54,471 nt of DNA. Origin: an uncultured Anaeromyxobacter sp. Its GTDB lineage: Bacteria > Myxococcota > Myxococcia > Myxococcales > Anaeromyxobacteraceae. The notes below the pieces were generated by a model. That model saw only the letters and a list, made by a program, of their open reading frames with translations, did not search any database and had not been told where the DNA came from. Both the position numbers and the translations under genes were made by a program. The stretch's first letter is position 1, and every line of letters begins with the position of its first letter. Below are positions 1 to 54,471 of this stretch, piece after piece. The stretch is taken from NCBI GenBank assembly GCA_903904005.1, contig CAIVAR010000020.1, forward strand, positions 1-54,471, read 5' to 3'.

Positions 1-885
1 CCGCCCCACGAAGGCGACGATGATGGCGGCGAACCCGTAGCCCTGCGAGACGTGCGGGGTGAGCTGCCCCATGGGGCCGGCCACCTCGAGCGCCCCGGCG
101 ATGCCCGCCAGGGCGCCGGAGATGAGGAAGGTGCTCCAGAGCGCCTGGCGCGAGGAGAATCCGGCGTAGCGCGCCGCGGCCGGCGCGGGTCCGCCCACGA
201 GCAGCTGCATGCCCCGGTAGGTGCGGTGCATGAAGACCCACATCCCCGCGGCCGCCGCGAGCGCCAGCAGGAACCCCCAGTGGAGCCGCATGCCGGTGAT
301 GAGGCGGGGCACGCCGGTCGAGGCGGCGAAGTTCATGGTCTGCGGGAAGTTGAAGCCCCGCGGGTCCTTCCAGGGGCCGAAGACCAGCCAGGAGAGGAAG
401 AGGTCGGCCACGTAGACGAGCATCAGGCTGACCAGGATCTCGTTGGCGTTGAACCGGTCGCGCAGCAGGGCGGCGATGCCCGCCCAGATCATCCCCCCCA
501 CCGCGCCGGCGATCACCAGCATCGGGAAGAAGGCCCAGGGGTTCATGGGGACCTGGTTCGCGGTGACGGCGAGCGCGAGCCCTCCCCCCAGGATGCCGCC
601 GACGAGGAACTGCCCCTCGGCGCCGATGTTCCAGACGTTGGCCCTGAAGGCCAGGCCGAGCCCGACGGCGCAGAGGATGAGGGGGGTGGCCTTGAGCCCC
701 AGCTCGGTGAGGCCGCGGGTCCCGCTCCACGGCTTCACGAGGAAGATCTCGAGCCCCTGGATCGGGTCCTTGCCGAGCAGGGCGAAGAGGGTGGCGGCCA
801 CGGCCACGGTGATGGCGAGGGCCACGAACGGGGAGAGCACGCTCCAGAGCCGGGACGGGGCCGGCCGTGCCTCGAGCCGGATCAC
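1..885 (-). CDS. ABC transporter permease, BmpC/YufP-type (nucleoside or simple-sugar uptake), 3' end cut off
   Basis: Inner-membrane permease subunit of a nucleoside/BMP-family ABC importer. 295 residues are visible and the reading frame is still open at base 1, so roughly the last 50-70 residues of the family's usual 350-365 are missing. The chain is very hydrophobic with repeated membrane segments, and carries the family-typical stretch NVWNIGAEGQF near residue 88. Translation starts at a GTG that overlaps the stop of the upstream ATPase gene by four bases (GTGA), so the two are translationally coupled. The second permease and the BMP-type binding lipoprotein usually found in such systems would lie outside the window. 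The purine-salvage neighbour supports nucleoside or purine uptake. Family call is firm; substrate is inferred. Confidence 0.85.
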   Translation of the reverse strand, partial: MIRLEARPAPSRLWSVLSPFVALAITVAVAATLFALLGKDPIQGLEIFLVKPWSGTRGLTELGLKATPLILCAVGLGLAFRANVWNIGAEGQFLVGGILGGGLALAVTANQVPMNPWAFFPMLVIAGAVGGMIWAGIAALLRDRFNANEILVSLMLVYVADLFLSWLVFGPWKDPRGFNFPQTMNFAASTGVPRLITGMRLHWGFLLALAAAAGMWVFMHRTYRGMQLLVGGPAPAAARYAGFSSRQALWSTFLISGALAGIAGALEVAGPMGQLTPHVSQGYGFAAIIVAFVGR

Positions 886-2408
886 GCGGCGCCCTCCGCC
901 GCCTGCTCGTTGCCCGGCCACAGCCCGCTCATCCACTCGCCGATGAGCTCGACGGTGGCCTTGGGCGTGTCGATGGAGGGGGAGAGCCGCCCGCGGGCGA
1001 TGACGTGGAGCCGGTCGGAGATCTCGAAGAGCTCCTCGAGTTCCTCCGAGACCACCAGCACGGCGCACCCGGCGTCGCGCAGCGCGATGAGCTCGGCCCG
1101 GATCTGCGCCGAGGCCCCCACGTCCACCCCCCAGGTCGGCTGGGCCACCACCAGCACCTTGGGGACCGCGTCGATCTCGCGACCCACGATGTACTTCTGG
1201 AGGTTGCCGCCGGAGAGGCTCTTGGCCACGGCCCCGGGGCCCGAGGCCTTGACCGCGAAGCGCCCGATGATCCCCTTCGTCTGCTCCCCCAGGAACCGCC
1301 GGTCGATCCAGCCGGCGGCCCGGATGGCCTCGCGCCGGGTGAGGAGCATGTTGTTCGCGAGCGAGAAGGCGGGCACGGCGCCGCGCCCCAGCCGCTCCTC
1401 GGGGACGAAGTGGAGCCCCAGCTTGCGCCGCGCCGCCGGCCCCTTTCGCCCGATGGACGTGCCGAAGAGCCGGACCATTCCGGCCTGGGCCCGCGGGTCC
1501 TCGCCGGACAGGGTGGCGAGCAGCTCCTGCTGGCCGTTGCCGGAGATGCCGGCGATCCCCACGATCTCCCCCTCGCGCACCTCGAGGGAGATGCGGTCGA
1601 TGGGGACGCTGTAGCGATCCCACCGCGCCAGCGAGAGGTCATTCACGGTGAGTGCGACCTTGCCGGGGCGGGGCGGCCGGTGCACCAGCACCGGCGGCTC
1701 GGCGCCGATCATCATGCGCGACAGGCTGCCGGTGGTCTCCTGGACGGGGTCGCAGGTCCCCACCAGCCGCCCTCCCCGCAGCACCGTGCAGGCCGTGCAG
1801 AGCGCCCGGATCTCGTCGAGCTTGTGGCTGATGTAGAGGATCGAGCAGCCCGTGGCGGCCAGCTTCCGCAGGGTGACGAAGAGCTTCCCCACCGCCTGCG
1901 GGGTGAGCACCGAGGTGGGCTCGTCGAGGATGAGGAGCCGGGGATTGGCCAGCAGCGCCCGCACGATCTCCACCCGCTGCCGCTCCCCGACCGAGAGCAC
2001 GTGGACCGGCCGGGCCGGGTCGAGGTCGAGTCCGTACTCGGCGGCCTTGGCCTGGATCCCGCGCGTCACCTCCTCGAGCGAGACCTTGCCGTCCATGCCC
2101 AGCCAGACGTTCTCGGCCACCGACAGCGAGTCGAAGAGCGAGAAGTGCTGGAACACCATGGCGATGCCCAGCGCGCGCGCCTCGTGCGGGCTGCGGATGG
2201 TCACCGGGCGCCCGTCCCAGGCGATCTCGCCAACGTCCGGGCGGAGCGCGCCGTAGACGATCTTCACCAGGGTGGACTTGCCGGCGCCGTTCTCCCCCAG
2301 GAGCGCGTGGATCTCCCCCGGCTGCACGGTGAGCGCCACGTCGTCGTTGGCGATCACCGCGCCGAAGCGCTTCGTCACGTGCGCGAGTCGGAGCCGGGGC
2401 GCGGTCAC
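882..2408 (-). CDS. ABC transporter ATP-binding protein with two nucleotide-binding domains (YufO/NupO-like)
   Basis: Cytoplasmic ATPase of the nucleoside/BMP-type importer whose permease follows it. 508 residues form two fused ABC domains. The first has a canonical Walker A (GENGAGKST, about residue 38), a signature variant LSVGERQ and Walker B LLILDEPTS. The second has a degenerate P-loop (GISGNGQQE), an LSGGNLQK signature and VLVVAQPTWG in the Walker B region. This degenerate second half is normal for the family (COG3845, also seen in sugar importers such as RbsA/MglA). The start is a GTG at 2408; no strong ribosome-binding site is visible. It lies 60 nt downstream of gpt on the same strand, suggesting a purine uptake and salvage operon. 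Confidence 0.9.
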   Translation of the reverse strand: MTAPRLRLAHVTKRFGAVIANDDVALTVQPGEIHALLGENGAGKSTLVKIVYGALRPDVGEIAWDGRPVTIRSPHEARALGIAMVFQHFSLFDSLSVAENVWLGMDGKVSLEEVTRGIQAKAAEYGLDLDPARPVHVLSVGERQRVEIVRALLANPRLLILDEPTSVLTPQAVGKLFVTLRKLAATGCSILYISHKLDEIRALCTACTVLRGGRLVGTCDPVQETTGSLSRMMIGAEPPVLVHRPPRPGKVALTVNDLSLARWDRYSVPIDRISLEVREGEIVGIAGISGNGQQELLATLSGEDPRAQAGMVRLFGTSIGRKGPAARRKLGLHFVPEERLGRGAVPAFSLANNMLLTRREAIRAAGWIDRRFLGEQTKGIIGRFAVKASGPGAVAKSLSGGNLQKYIVGREIDAVPKVLVVAQPTWGVDVGASAQIRAELIALRDAGCAVLVVSEELEELFEISDRLHVIARGRLSPSIDTPKATVELIGEWMSGLWPGNEQAAEGAA

Positions 2409-2468
2409 GGGGAACCCGTAGATTCGGAGGCGGACCTCATACCACAGGGTCGTCGGGGATCGGGGGGG

Positions 2469-2978
2469 CTACAGGCCTCGCCGCTGGGACTTGATGGGCG
2501 AGACGAAGCGGTAGTCGATGTCCCAGGGGAAGTAGATCCACTTCTCCTGCTTGAACTCCTTCACGAAGGTGTCGACCACCGGGCGACCCAGCGGCTTCGC
2601 GTAGAGGCAGGCGAAGTGGGCCTTGGGCAGCCGCTCCCGGACGGCGCGGGCCGTCCCGCCCGTGTCCACGAGGTCGTCGATGAGGAGCCACCCGTCGCCG
2701 TCCCCGTCGATCGACTTGAGCCACTGCAGCTTTCCCTGCGTCTTGGCCTCGACGCCCGGATCGGTGGACGCGTAGCTGACCACGCAGACCGTGTCGATGA
2801 GCCGGATGTCGAGCTCCCGCGCCACCAGCGCGGCGGGCACGAGCCCCCCGCGGGTGATGGCGATGATGCCCTTCCACTCCCCCAGGTCGTGCAGCACCGT
2901 GGCCAGGTAGCGCGCGTCGCGGTGCAGCTCGACCCACGAGATGATGATCTCGTCCTTGTACGGATTCGGATCGGCCAT
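2469..2978 (-). CDS. gpt: Xanthine(-guanine) phosphoribosyltransferase
   Basis: Purine salvage enzyme that transfers phosphoribose from PRPP to xanthine, guanine or, less well, hypoxanthine. The 169-residue chain aligns through its length with E. coli Gpt (152 residues). It shares the WKGIIAITRGGLVPAALVAREL region near residue 35, a VCVVSY strand, the PRPP-binding loop IDDLVDTGGTA near residue 100, KAHFACLYAKP, and a C-terminal PWDIDYRFV segment. It has about 15 extra residues in total, mainly in the loop after VSYAS. It starts at an ATG and is first in a minus-strand run with the nucleoside-type ABC transporter, so imported bases would be trapped as nucleotides. I see no regulatory element in the 73 bases upstream. 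Confidence 0.93.
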   Translation of the reverse strand: MADPNPYKDEIIISWVELHRDARYLATVLHDLGEWKGIIAITRGGLVPAALVARELDIRLIDTVCVVSYASTDPGVEAKTQGKLQWLKSIDGDGDGWLLIDDLVDTGGTARAVRERLPKAHFACLYAKPLGRPVVDTFVKEFKQEKWIYFPWDIDYRFVSPIKSQRRGL

Positions 2979-3051
2979 GGCGCGTTGTAGATCGGGGGGC
3001 TGACGCCGGACCCGGGGCGGCGCGCCGCACCCGTGGGTGGATGTGGGATGA

Positions 3052-5943
3052 CTACGCCAGGATGGCCTTCAGGTATTCGGCCGTACGGCCCTTCCGCTCC
3101 CGCTCGACCTCCTTCGGGTCGACGGCGACGAACTTCTCGTCGGGCGAGATCTTGAAGAGGGGCTGCCCCTTCTGGACGATCGTCCCGTCCGGGCCGGTGA
3201 GGATGATCTTGTCGACCGTGCCCGAGAACGGCGCACGGACGGTGTTGAACATCTTCATCACCTCGATGATGTAGAGCGCCTGCCCCTTCTCGAAGTGCAT
3301 GCCCTCGTGGACGAAGGCCGGCTTCCCGGGGGCCTCCTGCCCGTAGTACATGCCGCCGCACATGGCCACGATCTCGTCGGCCTTGGTGGAGGGCGGCGGC
3401 GCGAGGAACTTCTTCATCCGGGCCTGCAGGTCGGGATCGGCGAGGTAGCCCGGGATGGTGACGTCGAGGTCCTCCTCCACCCGGAAGTCGAAGAACTTCA
3501 CCTGCTCGGCCAGCATGAAGAGCAGCCCGAGCAGCTCGTTGCCGAGCTCGTAGCCCTGGTGCGCCGAGCGGATGCGCGCCCAGGTCTCGGCGTCGTAGCC
3601 GCCCTGGGGCGTCTCGCCCTCCAGGATCTCGTTGAGCTTCCAGAACTCATGCCTCTCGAGCCCGAAGACGCGGCGAAGCTCCTGGTAGAAGCGGATCGAC
3701 TTCTGGAGCAGCTCGTGGTCGTGCTGCCAGATCACCTCGGCCGCCGGCGCCTTCGGGTCGAAGGCCATGTTCAGGTAGGTGTAGGTGTCGTTGAGCACGC
3801 CGAGCGGGTTGCGGATCCAGACCATCCGGCCGTCGCGGATCTCGTAGGCCCTCCGGTTGAGCGAGAGCCAGCCGGCGAACAGGTGCGGGTCGTCGAGGAG
3901 CCGCTCCATGGGGCGGGTGAGGAGCGTGCCCTTGCGGTCGAGCACCTCGGTCACCGCCTTGGCCGCCGACGGGTCGTCGGGGAACTCGGCGGCAGCCTTC
4001 TTCGCGTAGTGCTTCCTCATCTCGGCGAAGGCGAAGGCCAGGTCGAGCTTGTTGGACTCCTCCTTCAGCTGGCCGACGAGCGTCAGGTAGGGGACGACGA
4101 AGCGGGTGGTGGGCTTCGCCATCACGTTCTGGCCGATGAACCAGTTCACCAGCCCGTAGTGGAACTCGAGGTTGGTGGCGAGCTGGACGCCGCGCAGGCT
4201 GGTCCGGGAGATGACGTCGGAGAGCTTCTCGTAGCTCTCCTGCCGGTCCTGGCCCGCGGTGAGGAGCAGCGCGATGTTCGAGTCGTAGGCGCCGGCCACC
4301 CGGTAGCGCATGAACATGCCGGTGTCCGGGTTCACCAGGCTGATGCCCTGGTCGTCGCGGATCTCGCCCGGGATGGGCTTCGACCAGAAGCGGATGACGC
4401 CGCCGGCGTGGGGGGACAGCGAGGCGTCGGTGGCGTTCAAGCGCGCCTCGGCGCTGGCGCCGAAGCGGGCCACGCGGGTGGGCCGGGGCAGCCGCTCCTT
4501 GTGGCGGGCCAGGAGCGCCATGGCCTCGACGAGCGACTCGACGACGAAGGCGTCCCTGGGGTCGTCGGGGTTGGTGAACTTCAGGCTGTAGCAGAGCTCG
4601 GTGACCCGGTGCTCCACCTGGATGCGGGTGTTCACCTCCATGAAGTAGTAGCGGTCCCGGTCGACGATGCACTCGAAGGTGGAGGCCGAGTCGAGCCCCA
4701 CTGCGGCGCCGAAGCGGGAAGCGTCGTCCTCCATCCGCTTCAGGATCTCGAGGTCGGTGGCGAGCGCCTTGGCCTCGGCGGCGCGCCCGCCCTTCCGGGC
4801 CGTCTCGATGGCGGCGGTGAGCCCCTCCTGCGTCACCGAGATCTCGAGCAGCTTCTGCTCGTGCATCTGCAGCGAGCAGTCGCGGCCGCCCAGCGACACG
4901 CACCACTTGCCGTTGCCGAGCAGCTGGATCTCGTTGTGGCGGGTCTGCTCGATGTTCAGCTCGACGAGGACGTTCTTGTTGTCGCCCACGCCGTTGGCCT
5001 TCACCTCGTTCAGCACCTCGCGGGTGAGCGTGGCCGCCTCGGCCGCCGCCTCGGCGATGGCCTTGGCGTCGGCGTCCTTGCGGGTGAGGAGCGAGCCGCC
5101 CAGGATGCGCTGCCCCTTGCCGCCGCCGCCGCCGATGGCCTTCAGGCGCACCCGGCTCTGCGGGTACTTCGTGAACATGTCCACCACTTCCTTGCGGACC
5201 TGCTCCCCCAGCTCGTCGATGGTGTAGAGGTCGAGCCCCTTGGCGTACGAGGCCATGAGGATGGCGTCGGCCAGCTCGACCGGCGGGCGCTTGGCGTCGG
5301 CCAGGAGCTTCGGGTCGACCGCGAGCCCCTCGGCCTTGGCGAGCGCGAGCAGCTGCTCCCGGCTCGGGTGCTTGGCGAGCAGCGTGCGGGCGGCCACGTC
5401 GTTGACGCCCGGGGTCACCGAGACCTTGACCTCGAGCGCGGTGCGCTTGGCCTCGTCCTTCTTGCCGGCGCGGGCCTGGGTCACGGAGTTGGGGCCGATG
5501 AACTTGAGTCCGGCCTTCTCCAGGGTGGAGACGAACTCCTCGTCCTCGGCCATGAAGCCGTAGCCGGCGAAGACCGAGTCGTAGCCGTTGTCCCGGGCGA
5601 TCTGGACGATCTGCTGCATGCGCTCGACGCGCTCCTCCTTGCTGGCGCCGGAGTAGTCGGGCACCCGGTGGACGCGCCGGTTGTCGGCGAGCTGGCGCAG
5701 CTCGGGGGCGAGCGCGTTGGGGTAGATGATGGAGTCCTTCTCGGAGAGCAGGATCCCGAAGTGGGTGATCCCCATCTCCTCGAAGACGTCCATGGCCTCC
5801 TTGCGGATGGGGCCGCGGCAGACGATGAGCGGCTTCAGGTCCTCGGAGGCGAAGGAGCGGACCCAGGGCGACGGGGACTTCCCGAGCCGCCGGTCGCGGT
5901 GGATGAGGGGGTTGTTGCGGTAGAGGTCGGCGGTGGCGGCCAT
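3052..5943 (-). CDS. Biotin carboxylase fused to biotin carboxyl carrier domain (acyl-CoA carboxylase alpha-type chain), with unusual insertion
   Basis: ATP-dependent carboxylation of biotin, supplying the carboxyltransferase encoded next. Of 963 residues, about 36-175 form the biotin carboxylase N-domain. The ATP-grasp glycine loop (GGGGGKG, 271-277), HEQK (361-364) and EVNTRIQVEH (436-445) follow. A biotinyl domain occupies the end, with EVMKMF placing the biotin-accepting lysine at 897. Two things are odd. About 85 residues (roughly 181-266) are inserted between the PGV segment and the glycine loop, where typical enzymes have about 20-30. There is also a long region (about 600-860) between the carboxylase and the biotin domain, so the chain is nearly 300 residues longer than a propionyl-CoA carboxylase alpha subunit. 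The substrate (acetyl-, propionyl- or another acyl-CoA) cannot be read from this chain. The gap to the next gene is 42 nt. Confidence 0.88.
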   Translation of the reverse strand: MAATADLYRNNPLIHRDRRLGKSPSPWVRSFASEDLKPLIVCRGPIRKEAMDVFEEMGITHFGILLSEKDSIIYPNALAPELRQLADNRRVHRVPDYSGASKEERVERMQQIVQIARDNGYDSVFAGYGFMAEDEEFVSTLEKAGLKFIGPNSVTQARAGKKDEAKRTALEVKVSVTPGVNDVAARTLLAKHPSREQLLALAKAEGLAVDPKLLADAKRPPVELADAILMASYAKGLDLYTIDELGEQVRKEVVDMFTKYPQSRVRLKAIGGGGGKGQRILGGSLLTRKDADAKAIAEAAAEAATLTREVLNEVKANGVGDNKNVLVELNIEQTRHNEIQLLGNGKWCVSLGGRDCSLQMHEQKLLEISVTQEGLTAAIETARKGGRAAEAKALATDLEILKRMEDDASRFGAAVGLDSASTFECIVDRDRYYFMEVNTRIQVEHRVTELCYSLKFTNPDDPRDAFVVESLVEAMALLARHKERLPRPTRVARFGASAEARLNATDASLSPHAGGVIRFWSKPIPGEIRDDQGISLVNPDTGMFMRYRVAGAYDSNIALLLTAGQDRQESYEKLSDVISRTSLRGVQLATNLEFHYGLVNWFIGQNVMAKPTTRFVVPYLTLVGQLKEESNKLDLAFAFAEMRKHYAKKAAAEFPDDPSAAKAVTEVLDRKGTLLTRPMERLLDDPHLFAGWLSLNRRAYEIRDGRMVWIRNPLGVLNDTYTYLNMAFDPKAPAAEVIWQHDHELLQKSIRFYQELRRVFGLERHEFWKLNEILEGETPQGGYDAETWARIRSAHQGYELGNELLGLLFMLAEQVKFFDFRVEEDLDVTIPGYLADPDLQARMKKFLAPPPSTKADEIVAMCGGMYYGQEAPGKPAFVHEGMHFEKGQALYIIEVMKMFNTVRAPFSGTVDKIILTGPDGTIVQKGQPLFKISPDEKFVAVDPKEVERERKGRTAEYLKAILA

Positions 5944-5985
5944 CGTGGGGGTCTCCGGTGTCGGATTCGGGCGGGGTGGCCGGGG

Positions 5986-7710
5986 CTAGTGGAACTCGCG
6001 CTGCGGGCCGCCCATCGGCGACGGCTTGTAATGGCGGAGCATGAAGTGGAGGTTCTTGCCCAGCACCTCGCGCAGGTCGGTGGGCATGACGAGCGAGGAG
6101 ATCGAGCCGAGGGCGAGCCCTTCCTTGGGGTTCATCAGCTCCTTCTCGTAGCGCCGGTTGAGCGCCGCCTCCTGCTGCTTCAGCCACTCGGCGGCCTCCT
6201 TCTCGGCGTCCTTCTTGGCCGGCGGCCCCTCCATGCCGGCGGCGGTGCGGGCGGCCACGCCCTTCTTCACCATGTCGGCGGCCCCGGCGCGGAGCTTGCG
6301 GAGCTCGTCCTTGTAGACGAACTCCTTGCCGGCCGGCCCCATCACGGCGAGGCGCGTGGTGGGGAGCGCCAGCACCAGGTCGGCGCCGGTCGGGTAGTTG
6401 TTGTAGGAGGCGTAGGCGCCGCCGAAGGCGTTGCGCAGGATGAGCAGGATGCGGGGGGTGCGCACGTCGACGATGGAGTCGAGCATGGAGCGGCCGGCCT
6501 GCACGATGCCGCGGGCCTCCTGCTCGCGACCGGGGAGGAAGCCGGTGGTGTCCTCCATGAAGATGATGGGGATGTTGTAGATGTTGCAGAAGCGGACGAA
6601 CCTCGCGATCTTCACCGCCGAGTCGCAGTCGATCTGGCCGGAGGACACGGCGCTGTTGTTGGCCACGAAGCCCACCACGTGGCCGCCCAGGCGGCCGAAG
6701 GCGGTGACCGCCTCCCGGGCCCGGTCCGGCTGCAGCTCGAAGTAGTCGCCGTAGTCGCAGACCTGCTGGATGATGATCGAGACGTCGAAGGGGGTGTTGA
6801 ACCCGGACGACGAGTTGAAGGCCTTCTTGAGCAGCGTGTTGATCTCCCAGGTCTTGCGGTCGAGCGGGTCGGTGGTCTCCTCGAAGGGCGCCATCACCGA
6901 GTTGTTGTCCGGGATGTAGGCGAGCAGCCGCACGGCCTGGCGCAGCGCGGCCAGCTCGTCCTGCACGGTGAGGTCGGCCACGCCCGAGTTGCCGTGGACC
7001 TTGGGTCCGCCCAGCTCCTCCGGGGTGATGTCCTCGCCGAGCACCGACTTCACCACGCCCGGCCCGGTCAGGCCGAAGAAGGTGTCGTTGGGCTGGATGA
7101 CGAAGCTGCCCTGGCGGGGCAGGTACGAGCCGCCGCCGGCGTTGAAGCCGAACATGCACATGATGGTGGGCACCACGCCGCTGATCTTGCGCAGCGCCGT
7201 GAAGGCCTCGGCGTAGCCGTCGAGCCCGCCCACGCCGGCCGGCACGAAGGCACCCGCCGAGTCGTTCATGCCGATGAGGGGGATGCCCCGCTCGCCGGCG
7301 AGGCGGAAGTGCTTGGCCAGCTTGGAGCCGTTGGTGGCGTCCATCGAGCCGGCACGGACCGTGAAGTCGTGGCCGTAGACGGCCACGTCGCGCCCGTTGA
7401 TGTTGAGCACCGCCGTGACCAGCGAGGCGCCGTCGAGGTTCTTGCCCCAGTTCTGGAAGAGGACGATGGGCTCCTTGTCGGAGAGCACCCGCATGCGCTC
7501 CCACACGGTCATCCGCTTCTTGGCGTGCTGCTTCTCGATCTGGTCGATGGCGACCGATCGGATGGGGCGCTGGATGAGATCCCAGCCCTCCTTCATCGCC
7601 TCCTCGTAGGCGCCGGTGGCGCGGGCGATCTCGCCCGGGATGTTGAAGTCGACCTTCTCCGGCGGGTCGAGCGGGTTGGCGAGCGTCGGCTTGATGGGGC
7701 GCTTGGACAT
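5986..7710 (-). CDS. Acyl-CoA carboxylase carboxyltransferase (beta-type) subunit
   Basis: Transfers CO2 from carboxybiotin to an acyl-CoA, probably partnering the biotin carboxylase encoded immediately downstream. 574 residues contain both crotonase-like halves of a carboxyltransferase: an N-terminal half with [14 protein letters not shown] and NDSAGAFV, and a C-terminal half with DTTGFLPG and [11 protein letters not shown] oxyanion-type loops. The start was set at the ATG at 7710 (MSKRPIKP) because GGAGG lies 11 nt upstream. A longer frame reaches back to 7863, but its extra 51 residues look non-coding and overlap the probable promoter. A 35-residue lysine/glutamate-rich helical stretch precedes the C terminus. 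PccB-like enzymes are normally 510-540 residues. Substrate class is inferred. Confidence 0.88.
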
Positions 7711-7767
7711 GGGGCTCGTGACCTCCGACCGCGGGGGGCGCCACACGGGCGCGAAAAAAGAATGCGG

Positions 7768-7796
7768 ATTGTGGCAAGCCCGGGCCCGACCGGCAA
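7768..7796 (-). promoter_or_regulatory. Candidate sigma-70-type promoter for the carboxylase operon
   Basis: Read on the minus strand, TTGCCG and CACAAT are separated by exactly 17 bases (five of six and four of six matches to consensus by eye). They sit about 58 bases before the carboxyltransferase ATG. The stretch just downstream (T-rich, the only A/T tract in this intergenic region) fits a transcription start. This is a pattern match in GC-rich DNA and could be chance. Confidence 0.35.
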
Positions 7797-7840
7797 GCAC
7801 TTCGCCATCGATCGCACGCGCGCCGATGACGCGCCGCGCC

Positions 7841-7863
7841 GTGATCGGCGCGCTCCGGATCAC
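7841..7863. promoter_or_regulatory. Inverted repeat upstream of the Liv operon, candidate operator
   Basis: GTGATC and GATCAC are exact reverse complements separated by 11 bases, giving a 23-bp dyad. It lies 40 bases before the livG ATG, and a TAGGAT sequence follows immediately and could act as a -10 box. Position and size suit a dimeric repressor or activator site controlling the long plus-strand gene run. No regulator gene is adjacent, and the assignment is inference. Confidence 0.3.
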
Positions 7864-7903
7864 TAGGATTCACGCTCCGCGCAACCAGCACGGGAAGGAG
7901 CGC

Positions 7904-8707
7904 ATGACGGGACGACCGGTCGGCGAGAGCGAGGACCGGGACATCCTGTCGGTCGAGGGGCTTTCGCTCTCCTTCGGAGGGCTGGCCGCACTCACGCTTG
8001 TGGACCTCTCAGTCCGGGCCGGGTCGGTCACCGGGATCATCGGCCCGAACGGCGCGGGAAAGACGAGCCTCCTCAACTGCATCTCCGGCTTCTACAGGCC
8101 GCAGCGGGGGCGCGTGACCTTCGACGGCAAGGACGTGACCCGCGTCGCCCCCGACCGGCGGGCCGGGCTGGGCATCGGGCGCACCTTCCAGAACGTGGCC
8201 CTCTTCGAGGGCATGAGCGTCCTCGACAACGTGAAGCTGGGCGCCCACACCCGGCTCTCCTCGGGGATCCTCTCCACCATGGCCTTCACCCCGAGTGCAC
8301 GTCGCGAGGAGCTGCGGCTGCGCGAGGAGGTGGAGAACGAGGTGCTCGACTTCCTGGAGATCGAGCACCTGCGCCACCGCACGGTGGGGAGCCTGGCCTA
8401 CGGCCTGCAGAAGCGGGTCGACCTGGCCCGGGCCCTGGCCATGCGCCCGCGCATCCTGCTGCTCGACGAGCCGGTGGCCGGCATGAACGAGGAGGAGACC
8501 GAGGACATGGCCCGCTTCATCCTCGACGTCCGGGAGGAGCGGGGCGTGACCATCGTGCTCATCGAGCACGACATGGGCGTGGTCATGGACCTCTGCGACC
8601 GCATCGCGGTGCTCTCCTTCGGGGAGCGCATCGCGCTGGGCTCGCCCGACGAGATCCGGCGCGACCCCGAGGTGATCCGGGCCTACCTGGGCGAGGAGGC
8701 GGCGTGA
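7904..8707 (+). CDS. livG: Branched-chain-amino-acid-type ABC transporter ATP-binding protein LivG
   Basis: One of two ATPases of a Liv/HAAT-family importer. 267 residues with Walker A GPNGAGKTS (about residue 46), an AYGLQKRVDLARAL signature region and Walker B ILLLDEPVAGMN, followed by IEHDMGVVMDLCDRI, which is typical of LivG rather than LivF. The start is the ATG at 7904 because GGAAGGAG lies four bases upstream; longer upstream frames lack this support. The last codon overlaps the GTG of livH. It is the first gene of a tightly packed 13-gene run. The substrate may be a carboxylic or aromatic acid rather than leucine, given the acyl-CoA synthetase five genes downstream. Confidence 0.92.
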   Translation: MTGRPVGESEDRDILSVEGLSLSFGGLAALTLVDLSVRAGSVTGIIGPNGAGKTSLLNCISGFYRPQRGRVTFDGKDVTRVAPDRRAGLGIGRTFQNVALFEGMSVLDNVKLGAHTRLSSGILSTMAFTPSARREELRLREEVENEVLDFLEIEHLRHRTVGSLAYGLQKRVDLARALAMRPRILLLDEPVAGMNEEETEDMARFILDVREERGVTIVLIEHDMGVVMDLCDRIAVLSFGERIALGSPDEIRRDPEVIRAYLGEEAA

Positions 8708-9603
8708 GCGAGGGGCTCGTCCACCTCCTCCAGCTGCTCGTGTCCGGCGTGGTCACCGGCGGCATCTACGCGCTCGTGGCCATGGGGTTCGTGGTGGTCT
8801 ACAAGGCCACCCGGGTCATCAACTTCGCCACCGGCGAGTTCATGATGCTCGGCGCCTTCTTCGCCTGGACGGCGATGAGCGCGGTGCAGGCCCCCTTCGT
8901 GGTGGCGCTGCTGGTCGCGGTGGCGGCCTCGGCCCTGCTGGGGATGGCCACCGAGCGGCTGGTGCTCCGGCCCCTGCTCGGCCAGCGCACCATCTCGGTC
9001 ATCATGGTGACCATCGGGCTCGCCGCCATCTTCAAGGGGCTGGCCCAGATCGCCTGGTCGGGCGACTACCGGTCCTATCCGGCCATCTTCCCGCGGGCCC
9101 CCATCGAGCTCGGCCCCATCCTCCTGCCCTCGCGCCAGTTCTACCCGTTCCTCATCGCCGTGGGCGCCATCGCGCTGGTGGGGCTGGGCTTCCGCTTCAC
9201 CCGCACCGGCGTCGCCATGCGGGCCACGGCCGACGACCAGATGGCCGCCTTCGGCATGGGCATCGACATCCGGCGCATCTTCTCCCTCTCCTGGAGCCTG
9301 GCCGCCATGACCGCGGCCGTGGCCGGGATCGTGGTCGGCATCATCGGCGGGATCAGCCCGCAGCTCGGCGCCATCGGGCTGCGCACCTTCCCGGTGGTGA
9401 TCCTGGGCGGGCTCGACAGCATCGGTGGCGCGCTGGTGGGGGGCGTGATCATCGGCGTGCTCGAGAACCTGGCCGGCGGCTACGTCGACCCGCTGCTCGA
9501 CGGCGCATCGCTGAAGGAGGTCGTGCCCTTCGTGGTGCTGGTCTTCACGCTCATGGTGCGCCCCTACGGCCTCTTCGGCACGCGGGAGGTGGAGCGGCTC
9601 TGA
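8704..9603 (+). CDS. livH: Branched-chain-amino-acid-type ABC transporter permease LivH
   Basis: Inner-membrane permease, 299 residues, with about eight hydrophobic spans. The N-terminal GGIYALVAMGFVVVYKATRVINFATGEF stretch (residues 18-45) is diagnostic of LivH, and GLRTFPVVILGGLDSIGGALVGG near residue 225 carries the conserved EAA-like loop. A GTG start overlaps the livG stop by four bases. It pairs with LivM to form the translocation channel. Confidence 0.92.
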   Translation: MSEGLVHLLQLLVSGVVTGGIYALVAMGFVVVYKATRVINFATGEFMMLGAFFAWTAMSAVQAPFVVALLVAVAASALLGMATERLVLRPLLGQRTISVIMVTIGLAAIFKGLAQIAWSGDYRSYPAIFPRAPIELGPILLPSRQFYPFLIAVGAIALVGLGFRFTRTGVAMRATADDQMAAFGMGIDIRRIFSLSWSLAAMTAAVAGIVVGIIGGISPQLGAIGLRTFPVVILGGLDSIGGALVGGVIIGVLENLAGGYVDPLLDGASLKEVVPFVVLVFTLMVRPYGLFGTREVERL

Positions 9604-9619
9604 CCGCCCCGGCACCCCC

Positions 9620-10663
9620 GTGATCATCGGCAACCACAAGGAGAGCTACGCCTCGGACGAGGCCATCTTCCGGACCCCGGCCACCCGCGCCTGGATGGGG
9701 ATCGCGGCGGTGGCCGCGCTGGTCTTCCCCTTCGTCGCCGGCGACTACCTGCTCTACCTGGCGAACCTCATGGCGGTGCTGGCGCTGGGGGCGCTCGGGC
9801 TCAACATCCTCATCGGCTTCACCGGGCAGATCTCGCTCGGCCACGCCGCCTTCATGGGGGTGGGCGCCTACGCCACGGCCATCCTGGCCTCCCGCTTCGG
9901 GCTCCCCTTCTGGATCTCCATCCCGGCGGGCGGCGCGCTGGCCACCGGCGCCGGCATGGTGGTGGGGGCGCCGTCGCTGCGCATCAAGGGACTCTACCTG
10001 GCCATCGCCACCCTGTCGGCCCAGGTGATCTTCGAGTGGATCTTCACCAACTGGACGTCGGTGACCGGGGGCATCCGCGGCCTCAACGTGGCGCCGGCCT
10101 CGATCGCCGGCTTCCGGCTCGACACCGACGAGCGGATCTACTTCCTCATCGTCGGGGTCACCGTCGTCCACTTCCTGCTCGCCACCAACCTGCGCCGCTC
10201 GCGCTGGGGGCGGGCCTTCGTGGCGGTGCGCGACCGGGACGTGGCCGCCGAGATCGTGGGCGTGAACCTCTTCCGCACCAAGATCCTGGCGTTCATGGTG
10301 TCCTCCTACTACGCGGGGATCGCCGGCGGCCTCTGGGTCTACTTCACCAAGGTGGTGACGCCGGAGACCTTCCCGCTCTCCCTCTCCATCCAGTTCCTGG
10401 CCATCGTCATCGTGGGCGGGCTGGGCTCCATCAAGGGCACCGTCTACGGCACGGTCTTCATGACGCTGGTGCCGGAGCTGCTCAAGGCCGGCACCGGCCT
10501 GGCCCGCGTCGTCTGGCCGACCGCGCAGTCGTACCTCTTCCCGCTGCGCGACGTGGTCTTCGGCCTGCTCATCGTCGTCTTCCTGATCTTCGAGCCCCAC
10601 GGGCTCGCCGAGGTGTGGAACCGCGTGAAGCGCTTCTTCTCGCTGTGGCCGTTCGAAAAGTGA
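9620..10663 (+). CDS. livM: Branched-chain-amino-acid-type ABC transporter permease LivM
   Basis: Second membrane subunit of the importer, 347 residues. It shows the LivM signature LGLNILIGFTGQISLGHAAFMGVGAY (about 59-85), a central YLAIATLSAQ segment, and the C-terminal AIVIVGGLGSIKGTVYG coupling region. It begins at a GTG 16 bases after livH. The N-terminal 30 residues before the first membrane span are hydrophilic. The C terminus ends in a basic tail (RVKRFFSLWPFEK), probably cytoplasmic. Confidence 0.9.
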   Translation: MIIGNHKESYASDEAIFRTPATRAWMGIAAVAALVFPFVAGDYLLYLANLMAVLALGALGLNILIGFTGQISLGHAAFMGVGAYATAILASRFGLPFWISIPAGGALATGAGMVVGAPSLRIKGLYLAIATLSAQVIFEWIFTNWTSVTGGIRGLNVAPASIAGFRLDTDERIYFLIVGVTVVHFLLATNLRRSRWGRAFVAVRDRDVAAEIVGVNLFRTKILAFMVSSYYAGIAGGLWVYFTKVVTPETFPLSLSIQFLAIVIVGGLGSIKGTVYGTVFMTLVPELLKAGTGLARVVWPTAQSYLFPLRDVVFGLLIVVFLIFEPHGLAEVWNRVKRFFSLWPFEK

Positions 10664-10682
10664 AACGAAGGAGGAACCCCGC

Positions 10683-11861
10683 ATGAAGCACACGATCCGA
10701 CGCTCCGCCCTGCTCCTCGCCGCCCTGATCGGGCTCTCCCCCGCCGCCCGCGCCGCCGACGACGTCGTCACCGTGGGGGCCTGCCAGCCCATCACCGGAC
10801 GCTTCGCCTTCGCCGGCATCGCCATCAACGCCGGCCTCCAGGACTACCTGAACCTGGCCAACGAGAAGCAGCTCGTGAAGGGCAAGAAGTTCAACTACGT
10901 GTACGAGGACTCCGGGTACGACACCGAGCGCGCCGTGGCCTGCTTCAAGCAGATCATGGCCAAGCACAACCCGGTCATCATGTACGGGGAGTCGACCGGG
11001 CTCGGCAAGGCCATCGCCCCCGAGCTGAACTCCCGCTACAAGGTGCTCTACGCCTCGGCCTCGTTCTCCAGCGAGCTGGCCGACCCCAAGACCCACCCCT
11101 ACTCCTTCATCTCCGGGCCCACCTACTCGGACATGTTCGGCGTGCTCCTCGACTACATCGCCCGCAACAAGGGGGCGGCCAGGCCCAAGGTGGCCTTCTT
11201 CTACAGCGACACCGAGTTCGGCAAGGACCCCATCCCCTTCGCGCGCAAGCGGGCCGCCGAGCTGGGCATCGACGTGGTCAGCGAGATCGTCACCAAGGCC
11301 GGCGCCGTCGACGTGACGAGCGAGGTCCTGCAGCTCAAGAAGACCAACCCCGACTACGTGATCTTCCAGGGCTACATCCTCTCCCCCATCATCGAGGTCA
11401 TCCGCGCCACCAAGGACTTCGGCCTGAAGACCAAGTTCATGGGCACCTTCTGGTCGATGGACAAGGGCATCATCGAGAAGCTCGGGCCGGACGCCGAGGG
11501 CTACATGGGCGTCAACCCCTACGCCTACTTCTACGACGAGTCGGCGCCCGGCATCGTCGCCATGCGCGCCTGGAACCAGAAGGCCCACCCGGACGTGAAG
11601 TACCAGCCCAACTCCTACATCCAGGGCTGGTTCACCGGGATGGTCTACGTGGAGGCGGTGAAGCGCGTGGTGGCGTCGGGCAAGCCGGTCACCGGCGAGA
11701 ACCTGGCCGCCGTCCTCGACACCATCAAGGACTGGGACACCGGCGGCGTCACCGGCAAGGTCACCTTCGTGAACCACAAGGCCGGCGTGGGGCGCGTCTA
11801 CCGGGCCAACGCGGCCAAGGGCATCTTCGAGCCGGCCTCCGACTGGATCTACTCGAAGTGA
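10683..11861 (+). CDS. Periplasmic substrate-binding protein of the Liv-type ABC transporter
   Basis: Type I periplasmic binding protein (Peripla_BP_6 family), 392 residues. A cleavable signal peptide is visible: basic KHTIRR, a hydrophobic LLLAALIGL core, and AARA as a probable cleavage site near residue 24. The mature protein starts with VTVGACQPITGRFAFAG, the usual first strand and ligand loop. GESTG (about residue 103) and the VAFFYSDTEFGKD hinge-domain strand follow. A strong AAGGAGG-like sequence precedes the ATG. Its stop overlaps the livF start. The ligand cannot be deduced; proteins of this subgroup bind amino acids, aromatic acids or dicarboxylates. Confidence 0.88.
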   Translation: MKHTIRRSALLLAALIGLSPAARAADDVVTVGACQPITGRFAFAGIAINAGLQDYLNLANEKQLVKGKKFNYVYEDSGYDTERAVACFKQIMAKHNPVIMYGESTGLGKAIAPELNSRYKVLYASASFSSELADPKTHPYSFISGPTYSDMFGVLLDYIARNKGAARPKVAFFYSDTEFGKDPIPFARKRAAELGIDVVSEIVTKAGAVDVTSEVLQLKKTNPDYVIFQGYILSPIIEVIRATKDFGLKTKFMGTFWSMDKGIIEKLGPDAEGYMGVNPYAYFYDESAPGIVAMRAWNQKAHPDVKYQPNSYIQGWFTGMVYVEAVKRVVASGKPVTGENLAAVLDTIKDWDTGGVTGKVTFVNHKAGVGRVYRANAAKGIFEPASDWIYSK

Positions 11862-12661
11862 ACCCGCCGCTCCTCCACGTCAACAACCTGGAGGTGGTCT
11901 ACCACCACACCGTCCAGGTCCTGAAGGGGCTCTCCCTCTCCGTGCCCGAGGGCGCCATCGTGGCGCTCCTCGGGTCGAACGGGGCCGGGAAGACCACGAC
12001 CCTGAAGGCGATCTCCGGCCTGCTCCCGCTCGAGGACGGGGAGATCGTCGACGGTCAGATCGCCTTCCGTGGAGCCTCCATCGCCGGGAACCTGCCCCAC
12101 CGCATCGCGCAGGACGGGCTCTTCCAGGTGATGGAGGGGCGGCGCATCTTCGAGCACCTCACGGTGGAGGAGAATCTGGAGGCGGCCACCTACGCCCGCA
12201 AGGGCGGGGTCGACCTGGGCGAGGCCCTGAGGAAGGTCTTCGCCTACTTCCCGCGGCTGCGCGAGCGTCGCAAGCAGCTGGGCGGGTACCTCTCGGGGGG
12301 AGAGCAGCAGATGCTCGCCATCGGCCGCGCGCTGGTGGCGGGCCCGTCGCTCCTGCTCCTCGACGAGCCCTCGCTGGGGCTCTCGCCGCTGCTCGTGCAG
12401 GAGATCTTCCGCATCATCGAGGCCATCAACCGGGACGAGAAGGTCTCCATCCTGCTCGTCGAGCAGAACGCCCGCATGGCGCTCGGCATCGCCAGCCACG
12501 CCTACATCATGGAGAACGGCAAGGTCGTGCTCGACGGGCCGGCCGCCAGGCTGCGCGAGGACCGCGACGTGCAGGAGTTCTACCTGGGCAGCCGGGGCGG
12601 GGCGCAGGCCAGCTACCGGAACGTGAAGCACTACCGGCGGAGGAAGCGTTGGCTCTCATGA
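11858..12661 (+). CDS. livF: Branched-chain-amino-acid-type ABC transporter ATP-binding protein LivF
   Basis: Second ATPase of the importer, 267 residues. Walker A GSNGAGKTT (about residue 39), an LSGGEQQMLAIGRAL signature and Walker B LLLLDEPSLGLSP are intact, followed by LLVEQNARMAL, which is the LivF-specific form of the H-loop neighbourhood (Q for H). A 25-residue basic C-terminal tail (YRNVKHYRRRKR) extends beyond the usual family end. The GTG start and the TGA stop each overlap the adjoining genes by four bases, indicating coupled translation with the binding protein and the acyl-CoA synthetase. Confidence 0.92.
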   Translation: MNPPLLHVNNLEVVYHHTVQVLKGLSLSVPEGAIVALLGSNGAGKTTTLKAISGLLPLEDGEIVDGQIAFRGASIAGNLPHRIAQDGLFQVMEGRRIFEHLTVEENLEAATYARKGGVDLGEALRKVFAYFPRLRERRKQLGGYLSGGEQQMLAIGRALVAGPSLLLLDEPSLGLSPLLVQEIFRIIEAINRDEKVSILLVEQNARMALGIASHAYIMENGKVVLDGPAARLREDRDVQEFYLGSRGGAQASYRNVKHYRRRKRWLS

Positions 12662-14463
12662 CCGGGCCCGCCGACACCCTCCCCAAGCTCCTCGCCGAGC
12701 GGGCCGCCCTCCACCCGGACGCGGTGGCGCTGCGGGAGAAGGAGTACGGCATCTGGCAGCGGGTGACCTGGCGCGGCTACCTCGACCACGTGCGCCGGGC
12801 CTGCATGGGCTTCACCGCGCTCGGGCTCGTGCCGGGCGACAAGGTGGCCATCCTCTCCGAGAACCGTCGCGAGTGGCTCTACGCCGAGCTGGCCGCCATG
12901 GCGGCCGGGGCGGTGGGCGTGGGCGTCTACCCGACCAGCCCCTCGAACGAGGTGCAGTACGTGCTCGCCCACTCGGGCGCCACCATCGTGGTGGCCGAGG
13001 ACCAGGAGCAGGTCGACAAGATCCTGGAGGTGGGCGACCAGCTCCCGGCGGTGCGCCACGTCGTGGTGCCCGAGACGAAGGGGCTGCGGAGCTACAAGGA
13101 CCCGCGCCTGCTCTCCTGGGAGGAGCTCGAGGCGCGAGGGGAGCGTCTCGCCGCGGAGCGCCCGGGCCGCTTCGAGGAGCTGGTGGCCGCCACCCGCGCC
13201 GACGACGTGGCCTTCCTCATCTACACCTCGGGCACCACCGGCTTCCCCAAGGGAGCCATGATCTCCCACCGCAGCATCCTCGGGCAGGCCCGCGCCGCCG
13301 CCGAGGCCACCGGCATCACGGGGACCGACACGGTGGTCTCCTACCTGCCGCTCTGTCACGTGGCCGAGCAGATCTTCTCGGTCTACCTGCCGCTCCAGCT
13401 GGGCATGACGGTGAGCTTCGCCGAGGGCATCCGCACCATCCAGGAGGACCTCCGGGAGATCGCACCCTCGGTCTTCCTGGGGGTCCCGCGCATCTGGGAG
13501 AAGATGCAGGCCGGCATCCAGGTGAAGATCCAGGAGACCGGCCCCCTGCGCCGGCGCATCTTCGAGCGCGCCATCGAGCGGGGTCGGCGGCTCACCCGCC
13601 AGCGCCTCTCCGGCCAGCCGATCGGGGCCGTCGACCGGCTCCTCTCCGGCCTCGACTACCTGCTCGTCCGGCGCGCCCTGCAGAACTTCGTCGGCCTGCG
13701 GCGGGCCCGGGCCACCTTCTCGGCGGCTGCCGCCATCTCGCCGGACGTCCTCCTCTTCTTCCACGCCATGGGCATCGCGGTGCGGGAGGGGTACGGCATG
13801 ACCGAGTGCACCGGCTTCTCCTTCGTCCAGCGCGAGGGGGAGGTCCGGCTGGGAACGGTGGGGCGCCCCATCCCCGGGCTCGAGTTCCGCCTGGCCGACG
13901 ACGGCGAGCTCCTCAAGCGGGGCGAGACGGTCTTCCTCGGCTACTTCCGGGACGAGAAGGCCACCGCCGAGGTGCTCGAGGGGGGCTGGCTCCACACCGG
14001 CGACGTCGCCGTCCTCGATCCGGACGGCCAGCTGCGCATCGTCGACCGCAAGAAGGCCATCTTCGTCACCTCGGGGGGCAAGAACGTCTCCCCGTCGCTG
14101 GTGGAGAACGCACTCAAGGTCTCCCCCTACATCAAGGAGGCGGTGGTCCTCGGCGAGGGGGAGAAGTTCGTCTCCGCGCTGGTGCAGATCGACTTCGAGA
14201 ACGTGGGACAGTGGGCGACGGAGCGGAAGCTCGCCTATACCAACTTCCGCAGCCTCACGGCGCTCTCCGAGGTGCAGGAGCTCGTCGCCGCCGAGGTGGA
14301 CCGGGCCAACCAGGGGCTGGCGCCGGTGGAGCAGGTGCGGAAGTTCCGCCTGCTCGAGAAGGAGCTCGACCACGACGACAACGAGGTCACCGCCACCATG
14401 AAGGTCCGCCGCAAGACGATCTACGAGAAGTTCGCCCCGCTCATCCGGGAGATCTACCAGTGA
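12658..14463 (+). CDS. Long-chain (or related) acyl-CoA synthetase, AMP-forming
   Basis: Adenylates a carboxylic acid and joins it to coenzyme A. 601 residues. The adenylation motif YTSGTTGFPKGA lies at about 191-202, GYGMTEC (A5) near 379, the hinge and ATP-contact residues in GGWLHTGDVA and RIVDRKKAIFVTSGGKNVSP, and a C-terminal KVRRKTIYEKF region close to the catalytic lysine motif. Overall layout resembles FadD15/ACSL-type enzymes with the LPLCHVAEQ linker. I chose the ATG overlapping the livF stop; an in-frame TTG nine bases earlier is the alternative. Embedded in the Liv operon, it would activate the imported acid, although chain length is unknown. Confidence 0.87.
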   Translation: MTGPADTLPKLLAERAALHPDAVALREKEYGIWQRVTWRGYLDHVRRACMGFTALGLVPGDKVAILSENRREWLYAELAAMAAGAVGVGVYPTSPSNEVQYVLAHSGATIVVAEDQEQVDKILEVGDQLPAVRHVVVPETKGLRSYKDPRLLSWEELEARGERLAAERPGRFEELVAATRADDVAFLIYTSGTTGFPKGAMISHRSILGQARAAAEATGITGTDTVVSYLPLCHVAEQIFSVYLPLQLGMTVSFAEGIRTIQEDLREIAPSVFLGVPRIWEKMQAGIQVKIQETGPLRRRIFERAIERGRRLTRQRLSGQPIGAVDRLLSGLDYLLVRRALQNFVGLRRARATFSAAAAISPDVLLFFHAMGIAVREGYGMTECTGFSFVQREGEVRLGTVGRPIPGLEFRLADDGELLKRGETVFLGYFRDEKATAEVLEGGWLHTGDVAVLDPDGQLRIVDRKKAIFVTSGGKNVSPSLVENALKVSPYIKEAVVLGEGEKFVSALVQIDFENVGQWATERKLAYTNFRSLTALSEVQELVAAEVDRANQGLAPVEQVRKFRLLEKELDHDDNEVTATMKVRRKTIYEKFAPLIREIYQ

Positions 14464-15617
14464 CCCACCGCGACGACGGCCGGCCGGTGCACGCCGCCAT
14501 CGTGGGGTGGGGGAAGTGCCTGCCGCCCGCGGTGCTCACCAACCGCGACTTCGCCACCTTCCTCGAGACCGACGACGAGTGGATCGCCTCGCGCACCGGC
14601 ATGCGGGAGCGGCGCATCTCCCACGTCCCGCTGGGCGAGATCATCCACGTGGCGGCGGCCCGGGCGCTGGCCTGCGCCGGGATGTCGGCCGACGAGCTCG
14701 ACCTCATCGTGGTGGGGAGCACGCTCGGCGACGAGGTCTGCCCCAACGTCTCGTCCGGCACCCAGAAGCGGCTCGGGGCCCGCAACGCCGCGGTGATGGA
14801 CGTGAACACCGCCTGCACGAGCTTCCTCTACGGGCTCTCCACGGCCACCGCGCTCATCCGCACCGGCGTGGTGAAGAACGCGCTGGTGGTGGGGGCGGAG
14901 GCCCCCTCCCCCTTCATGGACTGGGAGAACCGCAACGTGGCGGTGCTCTTCGGCGACGGCTGCGGCGCCGTGGTGCTGAAGGCCTCCACGAAGGAAGAGG
15001 GGGTGCTCGCCGAGCGGCTCGGCTGCTACGGCGAATCCCGCTCCATCCTCGACATCCGCGGCGTCGGCGCCCGCTACGCCAACCAGGGCATCCCGGGCGG
15101 CTACTCGTCCTGGAGCTTCGACGGGCAGGAGATCTTCAGGAAGGCCGTCATCGGGATGACCCAGGCCAGCCTGGAGGCGCTCGGGAAGAGAGGGCTCGCC
15201 ATCGGCGACGTCGACCTCATGATCCCCCACCAGGCCAACCAGCGGATCATCGACGCGGTGGGCAAGCGGGTCGGCATCGATCCCGGCAGGGTGTTCGTGA
15301 ACGTGCAGAAGTACGGGAACATGTCGGCGGCCACCGTCCCGGTGGCCCTCGTGGAGGCGCTCGAGGAGGGACGGGTGAAGCCCGGGGCCACGCTGCTCTT
15401 GCCCGCCTTCGGCGGCGGCCTCACCTGGTGCGCCCACGTGGTCCGCTGGGGCGAGCGCACCACCCCCCTCGGCACGAGCAGCGTCTCGCTCTCCCCCTGC
15501 GACCGGACCGGGCTCGAGCTCGTCAACGACCTGCGGGCCCGCCGGGCCCGCTACCACCAGGCGGCCGCCCCCTTCATCGAGGCGGCCCGCCATCTCCTCG
15601 ACGAGCCAGCGGCGTAG
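14460..15617 (+). CDS. 3-oxoacyl-ACP synthase III (FabH)-like ketosynthase with C-terminal extension
   Basis: Thiolase-fold condensing enzyme that would join an acyl-CoA starter to malonyl-ACP or a related extender. 385 residues. The Cys-His-Asn catalytic set is present: Cys119 in NTACTSF, His257 in IPHQANQRI and Asn287 in KYGNMSA. The N-terminal DDEWIASRTGMRERR motif near 38-52 is typical of FabH. About 55 residues beyond the normal C terminus (331-385) form a charged, arginine-rich extension not found in standard FabH (317-330 residues). The GTG start overlaps the acyl-CoA synthetase stop. Placement next to a synthetase and transporter suggests a specialised starter substrate rather than housekeeping fatty acid initiation. 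Confidence 0.82.
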   Translation: MTHRDDGRPVHAAIVGWGKCLPPAVLTNRDFATFLETDDEWIASRTGMRERRISHVPLGEIIHVAAARALACAGMSADELDLIVVGSTLGDEVCPNVSSGTQKRLGARNAAVMDVNTACTSFLYGLSTATALIRTGVVKNALVVGAEAPSPFMDWENRNVAVLFGDGCGAVVLKASTKEEGVLAERLGCYGESRSILDIRGVGARYANQGIPGGYSSWSFDGQEIFRKAVIGMTQASLEALGKRGLAIGDVDLMIPHQANQRIIDAVGKRVGIDPGRVFVNVQKYGNMSAATVPVALVEALEEGRVKPGATLLLPAFGGGLTWCAHVVRWGERTTPLGTSSVSLSPCDRTGLELVNDLRARRARYHQAAAPFIEAARHLLDEPAA

Positions 15618-15635
15618 CAAGTATCATCCCCTGCC

Positions 15636-16832
15636 ATGTCCATCCCAGCCCCCACCGTCGGCGAGCTCGTCCCCTCCGTGCGCCTGCTCCTCGGCCCCGG
15701 CCCCAGCCCCGTCCACCCGCGCGTCTACCGCGCCATGACCACGCCGCAGCTCGGCCACCTCGACCCGCAGTTCCTGGGGATCATGAACGAGGTGCAGGCC
15801 CAGCTCCGCTTCGCCTTCCAGACCGCGAACCCCTTCACCATCGCGGTGTCCGGCACGGGCTCGGCGGGCATGGAGGCGGCGCTCGTCAACGTGATCGAGC
15901 CGGGCGACACCGTCGTCATCTGCGCCGCCGGCGTCTTCGGCAACCGCATGGCCGACATCGTCGGGCGCTGCGGGGGCAAGCTGGTGAAGCTCGAGGTTCC
16001 CTGGGGTCAGGTCTTCCCCCACGCCACGATCGAGGAGGCCCTGAAGAAGCACGCCCCCGTGAAGGCGGTGGGCATCGTCCACGCCGAGACCTCCACCGGC
16101 GCGCAGCAGCCCATGGACGGGCTCGGCAAGCTCTGCCACGCGCACGGCGCGCTGCTCGTCGTCGACACCGTCACGTCGCTCGGCGGCGTGTCGGTCACGG
16201 TCGACGACTGGGAGGCCGACGCGGTCTACTCCGGCACCCAGAAGTGCCTCTCCTGCCCGCCCGGGCTGGCCCCCTTCACCCTCTCCCCGCGGGCCCTCGA
16301 CGCGGTGCGCGCGCGCAAGACCAAGGTGCAGTCCTGGTACCTCGACGCCGGGATGGTCGCGGACTACTGGGCCGAGGGGAAGCGCGTGTACCACCACACC
16401 GCCCCCATCTCCATGGTCTACGCGCTGCGCGAGGCGCTCCGGCTCGTGTGCGAGGAGGGGCTCGAGCCCCGCTTCGCCCGCCACCGCCGGAATGCCGCCG
16501 CCCTCATCTCCGGCTTCCGCGCCCTGGGCGCGCAGCCCCTCTCCTCCGACGGGGAGCGGCTGCCCTCCCTCAACGCCGTCACCCCACCCGAGGGGGTCGA
16601 CGAGGCCGCGGTCCGCAAGTACCTGCTCGCCGACCACGACATCGAGATCGGCGGCGGCCTGGGGCCTCTCGCCGGCAAGCTCTGGCGCATCGGCCTGATG
16701 GGCTACGGCTCGAGCCAGCAGAACGTGGTCACCGTCCTCGCCGCCATCGAGCAGGGCATGCGCAAGCAGGGCAAGGCGGTCGCGCCCGGCACCGCGGTCA
16801 GCGCCGCGCTGCGCTCCTACGACGGCGCCTGA
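15636..16832 (+). CDS. Class V aminotransferase, alanine/serine-glyoxylate type
   Basis: PLP enzyme that probably transaminates glyoxylate to glycine using alanine or serine. 398 residues. It opens with LLLGPGPSPVHPRV, typical of alanine-glyoxylate aminotransferases. SGTGSAGMEAAL (72-83) is the phosphate-binding region, VVDTVTSLGG holds the PLP-pyridine aspartate (D177), and SGTQKCLSCPPG places the Schiff-base lysine at 203. The gene sits 10 bases before glcD, so glycolate oxidase would feed it glyoxylate directly. Phosphoserine aminotransferase-like or purine-catabolic (ureidoglycine-glyoxylate) specificity cannot be excluded. Confidence 0.85.
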   Translation: MSIPAPTVGELVPSVRLLLGPGPSPVHPRVYRAMTTPQLGHLDPQFLGIMNEVQAQLRFAFQTANPFTIAVSGTGSAGMEAALVNVIEPGDTVVICAAGVFGNRMADIVGRCGGKLVKLEVPWGQVFPHATIEEALKKHAPVKAVGIVHAETSTGAQQPMDGLGKLCHAHGALLVVDTVTSLGGVSVTVDDWEADAVYSGTQKCLSCPPGLAPFTLSPRALDAVRARKTKVQSWYLDAGMVADYWAEGKRVYHHTAPISMVYALREALRLVCEEGLEPRFARHRRNAAALISGFRALGAQPLSSDGERLPSLNAVTPPEGVDEAAVRKYLLADHDIEIGGGLGPLAGKLWRIGLMGYGSSQQNVVTVLAAIEQGMRKQGKAVAPGTAVSAALRSYDGA

Positions 16833-16842
16833 GCCCACCGAC

Positions 16843-18309
16843 ATGAACGGGCGCGCCTCCGTCTCCGAGCTAGCCGGCCGCATGGCGGCGGTGGTGGGGG
16901 CGCGCAACTGCTTCTCCGAGGGGCCCGATCTCCTCACCTACGAGTGCGACGGCCTCACCCACGGGCGCACCCGCCCGGACCTGGTCGTGCTCCCCGGCTC
17001 CACCGAGGAGGTGGCCGAGGTGGTGCGGCTGGCCCGCGCCGCGGGTCGCCCCATCGTGCCCCGCGGTTCCGGCACGGGCCTCTCCGGCGGGGCCCGCCCC
17101 GTGCCCGGGTCGGTGGTGGTGGCGCTGTCCCGGATGCGGCGCATCCTCGAGGTGAACCTGGAGGACGGCTGGGTCCGGGTCGAGCCGGGGGTCATCAACC
17201 TCGACGTGACGAAGCACGTCTCGCCGGCCGGCTACTACTACGCGCCCGACCCGTCCTCGCAGAGCATCTGCTCCATCGGCGGGAACGTCGCCTTCAACTC
17301 GGGCGGGGCCCACTGCCTCAAGTACGGATTCACGGTGAACCACGTGCTGGGCGCCCGGGTGGTGCTCCACGACGGCAAGGTGGTCGACATCGGCGGCCCG
17401 GCCCTCGACGTGCCCGGCCACGACCTGCTCGCCGCGCTGGTGGGCAGCGAGGGCATGGTGGGCATCGTCACCGAGGTGACCTTGCGCCTCCTCCGCAAGC
17501 CCGAGACCACCCGCACCTTCTTCGCCACCTTCCCGTCCACCGACGAGGGGGGCGAGGCGGTGTCGCGCATCATCGCCGCCGGCATCCTCCCCGCCGCCAT
17601 CGAGATGATGGACCGGCTGGCCATCGTGGCCGCCAAGGCCGCCACCGGGCTCGACTGGCCCGACGTGGGGGCGGCGCTGCTCATGGACGCCGACGGCCCC
17701 ACCGCCGAGGTCGAGGACCTGTCGGAACGCGCGGTGAAGATCGCCCGCGAGGCGGGGGCCCTCGAGCTCCGGCTCCCGCGCAGCGAGGCCGAGCGGCAGC
17801 TCATGTGGAAGGGGCGCAAGAGCGCCTTCGCCGCGGTGGGGCGCATCTCCCCCAACTACATGGTGGAGGACGGCGTCATCCCGCGCTCGGAGATCGCCTC
17901 CGTGCTGCGCGAGATCGAGGGCATGGCGAAGGAGCGGGGGCTGCGGGTGGCCAACGTCTTCCATGCCGGCGACGGCAACCTGCACCCGCTCGTCCTCTAC
18001 GATGCCCGGGAGACCGGGCAGGAGGAGCGGGCCGAGCACCTGGGCGGGGAGATCCTGCGCATGTGCGTGCGGCGCGGCGGCTCCATCACCGGCGAGCACG
18101 GCGTGGGCTCCGAGAAGGCGGCCTACATGGCCGACATGTTCGGCGACGACGACCTCGACACCATGAAGCGGGTGCGCGCGGCGTTCGATCCCGACTGCTG
18201 CTTCAACCCGGGCAAGGTCTTCCCCTCCTCGCGCCTCTGCGGCGAGAAGCCGGGCCCCGGCGGCGTGGAGCATCCCGCCGTGAAGTCGGGCGAGGTGTAC
18301 CGATGGTGA
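16843..18309 (+). CDS. glcD: Glycolate oxidase FAD-binding subunit GlcD
   Basis: Flavin subunit of glycolate dehydrogenase, oxidising glycolate (or D-lactate) to glyoxylate (or pyruvate). 488 residues. The FAD-PCMH domain includes VPRGSGTGLSGGA (72-84) and CSIGGNVAFNSGG. The C-terminal FAD-oxidase domain has NVFHAGDGNLHPL and GEHGVGSEK, characteristic of GlcD/Dld-type enzymes. The end overlaps glcE by seven bases and the order D-E-F matches the E. coli glc operon, although glcC, glcG and glcB are not in this window. Closely related D-lactate dehydrogenases share these motifs, but the presence of E and F subunits favours glycolate. Confidence 0.92.
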   Translation: MNGRASVSELAGRMAAVVGARNCFSEGPDLLTYECDGLTHGRTRPDLVVLPGSTEEVAEVVRLARAAGRPIVPRGSGTGLSGGARPVPGSVVVALSRMRRILEVNLEDGWVRVEPGVINLDVTKHVSPAGYYYAPDPSSQSICSIGGNVAFNSGGAHCLKYGFTVNHVLGARVVLHDGKVVDIGGPALDVPGHDLLAALVGSEGMVGIVTEVTLRLLRKPETTRTFFATFPSTDEGGEAVSRIIAAGILPAAIEMMDRLAIVAAKAATGLDWPDVGAALLMDADGPTAEVEDLSERAVKIAREAGALELRLPRSEAERQLMWKGRKSAFAAVGRISPNYMVEDGVIPRSEIASVLREIEGMAKERGLRVANVFHAGDGNLHPLVLYDARETGQEERAEHLGGEILRMCVRRGGSITGEHGVGSEKAAYMADMFGDDDLDTMKRVRAAFDPDCCFNPGKVFPSSRLCGEKPGPGGVEHPAVKSGEVYRW

Positions 18310-19535
18310 TCCGCGAACGCGCCGGCAAGTCGGAGGACGCCGTCCAGGGGGTGGTCCCCCGGCTGGTGCTCGAGCCCGCCACGGTGGAGGAGGCGACCGC
18401 CGCGGTGGCCCGATGCGCCTCGGACCGGCTGGCCGTCGTCTTCGTCGGCGGCGGGACCGACCTCGGCCTGGGTGCCCGCCCCTTCCGGCTCGATGCGGTG
18501 ATCCGCACCGGCGCGCTCTCCCGGCTCGTCGACCACGCCCCCGCCGACCAGGTGGTCACGGCCGAGGCGGGCATGACCCTCGCCGCCCTCGGCGAGGCGC
18601 TGGCCCGCCAAAGGCAGCGGCTGGCCCTCGACGCTCCCCTCCCGGGGCGCGCCACGGTGGGCGGGGTGGTGGCCGCCAACGCCTTCGGCCCGCGCCGGAC
18701 CCGCTTCGGCGGGGCGCGCGATCTCGTGCTCGGCGTCTCGCTCGTCCGCGCCGACGGCGTCGCGGCCAAGGGTGGCGGCAAGGTGGTGAAGAACGTCGCC
18801 GGCTTCGACCTCCCGCGCCTCATGGTGGGATCCCTCGGGACGCTGGCCTTGCTCACCACCGTCACCTTCCGGGTCCACCCGCTGCCGGAGACCGAGGTCA
18901 CCGTCCTCTTCCCGGGGCTCGAGCCCGACCAGGTGCGCTCGCTCGCCGCCGCGTGGCGCGCCGCGCAGCTCGAGCCGGGCTCGGCGGCAGCCGTCTTCTC
19001 CTCCGACCGGCTCGACCTGGGCTTGCGCCTGGAGGGATTCCAGGCCGGCGTGGACGACCAGGTGGCGCGGCTGCTCGACCTCGGGCGCCGCTCCGGCCTT
19101 CCCGGCGAGCGGCTGGGCGCCGCCGAGGGCGCCGCGTTCTGGCGCCGCCACGACGCGGTCCGGGAGCAGGGTTCGCTCCGGGTGAAGATCGCCTCCACCC
19201 CCTCCCACCTGGGCGACCTGGCCCGGGCCTGGCTCCCGCCGATCCTGGGGGAGCTCTCACCCGCCGGCGCGGTGGTCTACCCCACGCTGGGGATCGCCTT
19301 CGCCTCGGGCGAGCCCGCCTCCGGCGCCGGCCTCGCCGCCGGCCTGCGCGCCGCCCGGGTCGCGGTGACCGCGGCGGGCGGGTCCCTGGTCGTGTGCGAG
19401 GCGCCGCCCGCCATCCGGCCCGCCTTCGACCCGTGGGGGCCTCCGCCCCCGTCCATCGACCTCATGCGCGCCCTCAAGGAGCGCTTCGACCCCGAGCGGC
19501 GGCTCGCCTCCGGGCGCTTCGTGGGAGGCATCTAG
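18303..19535 (+). CDS. glcE: Glycolate oxidase subunit GlcE
   Basis: Second FAD-PCMH-fold subunit of glycolate dehydrogenase, 410 residues. The FAD-binding signatures are VFVGGGTDLGLGA near residue 44 and GRATVGGVVAANAFGPRR near 117, plus KGGGKVVKNVAGFDLPRLMVGSLGTL near 156, which is strongly conserved in GlcE. It lacks the full catalytic C-terminal domain of GlcD, as expected. The ATG lies inside the last codons of glcD. The last base of its stop codon is the first base of the glcF GTG, so the three subunits are translationally linked. Confidence 0.9.
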   Translation: MVIRERAGKSEDAVQGVVPRLVLEPATVEEATAAVARCASDRLAVVFVGGGTDLGLGARPFRLDAVIRTGALSRLVDHAPADQVVTAEAGMTLAALGEALARQRQRLALDAPLPGRATVGGVVAANAFGPRRTRFGGARDLVLGVSLVRADGVAAKGGGKVVKNVAGFDLPRLMVGSLGTLALLTTVTFRVHPLPETEVTVLFPGLEPDQVRSLAAAWRAAQLEPGSAAAVFSSDRLDLGLRLEGFQAGVDDQVARLLDLGRRSGLPGERLGAAEGAAFWRRHDAVREQGSLRVKIASTPSHLGDLARAWLPPILGELSPAGAVVYPTLGIAFASGEPASGAGLAAGLRAARVAVTAAGGSLVVCEAPPAIRPAFDPWGPPPPSIDLMRALKERFDPERRLASGRFVGGI

Positions 19536-20818
19536 TGACGGGCTCCGGTCGCCATCCCGCGCTCGACTGCGTCCACTGCGGCTTCTGCCTGCCGGTCTGC
19601 CCCACCTGGACCGCCTGGGCGCGCGAGCCCGACTCCCCGCGCGGCCGCATCGAGATCGCCCGCGCCATGCTCGACGGCGCCGCACCCACCGCGGAGATGG
19701 TGTCGCACCTCGACTCCTGCCTGGGCTGCATGGCCTGCCTGGCCGCCTGCCCTTCCGGCGTCCGCTACGACGTGGTCATCGAGGAGGCGCGCGCCCGGAT
19801 CGAGGCGTCGGGCGTACGCACCTCGGCCGACGCGGGACTCCGGTCGCTCCTCTTCTCGCTCTTCCCGCACCCCGGGCGGCTGCGCGTGGCGGCGGTCTTC
19901 CTGTGGCTCTGGCGGATCACCGGGCTGCGCTGGCTGACCCGGGCGCTCGGCCTCACCCGGCTCGTGCCCTTCCTCGGGCGGCTCGACGCGCTCGCCCCCG
20001 ACCTGGGGCTCGCCGAGATCACCTCGAGCCTCCCGGCCTCCACGCCGGCGACGGGCGAGCGGCGCGGGCGCGTGGCCCTCGTGGGCGGATGCGTGCAGCG
20101 GGTCTTCTTCCCCGGCGTGAACGAGGCCACGCTGCGCGTCCTCTCGGCCGAGGGGTACGAGGTGGTCGTCCCGGAAGGTCAGGGCTGCTGCGGCGCCCTC
20201 TCCGTGCACGCCGGCCGCGACGAGGAAGCCCGCGCCATGACGCGCGCGCTGGTGGAGCGGCTCGAGGCGTCGGGCGCCGACACCTTCCTCGTGAACGCGG
20301 CGGGGTGCGGCTCGCACCTGAAGGATCTGGGGCATCTCTTCCACGCGGACCCGGCCTGGCACACCCGCGCCACGGCCTTCTCGCGGAAGGTGAAGGACGT
20401 CACGGAGTTCCTGGCCGCCGTCGCCCCGCGGGCGCCGCGTCACCCCATCGCCGGGAAGGTCGCCTACCACTCGCCCTGCCACCTGGGGCACGCCCAGGGC
20501 ATCCAGGACCCGCCGCGGGCGCTGCTCCGCGCCATCCCCGGGCTCGACCTCGTCGAGGTCGCCGAGGGGGACCAGTGCTGCGGGAGCGCCGGCATCTACA
20601 ACCTGGTCCAGGTGGAGGCCTCGGACGAGCTGGGGGCGCGCAAGGCCGGCAACGTCCTCGCCACCGGGGCCCCCTTCCTGGCGAGCGCCAACCCCGGCTG
20701 CACCCTCCAGGTGCTCCGGGTGCTCCGCGAGAAGGGGGCGTCGGTCCAGGCGGCCCACCCCATCGAGATCCTCGACGCGTCGATCCGGGGGAAGCCCTTC
20801 CCGGGTGGGGGCGGGTAG
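19535..20818 (+). CDS. glcF: Glycolate oxidase iron-sulfur subunit GlcF
   Basis: Electron-transfer subunit passing electrons from the flavin subunits towards the quinone pool. 427 residues. There are two 4Fe-4S motifs (Cys12/15/18/22 and Cys63/66/69/73) and two CCG domains, GCCGALSVHAG near 224 and QCCGSAGIYNL near 349. A central hydrophobic, arginine-bordered stretch (about 105-145) may associate with the membrane. The GTG start overlaps the glcE stop by one base. Confidence 0.91.
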   Translation: MTGSGRHPALDCVHCGFCLPVCPTWTAWAREPDSPRGRIEIARAMLDGAAPTAEMVSHLDSCLGCMACLAACPSGVRYDVVIEEARARIEASGVRTSADAGLRSLLFSLFPHPGRLRVAAVFLWLWRITGLRWLTRALGLTRLVPFLGRLDALAPDLGLAEITSSLPASTPATGERRGRVALVGGCVQRVFFPGVNEATLRVLSAEGYEVVVPEGQGCCGALSVHAGRDEEARAMTRALVERLEASGADTFLVNAAGCGSHLKDLGHLFHADPAWHTRATAFSRKVKDVTEFLAAVAPRAPRHPIAGKVAYHSPCHLGHAQGIQDPPRALLRAIPGLDLVEVAEGDQCCGSAGIYNLVQVEASDELGARKAGNVLATGAPFLASANPGCTLQVLRVLREKGASVQAAHPIEILDASIRGKPFPGGGG

Positions 20819-20842
20819 TCGCGAACGAAAGGACCGTTTCTC

Positions 20843-21214
20843 ATGAAGAGCCTGCTCGCAGCCGCCCTGCTGGTCTTCGCCGCCGTCGCGTCCGCCCAGG
20901 GCACCCCCTCGCCCGCTCCCGGGAAGGTCGATGGTGCCGCGGCGAAGTCGCTCGTCGCCGCCGGCACCAAGGTGGTCGACGTCCGCACCGCCGACGAGTT
21001 CGCCTCCGGCCACGTCCCCGGCGCCATCAACATCCCGTACGACCAGTTCCCTGGGCGCGCCGCCGAGATCGGCCCTCCCTCCACCCCGGTGGTCCTCTAC
21101 TGCCGGTCCGGTCGGCGCAGCGCCATCGCCGCCGAGGCCCTCCGCAAGGCTGGCTACACGAAGCTTTACGACATGCAGACCGTCACCGCCTGGCCGGGTA
21201 CCCTCGCGAAGTGA
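20843..21214 (+). CDS. Exported rhodanese-like domain protein
   Basis: Small sulfurtransferase-fold protein, 123 residues. A signal peptide is visible (MKSLLAAALLVFAAVASAQ, cleavage probably after ASA at about 18). The single rhodanese domain has the DVRTADEFASGHVPGA segment (about 47-62) and the active loop LYCRSGRR with the catalytic cysteine near 95. The end (DMQTVTAWPG) matches periplasmic rhodaneses of the PspE class, though most have MxGGxxxW and here a TVTAW variant is seen. It is 24 bases after glcF and overlaps the hydrolase gene by four bases. Its physiological role is unknown. Confidence 0.83.
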   Translation: MKSLLAAALLVFAAVASAQGTPSPAPGKVDGAAAKSLVAAGTKVVDVRTADEFASGHVPGAINIPYDQFPGRAAEIGPPSTPVVLYCRSGRRSAIAAEALRKAGYTKLYDMQTVTAWPGTLAK

Positions 21215-22101
21215 CCGCCGCCGCGCTCGCCCTCCTGCTCGTCGCCGCCGGCCCGGCGGCCCCTCGGCAGGGAACGGCGCGGGCGCCCGACGGCCTCGCC
21301 ATCGCCTACGACGTCCGCGGCCAGGGCAAGGTCGCGGTGGTCCTCATCCACTGCTGGGCCTGCGACCGCGCCTTCTGGAAGGAACAGGTCGAGCCGCTCT
21401 CCCGGCGCCACCGCGTGGTCACGCTCGACCTGGGCGGCCACGGGGGCTCGGGGGCCGACCGGGCTCACTTCACGGTCGCCGGGCTGGGGGCGGACGTGGA
21501 GGCGGTGGTCCTCGCCCTGAAGCTCGATCGGGTGGTCCTCGTCGGACACTCGATGGGTGGGGCGGTGGCGCTCGATGCGGCCCGGCGCATGCCCGGGCGC
21601 GTCCTCGGGGTGGTCGCGGTCGACTCGCTCCACGACGTGGAGCGCCCGATCCCCCGGGAAACGGCCGAGAAGCTGGCCGCGCTCTACGAGGAGGACTTCC
21701 CCGGCACCATGTCGTCGATGGTCCACCGGATGTTCCCGCCCTCCGCCGACCCGGCGGTCGTGGAGTTCGTCGCCTCCCGCGCCGCCTCGACCCGCCCCGG
21801 CCCCGCCATCGCGCTGCTGCGCGACTACCCGGGGCTCGACCTGGCCGCCTGGATGGAGGCGGCCGGGGTGCCGGTGCGGGCCATCCAGTCGGGGCCGCCG
21901 CTCAGCCCGGTCACGAAGCTCGGGGTGAACCGCCGCCACGGCAACTACGACGCGTCGTTCATGGACGGCGTGGGGCACTACCCGATGCTGGAGCGCCCCG
22001 CCGAGTTCAACCGGCGGCTGGAGGCGGCGACGGCCGAGGTGATCGAGGCTCAGCGCTCGGCGCGGACCGGCACGCCCGTGCCGCGGAAGGCGACGAACTG
22101 A
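21211..22101 (+). CDS. Alpha/beta hydrolase, probably exported
   Basis: Serine hydrolase of the alpha/beta-fold, 296 residues. The nucleophile elbow GHSMGG is near residue 113; LIHCWACD supplies the oxyanion-hole HG-like region (here HC), and GVGHYPMLE near 255 contains the catalytic histidine. The N-terminal 18 residues are hydrophobic and alanine-rich (LALLLVAAGPAA), suggesting export or anchoring, as with the rhodanese encoded before it. Translation starts at a GTG overlapping the rhodanese stop. The substrate is not predictable. The gene ends four bases from the convergent bfr. Confidence 0.8.
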   Translation: MTAAALALLLVAAGPAAPRQGTARAPDGLAIAYDVRGQGKVAVVLIHCWACDRAFWKEQVEPLSRRHRVVTLDLGGHGGSGADRAHFTVAGLGADVEAVVLALKLDRVVLVGHSMGGAVALDAARRMPGRVLGVVAVDSLHDVERPIPRETAEKLAALYEEDFPGTMSSMVHRMFPPSADPAVVEFVASRAASTRPGPAIALLRDYPGLDLAAWMEAAGVPVRAIQSGPPLSPVTKLGVNRRHGNYDASFMDGVGHYPMLERPAEFNRRLEAATAEVIEAQRSARTGTPVPRKATN

Positions 22102-22105
22102 TCCG

Positions 22106-22582
22106 CTACTCGCCTTCCTTCACCTGCTGGGCAAGGTAGTTCTGGATGCCCACCTGTTCCACGAGGGTGAGCTGCGCCTCCAGCCAGTCGGCGTGCTCCT
22201 CCTCGTCGACCAGGATCTCCTCGAGCAGCTCGGCCGTGCCGTTGTCCCCCCGATCGCGGCACAGCGCGATCCCGGCGTTCAGCACCGGGATGGCCCGCTT
22301 CTCGAGGGCGAGGTCGCTCTTCAGCTGCTCGGCCACGGTCTCGCCGATCTCGAGCTTGCCGAGCTTCTGGAGGTTGGGGTGCCCCTCCAGGTAGAGGATG
22401 CGCTGGATCACCTTGTCGGCATGCTGCATCTCGTCGATCGACTCGGCGCGGACCTTCTTCCAGAGCCGCTCGTAGCCCCAGTTCTCGCAGAGCCGGGCGT
22501 GCAGGAAGTACTGGTTGATGGCGGTGAGCTCGTTGGCGAGCACGTCGTTCAGCAGCGCGATGACTCGGGTATCACCCTTCAT
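22106..22582 (-). CDS. bfr: Bacterioferritin
   Basis: 24-mer iron-storage protein with ferroxidase activity, 158 residues. All E. coli Bfr ferroxidase ligands occur at the same positions (Glu18, Glu51, His54, Glu94, Glu127, His130). The haem-ligating methionine is at Met52, so this is a true haem-binding bacterioferritin. It is the second gene of a bfd-bfr unit, 18 bases after bfd. The Fur-type site upstream of bfd would link expression to iron status. Confidence 0.96.
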
Positions 22583-22600
22583 GGCGTCTCTCCTCGGCCG

Positions 22601-22810
22601 CTACGCGGCAAGGCCTGCGTTGGGGCAGCCCGTGCAAGGAGCGGGACGGCACGGGCGCGCGGTCGACACGATACGCTCGACCGTCTCGGTGCAGCAACCG
22701 CAGTCGGTCCCGGCGCCGGTCACCCGGACGATGTCGGGGAGGGAGCGGCCGGCCTCGGCGGCCATGCGGAGTTCTCGGTCGGATACGGCGCGGCAGGAGC
22801 AAACGATCAT
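22601..22810 (-). CDS. bfd: Bacterioferritin-associated [2Fe-2S] ferredoxin
   Basis: Small ferredoxin that reduces the bacterioferritin core to release iron, 69 residues. Cys4 and Cys6 (CSC) and Cys37/Cys40 (CGCC) match the Cys4/Cys6/Cys38/Cys41 cluster ligands of E. coli Bfd. GGAGGG precedes the ATG. An extra C-terminal run with cysteines at 54, 59 and 62 (CRPAPCTGCP) is absent from E. coli Bfd and resembles tails of NirB/BFD-like domains. The order bfd then bfr on one strand and the Fur-like box 40 bases upstream support joint iron-dependent control. Confidence 0.92.
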   Translation of the reverse strand: MIVCSCRAVSDRELRMAAEAGRSLPDIVRVTGAGTDCGCCTETVERIVSTARPCRPAPCTGCPNAGLAA

Positions 22811-22849
22811 TCCACCCTCCGGCCGGCGATCCCGGCCGCAGATTCAATG

Positions 22850-22866
22850 TTGAGAATCATTATCAA
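22850..22866. promoter_or_regulatory. Fur box between bfd-bfr and the divergent haem-binding gene
   Basis: The 17-base stretch TTGAGAATCATTATCAA is a palindrome with one mismatched pair, and matches the 7-1-7 Fur consensus (TGATAAT-N-ATTATCA) at all but one position. It is strikingly AT-rich in a GC-rich region. It is 40 bases before the bfd ATG and 73 bases before the plus-strand gene at 22939, so either or both may be Fur targets. Confidence 0.8.
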
Positions 22867-22938
22867 CACCGGAGGTCCGGGTCAAGCCCCTCCGGGGGCT
22901 GCCCGGCGCCGAGCCGGCGGCGGGCGTAGAATCGGGCC

Positions 22939-23574
22939 ATGGCCCGATTCCCCAAGGACATCTTCACCGAGCCCGACGTCGACCCCGACACCCTCGCGAA
23001 CCTCGGCCCCCTCGCGGGCATGGCCGGGATCTGGGAGGGGCGGAAGGGTTCCGACGACCACCCGGTGGCCGAGGGCACCGAGACGGACGTCTACGTGGAG
23101 CGCTACGAGCTCCAGCCCATCGACGGCCAGACCAACGGCCCGCAGCTCCTCTACGGGCTGCGCTACCACGTCCACATCGTGAAGCCTGGCGAGGCCCAGA
23201 CCTTCCACGACCAGGTGGGCTACTGGCTCTGGGAGCCGGCCACCCGGACCGTCTACCAGACCCTCGCCATCCCCCGCGGCCAGGTGGCGATGGCCATGGG
23301 GAAGGCACGGGCCGGCGCCCGGAAGTTCACGATCCGTTCCGAGCGGGGGAGCACGGTGAACGGCATCTGCTCGAACCCGTTCCTGGAGCACGCCTACCGG
23401 ACGGTGAGCTGGTCCATCACCGTCTCGTTCCCGCGGAGCGGGGTCTTCTCCTACGAGCAGGAGACGCTGCTGCGGATCCCCGGGCGCCGGAAGACCTTCC
23501 GCCACACCGACCGGAACACGCTGCGCCGGATCGGGCCGCCCACGCCCAACCCCACCGCGCCCCGGCGGCGGTAG
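22939..23574 (+). CDS. Nitrobindin/FABP-like haem-binding beta-barrel protein
   Basis: 211 residues, probably cytosolic. The N-terminal GPLAGMAGIWEGRKG (about 24-38) is the GxWxGxG-type motif of the nitrobindin/THAP4-like lipocalin-fold family. HDQVGYWLWEPA and a C-terminal FRHTDRNTLRRI follow where family members carry strand residues and the haem-proximal histidine. Known members bind ferric haem and can isomerise peroxynitrite; this one is longer (by about 40 residues) than minimal nitrobindins. It shares an intergenic region and possibly a Fur box with bfd-bfr, consistent with a haem or iron role. Function in detail is inferred. Confidence 0.72.
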   Translation: MARFPKDIFTEPDVDPDTLANLGPLAGMAGIWEGRKGSDDHPVAEGTETDVYVERYELQPIDGQTNGPQLLYGLRYHVHIVKPGEAQTFHDQVGYWLWEPATRTVYQTLAIPRGQVAMAMGKARAGARKFTIRSERGSTVNGICSNPFLEHAYRTVSWSITVSFPRSGVFSYEQETLLRIPGRRKTFRHTDRNTLRRIGPPTPNPTAPRRR

Positions 23575-23595
23575 GGCGCGGGGCGGCTGCGACGC

Positions 23596-24189
23596 TCAGC
23601 GCCGGGCTGCGCGGATCCAGCCCGGCACGCGGGCGAGGAGGAGCAGCGCGAAGACCGCCGCGAAGAGGAGCGGGCGCGTCGGGTCGGCCTTCACCCGCCA
23701 GGCGAAGTGGACCACCGCCAGCGCCGCCGCCACGTAGACGAGCCGGTGCAGGAGCTTCCAGCGCCGGTAACCGAGCCGAAGGAGCCACCCGTCGGTGGAG
23801 GTGACGGCGAGCGGCACGAGGCAGAGCAGCGCGGCGAAGCCCACCATGAGGAACGGCCGCCTGGTGAGATCCCGCGAGATGGTCTGCCAGTCGAAGAACT
23901 TGTCGACCCCCACGTAGAAGAGGAAATGGGCGAGCGCATAGCCGAAGGCCGTCACCCCGAGGATGCGCCGCAGCCGCTGCGGCCAGGACACGCCGAGCAG
24001 GTCCTTCGCCGGCGTGGGAACGAGCGCGAGCGCCAGGATGACGAGGGTCCAGAACCCGAGCCGGTTCTGGACCGCCTCGATCGGATTCGCGCCCAGGCCG
24101 CCCGTCGCGGCATCCCACCCGATCTTCACGACCGGCAGGAGCAGCACGGCCACGGCGGCCGGTCGGAGCCAGCGGCCCGCGGCCGTCAG
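23596..24189 (-). CDS. msrQ: Haem-binding membrane subunit MsrQ of periplasmic methionine sulfoxide reductase
   Basis: Membrane cytochrome that passes quinol electrons to MsrP, repairing oxidised methionines in the periplasm. About 197 residues with six hydrophobic spans. [11 protein letters not shown], an [10 protein letters not shown] histidine segment, [11 protein letters not shown] (haem-ligand type histidine) and [11 protein letters not shown] match E. coli MsrQ (211 residues). The start is uncertain: no ATG or GTG precedes the first expected helix. The best candidate is a CTG at 24189 overlapping the msrP stop, five to six bases after GAGGAAG. A GTG at 24153 would remove part of the first helix. 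Confidence 0.85.
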
Positions 24190-25142
24190 TAGAGCTTCCT
24201 CGGGTCGAGCCCCGCGTAGAGCCCGGCCACCTCGGCCGCGTAGCCGTTGAACGGGAGGGTGTCCCGCCGGAAGAATTCCCCGAGCCGCCGTTCCTTGGCC
24301 TGGCTCCAGCGCGGGTGATCGACCGCCGGGTTCACGTTGCCGTAGAAGCCGTACTCGGTGGGGGCCATGAGGGCCCAGGTGGTCCGCGGCTGCTCCTCGA
24401 CGAGGCGCATGCGGACGATCGACTTCGCCCCCTTGAATCCGTACTTCCACGGGGTGATGACCCGCAGCGGCGCGCCGTTCTGCGGCGGCAGCACCCGCCC
24501 GTAGAGCCCGACCGCCAGGAGCGTGAGCGGGTTCATGGCCTCGTCGATGCGCAGCCCCTCGGTGTAGGGCCACTCGAGGATGCGGCTGGCCTGCCCGGGC
24601 ATCTGCGCCTTGTCGAGCAGCGTCTCGAACACGACGTACTTCGCCCGGGAGGTGGGCTCGACCCGCTTCAGGAGCTCGGAGAGCGGGAAGCCCACCCAGG
24701 GCACCACCATCGACCAGGCCTCGACGCAGCGGAAGCGGTAGATCCGCTCCTCGAGCGGCGCCATCTTCAGGATCTCCTCGATGCCGATGGCCCGCGCCTT
24801 CTTCACCTCTCCCTCGACGGCGAGCGTCCAGGGGCGGACCCGCAGGCCGGAGGCGCGCTTCGCGGGATCGGCCTTGTCGGTCCCGAACTCGTAGAAGTTG
24901 TTGTAGGTCGTGACCGACTTCCAGGGGGTGGGCTTCTCGCCGCCCGCCATCTCCAGCTTGCGGGCCACCGGCAGGACCTCCCCGGAGGGATCGTCCTCCC
25001 CTGCCCCGGCCGGGAGCGGCAGCGCCGAGGCCGCCGCGCCGATGGCGCCGGCCGCGCCGAGCCGCAGGAAGTCCCTGCGCCGGAGCCAGGTCTCCTCGGG
25101 TGTGGCCTCGGACCCTCTCAGGTCGGGTTTCCATCGCGCCAT
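24186..25142 (-). CDS. msrP: Periplasmic methionine sulfoxide reductase catalytic subunit MsrP
   Basis: Molybdopterin enzyme reducing methionine sulfoxide in exported proteins, 318 residues. A Tat signal is visible ([12 protein letters not shown], residues 21-32, then an alanine-rich hydrophobic core to about 45). [11 protein letters not shown] places the molybdenum-ligating cysteine at 139. Family features such as [13 protein letters not shown] (78-90), [10 protein letters not shown] and [10 protein letters not shown] are present. The msrP-msrQ order matches known operons. The gene reads away from the divergent small secreted-protein gene at 25258. Confidence 0.94.
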
Positions 25143-25257
25143 GGGCTCTCCTTCGGGGGAATGGGTCCATAACCCGCGGGGGCGCCCCGGGCATCCCGCA
25201 TCCCCCGTCCGTCACAAGGCGGCAGGTTCGGTCTCAGTTACCGGAAAGGAGGTCTTC

Positions 25258-25644
25258 ATGAAGACCTGGAACGTGATCCGCATCGCCGTGGCCGCCGTCG
25301 TCCTTTTCCTCGCGGGTGTCGCATCGGCGCAGAGCATCACCGGTCAGGTGGTGGGGAGGGTGCTCGACGCCGAGACCGGGAAGGCCATCGCCGGAGCGAC
25401 GGTGACCGCCTCGAGCCCGGGCTGGATCAATCAGTCGGTGAAGACCGACGCGACCGGCCACTACGTGCTCGCGCTGCTCCCGCCCAACCACTACGACGTG
25501 GTGGTGCAGGCCAAGGGGTACATGGAGGTCCGGCCCCGGGACGTCCAGGTCATGATCGACTGGCGCGTCCGCAACGACTTCCGGATGCTCTCGGAGACCG
25601 CAGCCGCTGCGGCGCGAGCCCCGGTCGTCGCTCAGAACCGGTAG
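25258..25644 (+). CDS. Small secreted protein with a carboxypeptidase regulatory-like (Ig-like) domain
   Basis: 128 residues. A signal peptide (KTWNVIRIAVAAVVLFLAGVASA, cleavage near residue 24) is followed by one beta-sandwich domain of the CarboxypepD_reg type: VVGRVLDAETGKAIAGATVTASSPG, TDATGHYVLALLPPNHYDVVVQAKGY, and VRNDFRM as the last strand. Such domains typically form a stand-alone stalk or N-terminal part of outer-membrane receptors. The start is set by AAAGGAGG six bases before the ATG. The last 13 bases overlap the convergent FadL-like gene. No partner is evident, so the role is unknown. Confidence 0.78.
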   Translation: MKTWNVIRIAVAAVVLFLAGVASAQSITGQVVGRVLDAETGKAIAGATVTASSPGWINQSVKTDATGHYVLALLPPNHYDVVVQAKGYMEVRPRDVQVMIDWRVRNDFRMLSETAAAAARAPVVAQNR

Positions 25645-27002
25645 GCGATCGCGTAGAGCAGGGAGATGCTCATGATCGACAGGCGGGTCGTTACCGCCAT
25701 GCCGGGCGGCGCCTTCGGGTCCCCGAGCAGGAAGTCGTCCGAGCTTCCCCAGGAGAACCCCAGGCCGAGGGAGCCGGAGAGGTGGTCGCCCTTCAGCTTG
25801 GCGCCGGCGGTGAGGCCGTAGAGGTTCACGCTGCGGAAGATGTCGGTCGAGCCGGTGTCGATGGGCGCGAAGTCGGTGTAGAAGCCGCCGTGGAGGCTCC
25901 ACGCCTCGTCGAGCTGGTAGCGTCCGCCGATGGCGACGTTCCAGACCGCGGTCGCGCCGAAGGTGAGCCCCGGGAAGGCGGACTCGGTCGTCGACTGGCC
26001 GCCTCCCGGGAGACTCCTCGTCGTCTCGATGGGCATGGTCGACCCGAGGAGCGTGTACTGCGGGATTCCCGAGTGGAAGCGGAGGTCGACCTCGACGTCG
26101 AAGCTGGGCTCCCGCCAGGCCAGGCCGACGTTCACGTTCCAGGGGAGCTTGTAGGTGAAGCTGGCGTTGGGGTCCGCGAAGTAGGTCTCGACGGTGCGCG
26201 GACCGGCCGCCGTCTGGAGGATCTCCACGCTCTGGAAGGCGAGCGACCCGGTGCGGATGATGGTGAAGGTGGGGGTCCGCAGGCACGCCCCGGCCACCAG
26301 CTTCGGGGTCACGTCCCACTGCACGCCGAGCGTGCCCTGCCCTCCCCAGATGGTGCCGGTCCCGTCGGCGCTGGTCAGGGTCGAGGTATCGCCCTCCGAC
26401 TGGATGCCGCGCATGGAGAGGATCTGGGCCTGGGAGATGCTCGTGATCGCCACACCGAAGCCGGCGCCGAGCCGGAGCGTCGGCAGGGGCGCCCAGGCCG
26501 CCGAGATGTTGGGTACGAGGGTCGAGATGCTCACCCGGGAGGAGTAGTTCACCTCGTTGTTGCCCAGCGTCGCCCCGTTCACCGCGGCGGACCAGGAGGT
26601 GGGCTTGGTGGCCGAGAAGCCGATCCGCCAGGCATCGGAGGAGATGACGTCGCCGCCCAGCACCGCGCCGAAATAGCTGGGCAGCTGTGCCAGGGTGATC
26701 TTCCCGGCGGAGGTCTGGATCTGCCCCAGGTCGATGGTGTCGAGCTCGTAACCGGTGGCGCTCGCCCCGATGACGCTGCGCCGCACCAGCGCCAGGCCGG
26801 CCGGGTTGTACCAGCCCGCGGTCGAGTCGGCGACGCGGGCCACGAAGGCCCCCGACTCCAGGGCCTCCTCCTGGCCGATGAGGACCCGGTCGTAGTTGGT
26901 CAGGACCGCACCGGGGGGAAGGAACCCCGCGATCTGGGCGCGGGCCTGCGGCGCGACCGAGAGGAGGGCCAGGGCGAGGAACCATCCGCGTGCGCTGGGC
27001 AT
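25632..27002 (-). CDS. Outer-membrane beta-barrel protein, FadL/OmpP1-like
   Basis: 456 residues starting at ATG 27002 (MPSARGW); an upstream in-frame start at 27020 is less likely because it precedes the basic/hydrophobic signal sequence (LALALLSVAPQARA). The mature N-terminus contains RVADSTAGWYNPAGLAL, the conserved plug segment of the FadL/TodX (Toluene_X) family, in which NPAGLA is diagnostic. Alternating hydrophobic residues run to a C-terminal YAIAYRF ending in phenylalanine, as needed for barrel assembly. These proteins bring hydrophobic compounds such as fatty acids across the outer membrane. Its gene overlaps the 3' end of the convergent small secreted-protein gene. Confidence 0.77.
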   Translation of the reverse strand: MPSARGWFLALALLSVAPQARAQIAGFLPPGAVLTNYDRVLIGQEEALESGAFVARVADSTAGWYNPAGLALVRRSVIGASATGYELDTIDLGQIQTSAGKITLAQLPSYFGAVLGGDVISSDAWRIGFSATKPTSWSAAVNGATLGNNEVNYSSRVSISTLVPNISAAWAPLPTLRLGAGFGVAITSISQAQILSMRGIQSEGDTSTLTSADGTGTIWGGQGTLGVQWDVTPKLVAGACLRTPTFTIIRTGSLAFQSVEILQTAAGPRTVETYFADPNASFTYKLPWNVNVGLAWREPSFDVEVDLRFHSGIPQYTLLGSTMPIETTRSLPGGGQSTTESAFPGLTFGATAVWNVAIGGRYQLDEAWSLHGGFYTDFAPIDTGSTDIFRSVNLYGLTAGAKLKGDHLSGSLGLGFSWGSSDDFLLGDPKAPPGMAVTTRLSIMSISLLYAIAYRF

Positions 27003-27044
27003 GGCCCGGGACGCTAGCACGTCCGGGCGGACTCGCCTTCAGGT

Positions 27045-27446
27045 CTAAGGCAGCGGGAGCGGGTCGTCCTTGCGGAACGCCGTCCCCGTGAAGAGGGCCA
27101 CGAGCGTGCCGGCCTCGTCGGTGACGCGGACCGTGCAGGTGGAGAGGCGGCGGGAGCCGCCCTCCTCCGTGGCCTCGGCCCGGAGGACCCCGGTCCGCAC
27201 GGCGCGCAGGAAGGTGACGTGGGCCTCGATGGCGAGCGCCACGTTGCCCCGGGAGTTGGAGGCGACCGCGAAGGCGAAGTCGGCCAGCGTGAAGATGGCC
27301 CCGCCCTGCACCACCCCCGCCGCGTTCAGGTGGCCCGGTCCCACGGCCATCCTGGCCACGGCCCTCCCGGTCCCGACCTCCAGGAGCTCGATCCCGACAC
27401 CGGCGGCGAACCGGTCCTTCTCGAAGACCTTCGCGAGTTCGGACAT
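27045..27446 (-). CDS. PaaI-family hotdog-fold thioesterase
   Basis: Acyl-CoA thioesterase of the PaaI/YbgC hotdog superfamily, 133 residues (family range 130-150). The HLNAAGVVQGGAIFTLADFAFA stretch (about 38-59) is the conserved N-terminal active-site helix, where the V-Q-G-G turn binds the thioester. Near the end, TGTAFRKD is typical. Candidates for the substrate are aromatic or medium-chain acyl-CoAs. It is 42 bases downstream of the FadL-like gene on the same strand (transcribed before it), so linked hydrophobic-acid metabolism is possible but unproven. Confidence 0.82.
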   Translation of the reverse strand: MSELAKVFEKDRFAAGVGIELLEVGTGRAVARMAVGPGHLNAAGVVQGGAIFTLADFAFAVASNSRGNVALAIEAHVTFLRAVRTGVLRAEATEEGGSRRLSTCTVRVTDEAGTLVALFTGTAFRKDDPLPLP

Positions 27447-27560
27447 CCCGCCATCCTAGAGCACCCGCCCCTCCGGCCCCATCCCGGGTTGCGACGCGCC
27501 GTGCCCCGGCTATGGAAGCGCCGCCCGGCCCGCGGGGGGCCGGAGATCGAGAGGGACACC

Positions 27561-28049
27561 ATGGGCAGGAAGAAGGTCGAGGCGGTGCCGAAGGCGTACG
27601 GGTCGATCACCCCGGGCCTCTCCATCCGGGGGGCGGCAGAGGCCATCCCCTGGTACGCGAAGGCCTTCGGCGCGAAGGAGCGGTACCGGCTCTCCGGGCC
27701 AGGAGGGCAGGTCATGCACGCCGAGCTGAAGTTCGGCGACAGCATCGTGATGCTCGGGGAGGAGGCCCCGGAGATGGGCGCCGCCTCGCCGCAGACGCTC
27801 TCCGGGACCAGCGTCGCGCTCATGCTCTACGTGAAGGACGTCGACGCCTCCTACGCGCGGGCGGTCGCCGCCGGGGCCACCGCGGTCCAGCCCCCCACCG
27901 ACATGTTCTGGGGCGACCGCTACTCCCAGGTGCGCGACCCGTACGGCCACCGATGGGCCATCGCCACCCACAAGGCGGATCTCACGCCCGCACAGATGAA
28001 GAAGGGCATGGACGCCTGGATGGCGTCGATGAGCGGGCCGCCGGCGTGA
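27561..28049 (+). CDS. VOC-superfamily (glyoxalase/PhnB-like) protein
   Basis: 162 residues. The pattern SITPGLSIRGAAEAIPWYAKAFGAKE (15-40) and the later QVRDPYGHRWAIATH (123-137) are hallmarks of the PhnB/YdhR-like branch of vicinal-oxygen-chelate proteins. A metal site could be formed by His53 (VMHAEL), Glu55 and the C-terminal histidines. Substrate unknown; the family includes demethylubiquinone-like fragments, resistance proteins and dioxygenase-like enzymes. The start is the ATG preceded by GAGAGGGAC. EcsC follows after 10 bases. Confidence 0.8.
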   Translation: MGRKKVEAVPKAYGSITPGLSIRGAAEAIPWYAKAFGAKERYRLSGPGGQVMHAELKFGDSIVMLGEEAPEMGAASPQTLSGTSVALMLYVKDVDASYARAVAAGATAVQPPTDMFWGDRYSQVRDPYGHRWAIATHKADLTPAQMKKGMDAWMASMSGPPA

Positions 28050-28059
28050 GCGCGCCGGA

Positions 28060-28878
28060 GTGAACCGCGCCGACACGGAGGCCCTGGCACGCGCCCGGGA
28101 GGTTCTCGAGAACCCCGGTCTCGCCATCCGGTTCACCGATCTCGTCGGGCGACCCGTCGAGCGGGCCGTGGCCGCCTTGCCCGCTGCCGCGTCGCGCCAG
28201 ATCCACCGCGCCACCGGGGCCGCGCTCGACCGGGCGCTCTCGGTGGCGCTCCGCACCATGGACGCCGACCCCGACCCACCGGCCAACTGGCTCCACCGGC
28301 TGGCGGCCGGAGCTGCCGGCGCGGGAGGCGGCGCCTTCGGCCTGGCCGGCCTGGTGGTGGAGCTTCCCGTGTCGACCACCCTCATGCTCCGGGCCATCGC
28401 CGACCACGCCCGGGCGCAGGGGGAGGACCTCTCGCAGGCGGGGGCGCGCCTGGAGTGCCTGGCGGTCTTCGCCTACGGTTCGCCGCGGGCGTCGGACGAC
28501 GCCGCCGAGGCCGGCTACTTCGCCGTCCGGGCGGCGCTGGCCCGCTCCGTCGCCGAGGCCGCCGAGTTCCTGGGGGCGAAGGGGGTGGCGCGCACCGCCG
28601 CCGACCGCTCCGCCCCGGCCCTGGCCCGCCTGCTCTCCTCGGTGGCCCGCCGCTTCGGGGTCGCCGTCTCGGAGAAGGCCGCCGCCCAGCTCGTGCCGCT
28701 CATCGGCGCCGCCGGGGGAGCGGCCGTGAACCTCGCCTTCATGAACCACTACCAGCGGACCGCCTGGGGGCACTTCACGGTGCGGCGTCTGGAGCGGCTG
28801 CACGGGGAGGCGGCGGTGCGCGCGGCCTGGGGCCCGCCCGGGACGAATCCCCGGCGGCGCGTCGGTTCGCGCCGCTGA
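28060..28878 (+). CDS. EcsC-family protein
   Basis: 272 residues, recognised as an EcsC-family protein by the glycine/alanine-rich segment AAGAAGAGGGAFGLAGLVVELPVSTTLMLRAIADHAR (about 88-124) and the C-terminal NHYQRTAWGHFTVRRLER region. The function of the family is not established; B. subtilis EcsC accompanies the EcsAB transporter. Two hydrophobic helices may insert into or associate with the membrane. The GTG start has a Shine-Dalgarno-like GGAG almost touching it, so the true start could be slightly downstream. It is 10 bases after the VOC gene. Confidence 0.75.
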   Translation: MNRADTEALARAREVLENPGLAIRFTDLVGRPVERAVAALPAAASRQIHRATGAALDRALSVALRTMDADPDPPANWLHRLAAGAAGAGGGAFGLAGLVVELPVSTTLMLRAIADHARAQGEDLSQAGARLECLAVFAYGSPRASDDAAEAGYFAVRAALARSVAEAAEFLGAKGVARTAADRSAPALARLLSSVARRFGVAVSEKAAAQLVPLIGAAGGAAVNLAFMNHYQRTAWGHFTVRRLERLHGEAAVRAAWGPPGTNPRRRVGSRR

Positions 28879-28929
28879 AACCCGTTCCGGGCCTTGCGCA
28901 CCCGGCACCGTTCTTCCTACCGTGGACCG

Positions 28930-29829
28930 ATGAAAAGGAAATCGCTGAAGGACGTCTCGCGGTTCCTCGAACCCTACCGGATCACGCGGGGCAAGAGGTT
29001 CCGCCTGAAGGACCACGATCCGGGGGACGTCGGCGGTCTCGGCTCGGCCGACAAGCCGGAGGCGAAGCGCCTGCTCACGAATGGCGTGGAGCGGCTCGCC
29101 GAGCTCCAGGAGAAGCTGTACGCCAGCGACCAGTGGGGGCTGCTCCTCGTCTTCCAGGCGATGGACGCCGCCGGGAAGGACGGCACCATCAAGCACGTGC
29201 TCTCCGGGGTGAACCCCCAGGGCTGCCAGGTCACCTCCTTCAAGCAGCCCTCCCAGGAGGAGCTGGACCACGACTTCCTCTGGCGCTCGCAGCGGGCGGG
29301 GCCGGAGCGGGGGCGGATCGGCATCTTCAACCGCTCCTACTACGAGGAGGTCCTCGTGGTCCGGGTGCACCCCCAGATCCTGGCCGGCCAGAAGCTCCCG
29401 CCACGCCTGGTGGGGAGGCGGCTCTGGGACGAGCGGCTCGAGGACATCGCCGCCTACGAGCGCTACCTGGCCCGCAACGGCTTCCCCATCCTGAAGTTCT
29501 TCCTGAACGTCTCCCGCAAGGAGCAGAAGCGGCGCTTCCTGGAGCGGCTCGACCAGCCCGAGAAGCACTGGAAGTTCTCCCCGGCCGACGTGCGGGAGCG
29601 CGGTCACTGGAAGGGCTACATGGCGGCCTACGAGGAGGCCATCCGCGCCACCGCCGCCCCGCACGCCCCCTGGTACGTGGTCCCGGCCGATCAGAAGTGG
29701 TTCACCCGGCTCGTGGTGGCCGCCGCCATCGTCGAGGCGCTCGAGAAGCTCGACCTCGCCTTCCCGAAGGTGAGCGACGCGAAGCGGGAGGAGCTCGCGC
29801 TGGCCCGGGCGCAGCTCGCGAAGGAGTGA
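28930..29829 (+). CDS. Polyphosphate kinase 2 family (PPK2) enzyme
   Basis: Transfers phosphate between polyphosphate and nucleotides, 299 residues. The P-loop lies in FQAMDAAGKDGTIKH (75-89), and the DRH-like lid and Walker B regions are represented by GIFNRSYYEEVLVVRVHP (about 134-151). FFLNVSRKEQKRRFLERLD follows. A single PPK2 domain of this length matches class III or I enzymes, which phosphorylate AMP/ADP. The start ATG 28930 was chosen over the upstream 28894 because the family begins with this basic segment. 51 bases separate it from EcsC. Confidence 0.9.
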   Translation: MKRKSLKDVSRFLEPYRITRGKRFRLKDHDPGDVGGLGSADKPEAKRLLTNGVERLAELQEKLYASDQWGLLLVFQAMDAAGKDGTIKHVLSGVNPQGCQVTSFKQPSQEELDHDFLWRSQRAGPERGRIGIFNRSYYEEVLVVRVHPQILAGQKLPPRLVGRRLWDERLEDIAAYERYLARNGFPILKFFLNVSRKEQKRRFLERLDQPEKHWKFSPADVRERGHWKGYMAAYEEAIRATAAPHAPWYVVPADQKWFTRLVVAAAIVEALEKLDLAFPKVSDAKREELALARAQLAKE

Positions 29830-29867
29830 GGTAAACTCCGGGCCCTCCGCCTCCCGAAAGGTCCGTC

Positions 29868-31241
29868 ATGTCCCTCACGCTCCAGGACGTCAGCCACGCG
29901 GTTCGCGAGACCCAGTACGCGGTCCGTGGCGCCATCGTGGCTCGCGCCGGCGAGCTGGAGCGGCAGGGGCGGCGCATCATCTACTGCAACATCGGCAACC
30001 CCCAGTCGCTGGGGCAGGCCCCGATCACCTTCGTGCGCCAGGTGCTCGCCCTCGCCGAGTACCCGGCCCTGCTCGACTGGCCGGCGGCCTCCGCATTCCC
30101 CGCCGACGCCGTCGCCGCGGCGCGCATGGCGCTCCGGCAAAGCCCGTACGGCCTGGGCGCCTACACCGAGAGCAAGGGCTACCTCTTCGTCCGGGAGGCC
30201 ATCGCCGCCTTCATCCACAGGCGGGACGGCATCCCCGCCGACCCAGAGCACCTCTTCCTCACCGACGGCGCCAGCAAGGGGGTCCAGTCGGTGCTGCGGC
30301 TGCTCGTCGACGGACCGACCGACGGGATCATGATCCCGATCCCCCAGTACCCGCTCTACTCCGCGTCCATCACCCTGCTCGGCGGCGCGCAGGTCTCCTA
30401 CTACCTGGACGAGGCGAGGGACTGGAGCCTGTCGCGGGAGTCTCTCGAGGCCGCCCACGCCGAGGCGGTGGCGCGGGGCATCCGCGTCCGGGCCATCGCG
30501 GTCATCAACCCGGGCAACCCCACCGGGGCCGTCCTCGACGAGGCCAACGTGGAGATGGTGCTCGACTTCGCGCGCCGCCACTCCCTCTCGGTGCTGGCCG
30601 ACGAGGTCTACCAGGAGAACCTCTACCGGCCCGGCGACCGCTTCGTCTCCTTCGCGTCGGTGCTGGTCCGGAAGGGCATCGAGGACGTTCCGCTCTGGAG
30701 CTTCCACTCGGTCTCCAAGGGGTTCCTGGGCGAGTGCGGTCACCGGGGTGGGTACCTCGAGGCCCGCAACGTGCCCCCGGACGTGATGGCGGAGGTGGAG
30801 AAGCTCCAGTCGGTGGCGCTCTGCGCCAACTCCTCGGGGCAGCTCGTCACCTGGCTCATGGTGCGCCCGCCCCTCCCCGGCGACCCGTCGTATCCCCTCC
30901 ACGACAAGGAGCGGCGCGGGGTGCTCGACTCGCTCCGAACCCGGGCAGCGCGGCTGGAGAAGGGGCTGAACGCGATCCCCGGCATCCAGTGCAATGCCCT
31001 CACCGGCGCCATGTACGCCTTCCCCCGCATCACGCTGCCGCCCGGCACGACCGACGCGCAGTACTGCCTCGCGCTCCTCGAGGAGACGGGGATCTGCGTG
31101 GTCCCCGGCTCGGGGTTCGGCCAGGCCCCTGGCACCTGGCACTTCCGCACCACCATCCTGCCACCCGAGGGCGAGATCGAGACGGTGGTGGCCAGGCTGG
31201 GCGAGTTCCACGCCGCGTTCACGAAGGCGCGCGGCGGCTGA
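29868..31241 (+). CDS. Alanine aminotransferase-like class I/II aminotransferase
   Basis: PLP enzyme of fold type I, 457 residues. It resembles the eukaryote-type alanine transaminase group, with AVRGAIVARAGELERQG at the N-terminus, YCNIGNPQSLGQ, YTESKG, VINPGNPTGAVL (about 206-217) and SFHSVSKGFLGECGHRGGY, which places the Schiff-base lysine near 285. The C-terminal arginine region WHFRTTILPP is intact. It interconverts alanine/2-oxoglutarate and pyruvate/glutamate, and could supply alanine for the glyoxylate aminotransferase. The glycosyltransferase-like gene follows after 15 bases. Confidence 0.88.
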   Translation: MSLTLQDVSHAVRETQYAVRGAIVARAGELERQGRRIIYCNIGNPQSLGQAPITFVRQVLALAEYPALLDWPAASAFPADAVAAARMALRQSPYGLGAYTESKGYLFVREAIAAFIHRRDGIPADPEHLFLTDGASKGVQSVLRLLVDGPTDGIMIPIPQYPLYSASITLLGGAQVSYYLDEARDWSLSRESLEAAHAEAVARGIRVRAIAVINPGNPTGAVLDEANVEMVLDFARRHSLSVLADEVYQENLYRPGDRFVSFASVLVRKGIEDVPLWSFHSVSKGFLGECGHRGGYLEARNVPPDVMAEVEKLQSVALCANSSGQLVTWLMVRPPLPGDPSYPLHDKERRGVLDSLRTRAARLEKGLNAIPGIQCNALTGAMYAFPRITLPPGTTDAQYCLALLEETGICVVPGSGFGQAPGTWHFRTTILPPEGEIETVVARLGEFHAAFTKARGG

Positions 31242-31256
31242 CGCGCCCTGGGCGCC

Positions 31257-32327
31257 ATGATCGCCCTCTACCTCTCCGGCCACGGCTTCGGCCACATGAC
31301 CCGCGCCTGCGAGGTGCTGGCCGAGGTGCGCAGGCTCGCTCCCGGCGTCCCCCTCGCGGTGGCGGCGAACGTTCCCGAACCGCTGGTGCGGCGGGCCATC
31401 CCCGGAGACCTGCTCTTCCGGCGCGTCGCCTGCGACGTCGGGCTCGTCCAGGAGGACGCGCTCCGGATCGACGAGGAGGGGACGGCGGCGGCCTGCGCGG
31501 CCTTCGACGCCGGGTGGGATCGCCGGGCCGAGGCCGAGGCGACGTTCCTCCGCGACGCGGGGGTCCGGCTCGTTCTGGCCGACATCCCGCCCCTCGCATT
31601 CGAGGCGGCCCACCGGGCCGGCGTGCCGTCGGTGGGGCTCGGCAACTTCTCCTGGGACTGGATCTACCGGCACCTCGCGGTCCGGCAGCCGGGGCTCGCG
31701 CCCTCCGCCGACCGGGCCGCCCGCGCGTACCGGCACGCCGCGCTCCTGCTCGAGCTCCCCTTCGCCGGCGACCTCTCCTGCTTCACCCACCGTGAACGGA
31801 TCGGGATGGTGGCCCGGCGCCCGCGCGTCCCCCGCGCGGAGGCACGACGGCGCCTCGGCCTGGACGATCGGCCCACCGTGCTCGTCTCCTTCGGCGGGGT
31901 GGGGCTGCCCGCGCTTTCGGCACCCGGCTCGGCGGAGTTCCGCTGGCTGCTCCCCTCCGACGTCGACGGCCGGCTCGTGGAGCTGGGGCTCACCTACCCC
32001 GACGTCGTCCAGGCCGTCGACGTGGTGGTCTCGAAGCCCGGCTACGGCATCGTCACCGACGTCCTCGCGGCGGGGACGCGCCTCGTCTACACAGAGCGGG
32101 GCGACTTCCCGGAATACCCGATCCTGGTGCGGGAGATGACGCCGCTCCTCGCCTGCGAGCACGTGGGCAACGCCGACCTGCTGGCCGGGCGGCTCACGGA
32201 GCCGGTGCGCCGGGTGCTCGCGCGCCCCGTCCCCGCCACCCCCGACCTGGACGGCGCGCGGCGCGGGGCCACCCGCATCCTGGAACTCCTCGACGGGAGC
32301 GTGGCGCGCACCCCCGCCTCCGGCTAG
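31257..32327 (+). CDS. Glycosyltransferase-like protein resembling the N-terminal domain of L-arabinokinase
   Basis: 356 residues, GT-B-like. The N-terminal YLSGHGFGHMTRACEV (residues 5-20) and SWDWIYRH near 132 match the stand-alone and plant arabinokinase N-terminal glycosyltransferase-like domain. The C-terminal half contains VDVVVSKPGYGIVTDVLAAGTRLVYTERGDFPEYP (about 257-292), equivalent to the donor-binding KxGYGT region of that domain. No kinase domain follows, so this is the isolated transferase-like half. The activity is not established. It is co-directional with the aminotransferase (15 bases) and the pseudo-receiver (8 bases). Confidence 0.68.
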   Translation: MIALYLSGHGFGHMTRACEVLAEVRRLAPGVPLAVAANVPEPLVRRAIPGDLLFRRVACDVGLVQEDALRIDEEGTAAACAAFDAGWDRRAEAEATFLRDAGVRLVLADIPPLAFEAAHRAGVPSVGLGNFSWDWIYRHLAVRQPGLAPSADRAARAYRHAALLLELPFAGDLSCFTHRERIGMVARRPRVPRAEARRRLGLDDRPTVLVSFGGVGLPALSAPGSAEFRWLLPSDVDGRLVELGLTYPDVVQAVDVVVSKPGYGIVTDVLAAGTRLVYTERGDFPEYPILVREMTPLLACEHVGNADLLAGRLTEPVRRVLARPVPATPDLDGARRGATRILELLDGSVARTPASG

Positions 32328-32335
32328 ACCCGGGC

Positions 32336-32692
32336 ATGGCCGTCATCCTCGCCGTCCGCGACCTCGTCTTCCGCTCCAAGATCCTCGCCGCCGCCGAACG
32401 TCTCGGCACCGCGGTCCACATCGCCCCGCGCGGCACGCCGCTCGATCAGGCGTCCCGCGACCATGGCCCCGGGACGCTGGTCGTCGACCTCGGAGAGCCC
32501 GGCGTCGTCGAGCAGGTCCCGGCCGCGAAGGCGGCCGGCGCCACCCGGGTGGTGGGATTCCTGGGGCACCTCCAGGCCGACCTCATGGAGGCGTCGCGGC
32601 TGGCCGGCGTCGACGAGATCCTGACCCGGGGCCAGTTCGTCCAGCGGCTCGACGACATCCTGCGCGGCGCCCCGGGCCCCACGGCTCCCTGA
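32336..32692 (+). CDS. Receiver-like domain protein, probably a pseudo-receiver
   Basis: 118 residues with the alternating strand-helix pattern of a CheY-type domain: VILAVRDLVFRSKILAAAERLG, TLVVDLGEPG with a possible phosphoacceptor at Asp51, TRVVGFLGH, and DEILTRGQFVQRL. Several standard features are changed: the acidic pair after strand 1 is reduced to a single Asp, and the conserved lysine after strand 5 (normally TKP) is Thr-Arg-Gly. It has no output domain. I infer a degenerate or phosphorylation-independent regulator; a non-receiver flavodoxin-like fold is an alternative. It ends three bases from the convergent lipoprotein gene. Confidence 0.55.
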   Translation: MAVILAVRDLVFRSKILAAAERLGTAVHIAPRGTPLDQASRDHGPGTLVVDLGEPGVVEQVPAAKAAGATRVVGFLGHLQADLMEASRLAGVDEILTRGQFVQRLDDILRGAPGPTAP

Positions 32693-32695
32693 GGA

Positions 32696-33319
32696 TCACG
32701 GCCGCTCGACGTCGACCGCCTCCACCCAGATCTGCTCGCAGGCCCCCGACCCGATGTCGCCGCGGGAGGTGCTGGTGCGGGACCGGTGGACCACCTTCCC
32801 CGACCGGTCGCGGATCTCCACGTCGACGAGCTTCCCGCGCAGCGTCACCAGATCGCCCACGCGGATCCGGGAGAGCTCCTTCGCCACGTCGTCGCTTGCC
32901 GGCACGAGGTGGTTGTTGGCCACGTGGCTCTCCAGGACCCCCTGCCCGTACATCGGCCCGCCCCCGTCGTGCCACCAGCTCACGTACCGGCCGGAGAGGT
33001 GGAACTTCATCCGGCCGAGCACCGCCGGATCGGCCACCGGCCCCCAGACGAGCGCCAGGTCCATGGGAAGGACGTAGTCCCACTGGTCGAGCAGGTGGCG
33101 GCTCGTCTCCACCGCGTACCCGGTGATCCGGTAGGTGGCGCGCGGCGTGAGCAGGACCTCGTGCCCCTTCTTCTCGAAGGTGATGGGGGGCTCGCCGGCC
33201 ACCGCCACCTGCTCCGGCTCGGCGGCGGCGCGCGACGGATCGACCCGGGCGCGCCAGTCCCGGCAGCCGCCCAGCAGGGCGATGGAGGCGATCCCGACGA
33301 GCGCCGGGAGCCGCCTCAC
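32696..33319 (-). CDS. Putative lipoprotein of unknown function
   Basis: 207 residues. The signal peptide MRRLPALVGIASIALLGGC carries a lipobox (LLGGC, lipidated Cys near 19). The mature part has no family I recognise: a beta-rich region with ITFEKKGHEVLLTPRATYRITGYAVETSRHLLDQWDYVLPMDLALVWGP, tryptophan/tyrosine-rich YVSWWHDGGGPM, and an end EQIWVEAVDVERP. The region IRVGDLVTLRGKLVDVEIRDRSG looks like an OB-fold strand pair. I chose the GTG at 33319 because it overlaps the stop of the GNAT gene and precedes the basic N-terminus; no ATG fits the signal peptide. Confidence 0.65.
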   Translation of the reverse strand: MRRLPALVGIASIALLGGCRDWRARVDPSRAAAEPEQVAVAGEPPITFEKKGHEVLLTPRATYRITGYAVETSRHLLDQWDYVLPMDLALVWGPVADPAVLGRMKFHLSGRYVSWWHDGGGPMYGQGVLESHVANNHLVPASDDVAKELSRIRVGDLVTLRGKLVDVEIRDRSGKVVHRSRTSTSRGDIGSGACEQIWVEAVDVERP

Positions 33320-33705
33320 GGCAACCTCATCCGCATGCACGCCGCCGTCGCCGGGCAGAGCCCGCGGAACTGGCTCCCCTCCCGGATCGCCTCCGGCACC
33401 TCCGCGCGGGGCAGGTCCACGAAGCCGTCCCTCAGCGCCCGCTCCCGCACCGTGGTGGTCAGGATGTAGAGGTCCCGGACGCCGAGCGACCGGGCCAGCG
33501 CCAGCGCGGCCTCGTTCAGCACCGCGCCGACCCCCCGGCGGCGCGCCGCCGGCGCCACCGCGAAGGAGCGCAGCAGGCCGGCCTCGCCGTGGACCTCGAG
33601 CCCGATGCAGCCCACGAGCCCCTCCCCGCCGCGGGCCAGGAGGAGGGCGCGAACCGCGGGCAGGTCGGCCGGGGTGGCGTGGGCGACTTCCACGCGGCGA
33701 ACCAT
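33316..33705 (-). CDS. GNAT acetyltransferase resembling ArsN2
   Basis: 129 residues, a single GNAT domain. The acetyl-CoA pyrophosphate loop is APAARRRGVGAVL (about 52-64). The strand LYILTTTVRE, the EAIREGSQF segment and the ending LCPATAACMRM are shared with ArsN2-type proteins encoded in arsenic operons, where the conserved SLCPSTA...CM end is characteristic. No ars genes are near. The domain appears slightly shortened in its central helices. It is transcribed before the lipoprotein gene and overlaps it by four bases. Whether it acts on arsenical or organoarsenic substrates is unproven. Confidence 0.72.
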   Translation of the reverse strand: MVRRVEVAHATPADLPAVRALLLARGGEGLVGCIGLEVHGEAGLLRSFAVAPAARRRGVGAVLNEAALALARSLGVRDLYILTTTVRERALRDGFVDLPRAEVPEAIREGSQFRGLCPATAACMRMRLP

Positions 33706-33756
33706 ACCCCACGCCGATGCGGCGCCGGGGGCCGAAGCAGGTTACCCTCCCTCCCC

Positions 33757-34512
33757 GTGCGCCTCGACACCTACGGCTGGCTGGTCCTCCTGGAGATCGC
33801 CCTCGCCGTCCCCACCCTGCTGTCGCTCGTCTTCATCCCGGCGCCCTACGGCCGGCACGAGCGCAAGGGCTGGGGGCCGACCCTCCCGGCGCGCATCGGC
33901 TGGATCGTCATGGAATCGCCGGCGGTCTGGTGGTTCGTGCTCGTCTACTTCCAGGGGGCGCGCGCGCTCGAGCCGGTGCCGCTCGTCTTCCTGGCCATGT
34001 GGCAGCTTCACTACGTGTACAGGTCGTTCGTCTTCCCGTTCCTGCTCCGGGCCGGGGGGCGCCGCATGCCCCTCATGGTCCCGGTCATGGCCATCCTCTT
34101 CAACCTGCTCAACAACTACGTGAACGCGCGGTGGATCTCGGCCTTCGGCGCCTACCCCACCGCCTGGCTCTCCTCCTGGCAGTTCCTCCTCGGCACCGCC
34201 CTCTTCCTGGGCGGGTTCGCGCTCAACGTGACGTCGGACCGGACGCTGCGCCACCTGCGCGCCCCCGGGGAGACCGGCTACAAGATCCCCCGAGGCGGCG
34301 CCTTCGAGCTCGTCACCGCCCCCAACTACCTGGGCGAGATCCTCGAGTGGACCGGGTGGGCCATCGCCACCTGGTCGCCGGCCGGGCTCGCCTTCGCCAT
34401 CTACACCTTCGCGAACCTGGCCCCCCGCGCCCTCTCCCATCACCGCTGGTACCGGGAGCGCTTCCCCGACTACCCTGCCGATCGCAAGGCGATCGTCCCC
34501 TTCCTGCTCTAG
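33757..34512 (+). CDS. Steroid 5-alpha-reductase (SRD5A) homologue
   Basis: Polytopic membrane enzyme of the 3-oxo-5-alpha-steroid 4-dehydrogenase family, 251 residues, the same size as human SRD5A1/2 (254-259). The C-terminal half is very close to the human proteins: SDRTLRHLR, ETGYKIPRGGAFE, NYLGEILEW, HHRWY and RKAIVPFLL. Glu53 and Tyr86 align with human SRD5A2 Glu57 and Tyr91, which bind the steroid 3-oxo group. Asn157, Asp161, Arg168, Arg179, Asn190 and Glu194 align with NADPH-site residues. About seven hydrophobic spans are visible. The start is a GTG at 33757 with no strong RBS. It is eight bases before the SDR gene and close to the ERG2-like gene. Substrate is inferred. Confidence 0.85.
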   Translation: MRLDTYGWLVLLEIALAVPTLLSLVFIPAPYGRHERKGWGPTLPARIGWIVMESPAVWWFVLVYFQGARALEPVPLVFLAMWQLHYVYRSFVFPFLLRAGGRRMPLMVPVMAILFNLLNNYVNARWISAFGAYPTAWLSSWQFLLGTALFLGGFALNVTSDRTLRHLRAPGETGYKIPRGGAFELVTAPNYLGEILEWTGWAIATWSPAGLAFAIYTFANLAPRALSHHRWYRERFPDYPADRKAIVPFLL

Positions 34513-34520
34513 GACACACC

Positions 34521-35474
34521 GTGAAAATCCTGCTCACCGGACCGTTCGGCAACGTCGGCTCGCACGTCATCCCGGAGCTCCTCCGCGAGGGGCACCAGGT
34601 CCGGGCCTTCGACCTCGAGACCCCGGAGACCCGGAAGGTGGCGAAGGAGTTCGGCAAGAAGATCGAGACGGTCTGGGGCGACGTCCGGGAGGCCCGCGCG
34701 GTGGCCCTCGCCGTCGAGGAGACCGACGCGGTGCTCCACCTGGCCGCCGTGATCCCGCCCGGCTCCGACGAGGACCCGGCCCGCACCCGTACCGTCAACG
34801 TGGACGGGACCGCCAACGTGGTGAAGGCCGCGCAGGGGCGCTCGCGCAAGCCGAAGCTCCTCTTCATCTCCACCTTCGACGTGCACGGCCACACCCAGAA
34901 GAACCCGCCCCCCCGGAAGGTGACCGATCCGGTGGTGGCCTCCGACGTCTACACGGAGAGCAAGATCGCCGCGGAGGCGCTGGTTCGCGAGTCGGGGCTG
35001 GAGTGGTGCATCTTCCGGCTCGTCGACGTGCCCATCATCGGGCTGCGCGACCCGCATCCGATCATGTTCGAGATCGGGCTCGACAACCGGATCGAGTCGA
35101 TCCACGCCGACGACGCCGCCACCGCCATCGCCCGCAGCCTGCGCACCCCGGCCGTCTGGGGACGCACCCTCTTCATCGGTGGGGGCAAGTCCTGCCAGCT
35201 CACCTACCGGGAGTTCCTCCGGCGGATGCTCGGGTCCATGGGGATGGAGATGCTGCCCGAGGAGGCCTTCACCGACGCCGAGTACGCCACCGACTGGGTG
35301 GACAGCACGGAGTCACAGGAGTTGCTTCGCTACCAGCGCCGGACCTTCGACGACATCACCGGCGACATCGCCAAGTGCCTGGGCTGGAAGAAGGCCTTCG
35401 TCCCCATGGCGAGCTCCATGGTGAAGAAGAAGATGCTCGAGATGTCGCCCTACTGGAAGCAGCGCCAGAAGTGA
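34521..35474 (+). CDS. Extended short-chain dehydrogenase (NAD-dependent epimerase/dehydratase family)
   Basis: 317 residues. N-terminal Rossmann motif TGPFGNVGSHV (6-16), an acidic DLETPET loop after strand 2 favouring NAD(H) over NADP(H), LHLAAVIPP near 72, and catalytic Tyr/Lys in YTESK (144-148). FISTFDVHG holds the equivalent of the catalytic Ser/Thr. The C-terminal half (about 225-317) is divergent. The fold class includes sugar epimerases and 3-beta-hydroxysteroid dehydrogenases; its position eight bases after the SRD5A-like gene makes a hydroxysteroid-type substrate worth testing, but motifs alone do not show it. A GTG start is used. Confidence 0.78.
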   Translation: MKILLTGPFGNVGSHVIPELLREGHQVRAFDLETPETRKVAKEFGKKIETVWGDVREARAVALAVEETDAVLHLAAVIPPGSDEDPARTRTVNVDGTANVVKAAQGRSRKPKLLFISTFDVHGHTQKNPPPRKVTDPVVASDVYTESKIAAEALVRESGLEWCIFRLVDVPIIGLRDPHPIMFEIGLDNRIESIHADDAATAIARSLRTPAVWGRTLFIGGGKSCQLTYREFLRRMLGSMGMEMLPEEAFTDAEYATDWVDSTESQELLRYQRRTFDDITGDIAKCLGWKKAFVPMASSMVKKKMLEMSPYWKQRQK

Positions 35475-35492
35475 CGGGTGGCGGGCCCGCGG

Positions 35493-36254
35493 CTACTCCC
35501 CCGCGGCGCCGCGCCGGGGCTCGACGATGTGCGGCTTGGCGAGGCGGCCCGGGAGGATCTTGGGCGGCCGCGCGGCCGGGCCGGGCGGGATGGCGTCGTC
35601 CGGCGGGTTGGTCGCGAAGACGCGGTTGACGAGCGGCGCCATGAGCCCGAGGCTGGTCGCCGCCAGCTTGCGCAGCGGGTTGCGCGAGGCGTCGCCGTTG
35701 GGAAGCGGCTGGCTCCAGGCCTTCCCGAGCAGGTCCATGTACATCCCGACCGTCTGGCCAGCGGTGGCGAAGTCGAGGGTGGAGAGGACCTCGTCGGCCA
35801 GGCCGAAGGGCATGGAGAGCATGATGGGGCCGCGCATGTACTCGGTGGCCCAGACGCCGTTGGTGAAGTTCATGGCGCGGGCCTGCCCGGGGCCGACCCA
35901 GACGCGGCTTCCCGGCGTGTAGACCCGCTTCTCGAACTGCCCCTCGCCGAAGTAGTGCATCTCGCCGTCGATGACGGTGTCCCAGAAGCCGACGGCGTGG
36001 CGCCCCGAGTGCCCCTCGGACCCGATGGGGGTGCCCCAGATCATGAGGTACTCCATCGAGGAGGCGAAATAGAGCTTCATCTGGATCATCGCGCCGCCGG
36101 CGATGCTGTACATCCACGGCTGCGAGCGGTCGATCCGGCCCGGGTAGGCATCCTCCCAGGCGTCGGCGATGGCATCGAACATCTCGGGCTTGGGCTTGCC
36201 AATGCCCTGCATCGAACACTCGTGGATGACGTCGGCGTCGAAGATGTAGTCCAT
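35493..36254 (-). CDS. ERG2/sigma-1-receptor family protein (C8 sterol isomerase-like)
   Basis: 253 residues with a region (about 45-175) that aligns without large gaps to human sigma-1 receptor and fungal ERG2. Matching segments include EYLMIWGTPIGSEGHSGR, WDTVIDG, YTPG, TEYMRG, PFGLADE and STLDF. Asp92 and Glu138 align with human sigma-1 Asp126 and Glu172, the acidic pair needed for ligand binding in the receptor and for isomerase activity in ERG2. The N-terminal transmembrane helix of the eukaryotic proteins is missing, and the last 75 residues are proline-rich and unrelated. The start is ATG 36254. The gene converges on the SDR gene, with 18 bases between the stops. Real substrate is unknown. 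Confidence 0.83.
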   Translation of the reverse strand: MDYIFDADVIHECSMQGIGKPKPEMFDAIADAWEDAYPGRIDRSQPWMYSIAGGAMIQMKLYFASSMEYLMIWGTPIGSEGHSGRHAVGFWDTVIDGEMHYFGEGQFEKRVYTPGSRVWVGPGQARAMNFTNGVWATEYMRGPIMLSMPFGLADEVLSTLDFATAGQTVGMYMDLLGKAWSQPLPNGDASRNPLRKLAATSLGLMAPLVNRVFATNPPDDAIPPGPAARPPKILPGRLAKPHIVEPRRGAAGE

Positions 36255-36309
36255 GTCCAAGGCTCCGGTGGGGTGGGAGGGTTGGGAGAAGGGGAAGAGA
36301 TTACAACGG

Positions 36310-36328
36310 TTCGACGCAGCGTGTCGAA
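36310..36328. other. Short hairpin in the intergenic region before the ERG2-like gene
   Basis: TTCGAC and GTCGAA are exact reverse complements flanking a seven-base centre that can extend the stem to eight pairs with a three-base loop. It lies between two minus-strand genes (36388-37263 and 35493-36254). It could be a weak terminator for the first or an operator for the second. No convincing U-tract follows on the minus strand. Confidence 0.3.
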
Positions 36329-36387
36329 GCCCCCCGAGGAAATTCAGACCCGTCCGGGGCGTGGGGCGGGGGAGTCCGTGGTCGGGT

Positions 36388-37263
36388 TCACCAGGTGAAG
36401 AAGTAGGTGAGGAGGCCGCCCACCATGAACACCGTTCCCTCGGCGGCAACGGGGTCGAGGGAGGTCTCGTACTCCACGGCCAGGACCACCGTCTTGGCCC
36501 GGGTGAGGAACCTGCCGGCGGTGAACTTGAGCAGCGAGCCGACGTTCTGGTTCTGGATGCTCCAGCTCGTCTTGTCCTGGACGGCCACGTAGAACCAGGC
36601 CGGAAGTCCGACCGTGAGGGTGGGCTTGAACTGGATGGTGTTCACCGGCTTGTAGGTGCCCAGGTTGCCGAAGGACTTCTGCCAGTTGATCTCCACCGAC
36701 AGGGCCACGGTCGACCAGAGCTTGAAGGCCACGACGTAGACCGGCTCGATGATCCAGGGCTGCCCGACCGCGGAGTTGCTCGCGGTGTTCCACTGCAGCT
36801 CGAGGCCGACCGCCTGCCGGATGCCCGAGACCGAGAAGAAGCCCCACATGAGGGTGGTGGTGAGGCTCGCGAAGCCGGAGACCGAGGACCCGCCGCCGGA
36901 GGGCCAGAAGGTCTCGAGCGGCGCCTCGATGCGCAGCGCGAACTCCCGCTCGGCACCGAAGGTGAACACCGGCTTGAAGGTGAGCTCGCCCATGGACGCG
37001 CCGGCGGCCTTCTGGGTCCACTCGTACTTGGTCTGCAGCATGTTCCGCTCGAAGACGGGGGCGTCGACCAGCTCGAGGACGTCGAGCATGTGGCGGAAGC
37101 CGTGGTCCCTGTCCTTCCGCTCACGCATCTCCTCCTCGGCCCGATCATGGGCGTCCTCCCACGCCTCCTTTTGCTGGGGGGGCTCCTGGGCCAGCACCGG
37201 CGGGGCGGCGAGCAGCGCGGCGACGAGCAAGATCCACCCGGGTGCGCCTTTCCTTCGGTTCAT
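36388..37263 (-). CDS. Putative outer-membrane beta-barrel protein of unknown function
   Basis: 291 residues. A signal peptide (MNRRKGAPGWILLVAALLAAPPVLAQ) is followed by a charged, possibly helical segment (about 28-60, rich in E/R/D). About ten amphipathic strands with aromatic girdles (for example ALSVEINWQKSFG, AWFYVAVQDKTSWS) follow, and the last strand ends in YFFTW, compatible with barrel insertion. It resembles uncharacterised proteobacterial barrels of the transporter type rather than a named porin. GGGAG lies seven bases before the ATG. It precedes the ERG2-like gene on the same strand but is 133 bases away. Confidence 0.65.
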   Translation of the reverse strand: MNRRKGAPGWILLVAALLAAPPVLAQEPPQQKEAWEDAHDRAEEEMRERKDRDHGFRHMLDVLELVDAPVFERNMLQTKYEWTQKAAGASMGELTFKPVFTFGAEREFALRIEAPLETFWPSGGGSSVSGFASLTTTLMWGFFSVSGIRQAVGLELQWNTASNSAVGQPWIIEPVYVVAFKLWSTVALSVEINWQKSFGNLGTYKPVNTIQFKPTLTVGLPAWFYVAVQDKTSWSIQNQNVGSLLKFTAGRFLTRAKTVVLAVEYETSLDPVAAEGTVFMVGGLLTYFFTW

Positions 37264-37325
37264 CGGAGATCTCCCGGGCTCGACTCTAGGCCAACCGGGC
37301 GAGGAGAGGGAGCTTTCGCGAAGGG

Positions 37326-37343
37326 GTGCCCCCCGATGGGCAC
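37326..37343. promoter_or_regulatory. Inverted repeat upstream of the asparagine/aspartate operon
   Basis: GTGCCC and GGGCAC are exact reverse complements separated by six bases, forming an 18-bp dyad 46 bases before the aspA ATG. Spacing and size suit a dimeric regulator in the promoter region of aspA-ansB-porin. It is GC-rich, so chance occurrence is possible. Confidence 0.3.
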
Positions 37344-37389
37344 TCGCCAATCAGTGAACGGGGCGGCATCGTTTCGCCCGGAGGATTCC

Positions 37390-38856
37390 ATGGCCACCGC
37401 CCCCGTCCGCATCGAGCACGACTTCCTCGGCGACCGCGAGGTTCCCGCCGACGCCTACTACGGCGTCCAGACGCTTCGCGGGGCCGAGAACTTCCCCATC
37501 ACGGGGCTCCCGCTCCACCCGGCGCTCATCCGGGCCATGGCCGTCGTGAAGAAGGCGGCGGCCCTCGCCAACCGCGACACCGGCCACCTCGACCCGAAGA
37601 TCGCCGACGCCATCGCGCGCGCGGCCGACGACGTCATCGCCGGGAAGCTGAACGCCTGGTTCATCGTCGATCCCATCCAGGGTGGCGCCGGCACCTCCAT
37701 CAACATGAACACGAACGAGGTGATCGCCAACCGGGCGCTCGAGCTCCTCGGGGAGCCGAAGGGGAACTACAAGGTCATCAGCCCCAACTCCCACGTCAAC
37801 ATGGCGCAGTCGACCAACGACGCGTTCCCCACCGGCGTCCACATCGCGGCGCTCGACCTGGGACGGCGTCTCGTGGAGGAGCTCCAGAAGCTCCACGACG
37901 CCTTCGCCGCCAAGGAGAAGGAGTTCCACGGCCTCATCAAGATGGGGCGCACCCACCTGCAGGACGCGGTGCCCATCCGCCTCGGCCAGGAGTTCGGCGC
38001 CTACCGCCGCGTCATCGGGCGTGACGTGAAGCGCATCCAGCAGGTCGGGCAGCAGTTGCTCGAGGTGAACATGGGGGCCACCGCGGTCGGCACGGGGCTG
38101 AACGCCGACCCCGCGTACATCGCCGCGGTCGTGAAGTACCTGGCCGAGTTCAGCGGCTTTCCCATGAAGACCGCCGAGGATCTGGTCGACGCCACCCAGA
38201 ACACCGACTGCTACACCGAGGTCTCGGCGGCGCTCAAGGTCTGCATGATGAACCTGTCCAAGATCGCCAACGACCTCCGGCTCATGGCCTCCGGGCCGCG
38301 CTGCGGTCTCTTCGAGCTCAACCTGCCGGCGCGCCAGCCCGGCTCCTCGATCATGCCCGGCAAGGTGAACCCGGTCATGGCCGAGGTGGTGAACCAGGTG
38401 GCCTTCCAGGTCATCGGGAACGACCACACCATCTGCCTGGCCTCGGAGGCCGGACAGTTCGAGCTCAACGTCATGGAGCCGGTGCTGGTCTTCAACCTGC
38501 TCCAGTCGATCGGGATCATGACCAACGTCTTCGTGGTCTTCCGGAAGTTCCTGGTGGAGGGGCTCACCGCCAACGCCGACCGGATGAAGGCCTACGTCGA
38601 CGGCAGCGTGGGCGTCATCACCGCCATCAACCCGCACGTGGGCTACGAGGTGGCGGCCCGCATCGCCCGCGAGGCGAACCTGACCGGCAAGCCGGTGCGG
38701 GAGCTCATCCTGCGCGACAAGGTGCTCACGAAGGAGCAGCTCGACGCCATCCTCGACCCCTTCGAGATGACGAAGCCGGGCATCGCCGGGGCGAGTGCGA
38801 TGAAGCACGACGAGGTGTGGTTCCAGGAGCACGGACACGAGAAGGAGAGGCCATGA
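37390..38856 (+). CDS. aspA: Aspartate ammonia-lyase
   Basis: Reversibly deaminates aspartate to fumarate and ammonia, cytoplasmic homotetramer. 488 residues. The fumarase/aspartase superfamily signature GSSIMPGKVNP lies at 318-328 in the flexible active-site loop (catalytic serine in SSI). NTNEVIANRA, NMAQSTNDAFPT and KMGRTHLQDAVP are the other substrate-contact regions. QGGAGTSINMN distinguishes it as aspartase-like rather than fumarase (which usually has QTGSGTQTNMN). CGGAGGA five bases before the ATG fixes the start. The stop overlaps the ansB start (ATGA), so the two steps of asparagine breakdown are translationally coupled. Confidence 0.94.
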   Translation: MATAPVRIEHDFLGDREVPADAYYGVQTLRGAENFPITGLPLHPALIRAMAVVKKAAALANRDTGHLDPKIADAIARAADDVIAGKLNAWFIVDPIQGGAGTSINMNTNEVIANRALELLGEPKGNYKVISPNSHVNMAQSTNDAFPTGVHIAALDLGRRLVEELQKLHDAFAAKEKEFHGLIKMGRTHLQDAVPIRLGQEFGAYRRVIGRDVKRIQQVGQQLLEVNMGATAVGTGLNADPAYIAAVVKYLAEFSGFPMKTAEDLVDATQNTDCYTEVSAALKVCMMNLSKIANDLRLMASGPRCGLFELNLPARQPGSSIMPGKVNPVMAEVVNQVAFQVIGNDHTICLASEAGQFELNVMEPVLVFNLLQSIGIMTNVFVVFRKFLVEGLTANADRMKAYVDGSVGVITAINPHVGYEVAARIAREANLTGKPVRELILRDKVLTKEQLDAILDPFEMTKPGIAGASAMKHDEVWFQEHGHEKERP

Positions 38857-39944
38857 CCGCCGCCCCCGCCCGGAGCCTCGCCCTGCCGTCGGCGTTCCTC
38901 GCCGCCGCCCTCTCCTTCCCGGCCGCGGCACAGGTCGGCCAGAAGCTCGCGACCGACCGGCCGAACGTCACCATCCTGGCCACCGGCGGCACCATCGCCG
39001 GGGCCCAGCCGAAGCCGGGCGAGGTCGGCTACAAGGCCGGCAGCTTCTCGGTGGAGTCCCTGATCCGGGCCGTCCCGGGGATGGAGAAGATCGCCGCCGT
39101 CACCGGCGAGCAGATCGCCAACATCGGCAGCCAGGACATGAACGACGCGGTCTGGCTCAAGCTCGCCCGGAGGGCGAACGAACTGCAGAAGGACCCGAAC
39201 GTGAACGGCATCGTCGTCACCCACGGGACCGACACGATGGAGGAGACCGCCTACTTCCTCGACCTGGTGGTGAAGGGGGACAAGCCGGTGGTGCTGGTGG
39301 GCTCGATGCGCCCCGCCACCGCCATCTCCGCCGACGGCCCGATGAACCTCTACAACGCCACGTCGGTGGCCGCGTCCCTCGCCGCCTGGGGGCGCGGCGT
39401 CCTCGTCGTGATGAACGACGACATCCACTACGCCCGGGAGGTCACCAAGAGCAACACGACCTCGCTTCAGACCTTCGTCTCCCCGGACCGCGGGCGGGCC
39501 GGCGCCGTCCTCTTCGGGAAGCCCACCTTCTACGCGAAGCCGATCGAGCGCCACACCAGCGGGAGCACCTTCGCGGTTCCCCTGCCCGACAAGCTCCCGG
39601 CGGTGCTCGTCGTCTACTCCCACGCCAATGCCGGAAGGGAGCTCGTGGATGCCGCGGTCGCGGCCGGGGCGCAGGGGATCGTGCTCGCCGGGGTGGGCGA
39701 CGGGAACGCCACCGCCGCGATCATCGACGGTCTCGCCGCGGCGGCCAGGAAGGGCGTGGTGGTCGTGCGAAGCTCCCGGGTGGGATCCGGCACCGTGGCC
39801 CGCAACGTCGAGCTCGACGACGACAAGCTGGGGTTCGTCGCCGGAAGGGACCTCGAGCCGGGCAAGGCGCGCGTGCTCCTGCAGCAGGCGCTCACCAAGA
39901 CCCGGGACGTCGTCCAGATCCAGAAGTACTTCGACGAGTACTGA
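38853..39944 (+). CDS. ansB: Type II (periplasmic) L-asparaginase
   Basis: Hydrolyses asparagine to aspartate and ammonia. 363 residues. A signal sequence (LALPSAFLAAALSFPAAAQ) points to export, as for high-affinity type II enzymes. The first catalytic threonine is Thr47 in ATGGTIAG. The second triad is Thr126-Asp127 in THGTDTMEETAYF with Lys in REVTKSNTTS. The SMRPATAISADGP strand and GVGDGN loop match E. coli AnsB. Its aspartate product would be imported and then cleaved by the aspA product. The porin gene follows after 18 bases. Confidence 0.94.
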   Translation: MTAAPARSLALPSAFLAAALSFPAAAQVGQKLATDRPNVTILATGGTIAGAQPKPGEVGYKAGSFSVESLIRAVPGMEKIAAVTGEQIANIGSQDMNDAVWLKLARRANELQKDPNVNGIVVTHGTDTMEETAYFLDLVVKGDKPVVLVGSMRPATAISADGPMNLYNATSVAASLAAWGRGVLVVMNDDIHYAREVTKSNTTSLQTFVSPDRGRAGAVLFGKPTFYAKPIERHTSGSTFAVPLPDKLPAVLVVYSHANAGRELVDAAVAAGAQGIVLAGVGDGNATAAIIDGLAAAARKGVVVVRSSRVGSGTVARNVELDDDKLGFVAGRDLEPGKARVLLQQALTKTRDVVQIQKYFDEY

Positions 39945-39962
39945 CGAACGCCCGGGGGCCCC

Positions 39963-41177
39963 ATGAAGCGCATTCCCGTCCTCTCCCTGCTCGCCGCATC
40001 GTCCCTCCTCGCCGGCCCGGTCTCCGCCCAGGACGAAACTTCCCGCAAGGCCACCTTCGAGGCCTATGGCTTCGCCCAGGTCGACCTCATCGAGGACTTC
40101 CAGCGCGTCCGTCCCGACTGGAACGCCACGCTGCGCCCCAGCAAGATCCCGACGGTCGAAGGGATCTACGGCGCGAACGGCGAGACCATCCTGAGCGCCC
40201 GGCAGGCCCGGTTCGGCGTGCGGGGGTCGTTGCCCGCCGGCGAGTACGACCTCGCGGCCCGCATCGAGTTCGACTTCTTCGGGCTCGGCGAGGGCAAGCC
40301 GGACGCGGGGGGGCAGAACACCATCCGGCTCCGCCAGGCCTACGGCTCCTGGGGCCCGCTCCTCGGTGGGCTCACCGCCAGCCTCTTCATGGACGACACC
40401 TTCTGGCCCACCATCATCGACTACTGGGGCCCGGCCGGGATGGTCTTCTACCGGAACGTCCAGATCCGTTACACGCCCATCTGGGGAGAGCACACCTTCG
40501 CGGTGGCCCTGGAGCGCCCCGCGACCGACCTGGACTCCTCGGGCGGCCCGGCCCTTCCACCCGGCATCGCCCTCGCGCCGCGCAGCCTGCTGCCCGACCT
40601 CACCGCGCAGTACCGGCTCACCCAGGGCTGGGGTTACGTCCAGGTCGCCGGCATCCTGCGCTGGCTGGGTTACGACACCCCGGGTGCGCAGACCCAGACC
40701 AAGGGCAGCACGATCGGCTGGGGGCTCCACGCCAGCACCACCCTCACCCTGATCCCGGAGCGGCTGAAGCTCCTCGCCGCCGTCGTCGGGGGGGCCGGCA
40801 TCTCCTACTACATGAACGACGCCACGCCCGACCTGGCCTTCACCGGGAGTCTCGCCGACCCGCGGGCCCAGGCGGTGCCCATGCTTGGGCTCACCGCCTA
40901 CCTCGACGTCTACTGGAGCAAGCTCTTCTCGAGCGCCATCGGTTACAGCGCGGCGATGATGTTCAACCGGGACAACCTCCAGGCGCCGGATGCCTTCAAG
41001 ACCGGCCAGTACGCGTCGGTGAACTTCCTCGTCACGCCGGTGCGCAACCTCATGGCCGGCCCCGAGCTCCTCTGGGGGGAGCGCATCGACAAGGGGGGCG
41101 CGTACGGCACCGACATCCGGCTCCAGATATCGGTGAAGTACAGCTTCACGAGCCTCGACTTCTGGAAGCCGGGATAG
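39963..41177 (+). CDS. DcaP-like outer-membrane porin
   Basis: 404 residues. A signal peptide (about 1-22, ending VSAQ) is followed by YGFAQVDLIEDF (34-45), then DWNATLRPSKIP and SARQARFGVRG, all features of the DcaP family, whose characterised Acinetobacter member imports dicarboxylates and other anionic solutes. The C-terminal strand ends in FTSLDFWKPG, an atypical end. Compared with DcaP, the N-terminal periplasmic coiled coil is essentially missing. As the third gene of the aspA-ansB unit, it probably admits asparagine or aspartate through the outer membrane. Nine bases separate it from the convergent AspT-family gene. Confidence 0.8.
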   Translation: MKRIPVLSLLAASSLLAGPVSAQDETSRKATFEAYGFAQVDLIEDFQRVRPDWNATLRPSKIPTVEGIYGANGETILSARQARFGVRGSLPAGEYDLAARIEFDFFGLGEGKPDAGGQNTIRLRQAYGSWGPLLGGLTASLFMDDTFWPTIIDYWGPAGMVFYRNVQIRYTPIWGEHTFAVALERPATDLDSSGGPALPPGIALAPRSLLPDLTAQYRLTQGWGYVQVAGILRWLGYDTPGAQTQTKGSTIGWGLHASTTLTLIPERLKLLAAVVGGAGISYYMNDATPDLAFTGSLADPRAQAVPMLGLTAYLDVYWSKLFSSAIGYSAAMMFNRDNLQAPDAFKTGQYASVNFLVTPVRNLMAGPELLWGERIDKGGAYGTDIRLQISVKYSFTSLDFWKPG

Positions 41178-41186
41178 CCCGTTGCG

Positions 41187-42875
41187 CTACCGCATCATCA
41201 GCGCGACGATCACCGGGCCCCAGGCCGTGAGCAGGATGTTCCCGACCGCGTAGGGGACGGTGTAGCCCAGCACCGGCAGCTTGCTCCCGGAGGCGTCCTG
41301 CACCGCCCGGAGCGCGGCGGTGGTCGTCCCGGCGCCCGCCTCGGCCCCGAGGAGGATGAGCGGGTTCAGCTTGAGCACGAATCGGCCGAAGAGCAGCCCG
41401 ATGGTGTGGGGCACGATCGAGACGATGAGCGCGGCCACGATGAGGCCCGGCCCCGTCTCCCGGACACCGGAGATGAACCGAGGTCCGGCGTTCAGCCCCA
41501 CGATGCCGATGAAGGCGGCGAGCCCGACGGTGTCGAAGATCCAGAGGGCCGCCTCGGGGATGCGCCCGAAGGTGGGGCGGGTGGAGCGGAGCCAGCCGAA
41601 GACGAGGCCACTGATGAGGGCCCCTCCACTGGTGGTGAGGGTGAGGGAGACCCCGGCGACGGTCACCGCCAGCAGCCCGAACAGGCCGCCCAGGAAGATG
41701 CCCATCCCCACGAAGACCATGTCGGTGGCCGGCGAGGGTCGGTCGGCGTAGCCCACGTCGCGGGCCACCCGCTCCACGTCGGGGAGGTCCCCCTCCAGGG
41801 AGAGCAGGTCGCCGCGCTCGACGCGGGTGCTCTCGTCGAAGGGGATCTCCTGCCCGGTGCGGACGAGCCGGTGGAGCACGATGCCGTGTCCGCGCTCGCG
41901 GGCCAGCTCGCCCAGCGTCCGTCCGGCGATCTCCTTGCGGGTGACCACCACGTCGAGCCGGGCATACGGGAAGTCGAGGAGCTCCCGGTCGTCCACCTCC
42001 TCGCCCAGCCAGCGCAGGTGCTCGACCAGCACGGTCCGGCGCGCGGTGACGGCGAAGACGTCCCCCGCCATCACCTGGGTGTCCGGGTCGGGGTCGCCCA
42101 CGACGTCGTCGCGCCGCATCCGCTCGACGAAGACCCGGTGGCCGGGCACCGAGGCCTCGACCTCCCGGATGGTCTTCCCCACGGAAGCCGGGGCGACCCG
42201 GATGGCGCGGGTGTCCCATTCCCCGTAGGCCGACCCGAGGCCGGGCTCGGGGGTGGCCTTCCCCGCCAGCTTCACCTCCAGCTCGCGGGCCTCCTTGTGG
42301 AGGTCGAAGCGGAAGAGGCGCGGCGCGAGCGACGACAGGTACCAGACCAGGGTGGTGGTCCCGACGAGGTAGGTGACCGCGTAGGCCACCGGCACCTCGT
42401 TCACCATGCGCAACCGTTCCGCCTCCGGGATCGGCAGGTGGTGGATGGCCTCGGAGGCGGTGCCGATGATGGTCGATTCGGTGAAGGCGCCGGCGAGCAG
42501 CCCGGCGGCTGTGCCGGCGTCGTAGCCAAAGAGCTTCGACACCACGACCGCCACGACGAGGCAGCTCACCGCCACGACGACGGCGAGCAGCAGGTGGGGC
42601 AGCGCGTCGCGCCGGAGCCCGCGAAAGAACTGGGGCCCGACCTTGTAGCCGGTCCCGAAGAGGAAGAGGTCGAAGAAGACCACCTTCACCGTGGGATCGA
42701 CCACCACACCGAGCTGCCCGATGGCCACCCCCGCGAGCAGGCAGCCCAGCACGTTTCCCACCGTGAAGCTGCCGATCCGGGCCTTGCCGAGCAGGAAGCC
42801 GACCGCGAGGGTCAGGAAGACGGCGAGCTCCGGGTTCTCCCGGAGGATGTGGGCGAGACCCGAGAGCGGGGCCAT
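41187..42875 (-). CDS. AspT-family (aspartate:alanine / dicarboxylate exchanger) membrane transporter
   Basis: 562 residues in the arrangement typical of the AAE family: about five N-terminal membrane spans (residues 15-190), two central TrkA-C/RCK-C-like cytosolic domains (about 215-300 and 300-385), then about five or six C-terminal spans. AGAFTESTIIGTASEA and AGAGTTTAALRAVQDASGS are the paired conserved repeats lining the transport path. Characterised members exchange aspartate for alanine (AspT) or export succinate (SucE). Beside asparaginase and aspartase, aspartate uptake, possibly in exchange for succinate or alanine, is the obvious hypothesis. Confidence 0.83.
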   Translation of the reverse strand: MAPLSGLAHILRENPELAVFLTLAVGFLLGKARIGSFTVGNVLGCLLAGVAIGQLGVVVDPTVKVVFFDLFLFGTGYKVGPQFFRGLRRDALPHLLLAVVVAVSCLVVAVVVSKLFGYDAGTAAGLLAGAFTESTIIGTASEAIHHLPIPEAERLRMVNEVPVAYAVTYLVGTTTLVWYLSSLAPRLFRFDLHKEARELEVKLAGKATPEPGLGSAYGEWDTRAIRVAPASVGKTIREVEASVPGHRVFVERMRRDDVVGDPDPDTQVMAGDVFAVTARRTVLVEHLRWLGEEVDDRELLDFPYARLDVVVTRKEIAGRTLGELARERGHGIVLHRLVRTGQEIPFDESTRVERGDLLSLEGDLPDVERVARDVGYADRPSPATDMVFVGMGIFLGGLFGLLAVTVAGVSLTLTTSGGALISGLVFGWLRSTRPTFGRIPEAALWIFDTVGLAAFIGIVGLNAGPRFISGVRETGPGLIVAALIVSIVPHTIGLLFGRFVLKLNPLILLGAEAGAGTTTAALRAVQDASGSKLPVLGYTVPYAVGNILLTAWGPVIVALMMR

Positions 42876-42944
42876 CCCGGCATGCTAGGCCGGCGGCGGC
42901 CCCTCGCGGTACGTCCATTCGGGGTCCCCGCCCCGGCGGCGCGG

Positions 42945-44000
42945 TCAGCCGGACTTGCGAAGGGTCGCCAGGTCGATGACGAAGCGGTACCGGACGTCCG
43001 ACTTGATGGTCCGCTCGTAGGCTTCGTTGATCTTCTCGACGGGGATCACCTCGACGTCGGAGGTGATGCCGTGCTGGCCGCAGAAGTCGAGCATCTCCTG
43101 GGTCTCGGCGATGCCGCCGATGAGCGAGCCGGCGAGGGTCTTCCGACCGAAGATGAAGCTCATGGCGTGGACCTTGGCCGGCTCGGAGGGCACGCCGACC
43201 AGGACGAGCGCCCCGTCGAGCTTGAGCAGCCCCATGTAGGCCTGGATGTCGTGGTTCGCCGAGATGGTGTCGAGGATGAAGTCGAACTTCCCGGCGAGCT
43301 TCTTGAAGGTGGCCGGGTCGGTGGTGAGGGCGAAGCCGGTGGCGCCGAGACGGCGGGCGTCGGCCTCCTTGCTCTTCGAGGTGGAGAGCATGGTCACCTC
43401 GGCGCCCATGGCGGCGGCGAGCTTCACGCCCATGTGGCCGAGCCCGCCGAGCCCGACCACGGCCACCTTGTCCCCCTTCTTCACCTTCCAGTGGCGCAGC
43501 GGCGAGTAGGTGGTGATCCCGGCGCAGAGGAGCGGCGCGGCGCCAGCCGGGTCGAGGGTGGCGGGGACGGAGAGGACGAACTTCTCGTCGACCACCACGT
43601 CGGTGGAGTAACCGCCCAAGGTGGGGGTCTTCCGGTCCATCTCGGTGCCGTTGTAGGTGTAGGCCGCGCCCTTCTCGCAGAACTGCTCGAGGTCCTTCCG
43701 GCAGGGCGCGCAGGTCCGGCAGGAGTCGACCATGCAGCCGACGCCCACCCGGTCGCCGGTGCGGAAGCGCTTCACCTCGGCGCCGACCCCGACGACCTTC
43801 CCGACGATCTCGTGGCCGGGGACCATGGGGAAGGTGGAGTTGCCCCACTCGTCGCGGGCCTGGTGGATGTCGGAGTGGCAGATGCCGCAGAACTCGATCT
43901 CGATGGCGACGTCGCGCGCCCCGACGGGGCGGCGGTCGATCTCGAACGGGGCGAGCGGGCTCTTCGGGGTCTGGACGGCGTAGGCGCGGGTGCGGGCCAT
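42945..44000 (-). CDS. Zinc-dependent NAD(P) alcohol dehydrogenase, cinnamyl-alcohol-dehydrogenase (YahK) type
   Basis: Medium-chain reductase interconverting aldehydes and primary alcohols, 351 residues. The catalytic zinc site is in CGICHSD (Cys41) and GHE (His63-Glu64). The structural zinc is held by Cys94/97/100/108. The nucleotide fold is GLGGLGHMGVKLA with a serine-rich STSKSK loop after the second strand, which favours NADPH as in YahK and plant CAD enzymes. The ATG at 44000 is preceded by GAGGAG. The gene stands between the AspT-type transporter and a methyltransferase; an upstream divergent regulator is absent. It may act with the aldehyde dehydrogenase at 47882-49402. Confidence 0.9.
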   Translation of the reverse strand: MARTRAYAVQTPKSPLAPFEIDRRPVGARDVAIEIEFCGICHSDIHQARDEWGNSTFPMVPGHEIVGKVVGVGAEVKRFRTGDRVGVGCMVDSCRTCAPCRKDLEQFCEKGAAYTYNGTEMDRKTPTLGGYSTDVVVDEKFVLSVPATLDPAGAAPLLCAGITTYSPLRHWKVKKGDKVAVVGLGGLGHMGVKLAAAMGAEVTMLSTSKSKEADARRLGATGFALTTDPATFKKLAGKFDFILDTISANHDIQAYMGLLKLDGALVLVGVPSEPAKVHAMSFIFGRKTLAGSLIGGIAETQEMLDFCGQHGITSDVEVIPVEKINEAYERTIKSDVRYRFVIDLATLRKSG

Positions 44001-44082
44001 GGGTAGCTCCTCTGGAGAAGGGCTTGTCCTATGGGGAGCGGGGGCGGGGCGCAAGCGGGAGGGGGGTGGGCGAGCCTTGCGT

Positions 44083-44928
44083 CTACTGCGTGGACGGCGC
44101 GGTGGCGCTCACCACCGGCAGGAGCCACGCCGCGTACGATGCCGGATCGCGGAGGGTCTCGATCTGGTCGTCGAAGAGCTCCGTCACCTGGGCCGGCGTG
44201 AGCCCCAGGTGTCCGGCGATGGCTCCGGCGTAGCCGTCCCGCCAGGCGATCCAGATGCGGGCGAAGACCTCGCGGGGGACCCGAAGCGTGTCGACCACCA
44301 GGTAGTCGACGGTCACGTCGGTGAGGCCGAGCCCGCGCAGGATGGACGGCGCGTGCCGGCCGATGAGCATGTCGGTGCCGGTGGCCGCGCCGAGGCGCAT
44401 GGGCGCCTCCGGCCAGAGCCGCGCCGGGTCGAACTGCCGCTTCGGGAAGAAGATCATCCCGTAGTCCTCGGCGATGAGGTGCAGCGTGCCACCGGGCCGG
44501 GTCACCCGGACCAGCTCCGCGATGGCCCGGTCGGCGTGGGGGATCGACTGGAGCACGTGACGGCAGACGACGAGGTCGAACGACGCCGGCGGCAGGCCCA
44601 GCTCGTAGATCGATCGGTTCTCGAACCGGACGCGATCGCCGAACGGCGCCGACTTCTCCCGCGCGCGCTCCAGGGAGCCGTCGAGCACGTCGACCCCGAG
44701 GATGGTGGCCCGGGGGAACGCCTCGGCGAGCCGACGCGACGCCTCTCCGGTCCCGCAACCGGCGTCGAGGATGCGCGGAGCCGCCGGCAGGGCGTGGCGG
44801 CGCAGGATGGGCAGCTCCTGCGGCCAGACCGCCTCGGCCTGGGCGGCCAGGTTCCGGACCATCGACTCGTCGGCCATGTGGGCCTTCTGTGGATTGAGGT
44901 CGTCGGCCATCCCGGCGTGATAAGCCAT
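44083..44928 (-). CDS. SAM-dependent class I methyltransferase
   Basis: 281 residues. The SAM-binding motif I is ILDAGCGTGEASRRLAE (about 53-69), followed by GVDVLDGSLERARE with the ribose-binding acidic residue, and SIYELGLPPASFDLVVCRHVLQSIPH. The C-terminal part contains MLIGRHAPSILRGLGLTDVTVDYL, as in ubiquinone/menaquinone-type or small-molecule methyltransferases. Substrate unknown. The first ATG gives MAYHAGMADDLNPQ; the second (44910) may be the real start, because the divergent GNAT gene begins only five bases from the longer version. Confidence 0.8.
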   Translation of the reverse strand: MAYHAGMADDLNPQKAHMADESMVRNLAAQAEAVWPQELPILRRHALPAAPRILDAGCGTGEASRRLAEAFPRATILGVDVLDGSLERAREKSAPFGDRVRFENRSIYELGLPPASFDLVVCRHVLQSIPHADRAIAELVRVTRPGGTLHLIAEDYGMIFFPKRQFDPARLWPEAPMRLGAATGTDMLIGRHAPSILRGLGLTDVTVDYLVVDTLRVPREVFARIWIAWRDGYAGAIAGHLGLTPAQVTELFDDQIETLRDPASYAAWLLPVVSATAPSTQ

Positions 44929-44933
44929 CGACC

Positions 44934-45476
44934 GTGGCGCCGCAATCGGACCCCGCTCCGCGCACGATCCTCGAGACCGCCCGTCTCGTGCTCCGCGAGT
45001 TCACCCACCGCGACGCCGCCTTCGTGCTGCGCCTCCTGAACGAGCCCTCCTGGATCCGCTTCATCGGCGACCGGAAGGTGCGGGACCTGGACGCCGCGCG
45101 TCGGTACCTCGACGACGGCCCCCGGGCCAGCTACGGCCGGAACGGCTTCGGCCTGTGGTGCGTCGTCGCGAAGGGGAGCGAGGAACCGGTGGGCATGTGC
45201 GGGCTCATCCGCCGGGAGACCCTTCCCGACGTGGACGTCGGCTTCGCCTTCCTCCCCGGTGCCTGGGGTCGCGGCTACGCGCGCGAGTCGGCGGCGGCGG
45301 TCCTCGCCCATGCCAGGGACGTTCTCGGGCTCCGACGGGTGCTCGCCATCACCGACCCGGAGAACGTGGCCTCGATCCGCGTCCTGGAGCGCATCGGCAT
45401 GCGTCCGGAGGGGACGGTCCGGATGCCCGGCGAGTCCATCGACCTGCTCCTCTTCGCGTGGGATCCGGCACCCTGA
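44934..45476 (+). CDS. GNAT-family N-acetyltransferase, RimJ/RimL-type
   Basis: 180 residues. ILETARLVLREFTHRDAAFVLRLLNEP is the typical N-terminal start of RimJ/RimL-like acetyltransferases. The acetyl-CoA loop LPGAWGRGYARESAAAVL is near 106-123, and TDPENVASIRVLERIGM is the conserved C-terminal helix region. The substrate could be a ribosomal protein N-terminus or a small molecule. A GTG start is used and is separated from the divergent methyltransferase by five bases, so a shared, very short promoter region or a later start on one side is implied. Confidence 0.82.
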   Translation: MAPQSDPAPRTILETARLVLREFTHRDAAFVLRLLNEPSWIRFIGDRKVRDLDAARRYLDDGPRASYGRNGFGLWCVVAKGSEEPVGMCGLIRRETLPDVDVGFAFLPGAWGRGYARESAAAVLAHARDVLGLRRVLAITDPENVASIRVLERIGMRPEGTVRMPGESIDLLLFAWDPAP

Positions 45477-45527
45477 CGCACCGCGGCGCGATCGGCGCGG
45501 GCCCGGAGATTAGACTCCACCGCACCG

Positions 45528-47479
<1,952 letters not shown>

Positions 47480-47483
<4 letters not shown>

Positions 47484-47869
47484 CGGAGCAGTTCCGGGCC
47501 GCCCTCGACCGCCTTCAGCGCGAGGTACTCCTCGTCGGTGAACACCCGGGAACGGGTGAGGAAGCGGACTCCCTCCCCGTTCTCGAGCGAGAACATGCCG
47601 CCGCGCCCCGGCACCACGTCGATGACGAGCTGGGTGTGGCGCCAGTAGTCGAACTGGGCGGCGCCGATGAAGAAGGCGCACCCCCCGATCTCCCCGATGC
47701 GCCGGTCGGAGTCCCCCGTGATGAGGTCCCCCTCCGCGTAGCACATGGGGGAGCTCCCGTCGCAGCAGCCACCGGACTGGTGGAAGATCACCGGACCGTG
47801 CCGCGCCCGGAGCCTGGTGATGAGCTCGAGCGCGGCCTCGGTGGCCACCACGCGGGGCGGAGGGGACAT
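47480..47869 (-). CDS. DUF779 protein, aldehyde-dehydrogenase-associated
   Basis: 129 residues, a compact cytosolic protein almost always encoded beside acetaldehyde-type NAD-dependent aldehyde dehydrogenases; its biochemical role is unknown. Conserved features are FHQSGGCCDGSSPMCY (30-45), with a cluster of three cysteines that could bind metal, and IGAAQFDYWRHTQLVIDVVPGRGGMFSLE. It is 12 bases downstream of the dehydrogenase gene, so co-transcribed. Its TAG stop and the TAG of the convergent sigma-54 regulator share the same CTAG tetranucleotide. Confidence 0.86.
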
Positions 47870-47881
47870 CGCGATCGGCCC

Positions 47882-49402
47882 CTAGAAGAAGCCGAGCGCC
47901 TTCGGGGAGTAGGAGACGAGCAGGTTCTTCGTCTGCTGGTAGTGCGAGAGCATCATCTTGTGGTTCTCGCGCCCGATGCCCGAGCCCTTGTAGCCGCCGA
48001 AGGCGGCGTGGGCCGGGTAGAGGTGGTAGCAGTTGGTCCAGACGCGGCCGGCCTGGATGGCGCGACCCATCCGGTAGGCGGTGTTGCCGTCGCGGGTCCA
48101 CACGCCGGCGCCGAGCCCGTAGAGCGTGTCGTTGGCGATGTGGAGCGCCTCGGCCTCGTCCTTGAACTTGGTGACCGCGACCACCGGCCCGAAGATCTCC
48201 TCCTGGAAGACCCGCATCTTGTTGTTGCCCTCCAGGATGGTGGGCGAGACGTAGAAGCCGGCGGCCAGGTCGCCGCCGAGCACGTTGCGGCCACCGCCGG
48301 TGAGGACCTTGGCCCCCTCCTGCTTGCCGATGTCGATGTAGGAGAGGATCTTCTCGAGCTGCTCGGAGGAGGCCTGCGCACCGAGCATGGTGTCGGTGTC
48401 GAGGGGGTTGCCCTGCTTCACCTTCTTCACGCGGTCGAGCGCGCGCTCCATGAAGCGGTCGTAGATCGACTCCTGGACGAGGGCGCGGGACGGGCAGGTG
48501 CAGACCTCGCCCTGGTTGAGGGCGAACATCGCGAAGCCCTCGAGCGCCTTGTCGAAGAAGTCGTCGTCCTTCGACATCACGTCCTCGAAGAAGACGTTGG
48601 GCGACTTGCCGCCGAGCTCCAGCGTCACCGGGATGAGGTTCGCCGACGCGTACTGCATGATGAGGCGGCCGGTGGTGGTCTCGCCGGTGAAGGCGATCTT
48701 GGCGATGCGGCGGGACGAGGCGAGCGGCTTGCCGGCCTCCAGGCCGAACCCGTTCACCACGTTCACCACGCCGGCGGGGAGGAGGTCGCCGACCAGCTCC
48801 ATGAGCACGAGGATGGAGGTGGGGGTCTGCTCGGCCGGCTTCAGGACCACGCAGTTGCCGGCGGCGAGCGCCGGCGCCAGCTTCCAGACCGCCATGAGCA
48901 GCGGGAAGTTCCAGGGGATGATCTGCCCGACGACGCCCAGCGGCTCGAGGTAGTGGTAGGCGACGGTGGTCTCGTCGATCTCGGCCACCGAGCCCTCCTG
49001 GGCGCGGATGACGCCGGCGAAGTAGCGGAAGTGGTCGATGGCGAGCGCCAGGTCGGCGTGGATGGTCTCGCGGATGGGCTTGCCGTTGTCCCAGGTCTCG
49101 GCCAGCGCCAGCATCTCGAGGTTCTGCTCCATCCGGTCGGCGATCTTGTTCAGGACGATGGACCGCGCCGCGTAGGAGGTCTTGCCCCAGGCGACCTTGG
49201 CGGCATGGGCGGCGTCGAGGGCCAGCTCGATGTCGGCCGCGTCGGAGCGGGGCACCTCGCAGAAGGGCTTGCCGGTGACCGGGGAGACGTTCTCGAAGTA
49301 CTGCCCCTTGACCGGCGGCACCCACTTCCCGCCGATGAAGTTCTCGTAGCGCTTCTTGAAGGTGACCTTGCTGCCGGGCTGTCCGGGGGCTGCGTAGAGC
49401 AT
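47882..49402 (-). CDS. NAD-dependent aldehyde dehydrogenase (acetaldehyde/AldB-ExaC group)
   Basis: Oxidises an aldehyde to its acid, 506 residues. The catalytic cysteine is Cys301 in [11 protein letters not shown] and the general-base glutamate Glu262 in [31 protein letters not shown] (163-183) and FTGETTTGR are the nucleotide-binding parts. The size and the association with DUF779 and an AcoR-type regulator point to the AldB/ExaC/acetaldehyde class used in ethanol or acetoin catabolism. The start is ATG 49402, preceded by CAGGAGA; a longer frame upstream spans the promoter and is discarded. Confidence 0.93.
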
Positions 49403-49449
49403 GGAATCTCCTGTGGGCGCGCGGGAGGCGCGGTTGTGCGCGGTACGGG

Positions 49450-49465
49450 AGCAAGGACCGCACCA
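49450..49465 (-). promoter_or_regulatory. Predicted sigma-54 promoter of the aldehyde dehydrogenase-DUF779 operon
   Basis: Read on the minus strand, TGGTGC, five bases, then TTGCT: the invariant GG and GC dinucleotides of the -24/-12 elements have the exact required spacing. Transcription would start near 49439, about 37 bases before the ATG. The matching activator is encoded 3' of the operon, and palindromic sites lie about 65-90 bases upstream. Confidence 0.68.
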
Positions 49466-49528
49466 GCCGCACGGGAGGGGCAAGTGGGCGCGACGACGGG
49501 GAATCCTGGGAAGCGCACGGGGCCGGAG

Positions 49529-49552
49529 CGCACGTGCGGCGTGACATGTCAC
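49529..49552. promoter_or_regulatory. Tandem perfect palindromes, candidate enhancer (UAS) for the sigma-54 activator
   Basis: CGCACGTGCG (49529-49538) and GTGACATGTCAC (49541-49552) are each perfect palindromes and are separated by two bases. They lie about 65-90 bases upstream of the -24 element, the usual place for enhancer sites of bacterial enhancer-binding proteins. The second one overlaps the last codons of the xdhC-like gene. Confidence 0.5.
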
Positions 49553-51144
49553 CCGGTGCGCAGCCGCGCCACCACCTGCGCCAGGATCGACACGGCGATC
49601 TCCCCCGGGGAGACCGCGCCGATGGCCAGGCCGACCGGTCCGTGGATGCGATCGAGGTCGGCGTCGGAGAAGCCGAGCGCGCGCAGCCGCTCCCGCCGCG
49701 TCGCATGGGACCGGCGGCTCCCCAGCGCCCCCACGTAGAAGGCCCCGGAGCGGAGCGCCGCGGCGAGCGCCGGGTCGTCGATCTTCGGGTCATGGGCGAG
49801 GGTCACCACCGCGGTGCGCCGGTCGAGCCCCAACCCGGCCATGGCCTCCTCGGGCCACCCGCCCACCACCTTCACTCCCCGGAAACGGTGGTCGGTGGCG
49901 TAGGCCGGGCGCGGGTCGATCACCACCACCTCGAGGCCGGCCATGCTTGCCATGCGGGCGAGCGCCTGCGCGACGTGGACGGCCCCGACGACGAGGAGGC
50001 GCACCGGGGACTGGTGGACCCGGAGGAACGTCTCCCCTCCCGGCGTCTCGACGCAGGCCGAGCGGTCCCGCGCCAGCGCCTCCCTCGCCTGCCCGAGGAG
50101 CGCCGGATCGGCATCCTGAGCGGGCTCGTCCGGGTGGAGGAGCGTCGCCTCTCCCGTGGCGAGGTTCGTGGCCAGGACGACCGGCCGCTTCGCGTCCATG
50201 TCGGCGAGCAGGGCCGGGAGCGGGCCGCCGCCCTCCCCGACGCGCGCCACGTGGACCTCGATGTTGCCGCCGCAGGGCAGCCCCACCTCCCAGGCCTGCT
50301 CGCTCGAGACGCCGTAGCGAAGCCGGCGCGGCACCCCGTCGGCGATCGCCGCCAGCGCCTCGTGGATCACCGCCGACTCCACGCAGCCGCCCGAGACCGA
50401 TCCGACGAACTCCCCCTTCCCGTTCACCGCGAGCTGGCTCCCGGCCGGGCGAAGCGCCGAACCCCAGGTGGACGTCACCGTGGCGAGCGCCACGCCGACC
50501 CCGGCCGCGCTCCACGCCACCGCCTGTCCGAGGATGGCCCGGTCGTCCGGCGCCTCCTCCCCGGCCAGGACCCGGGCCCTCTCGACGTCCCCGGGGAGAT
50601 CCACGTCGGTGAGCGTCTCCGCCGGCCGCTCCACCCAGGCCACCCGGTCGCGGTGACGCCGCACCACCTCCCGCCCCCGCCCCTCGCCCTCCCCGCCCTG
50701 CAGTTCCGGGAGGAGCGACGGCGCGTAGAGCGTGGGCGGCGCGGGCACGTCGCCATACCTGGAGGAGACGAGGGGCGCACCGGTCTCCCGGAAGCGATCG
50801 ACGACGGCGCGGATGGACACCGCGTCGACGAAGGGCATGTCGGCGAGCAGCACCACCGCCCCCTCGGACCCGGGCGGGACCGCCGCGGCCCCGGCGGAGA
50901 CCGAGGTGCTCTGCCCCCCGCGCCACGCGCCGTTCTCGACGAAGGTGCAGCCGAGCCCGGCGAGCGCGTCGCGCACCCGGTCGGCCTCGTGCCCCACCAC
51001 CACCAGGACCGGGTCGAGCCCGGCCTCGAGGGCGCCGCGTGCGGCCCGGCGCACCAGCGGCTCGCCCCCGAGCTGGAGGAGGAGCTTGTTCCGCCCCATC
51101 CGCGTCGCCGCGCCGGCGGCGAGGAGGATCCCGGCGATGGCCAT
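49549..51144 (-). CDS. MocA-XdhC fusion: molybdenum cofactor cytidylyltransferase plus XdhC/CoxI chaperone
   Basis: 531 residues. The N-terminal 190 residues are a MobA/MocA-like nucleotidyltransferase ([17 protein letters not shown], 7-23; [10 protein letters not shown] near 98). Residues about 205-370 are XdhC_CoxI ([25 protein letters not shown] with the conserved cysteine). Residues about 385-510 are the Rossmann-type XdhC_C domain ([14 protein letters not shown]). MocA adds CMP to molybdopterin, while XdhC sulfurates and inserts the cofactor into xanthine dehydrogenase-class enzymes; fusion would channel the cofactor. No molybdenum hydroxylase gene lies next to it; the target must be encoded elsewhere. 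Starts at ATG 51144. Confidence 0.87.
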
Positions 51145-51191
51145 GCGGTCCCTTTACCCCGGCGGCGCGGGGGGTGCTACCGTGTCGGCCC

Positions 51192-52232
51192 ATGAAGGCA
51201 GGGCTCGTCGGCTTCGCGCAATCGGGCAAGACCACCCTCTTCAACGCGCTCACCGGCCTCCACAAGGGCGGCGCGTCGGGGCGGGGGCAGGTGAACCTCG
51301 GCGCCATCAAGGTGCCCGATCCCCGCATCGACAGGCTGTCGTCGATGTTCAACCCCAAGAAGACCACCTTCACCGAGATGCGCTTCGTCGACGTCCCGGG
51401 GCCGGCGGGCAAGGGCACCGGGCTCGACTCCGAGTCGCTTCGGGCGCTCGCCGAGGTCGACGCCTTCTGCCTGGTGGTGCGCGGGTTCCCCGCCCTCGAC
51501 GGGACGCCGGCCGACCCGGCCCGCGAGCTCGCCGACTTCGACGCCGAGCTGGTGCTCCACGACCTCGCCATCGTCGAGAAGCGGCTCGACCGCATGCGCA
51601 AGGAGCACGGCAAGGGCACCGGGGAGTTCCACGAGCTCGAGCGGCTGCACGGCCAGCTCGACCAGGGGCTGCCGCTGCGGCTCATGCAGTGGAGCGACGC
51701 CGAGGAGAAGGAGCTCGCCCACTTCGCCTTCCTGTCTCGCCGGCCGCTGCTCGTGGCCGTGAACGCCGCCGAGGGGGACGCCGCCGCGCTTCCCCCGGCC
51801 GCGGCGGAGCGGGGCGCGCGGACGGTCGGCGCCGACATCATCTCCCTCTGCGCCGCGGTGGAGGCCGAGATCGCCGACCTCGACCCGGCCGAACAGCCGG
51901 AGTTCCTGGCCTCCCTCGGGCTCGCCGAGCCGGCCCGGGCCCGCTTCATCCGGGCCGCCTACCACCTGCTCGACCTGATCTCCTACTTCACCGTGGGTGA
52001 GGACGAGGTGCGCGCCTGGACCATCCGGCGCGGCGACAAGGCCCCCCGGGCGGCCGGGCGCATCCACTCCGACCTGGAGCGCGGATTCATCCGCGCCGAG
52101 GTGGTCCACTACGACGACTTCGTGGCCCTGGGCAGCGAGTCGAAGGCCCGCACCGAGGGGAAGCTCCGGCTCGAGGGCAAGGAGTACGTGGTGAAGGACG
52201 GCGACATCATGAACATCCGCCACTCGTCGTAG
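51192..52232 (+). CDS. YchF/OLA1-like P-loop NTPase with altered G1 motif
   Basis: 346 residues. The P-loop is GFAQSGKTTLFNAL instead of the usual GxPNVGKST. The G3 region is FVDVPGPAGKGTG, and VNAAE provides the NxxE that gives YchF/OLA1 its preference for ATP over GTP. A short coiled coil (about 128-150) is followed by a C-terminal TGS domain (SYFTVGEDEVRAWTIRRGDKAP, then EVVHYDDFVALGSES). A standard YchF has about 363 residues; the altered G1 and different sequence suggest a second paralogue, with the housekeeping copy elsewhere. The start is ATG 51192. Confidence 0.82.
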   Translation: MKAGLVGFAQSGKTTLFNALTGLHKGGASGRGQVNLGAIKVPDPRIDRLSSMFNPKKTTFTEMRFVDVPGPAGKGTGLDSESLRALAEVDAFCLVVRGFPALDGTPADPARELADFDAELVLHDLAIVEKRLDRMRKEHGKGTGEFHELERLHGQLDQGLPLRLMQWSDAEEKELAHFAFLSRRPLLVAVNAAEGDAAALPPAAAERGARTVGADIISLCAAVEAEIADLDPAEQPEFLASLGLAEPARARFIRAAYHLLDLISYFTVGEDEVRAWTIRRGDKAPRAAGRIHSDLERGFIRAEVVHYDDFVALGSESKARTEGKLRLEGKEYVVKDGDIMNIRHSS

Positions 52233-52235
52233 GCG

Positions 52236-52793
52236 TCAGAGCGCCGCCCAGAGCGAGACCGCCCCGAAGACGAAGAAGATCCCCGCGGCGACGCGCCGGA
52301 CGATGGTCATCGAGACCCGCTCGGCGAGCTTCTCGCCGAGGAAGACGGCCAGGCCGTCGGAGGCGAGCATCCCGAGCGTCGTCCCCACCGTGACGAGCAC
52401 CACCGATCGGTAGCGGGCCGCCAGCGCCACCGTGGCGAGCTGGGTCTTGTCGGCCATCTCGGCGAGGAAGAAGAGGATGGTGGTGGTGAGGAAGGGGCCG
52501 AGGCCGGAGGGGCCCTTCGACTCCTCCAGCTTGTCGGGCACCAGCGTCCAGATTCCGAAGCCCACGAAGGTGGCGGCCAGGATCCCGGCCATCACCCGGG
52601 GTGGAACGTGGGCCGAGACCCAGGTGCCCACCGACGCGGCCAGCGCGTGGTTCAGCACGGTGGCCACCAGGATGCCCGCCATCACCACCCACGGCTGCCG
52701 GTAGCGGGTGGCGAGGGAGAAGGCGAGGAGCTGGGTCTTGTCCCCCATCTCGCTCACCGCGACGAGGAGGAAGGAGCTGACGATGGGTTCCAT
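52236..52793 (-). CDS. GDT1/TMEM165 (UPF0016) family cation transporter
   Basis: Membrane transporter for Mn2+ or Ca2+ in characterised relatives, 185 residues with six hydrophobic segments in two repeats. Each repeat carries the signature E-x-G-D-K-[TS]: EMGDKT at 15-20 and the variant EMADKT at 112-117 (Ala in place of Gly). The start ATG 52793 begins right before the first repeat; the longer frame upstream has no support. I could not identify a manganese riboswitch in the 266 bases before the gene. Its stop is three bases from the convergent YchF-like gene. Confidence 0.88.
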   Translation of the reverse strand: MEPIVSSFLLVAVSEMGDKTQLLAFSLATRYRQPWVVMAGILVATVLNHALAASVGTWVSAHVPPRVMAGILAATFVGFGIWTLVPDKLEESKGPSGLGPFLTTTILFFLAEMADKTQLATVALAARYRSVVLVTVGTTLGMLASDGLAVFLGEKLAERVSMTIVRRVAAGIFFVFGAVSLWAAL

Positions 52794-53059
52794 GGCTGGA
52801 GGCGGCAAGCTAGCAGGAGCCGTTCCCGGCTTCCATGGCCTCCTCCCTCGATCAAGGGACGCACACGGATCGCTCCCCGGGAGTCTTGGACGATGAAGCC
52901 GGGCATCGATGGACCGATGCCCTTCCGGACGGGGCCCGCACCGCGGAGGTCGGGAACACGTCTTGCCGCGCAGGTCGCGGCGGCGCCCACGGGACCTTCG
53001 GGAGCGATGCTGCCCCGGAGGACTCCCCGGGGGGGATGGCTGCTGTATCCTCGGGCGCG
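52794..53059. other. Intergenic region between divergent genes, no recognised element
   Basis: This is the longest gene-free stretch (266 bases). It must hold the promoters of the minus-strand UPF0016 gene and of the plus-strand gene at 53060. The sequence contains two similar CCCCGGGAGTC/GACTCCCCGG-type segments (around 52875-52890 and 53018-53030) in opposite orientation, which could pair. I see no clear riboswitch, terminator or sigma-54 site. Reading frames across it have no supported start or family match. Confidence 0.4.
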
Positions 53060-53488
53060 ATGGCGCGCCTCCTCCTCTTCGCCCTCGACGAGCTGCGCCG
53101 GCGCCACGCCGCCGCGGCCGACCCCGGCGTCGACCCGCGCCACGACGTGGCCCCATTCCGCGCCTTCCGCGACGCGCTGCTCTGCGAGGCGGCACGCGCC
53201 GCCACGGGACCGGCGGACCTCACCATGTGGTGGGAGGGGAGCTTCGACGGCTACTCGCTCGTGGTCTGCTGCGAGCCGGCCGGCGCGCTCGCCGGGCTCG
53301 ACGCCACCCCGGCCTGCCCCGTCGAGGAGGAGCGGGTCGCGCCGCCGCGCGCGGACGGGTATCCTCTGGCCCGCGTCGTACCGGGGCGCGCCGACGTGGC
53401 GCGCGACGCGGACGGCGGAACCTGCGAGGCGCCCTTCGGCGCCCCCACCGGGCACTTCGGCGCGCCCGGGATGAGGAGGATGCGATGA
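53060..53488 (+). CDS. Unrecognised small protein upstream of the quinone oxidoreductase
   Basis: 142 residues, no family recognised. The N-terminal third looks helical (LLLFALDELRRRHAAAADPG). A central part DLTMWWEGSFDGYSLVVCCEPAGALAGLD could be beta-rich with two adjacent cysteines, and the C-terminal 60 residues are proline/glycine/arginine-rich and probably flexible. I take the ATG at 53060, where helical sequence begins; the frame extends upstream, but that part reads like non-coding DNA. The stop overlaps the next start (ATGA), which argues that it is a real gene translated together with the oxidoreductase. Confidence 0.5.
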   Translation: MARLLLFALDELRRRHAAAADPGVDPRHDVAPFRAFRDALLCEAARAATGPADLTMWWEGSFDGYSLVVCCEPAGALAGLDATPACPVEEERVAPPRADGYPLARVVPGRADVARDADGGTCEAPFGAPTGHFGAPGMRRMR

Positions 53489-54471
53489 AGGCGGTCGTCT
53501 TCGAAGGCAAGGGCGGGCCGGAGCTGGCCCGGATCCAGGAGATCCCGGAGCCCGTCGCGCAGCGGGGCGAGGTGCTGGTGCGGGTGCGTGCAGCGGCGCT
53601 CAACCGGGCCGACCTCCTGCAGCGGCGCGGCCTCTACCCGCCTCCCCCCGGCTTCCGCGAGGACGTGCCCGGGCTGGAGTTCGCCGGCGAGATCGCGGCG
53701 CTCGGGACCGGGGTCTCCGGCTGGAAGGTGGGCGACCGGGTCATGGCCATCGCCTCGGGCGAGGCCCAGGCCGAGTACGTGCTCGCCGACCCGTACATGC
53801 TGCTGCGCATCCCCGACGGCATGTCCTTCCCGCTCGCCGCCGCCATCCCGGAGGCGGGGATCACCGCCCATGACGCCCTCGTCACCCTGGGTGGATTCCG
53901 CTCCGGGGGGACGGCGCTCGTCCACGCCATCGGCTCGGGCGTGGGGACGATGGCGCTCCAGATCGCGAAGGCCATGGGGGGCACGGTCATCGGCACCGCC
54001 CGCACCGCCGACAAGATCGAGAAGGCTCGCGCGCTGGGGCTCGACCATGCCGTGCTGGTCGGCAAGGACGACCCGAAGTTCGCCGACGAGGTGAAGCGGA
54101 TCACCGGGAGGAAGGGCGTGCCCGTGGTGGTCGACTTCGTGGGCGCCCCGTACATGGCGGAGAACCTGGCCTCGCTCGCCCCCCAGGGGCACGTGGTGGT
54201 GGTCGGGACGATGGGCGGCCCCAAGGCCACCGTCGACCTGGGGGTGCTCATGCGCGCGCGGGGGCGGGTCATCGGGACGGTGCTGCGCCCGCGCCCCCTC
54301 TTCGAGAAGATCCTGGCGACGCAGGCCTTCGCCCGCGACGTGATGCCGCTCGTCGCGTCGGGCAAGGTGAAGCCGGTCCTCGACCGGGCCTGGCCGGCCG
54401 CCGAGGTGCAGGCCGCCCACGAGCAGCTCGAGCGCAACGACTCGTTCGGCAAGGTCGTGCTCGAGTTCTGA
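53485..54471 (+). CDS. NAD(P)H quinone oxidoreductase, PIG3/zeta-crystallin type
   Basis: Zinc-independent medium-chain reductase, 328 residues. The N-terminal part (AVVFEGKGGPE, RAAALNRADLLQRRGLYPPPPG, about 3-57) is nearly diagnostic of the PIG3 (TP53I3-like) branch. The NADPH-binding domain has AIGSGVGTMALQIAK near 150-164 and ARTADKIEKARALG, whose Arg/Lys pair fits the 2'-phosphate of NADPH. There are no zinc-ligating cysteines. Such enzymes reduce quinones by one electron and may guard against or generate semiquinones. The ATG overlaps the stop of the previous gene. The TGA is the last codon of the window, so the gene is complete. Confidence 0.93.
   Translation: MKAVVFEGKGGPELARIQEIPEPVAQRGEVLVRVRAAALNRADLLQRRGLYPPPPGFREDVPGLEFAGEIAALGTGVSGWKVGDRVMAIASGEAQAEYVLADPYMLLRIPDGMSFPLAAAIPEAGITAHDALVTLGGFRSGGTALVHAIGSGVGTMALQIAKAMGGTVIGTARTADKIEKARALGLDHAVLVGKDDPKFADEVKRITGRKGVPVVVDFVGAPYMAENLASLAPQGHVVVVGTMGGPKATVDLGVLMRARGRVIGTVLRPRPLFEKILATQAFARDVMPLVASGKVKPVLDRAWPAAEVQAAHEQLERNDSFGKVVLEF

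Follow-up and report, generated by a model that had tools for sequence, protein, structure and literature searches.

The ERG2-like gene and its neighbourhood

The DNA analysed here (the window) is the whole stretch of 54,471 nucleotides, and its genome is close to the MAGs named uncultured Anaeromyxobacter (L002-L004). On the minus strand at 35493..36254 it carries an open reading frame of 253 amino acids plus stop codon, which encodes an ERG2/sigma-1 receptor family protein (PF04622) as judged by profile, alignment and AlphaFold model. The borders given for this frame in a preliminary description are exact, and every motif quoted there was found in the translation. Two genes on the plus strand converge on the ERG2-like gene. 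These are a steroid 5alpha-reductase family gene (SRD5A, PF02544; 33757..34512, 251 aa, Pfam score 181 bits) and, 8 bases away, a gene for an extended SDR of the 3beta-HSD/epimerase type (extSDR; 34521..35474, 317 aa; Pfam Epimerase 80 bits, 3Beta_HSD 74 bits). By profile, therefore, the steroid-type neighbours that had been proposed for the ERG2-like gene are indeed present.

Just upstream of the ERG2-like gene and on the same strand lies a gene for a protein without Pfam match (36388..37350), whose homologue is found by synteny at the same place in three congeners. Between these two genes of the window there is a gap of 133 bp (36255..36387). The congeners L003, L004 and L044 possess here a second extended SDR gene (SDR2), right upstream of ERG2, which is missing both from the gap and from the rest of the window. 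At 8000-16832 the window also contains putative genes for an ABC transporter of the branched-chain amino acid type, an acyl-CoA-synthetase-like gene and a FabH-like ketosynthase gene; only the last was checked by profile (beta-ketoacyl-ACP synthase III, 347 bits).

The SRD5A protein matches the crystallised PbSRD5A (7c83) over its full length with 305 bits (E=4e-90) and an enoyl-CoA reductase with 56 bits only. PbSRD5A reduces progesterone; in the human enzyme all three residues of the QEY motif (Gln, Glu, Tyr) matter, and the Gln is needed (PMC7815742). In the SRD5A of the window the catalytic Glu and Tyr are kept and the Gln is replaced by Met. The idea that this exchange marks a special motif was dropped because the SRD5A of G016, a genome in which no ERG2 was found, likewise has Met at this position. 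G016 belongs to another genus of the same family and carries SRD5A together with an extended SDR (59%) at a contig edge (L065:5784-6786); since the pair sits at the contig end, an ERG2 gene could be cut off there.

The SDRs score about equally with sugar epimerases and with 3beta-HSDs, so the label "steroid" is given to them by their context. Homologues of extSDR (47-49% identical) adjoin ERG2 in G083, with the gene order SRD5A, classical SDR, ERG2 and extended SDR, and in three Chloroflexota genomes; the ERG2 proteins beside them are about 35-66% identical to that of the window. Steroid-type SDRs stand beside ERG2 in most relatives: a 3beta-HSD-like extSDR adjoins it in 8 loci and an HSD-like classical SDR in 11. 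The classical SDR resembles hydroxysteroid dehydrogenases (105-115 bits with the 7beta-HSDH model, which is under that model's cut-off). The closest plasmid SDR, from Sphingobium and annotated as 3-beta hydroxysteroid dehydrogenase, is only 30% identical, lies in a different setting and was set aside.

Some relatives have other neighbours. In a member of the Chloroflexota (G470, L045:1669-2763) an F420H2-dependent quinone reductase domain (PF04075) is in frame with the ERG2 domain, which is likely a fusion; in L047 the PF04075 gene and the ERG2 gene are separate neighbours. In L009:2318-6287 and L010 (Dehalococcoidales/Chloroflexi MAGs) genes for an iron-sulfur protein, an NrfD protein and a molybdopterin oxidoreductase lie downstream of the SDR-ERG2 pair.

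Family membership and translation start

The 253-aa protein is a true member of the ERG2/sigma-1 family. The Pfam model ERG2_Sigma1R (PF04622), a search suggested in the preliminary description, scores 149 bits (curated cut-off 21; 151 bits in the genome search) and matches 24/24 aligned relatives as well; no NCBIfam model matched the window protein. Human sigma-1 (5hk1) is hit with E=1e-27 and Xenopus sigma-1 with E=1e-24. The long matches to sigma-1 described before are homologous stretches but not identical ones, the identity being about 31-34% over the domain.

The first 50 residues contain no hydrophobic stretch, and the protein begins at the domain. In the congener L003 there is no other in-frame start codon upstream of the ERG2 start (window equivalent 36254). 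The absence of the N-terminal membrane helix, already noted from the sequence, is therefore real, and a mis-called start which conceals such a helix is ruled out. Compared with a congener the gene is under purifying selection (dN 0.045, dS 0.29, dN/dS about 0.15). A viral, phage or plasmid origin was considered and rejected, as no match occurred among viral contigs, phages and plasmids.

Fold and key residues

An AlphaFold2 model built from 24 relatives (mean pLDDT 85.7) shows a cupin-like beta-barrel capped by C-terminal helices, in close superposition on sigma-1. From this superposition Asp92 and Glu138 would be expected to point into the barrel cavity. With VIA-align the best matches are sigma-1 receptors (5hk1: Z 25.9, 1.5 A, 185 residues), followed by small cupins with Z of about 12. 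A C-terminal helix of the model (193-212) is only mildly hydrophobic and could rest on a membrane.

The alignments pair Asp92 with Asp126 of sigma-1 and Glu138 with Glu172, as originally proposed, and in addition Tyr69 with Tyr103 (residue numbers in the 5hk1 chain exceed those of UniProt by 4). All 30 rows examined have counterparts of Glu138 and Tyr69, and all except L061 and L062, two related actinobacterial sequences, also have that of Asp92. Among the positions examined, sigma-1 Glu102, Tyr103, Gly115, Gly118, Arg119, Glu172, Tyr173, Arg175 and Phe184 are kept in all bacterial rows. L061 and L062 (G874 and G1125, from the phylum of an Actinobacteria MAG) form a divergent branch of the ERG2 family, in which the Glu is kept and the Asp126 counterpart is absent, and belong to a conserved gene group with two P450s.

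Distribution and phylogeny of bacterial members

The ERG2 family was found in 4/4 genomes of the window's genus and in 0/20 others of its family. It occurs in 9/195 genomes of Myxococcota and is similarly infrequent in the phyla of a Dehalococcoidia MAG (G203; 5/301), a Treponema MAG (G204; 3/296) and an Actinobacteria MAG (G201; 5/396). Although rare in all four phylum samples, the gene does not stand alone as a eukaryotic one within a single bacterium, for its clade extends over at least four phyla. In a tree of 30 rows, in which sigma-1 sequences were the only eukaryotic rows (no fungal or plant ERG2) and long branches meet, the window protein falls within a clade of 18 exclusively bacterial sequences (support 99/96), with the sigma-1 sequences outside. 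Myxococcota, Chloroflexota, Spirochaetota and Actinomycetota all contribute scattered members to this clade, and this mixture of four phyla points to horizontal transfer of the gene among bacteria. Three bacterial members (L040, L049 and L050) are placed nearer to sigma-1, and the two spirochaete proteins among them have a clear C-terminal membrane segment. In a genome of only 1.1 Mb, an open frame of 414 aa (L043, G177:C20:4925-5389) includes an ERG2-like domain that has diverged strongly (56 bits, 21% identity). A full-text search of the open-access literature found no function for any bacterial ERG2/sigma-1 protein.

Sterol synthesis genes and co-occurrence with SRD5A

Neither squalene epoxidase (PF08491) nor squalene/oxidosqualene cyclase (SQHop_cyclase, PF13243) was found in the host genome, which is 98% complete, or in its three congeners (G000-G003), and de novo sterol synthesis was therefore rejected for the host. 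For the same reason, the role as C8-C7 isomerase in sterol synthesis that the preliminary description had suggested for testing is unlikely, and the ERG2-like protein is probably not a biosynthetic enzyme of the ERG2 type. A C8 isomerase appears in two publications about sterol synthesis in bacteria, and one of them calls it EBP. Most other carriers of ERG2 lack one or both sterol genes, and many, e.g. Dehalococcoidales and Treponema MAGs, have neither. Both genes are present in G083, G196 and G197, on a different contig from that of ERG2. In two Polyangiaceae/Myxococcales MAGs (L066:4608-8063, L067:12187-15600) squalene epoxidase and oxidosqualene/squalene cyclase are united in one protein of 1138-1152 aa with the SE domain and the N and C domains of SQHop_cyclase; a geranylgeranyl-reductase-like gene adjoins.

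SRD5A is present in 4/4 ERG2 carriers of the family and, with G016 as the one exception, in 1/20 of its non-carriers (p=5e-4, relatedness ignored), and in 8/9 carriers and 40/186 non-carriers of the phylum (p=6e-5, likewise ignoring relatedness), the latter representing about five lineages. Because SRD5A is common in Myxococcota (strong matches in 48/195 genomes) and related genomes are not independent, this co-occurrence is modest when taken alone. In Dehalococcoidia, spirochaete and some myxobacterial carriers (G199, G200, G203, G202, G205, G100 and G198) SRD5A is found away from ERG2, at a second locus where SDR2 is its neighbour. No SRD5A was seen in the carriers G201 and G204, and G196 showed a weak match only.

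A possible role in the modification of scavenged steroids

A host without sterol synthesis nevertheless carries a member of this family beside steroid-type genes, and the ERG2-like protein therefore probably helps to reshape environmental steroids. There is slightly better than an even chance, in our judgement, that it is a soluble or peripheral steroid double-bond isomerase which acts together with extSDR and SRD5A. The analysis establishes the family, the fold, the conserved residues, the lack of sterol-synthesis genes and the recurring gene association. We infer three things here, namely that the protein is a catalyst, that its substrate would be a steroid and which double bond would be moved. 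ERG2 enzymes shift a sterol double bond through proton transfer. In the window protein a steroid, taken up from the environment and not made by the cell, would enter the hydrophobic barrel, the part that binds progesterone and DHEA sulfate in Xenopus sigma-1 (PMC11224282), and Glu138 and Asp92 could there shuttle a proton between ring carbons.

The proposed route comprises four steps. An SDR would convert a Delta5-3beta-hydroxysterol to the Delta5-3-ketone, and the ERG2-like isomerase would turn this into the Delta4-3-ketone, the form which SRD5A needs as substrate. SRD5A would then yield the 5alpha-3-ketone and an SDR finally the 5alpha-stanol. Taken alone, the specific Delta5-to-Delta4 shift by the ERG2-like protein is a tentative assignment that we would rather bet against. 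Somewhat less probable again is the complete scheme, a new pathway in lineages of anoxic habitats from scavenged Delta5-sterols to 5alpha-stanols, in which a protein of the ERG2/sigma-1 fold serves as 3-oxo-Delta5-to-Delta4 isomerase between extSDR and SRD5A. The formation of 5alpha-stanols from sterols in anoxic lakes, waters and sediments is a long-known geochemical transformation. If the scheme is true, the genes described here would be candidates for stanol formation in anoxic waters and sediments.

Several observations count against an isomerase, i.e. the carriers without SRD5A, the modest weight of the co-occurrence, the Gln-to-Met exchange in SRD5A and the epimerase likeness of the SDRs. 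Sigma-1 also speaks against it, as a protein with the same fold and acidic pair that binds ligands without known catalysis, and so does the binding of progesterone by Xenopus sigma-1, for which the Glu172 counterpart is dispensable. The window protein could be a non-catalytic steroid- or lipid-binding protein like sigma-1, which would hold scavenged steroid and pass it to the reductase and the dehydrogenase or would act as a steroid sensor. We regard this as unlikely. In favour of it, the closest proteins of solved structure are sigma-1 receptors, both barrel and acidic pair are retained, and Xenopus sigma-1 binds progesterone (Kd about 1 uM) and DHEA sulfate in its barrel (PMC11224282). However, the Glu172 counterpart is not required for the binding of progesterone by this receptor (PMC11224282), whereas Asp92, Glu138 and Tyr69 are conserved almost absolutely in bacteria; this conservation and a gene set made up of enzymes fit catalysis better.

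Somewhat more doubtful is an isomerase or related enzyme which acts, together with the SDRs and a reductase of the SRD5A fold, on a non-steroid lipid such as a polyprenoid, a carotenoid, a quinone or a fatty acyl chain. The PF02544 fold does include the very-long-chain enoyl-CoA reductase, but the neighbour is much closer to SRD5A (305 vs 56 bits) and retains the steroid-binding Glu and Tyr of the latter. That several ERG2 carriers have neither of the sterol genes tested, and that some Chloroflexota have an F420-dependent reductase as partner, in one case fused to the ERG2 domain, would suit such a lipid; on the other side, every ERG2 enzyme that has been characterised acts, to our knowledge, on sterols. 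A classical ERG2, the C8-to-C7 isomerase of de novo sterol synthesis, would agree with the family membership, the conserved residues and the sterols made by other Myxococcota, including the three carriers with both sterol genes, but is largely refuted for this organism and very improbable, given that the host and its congeners lack both required genes and most other carriers one or both, and that ERG2 lies on another contig even where these exist.

Comparison with known systems

The steroid isomerase favoured here can be set beside four known systems. With the sigma-1 receptor (SIGMAR1; 5hk1, 8w4b) the window protein shares the fold, the Asp/Glu pair, the Tyr and the hydrophobic barrel, in which the Xenopus receptor binds progesterone. 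In contrast to the receptor, it has no N-terminal transmembrane helix, is only 31-34% identical and is encoded among metabolic enzymes; in the pocket Trp89 is changed to Ala, Phe107 to Trp, Tyr120 to His and His154 to Val. For the sigma-1 receptor, a drug target of unclear ancestral chemistry, a compact bacterial relative without N-terminal anchor, located among steroid-type enzymes, would offer a tractable system for the action of this fold on steroids.

Fungal ERG2, which was compared through the family and not by direct alignment, belongs to the same Pfam family and has the conserved acidic residues, and by analogy the proton-shuttle chemistry is likely shared. It differs in that the window protein lacks the N-terminal membrane anchor and its host the sterol-synthesis genes. 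The SRD5A of the window resembles PbSRD5A (7c83) over the full length and shares its catalytic Glu and Tyr; it differs by the Met at the Gln position of QEY and by its linkage to ERG2 and SDR genes.

The scheme proposed here has the same kind of intermediates as the gut route from cholesterol to coprostanol (IsmA; PMC12667688), and the proposed order of steps agrees as well: oxidation of the 3-OH group, a Delta5-to-Delta4 shift, Delta4 reduction and reduction of the 3-ketone. The product in the gut is 5beta, while the window encodes a reductase of the 5alpha type, and a separate protein of the ERG2 fold could perform the shift. Strictly speaking, the window protein is thus neither a sigma-1 receptor, as the membrane helix is absent, nor an ERG2 of sterol synthesis, as the pathway is absent, and it represents a new, anchor-free bacterial variant of the ERG2/sigma-1 family with a likely steroid-modifying role.
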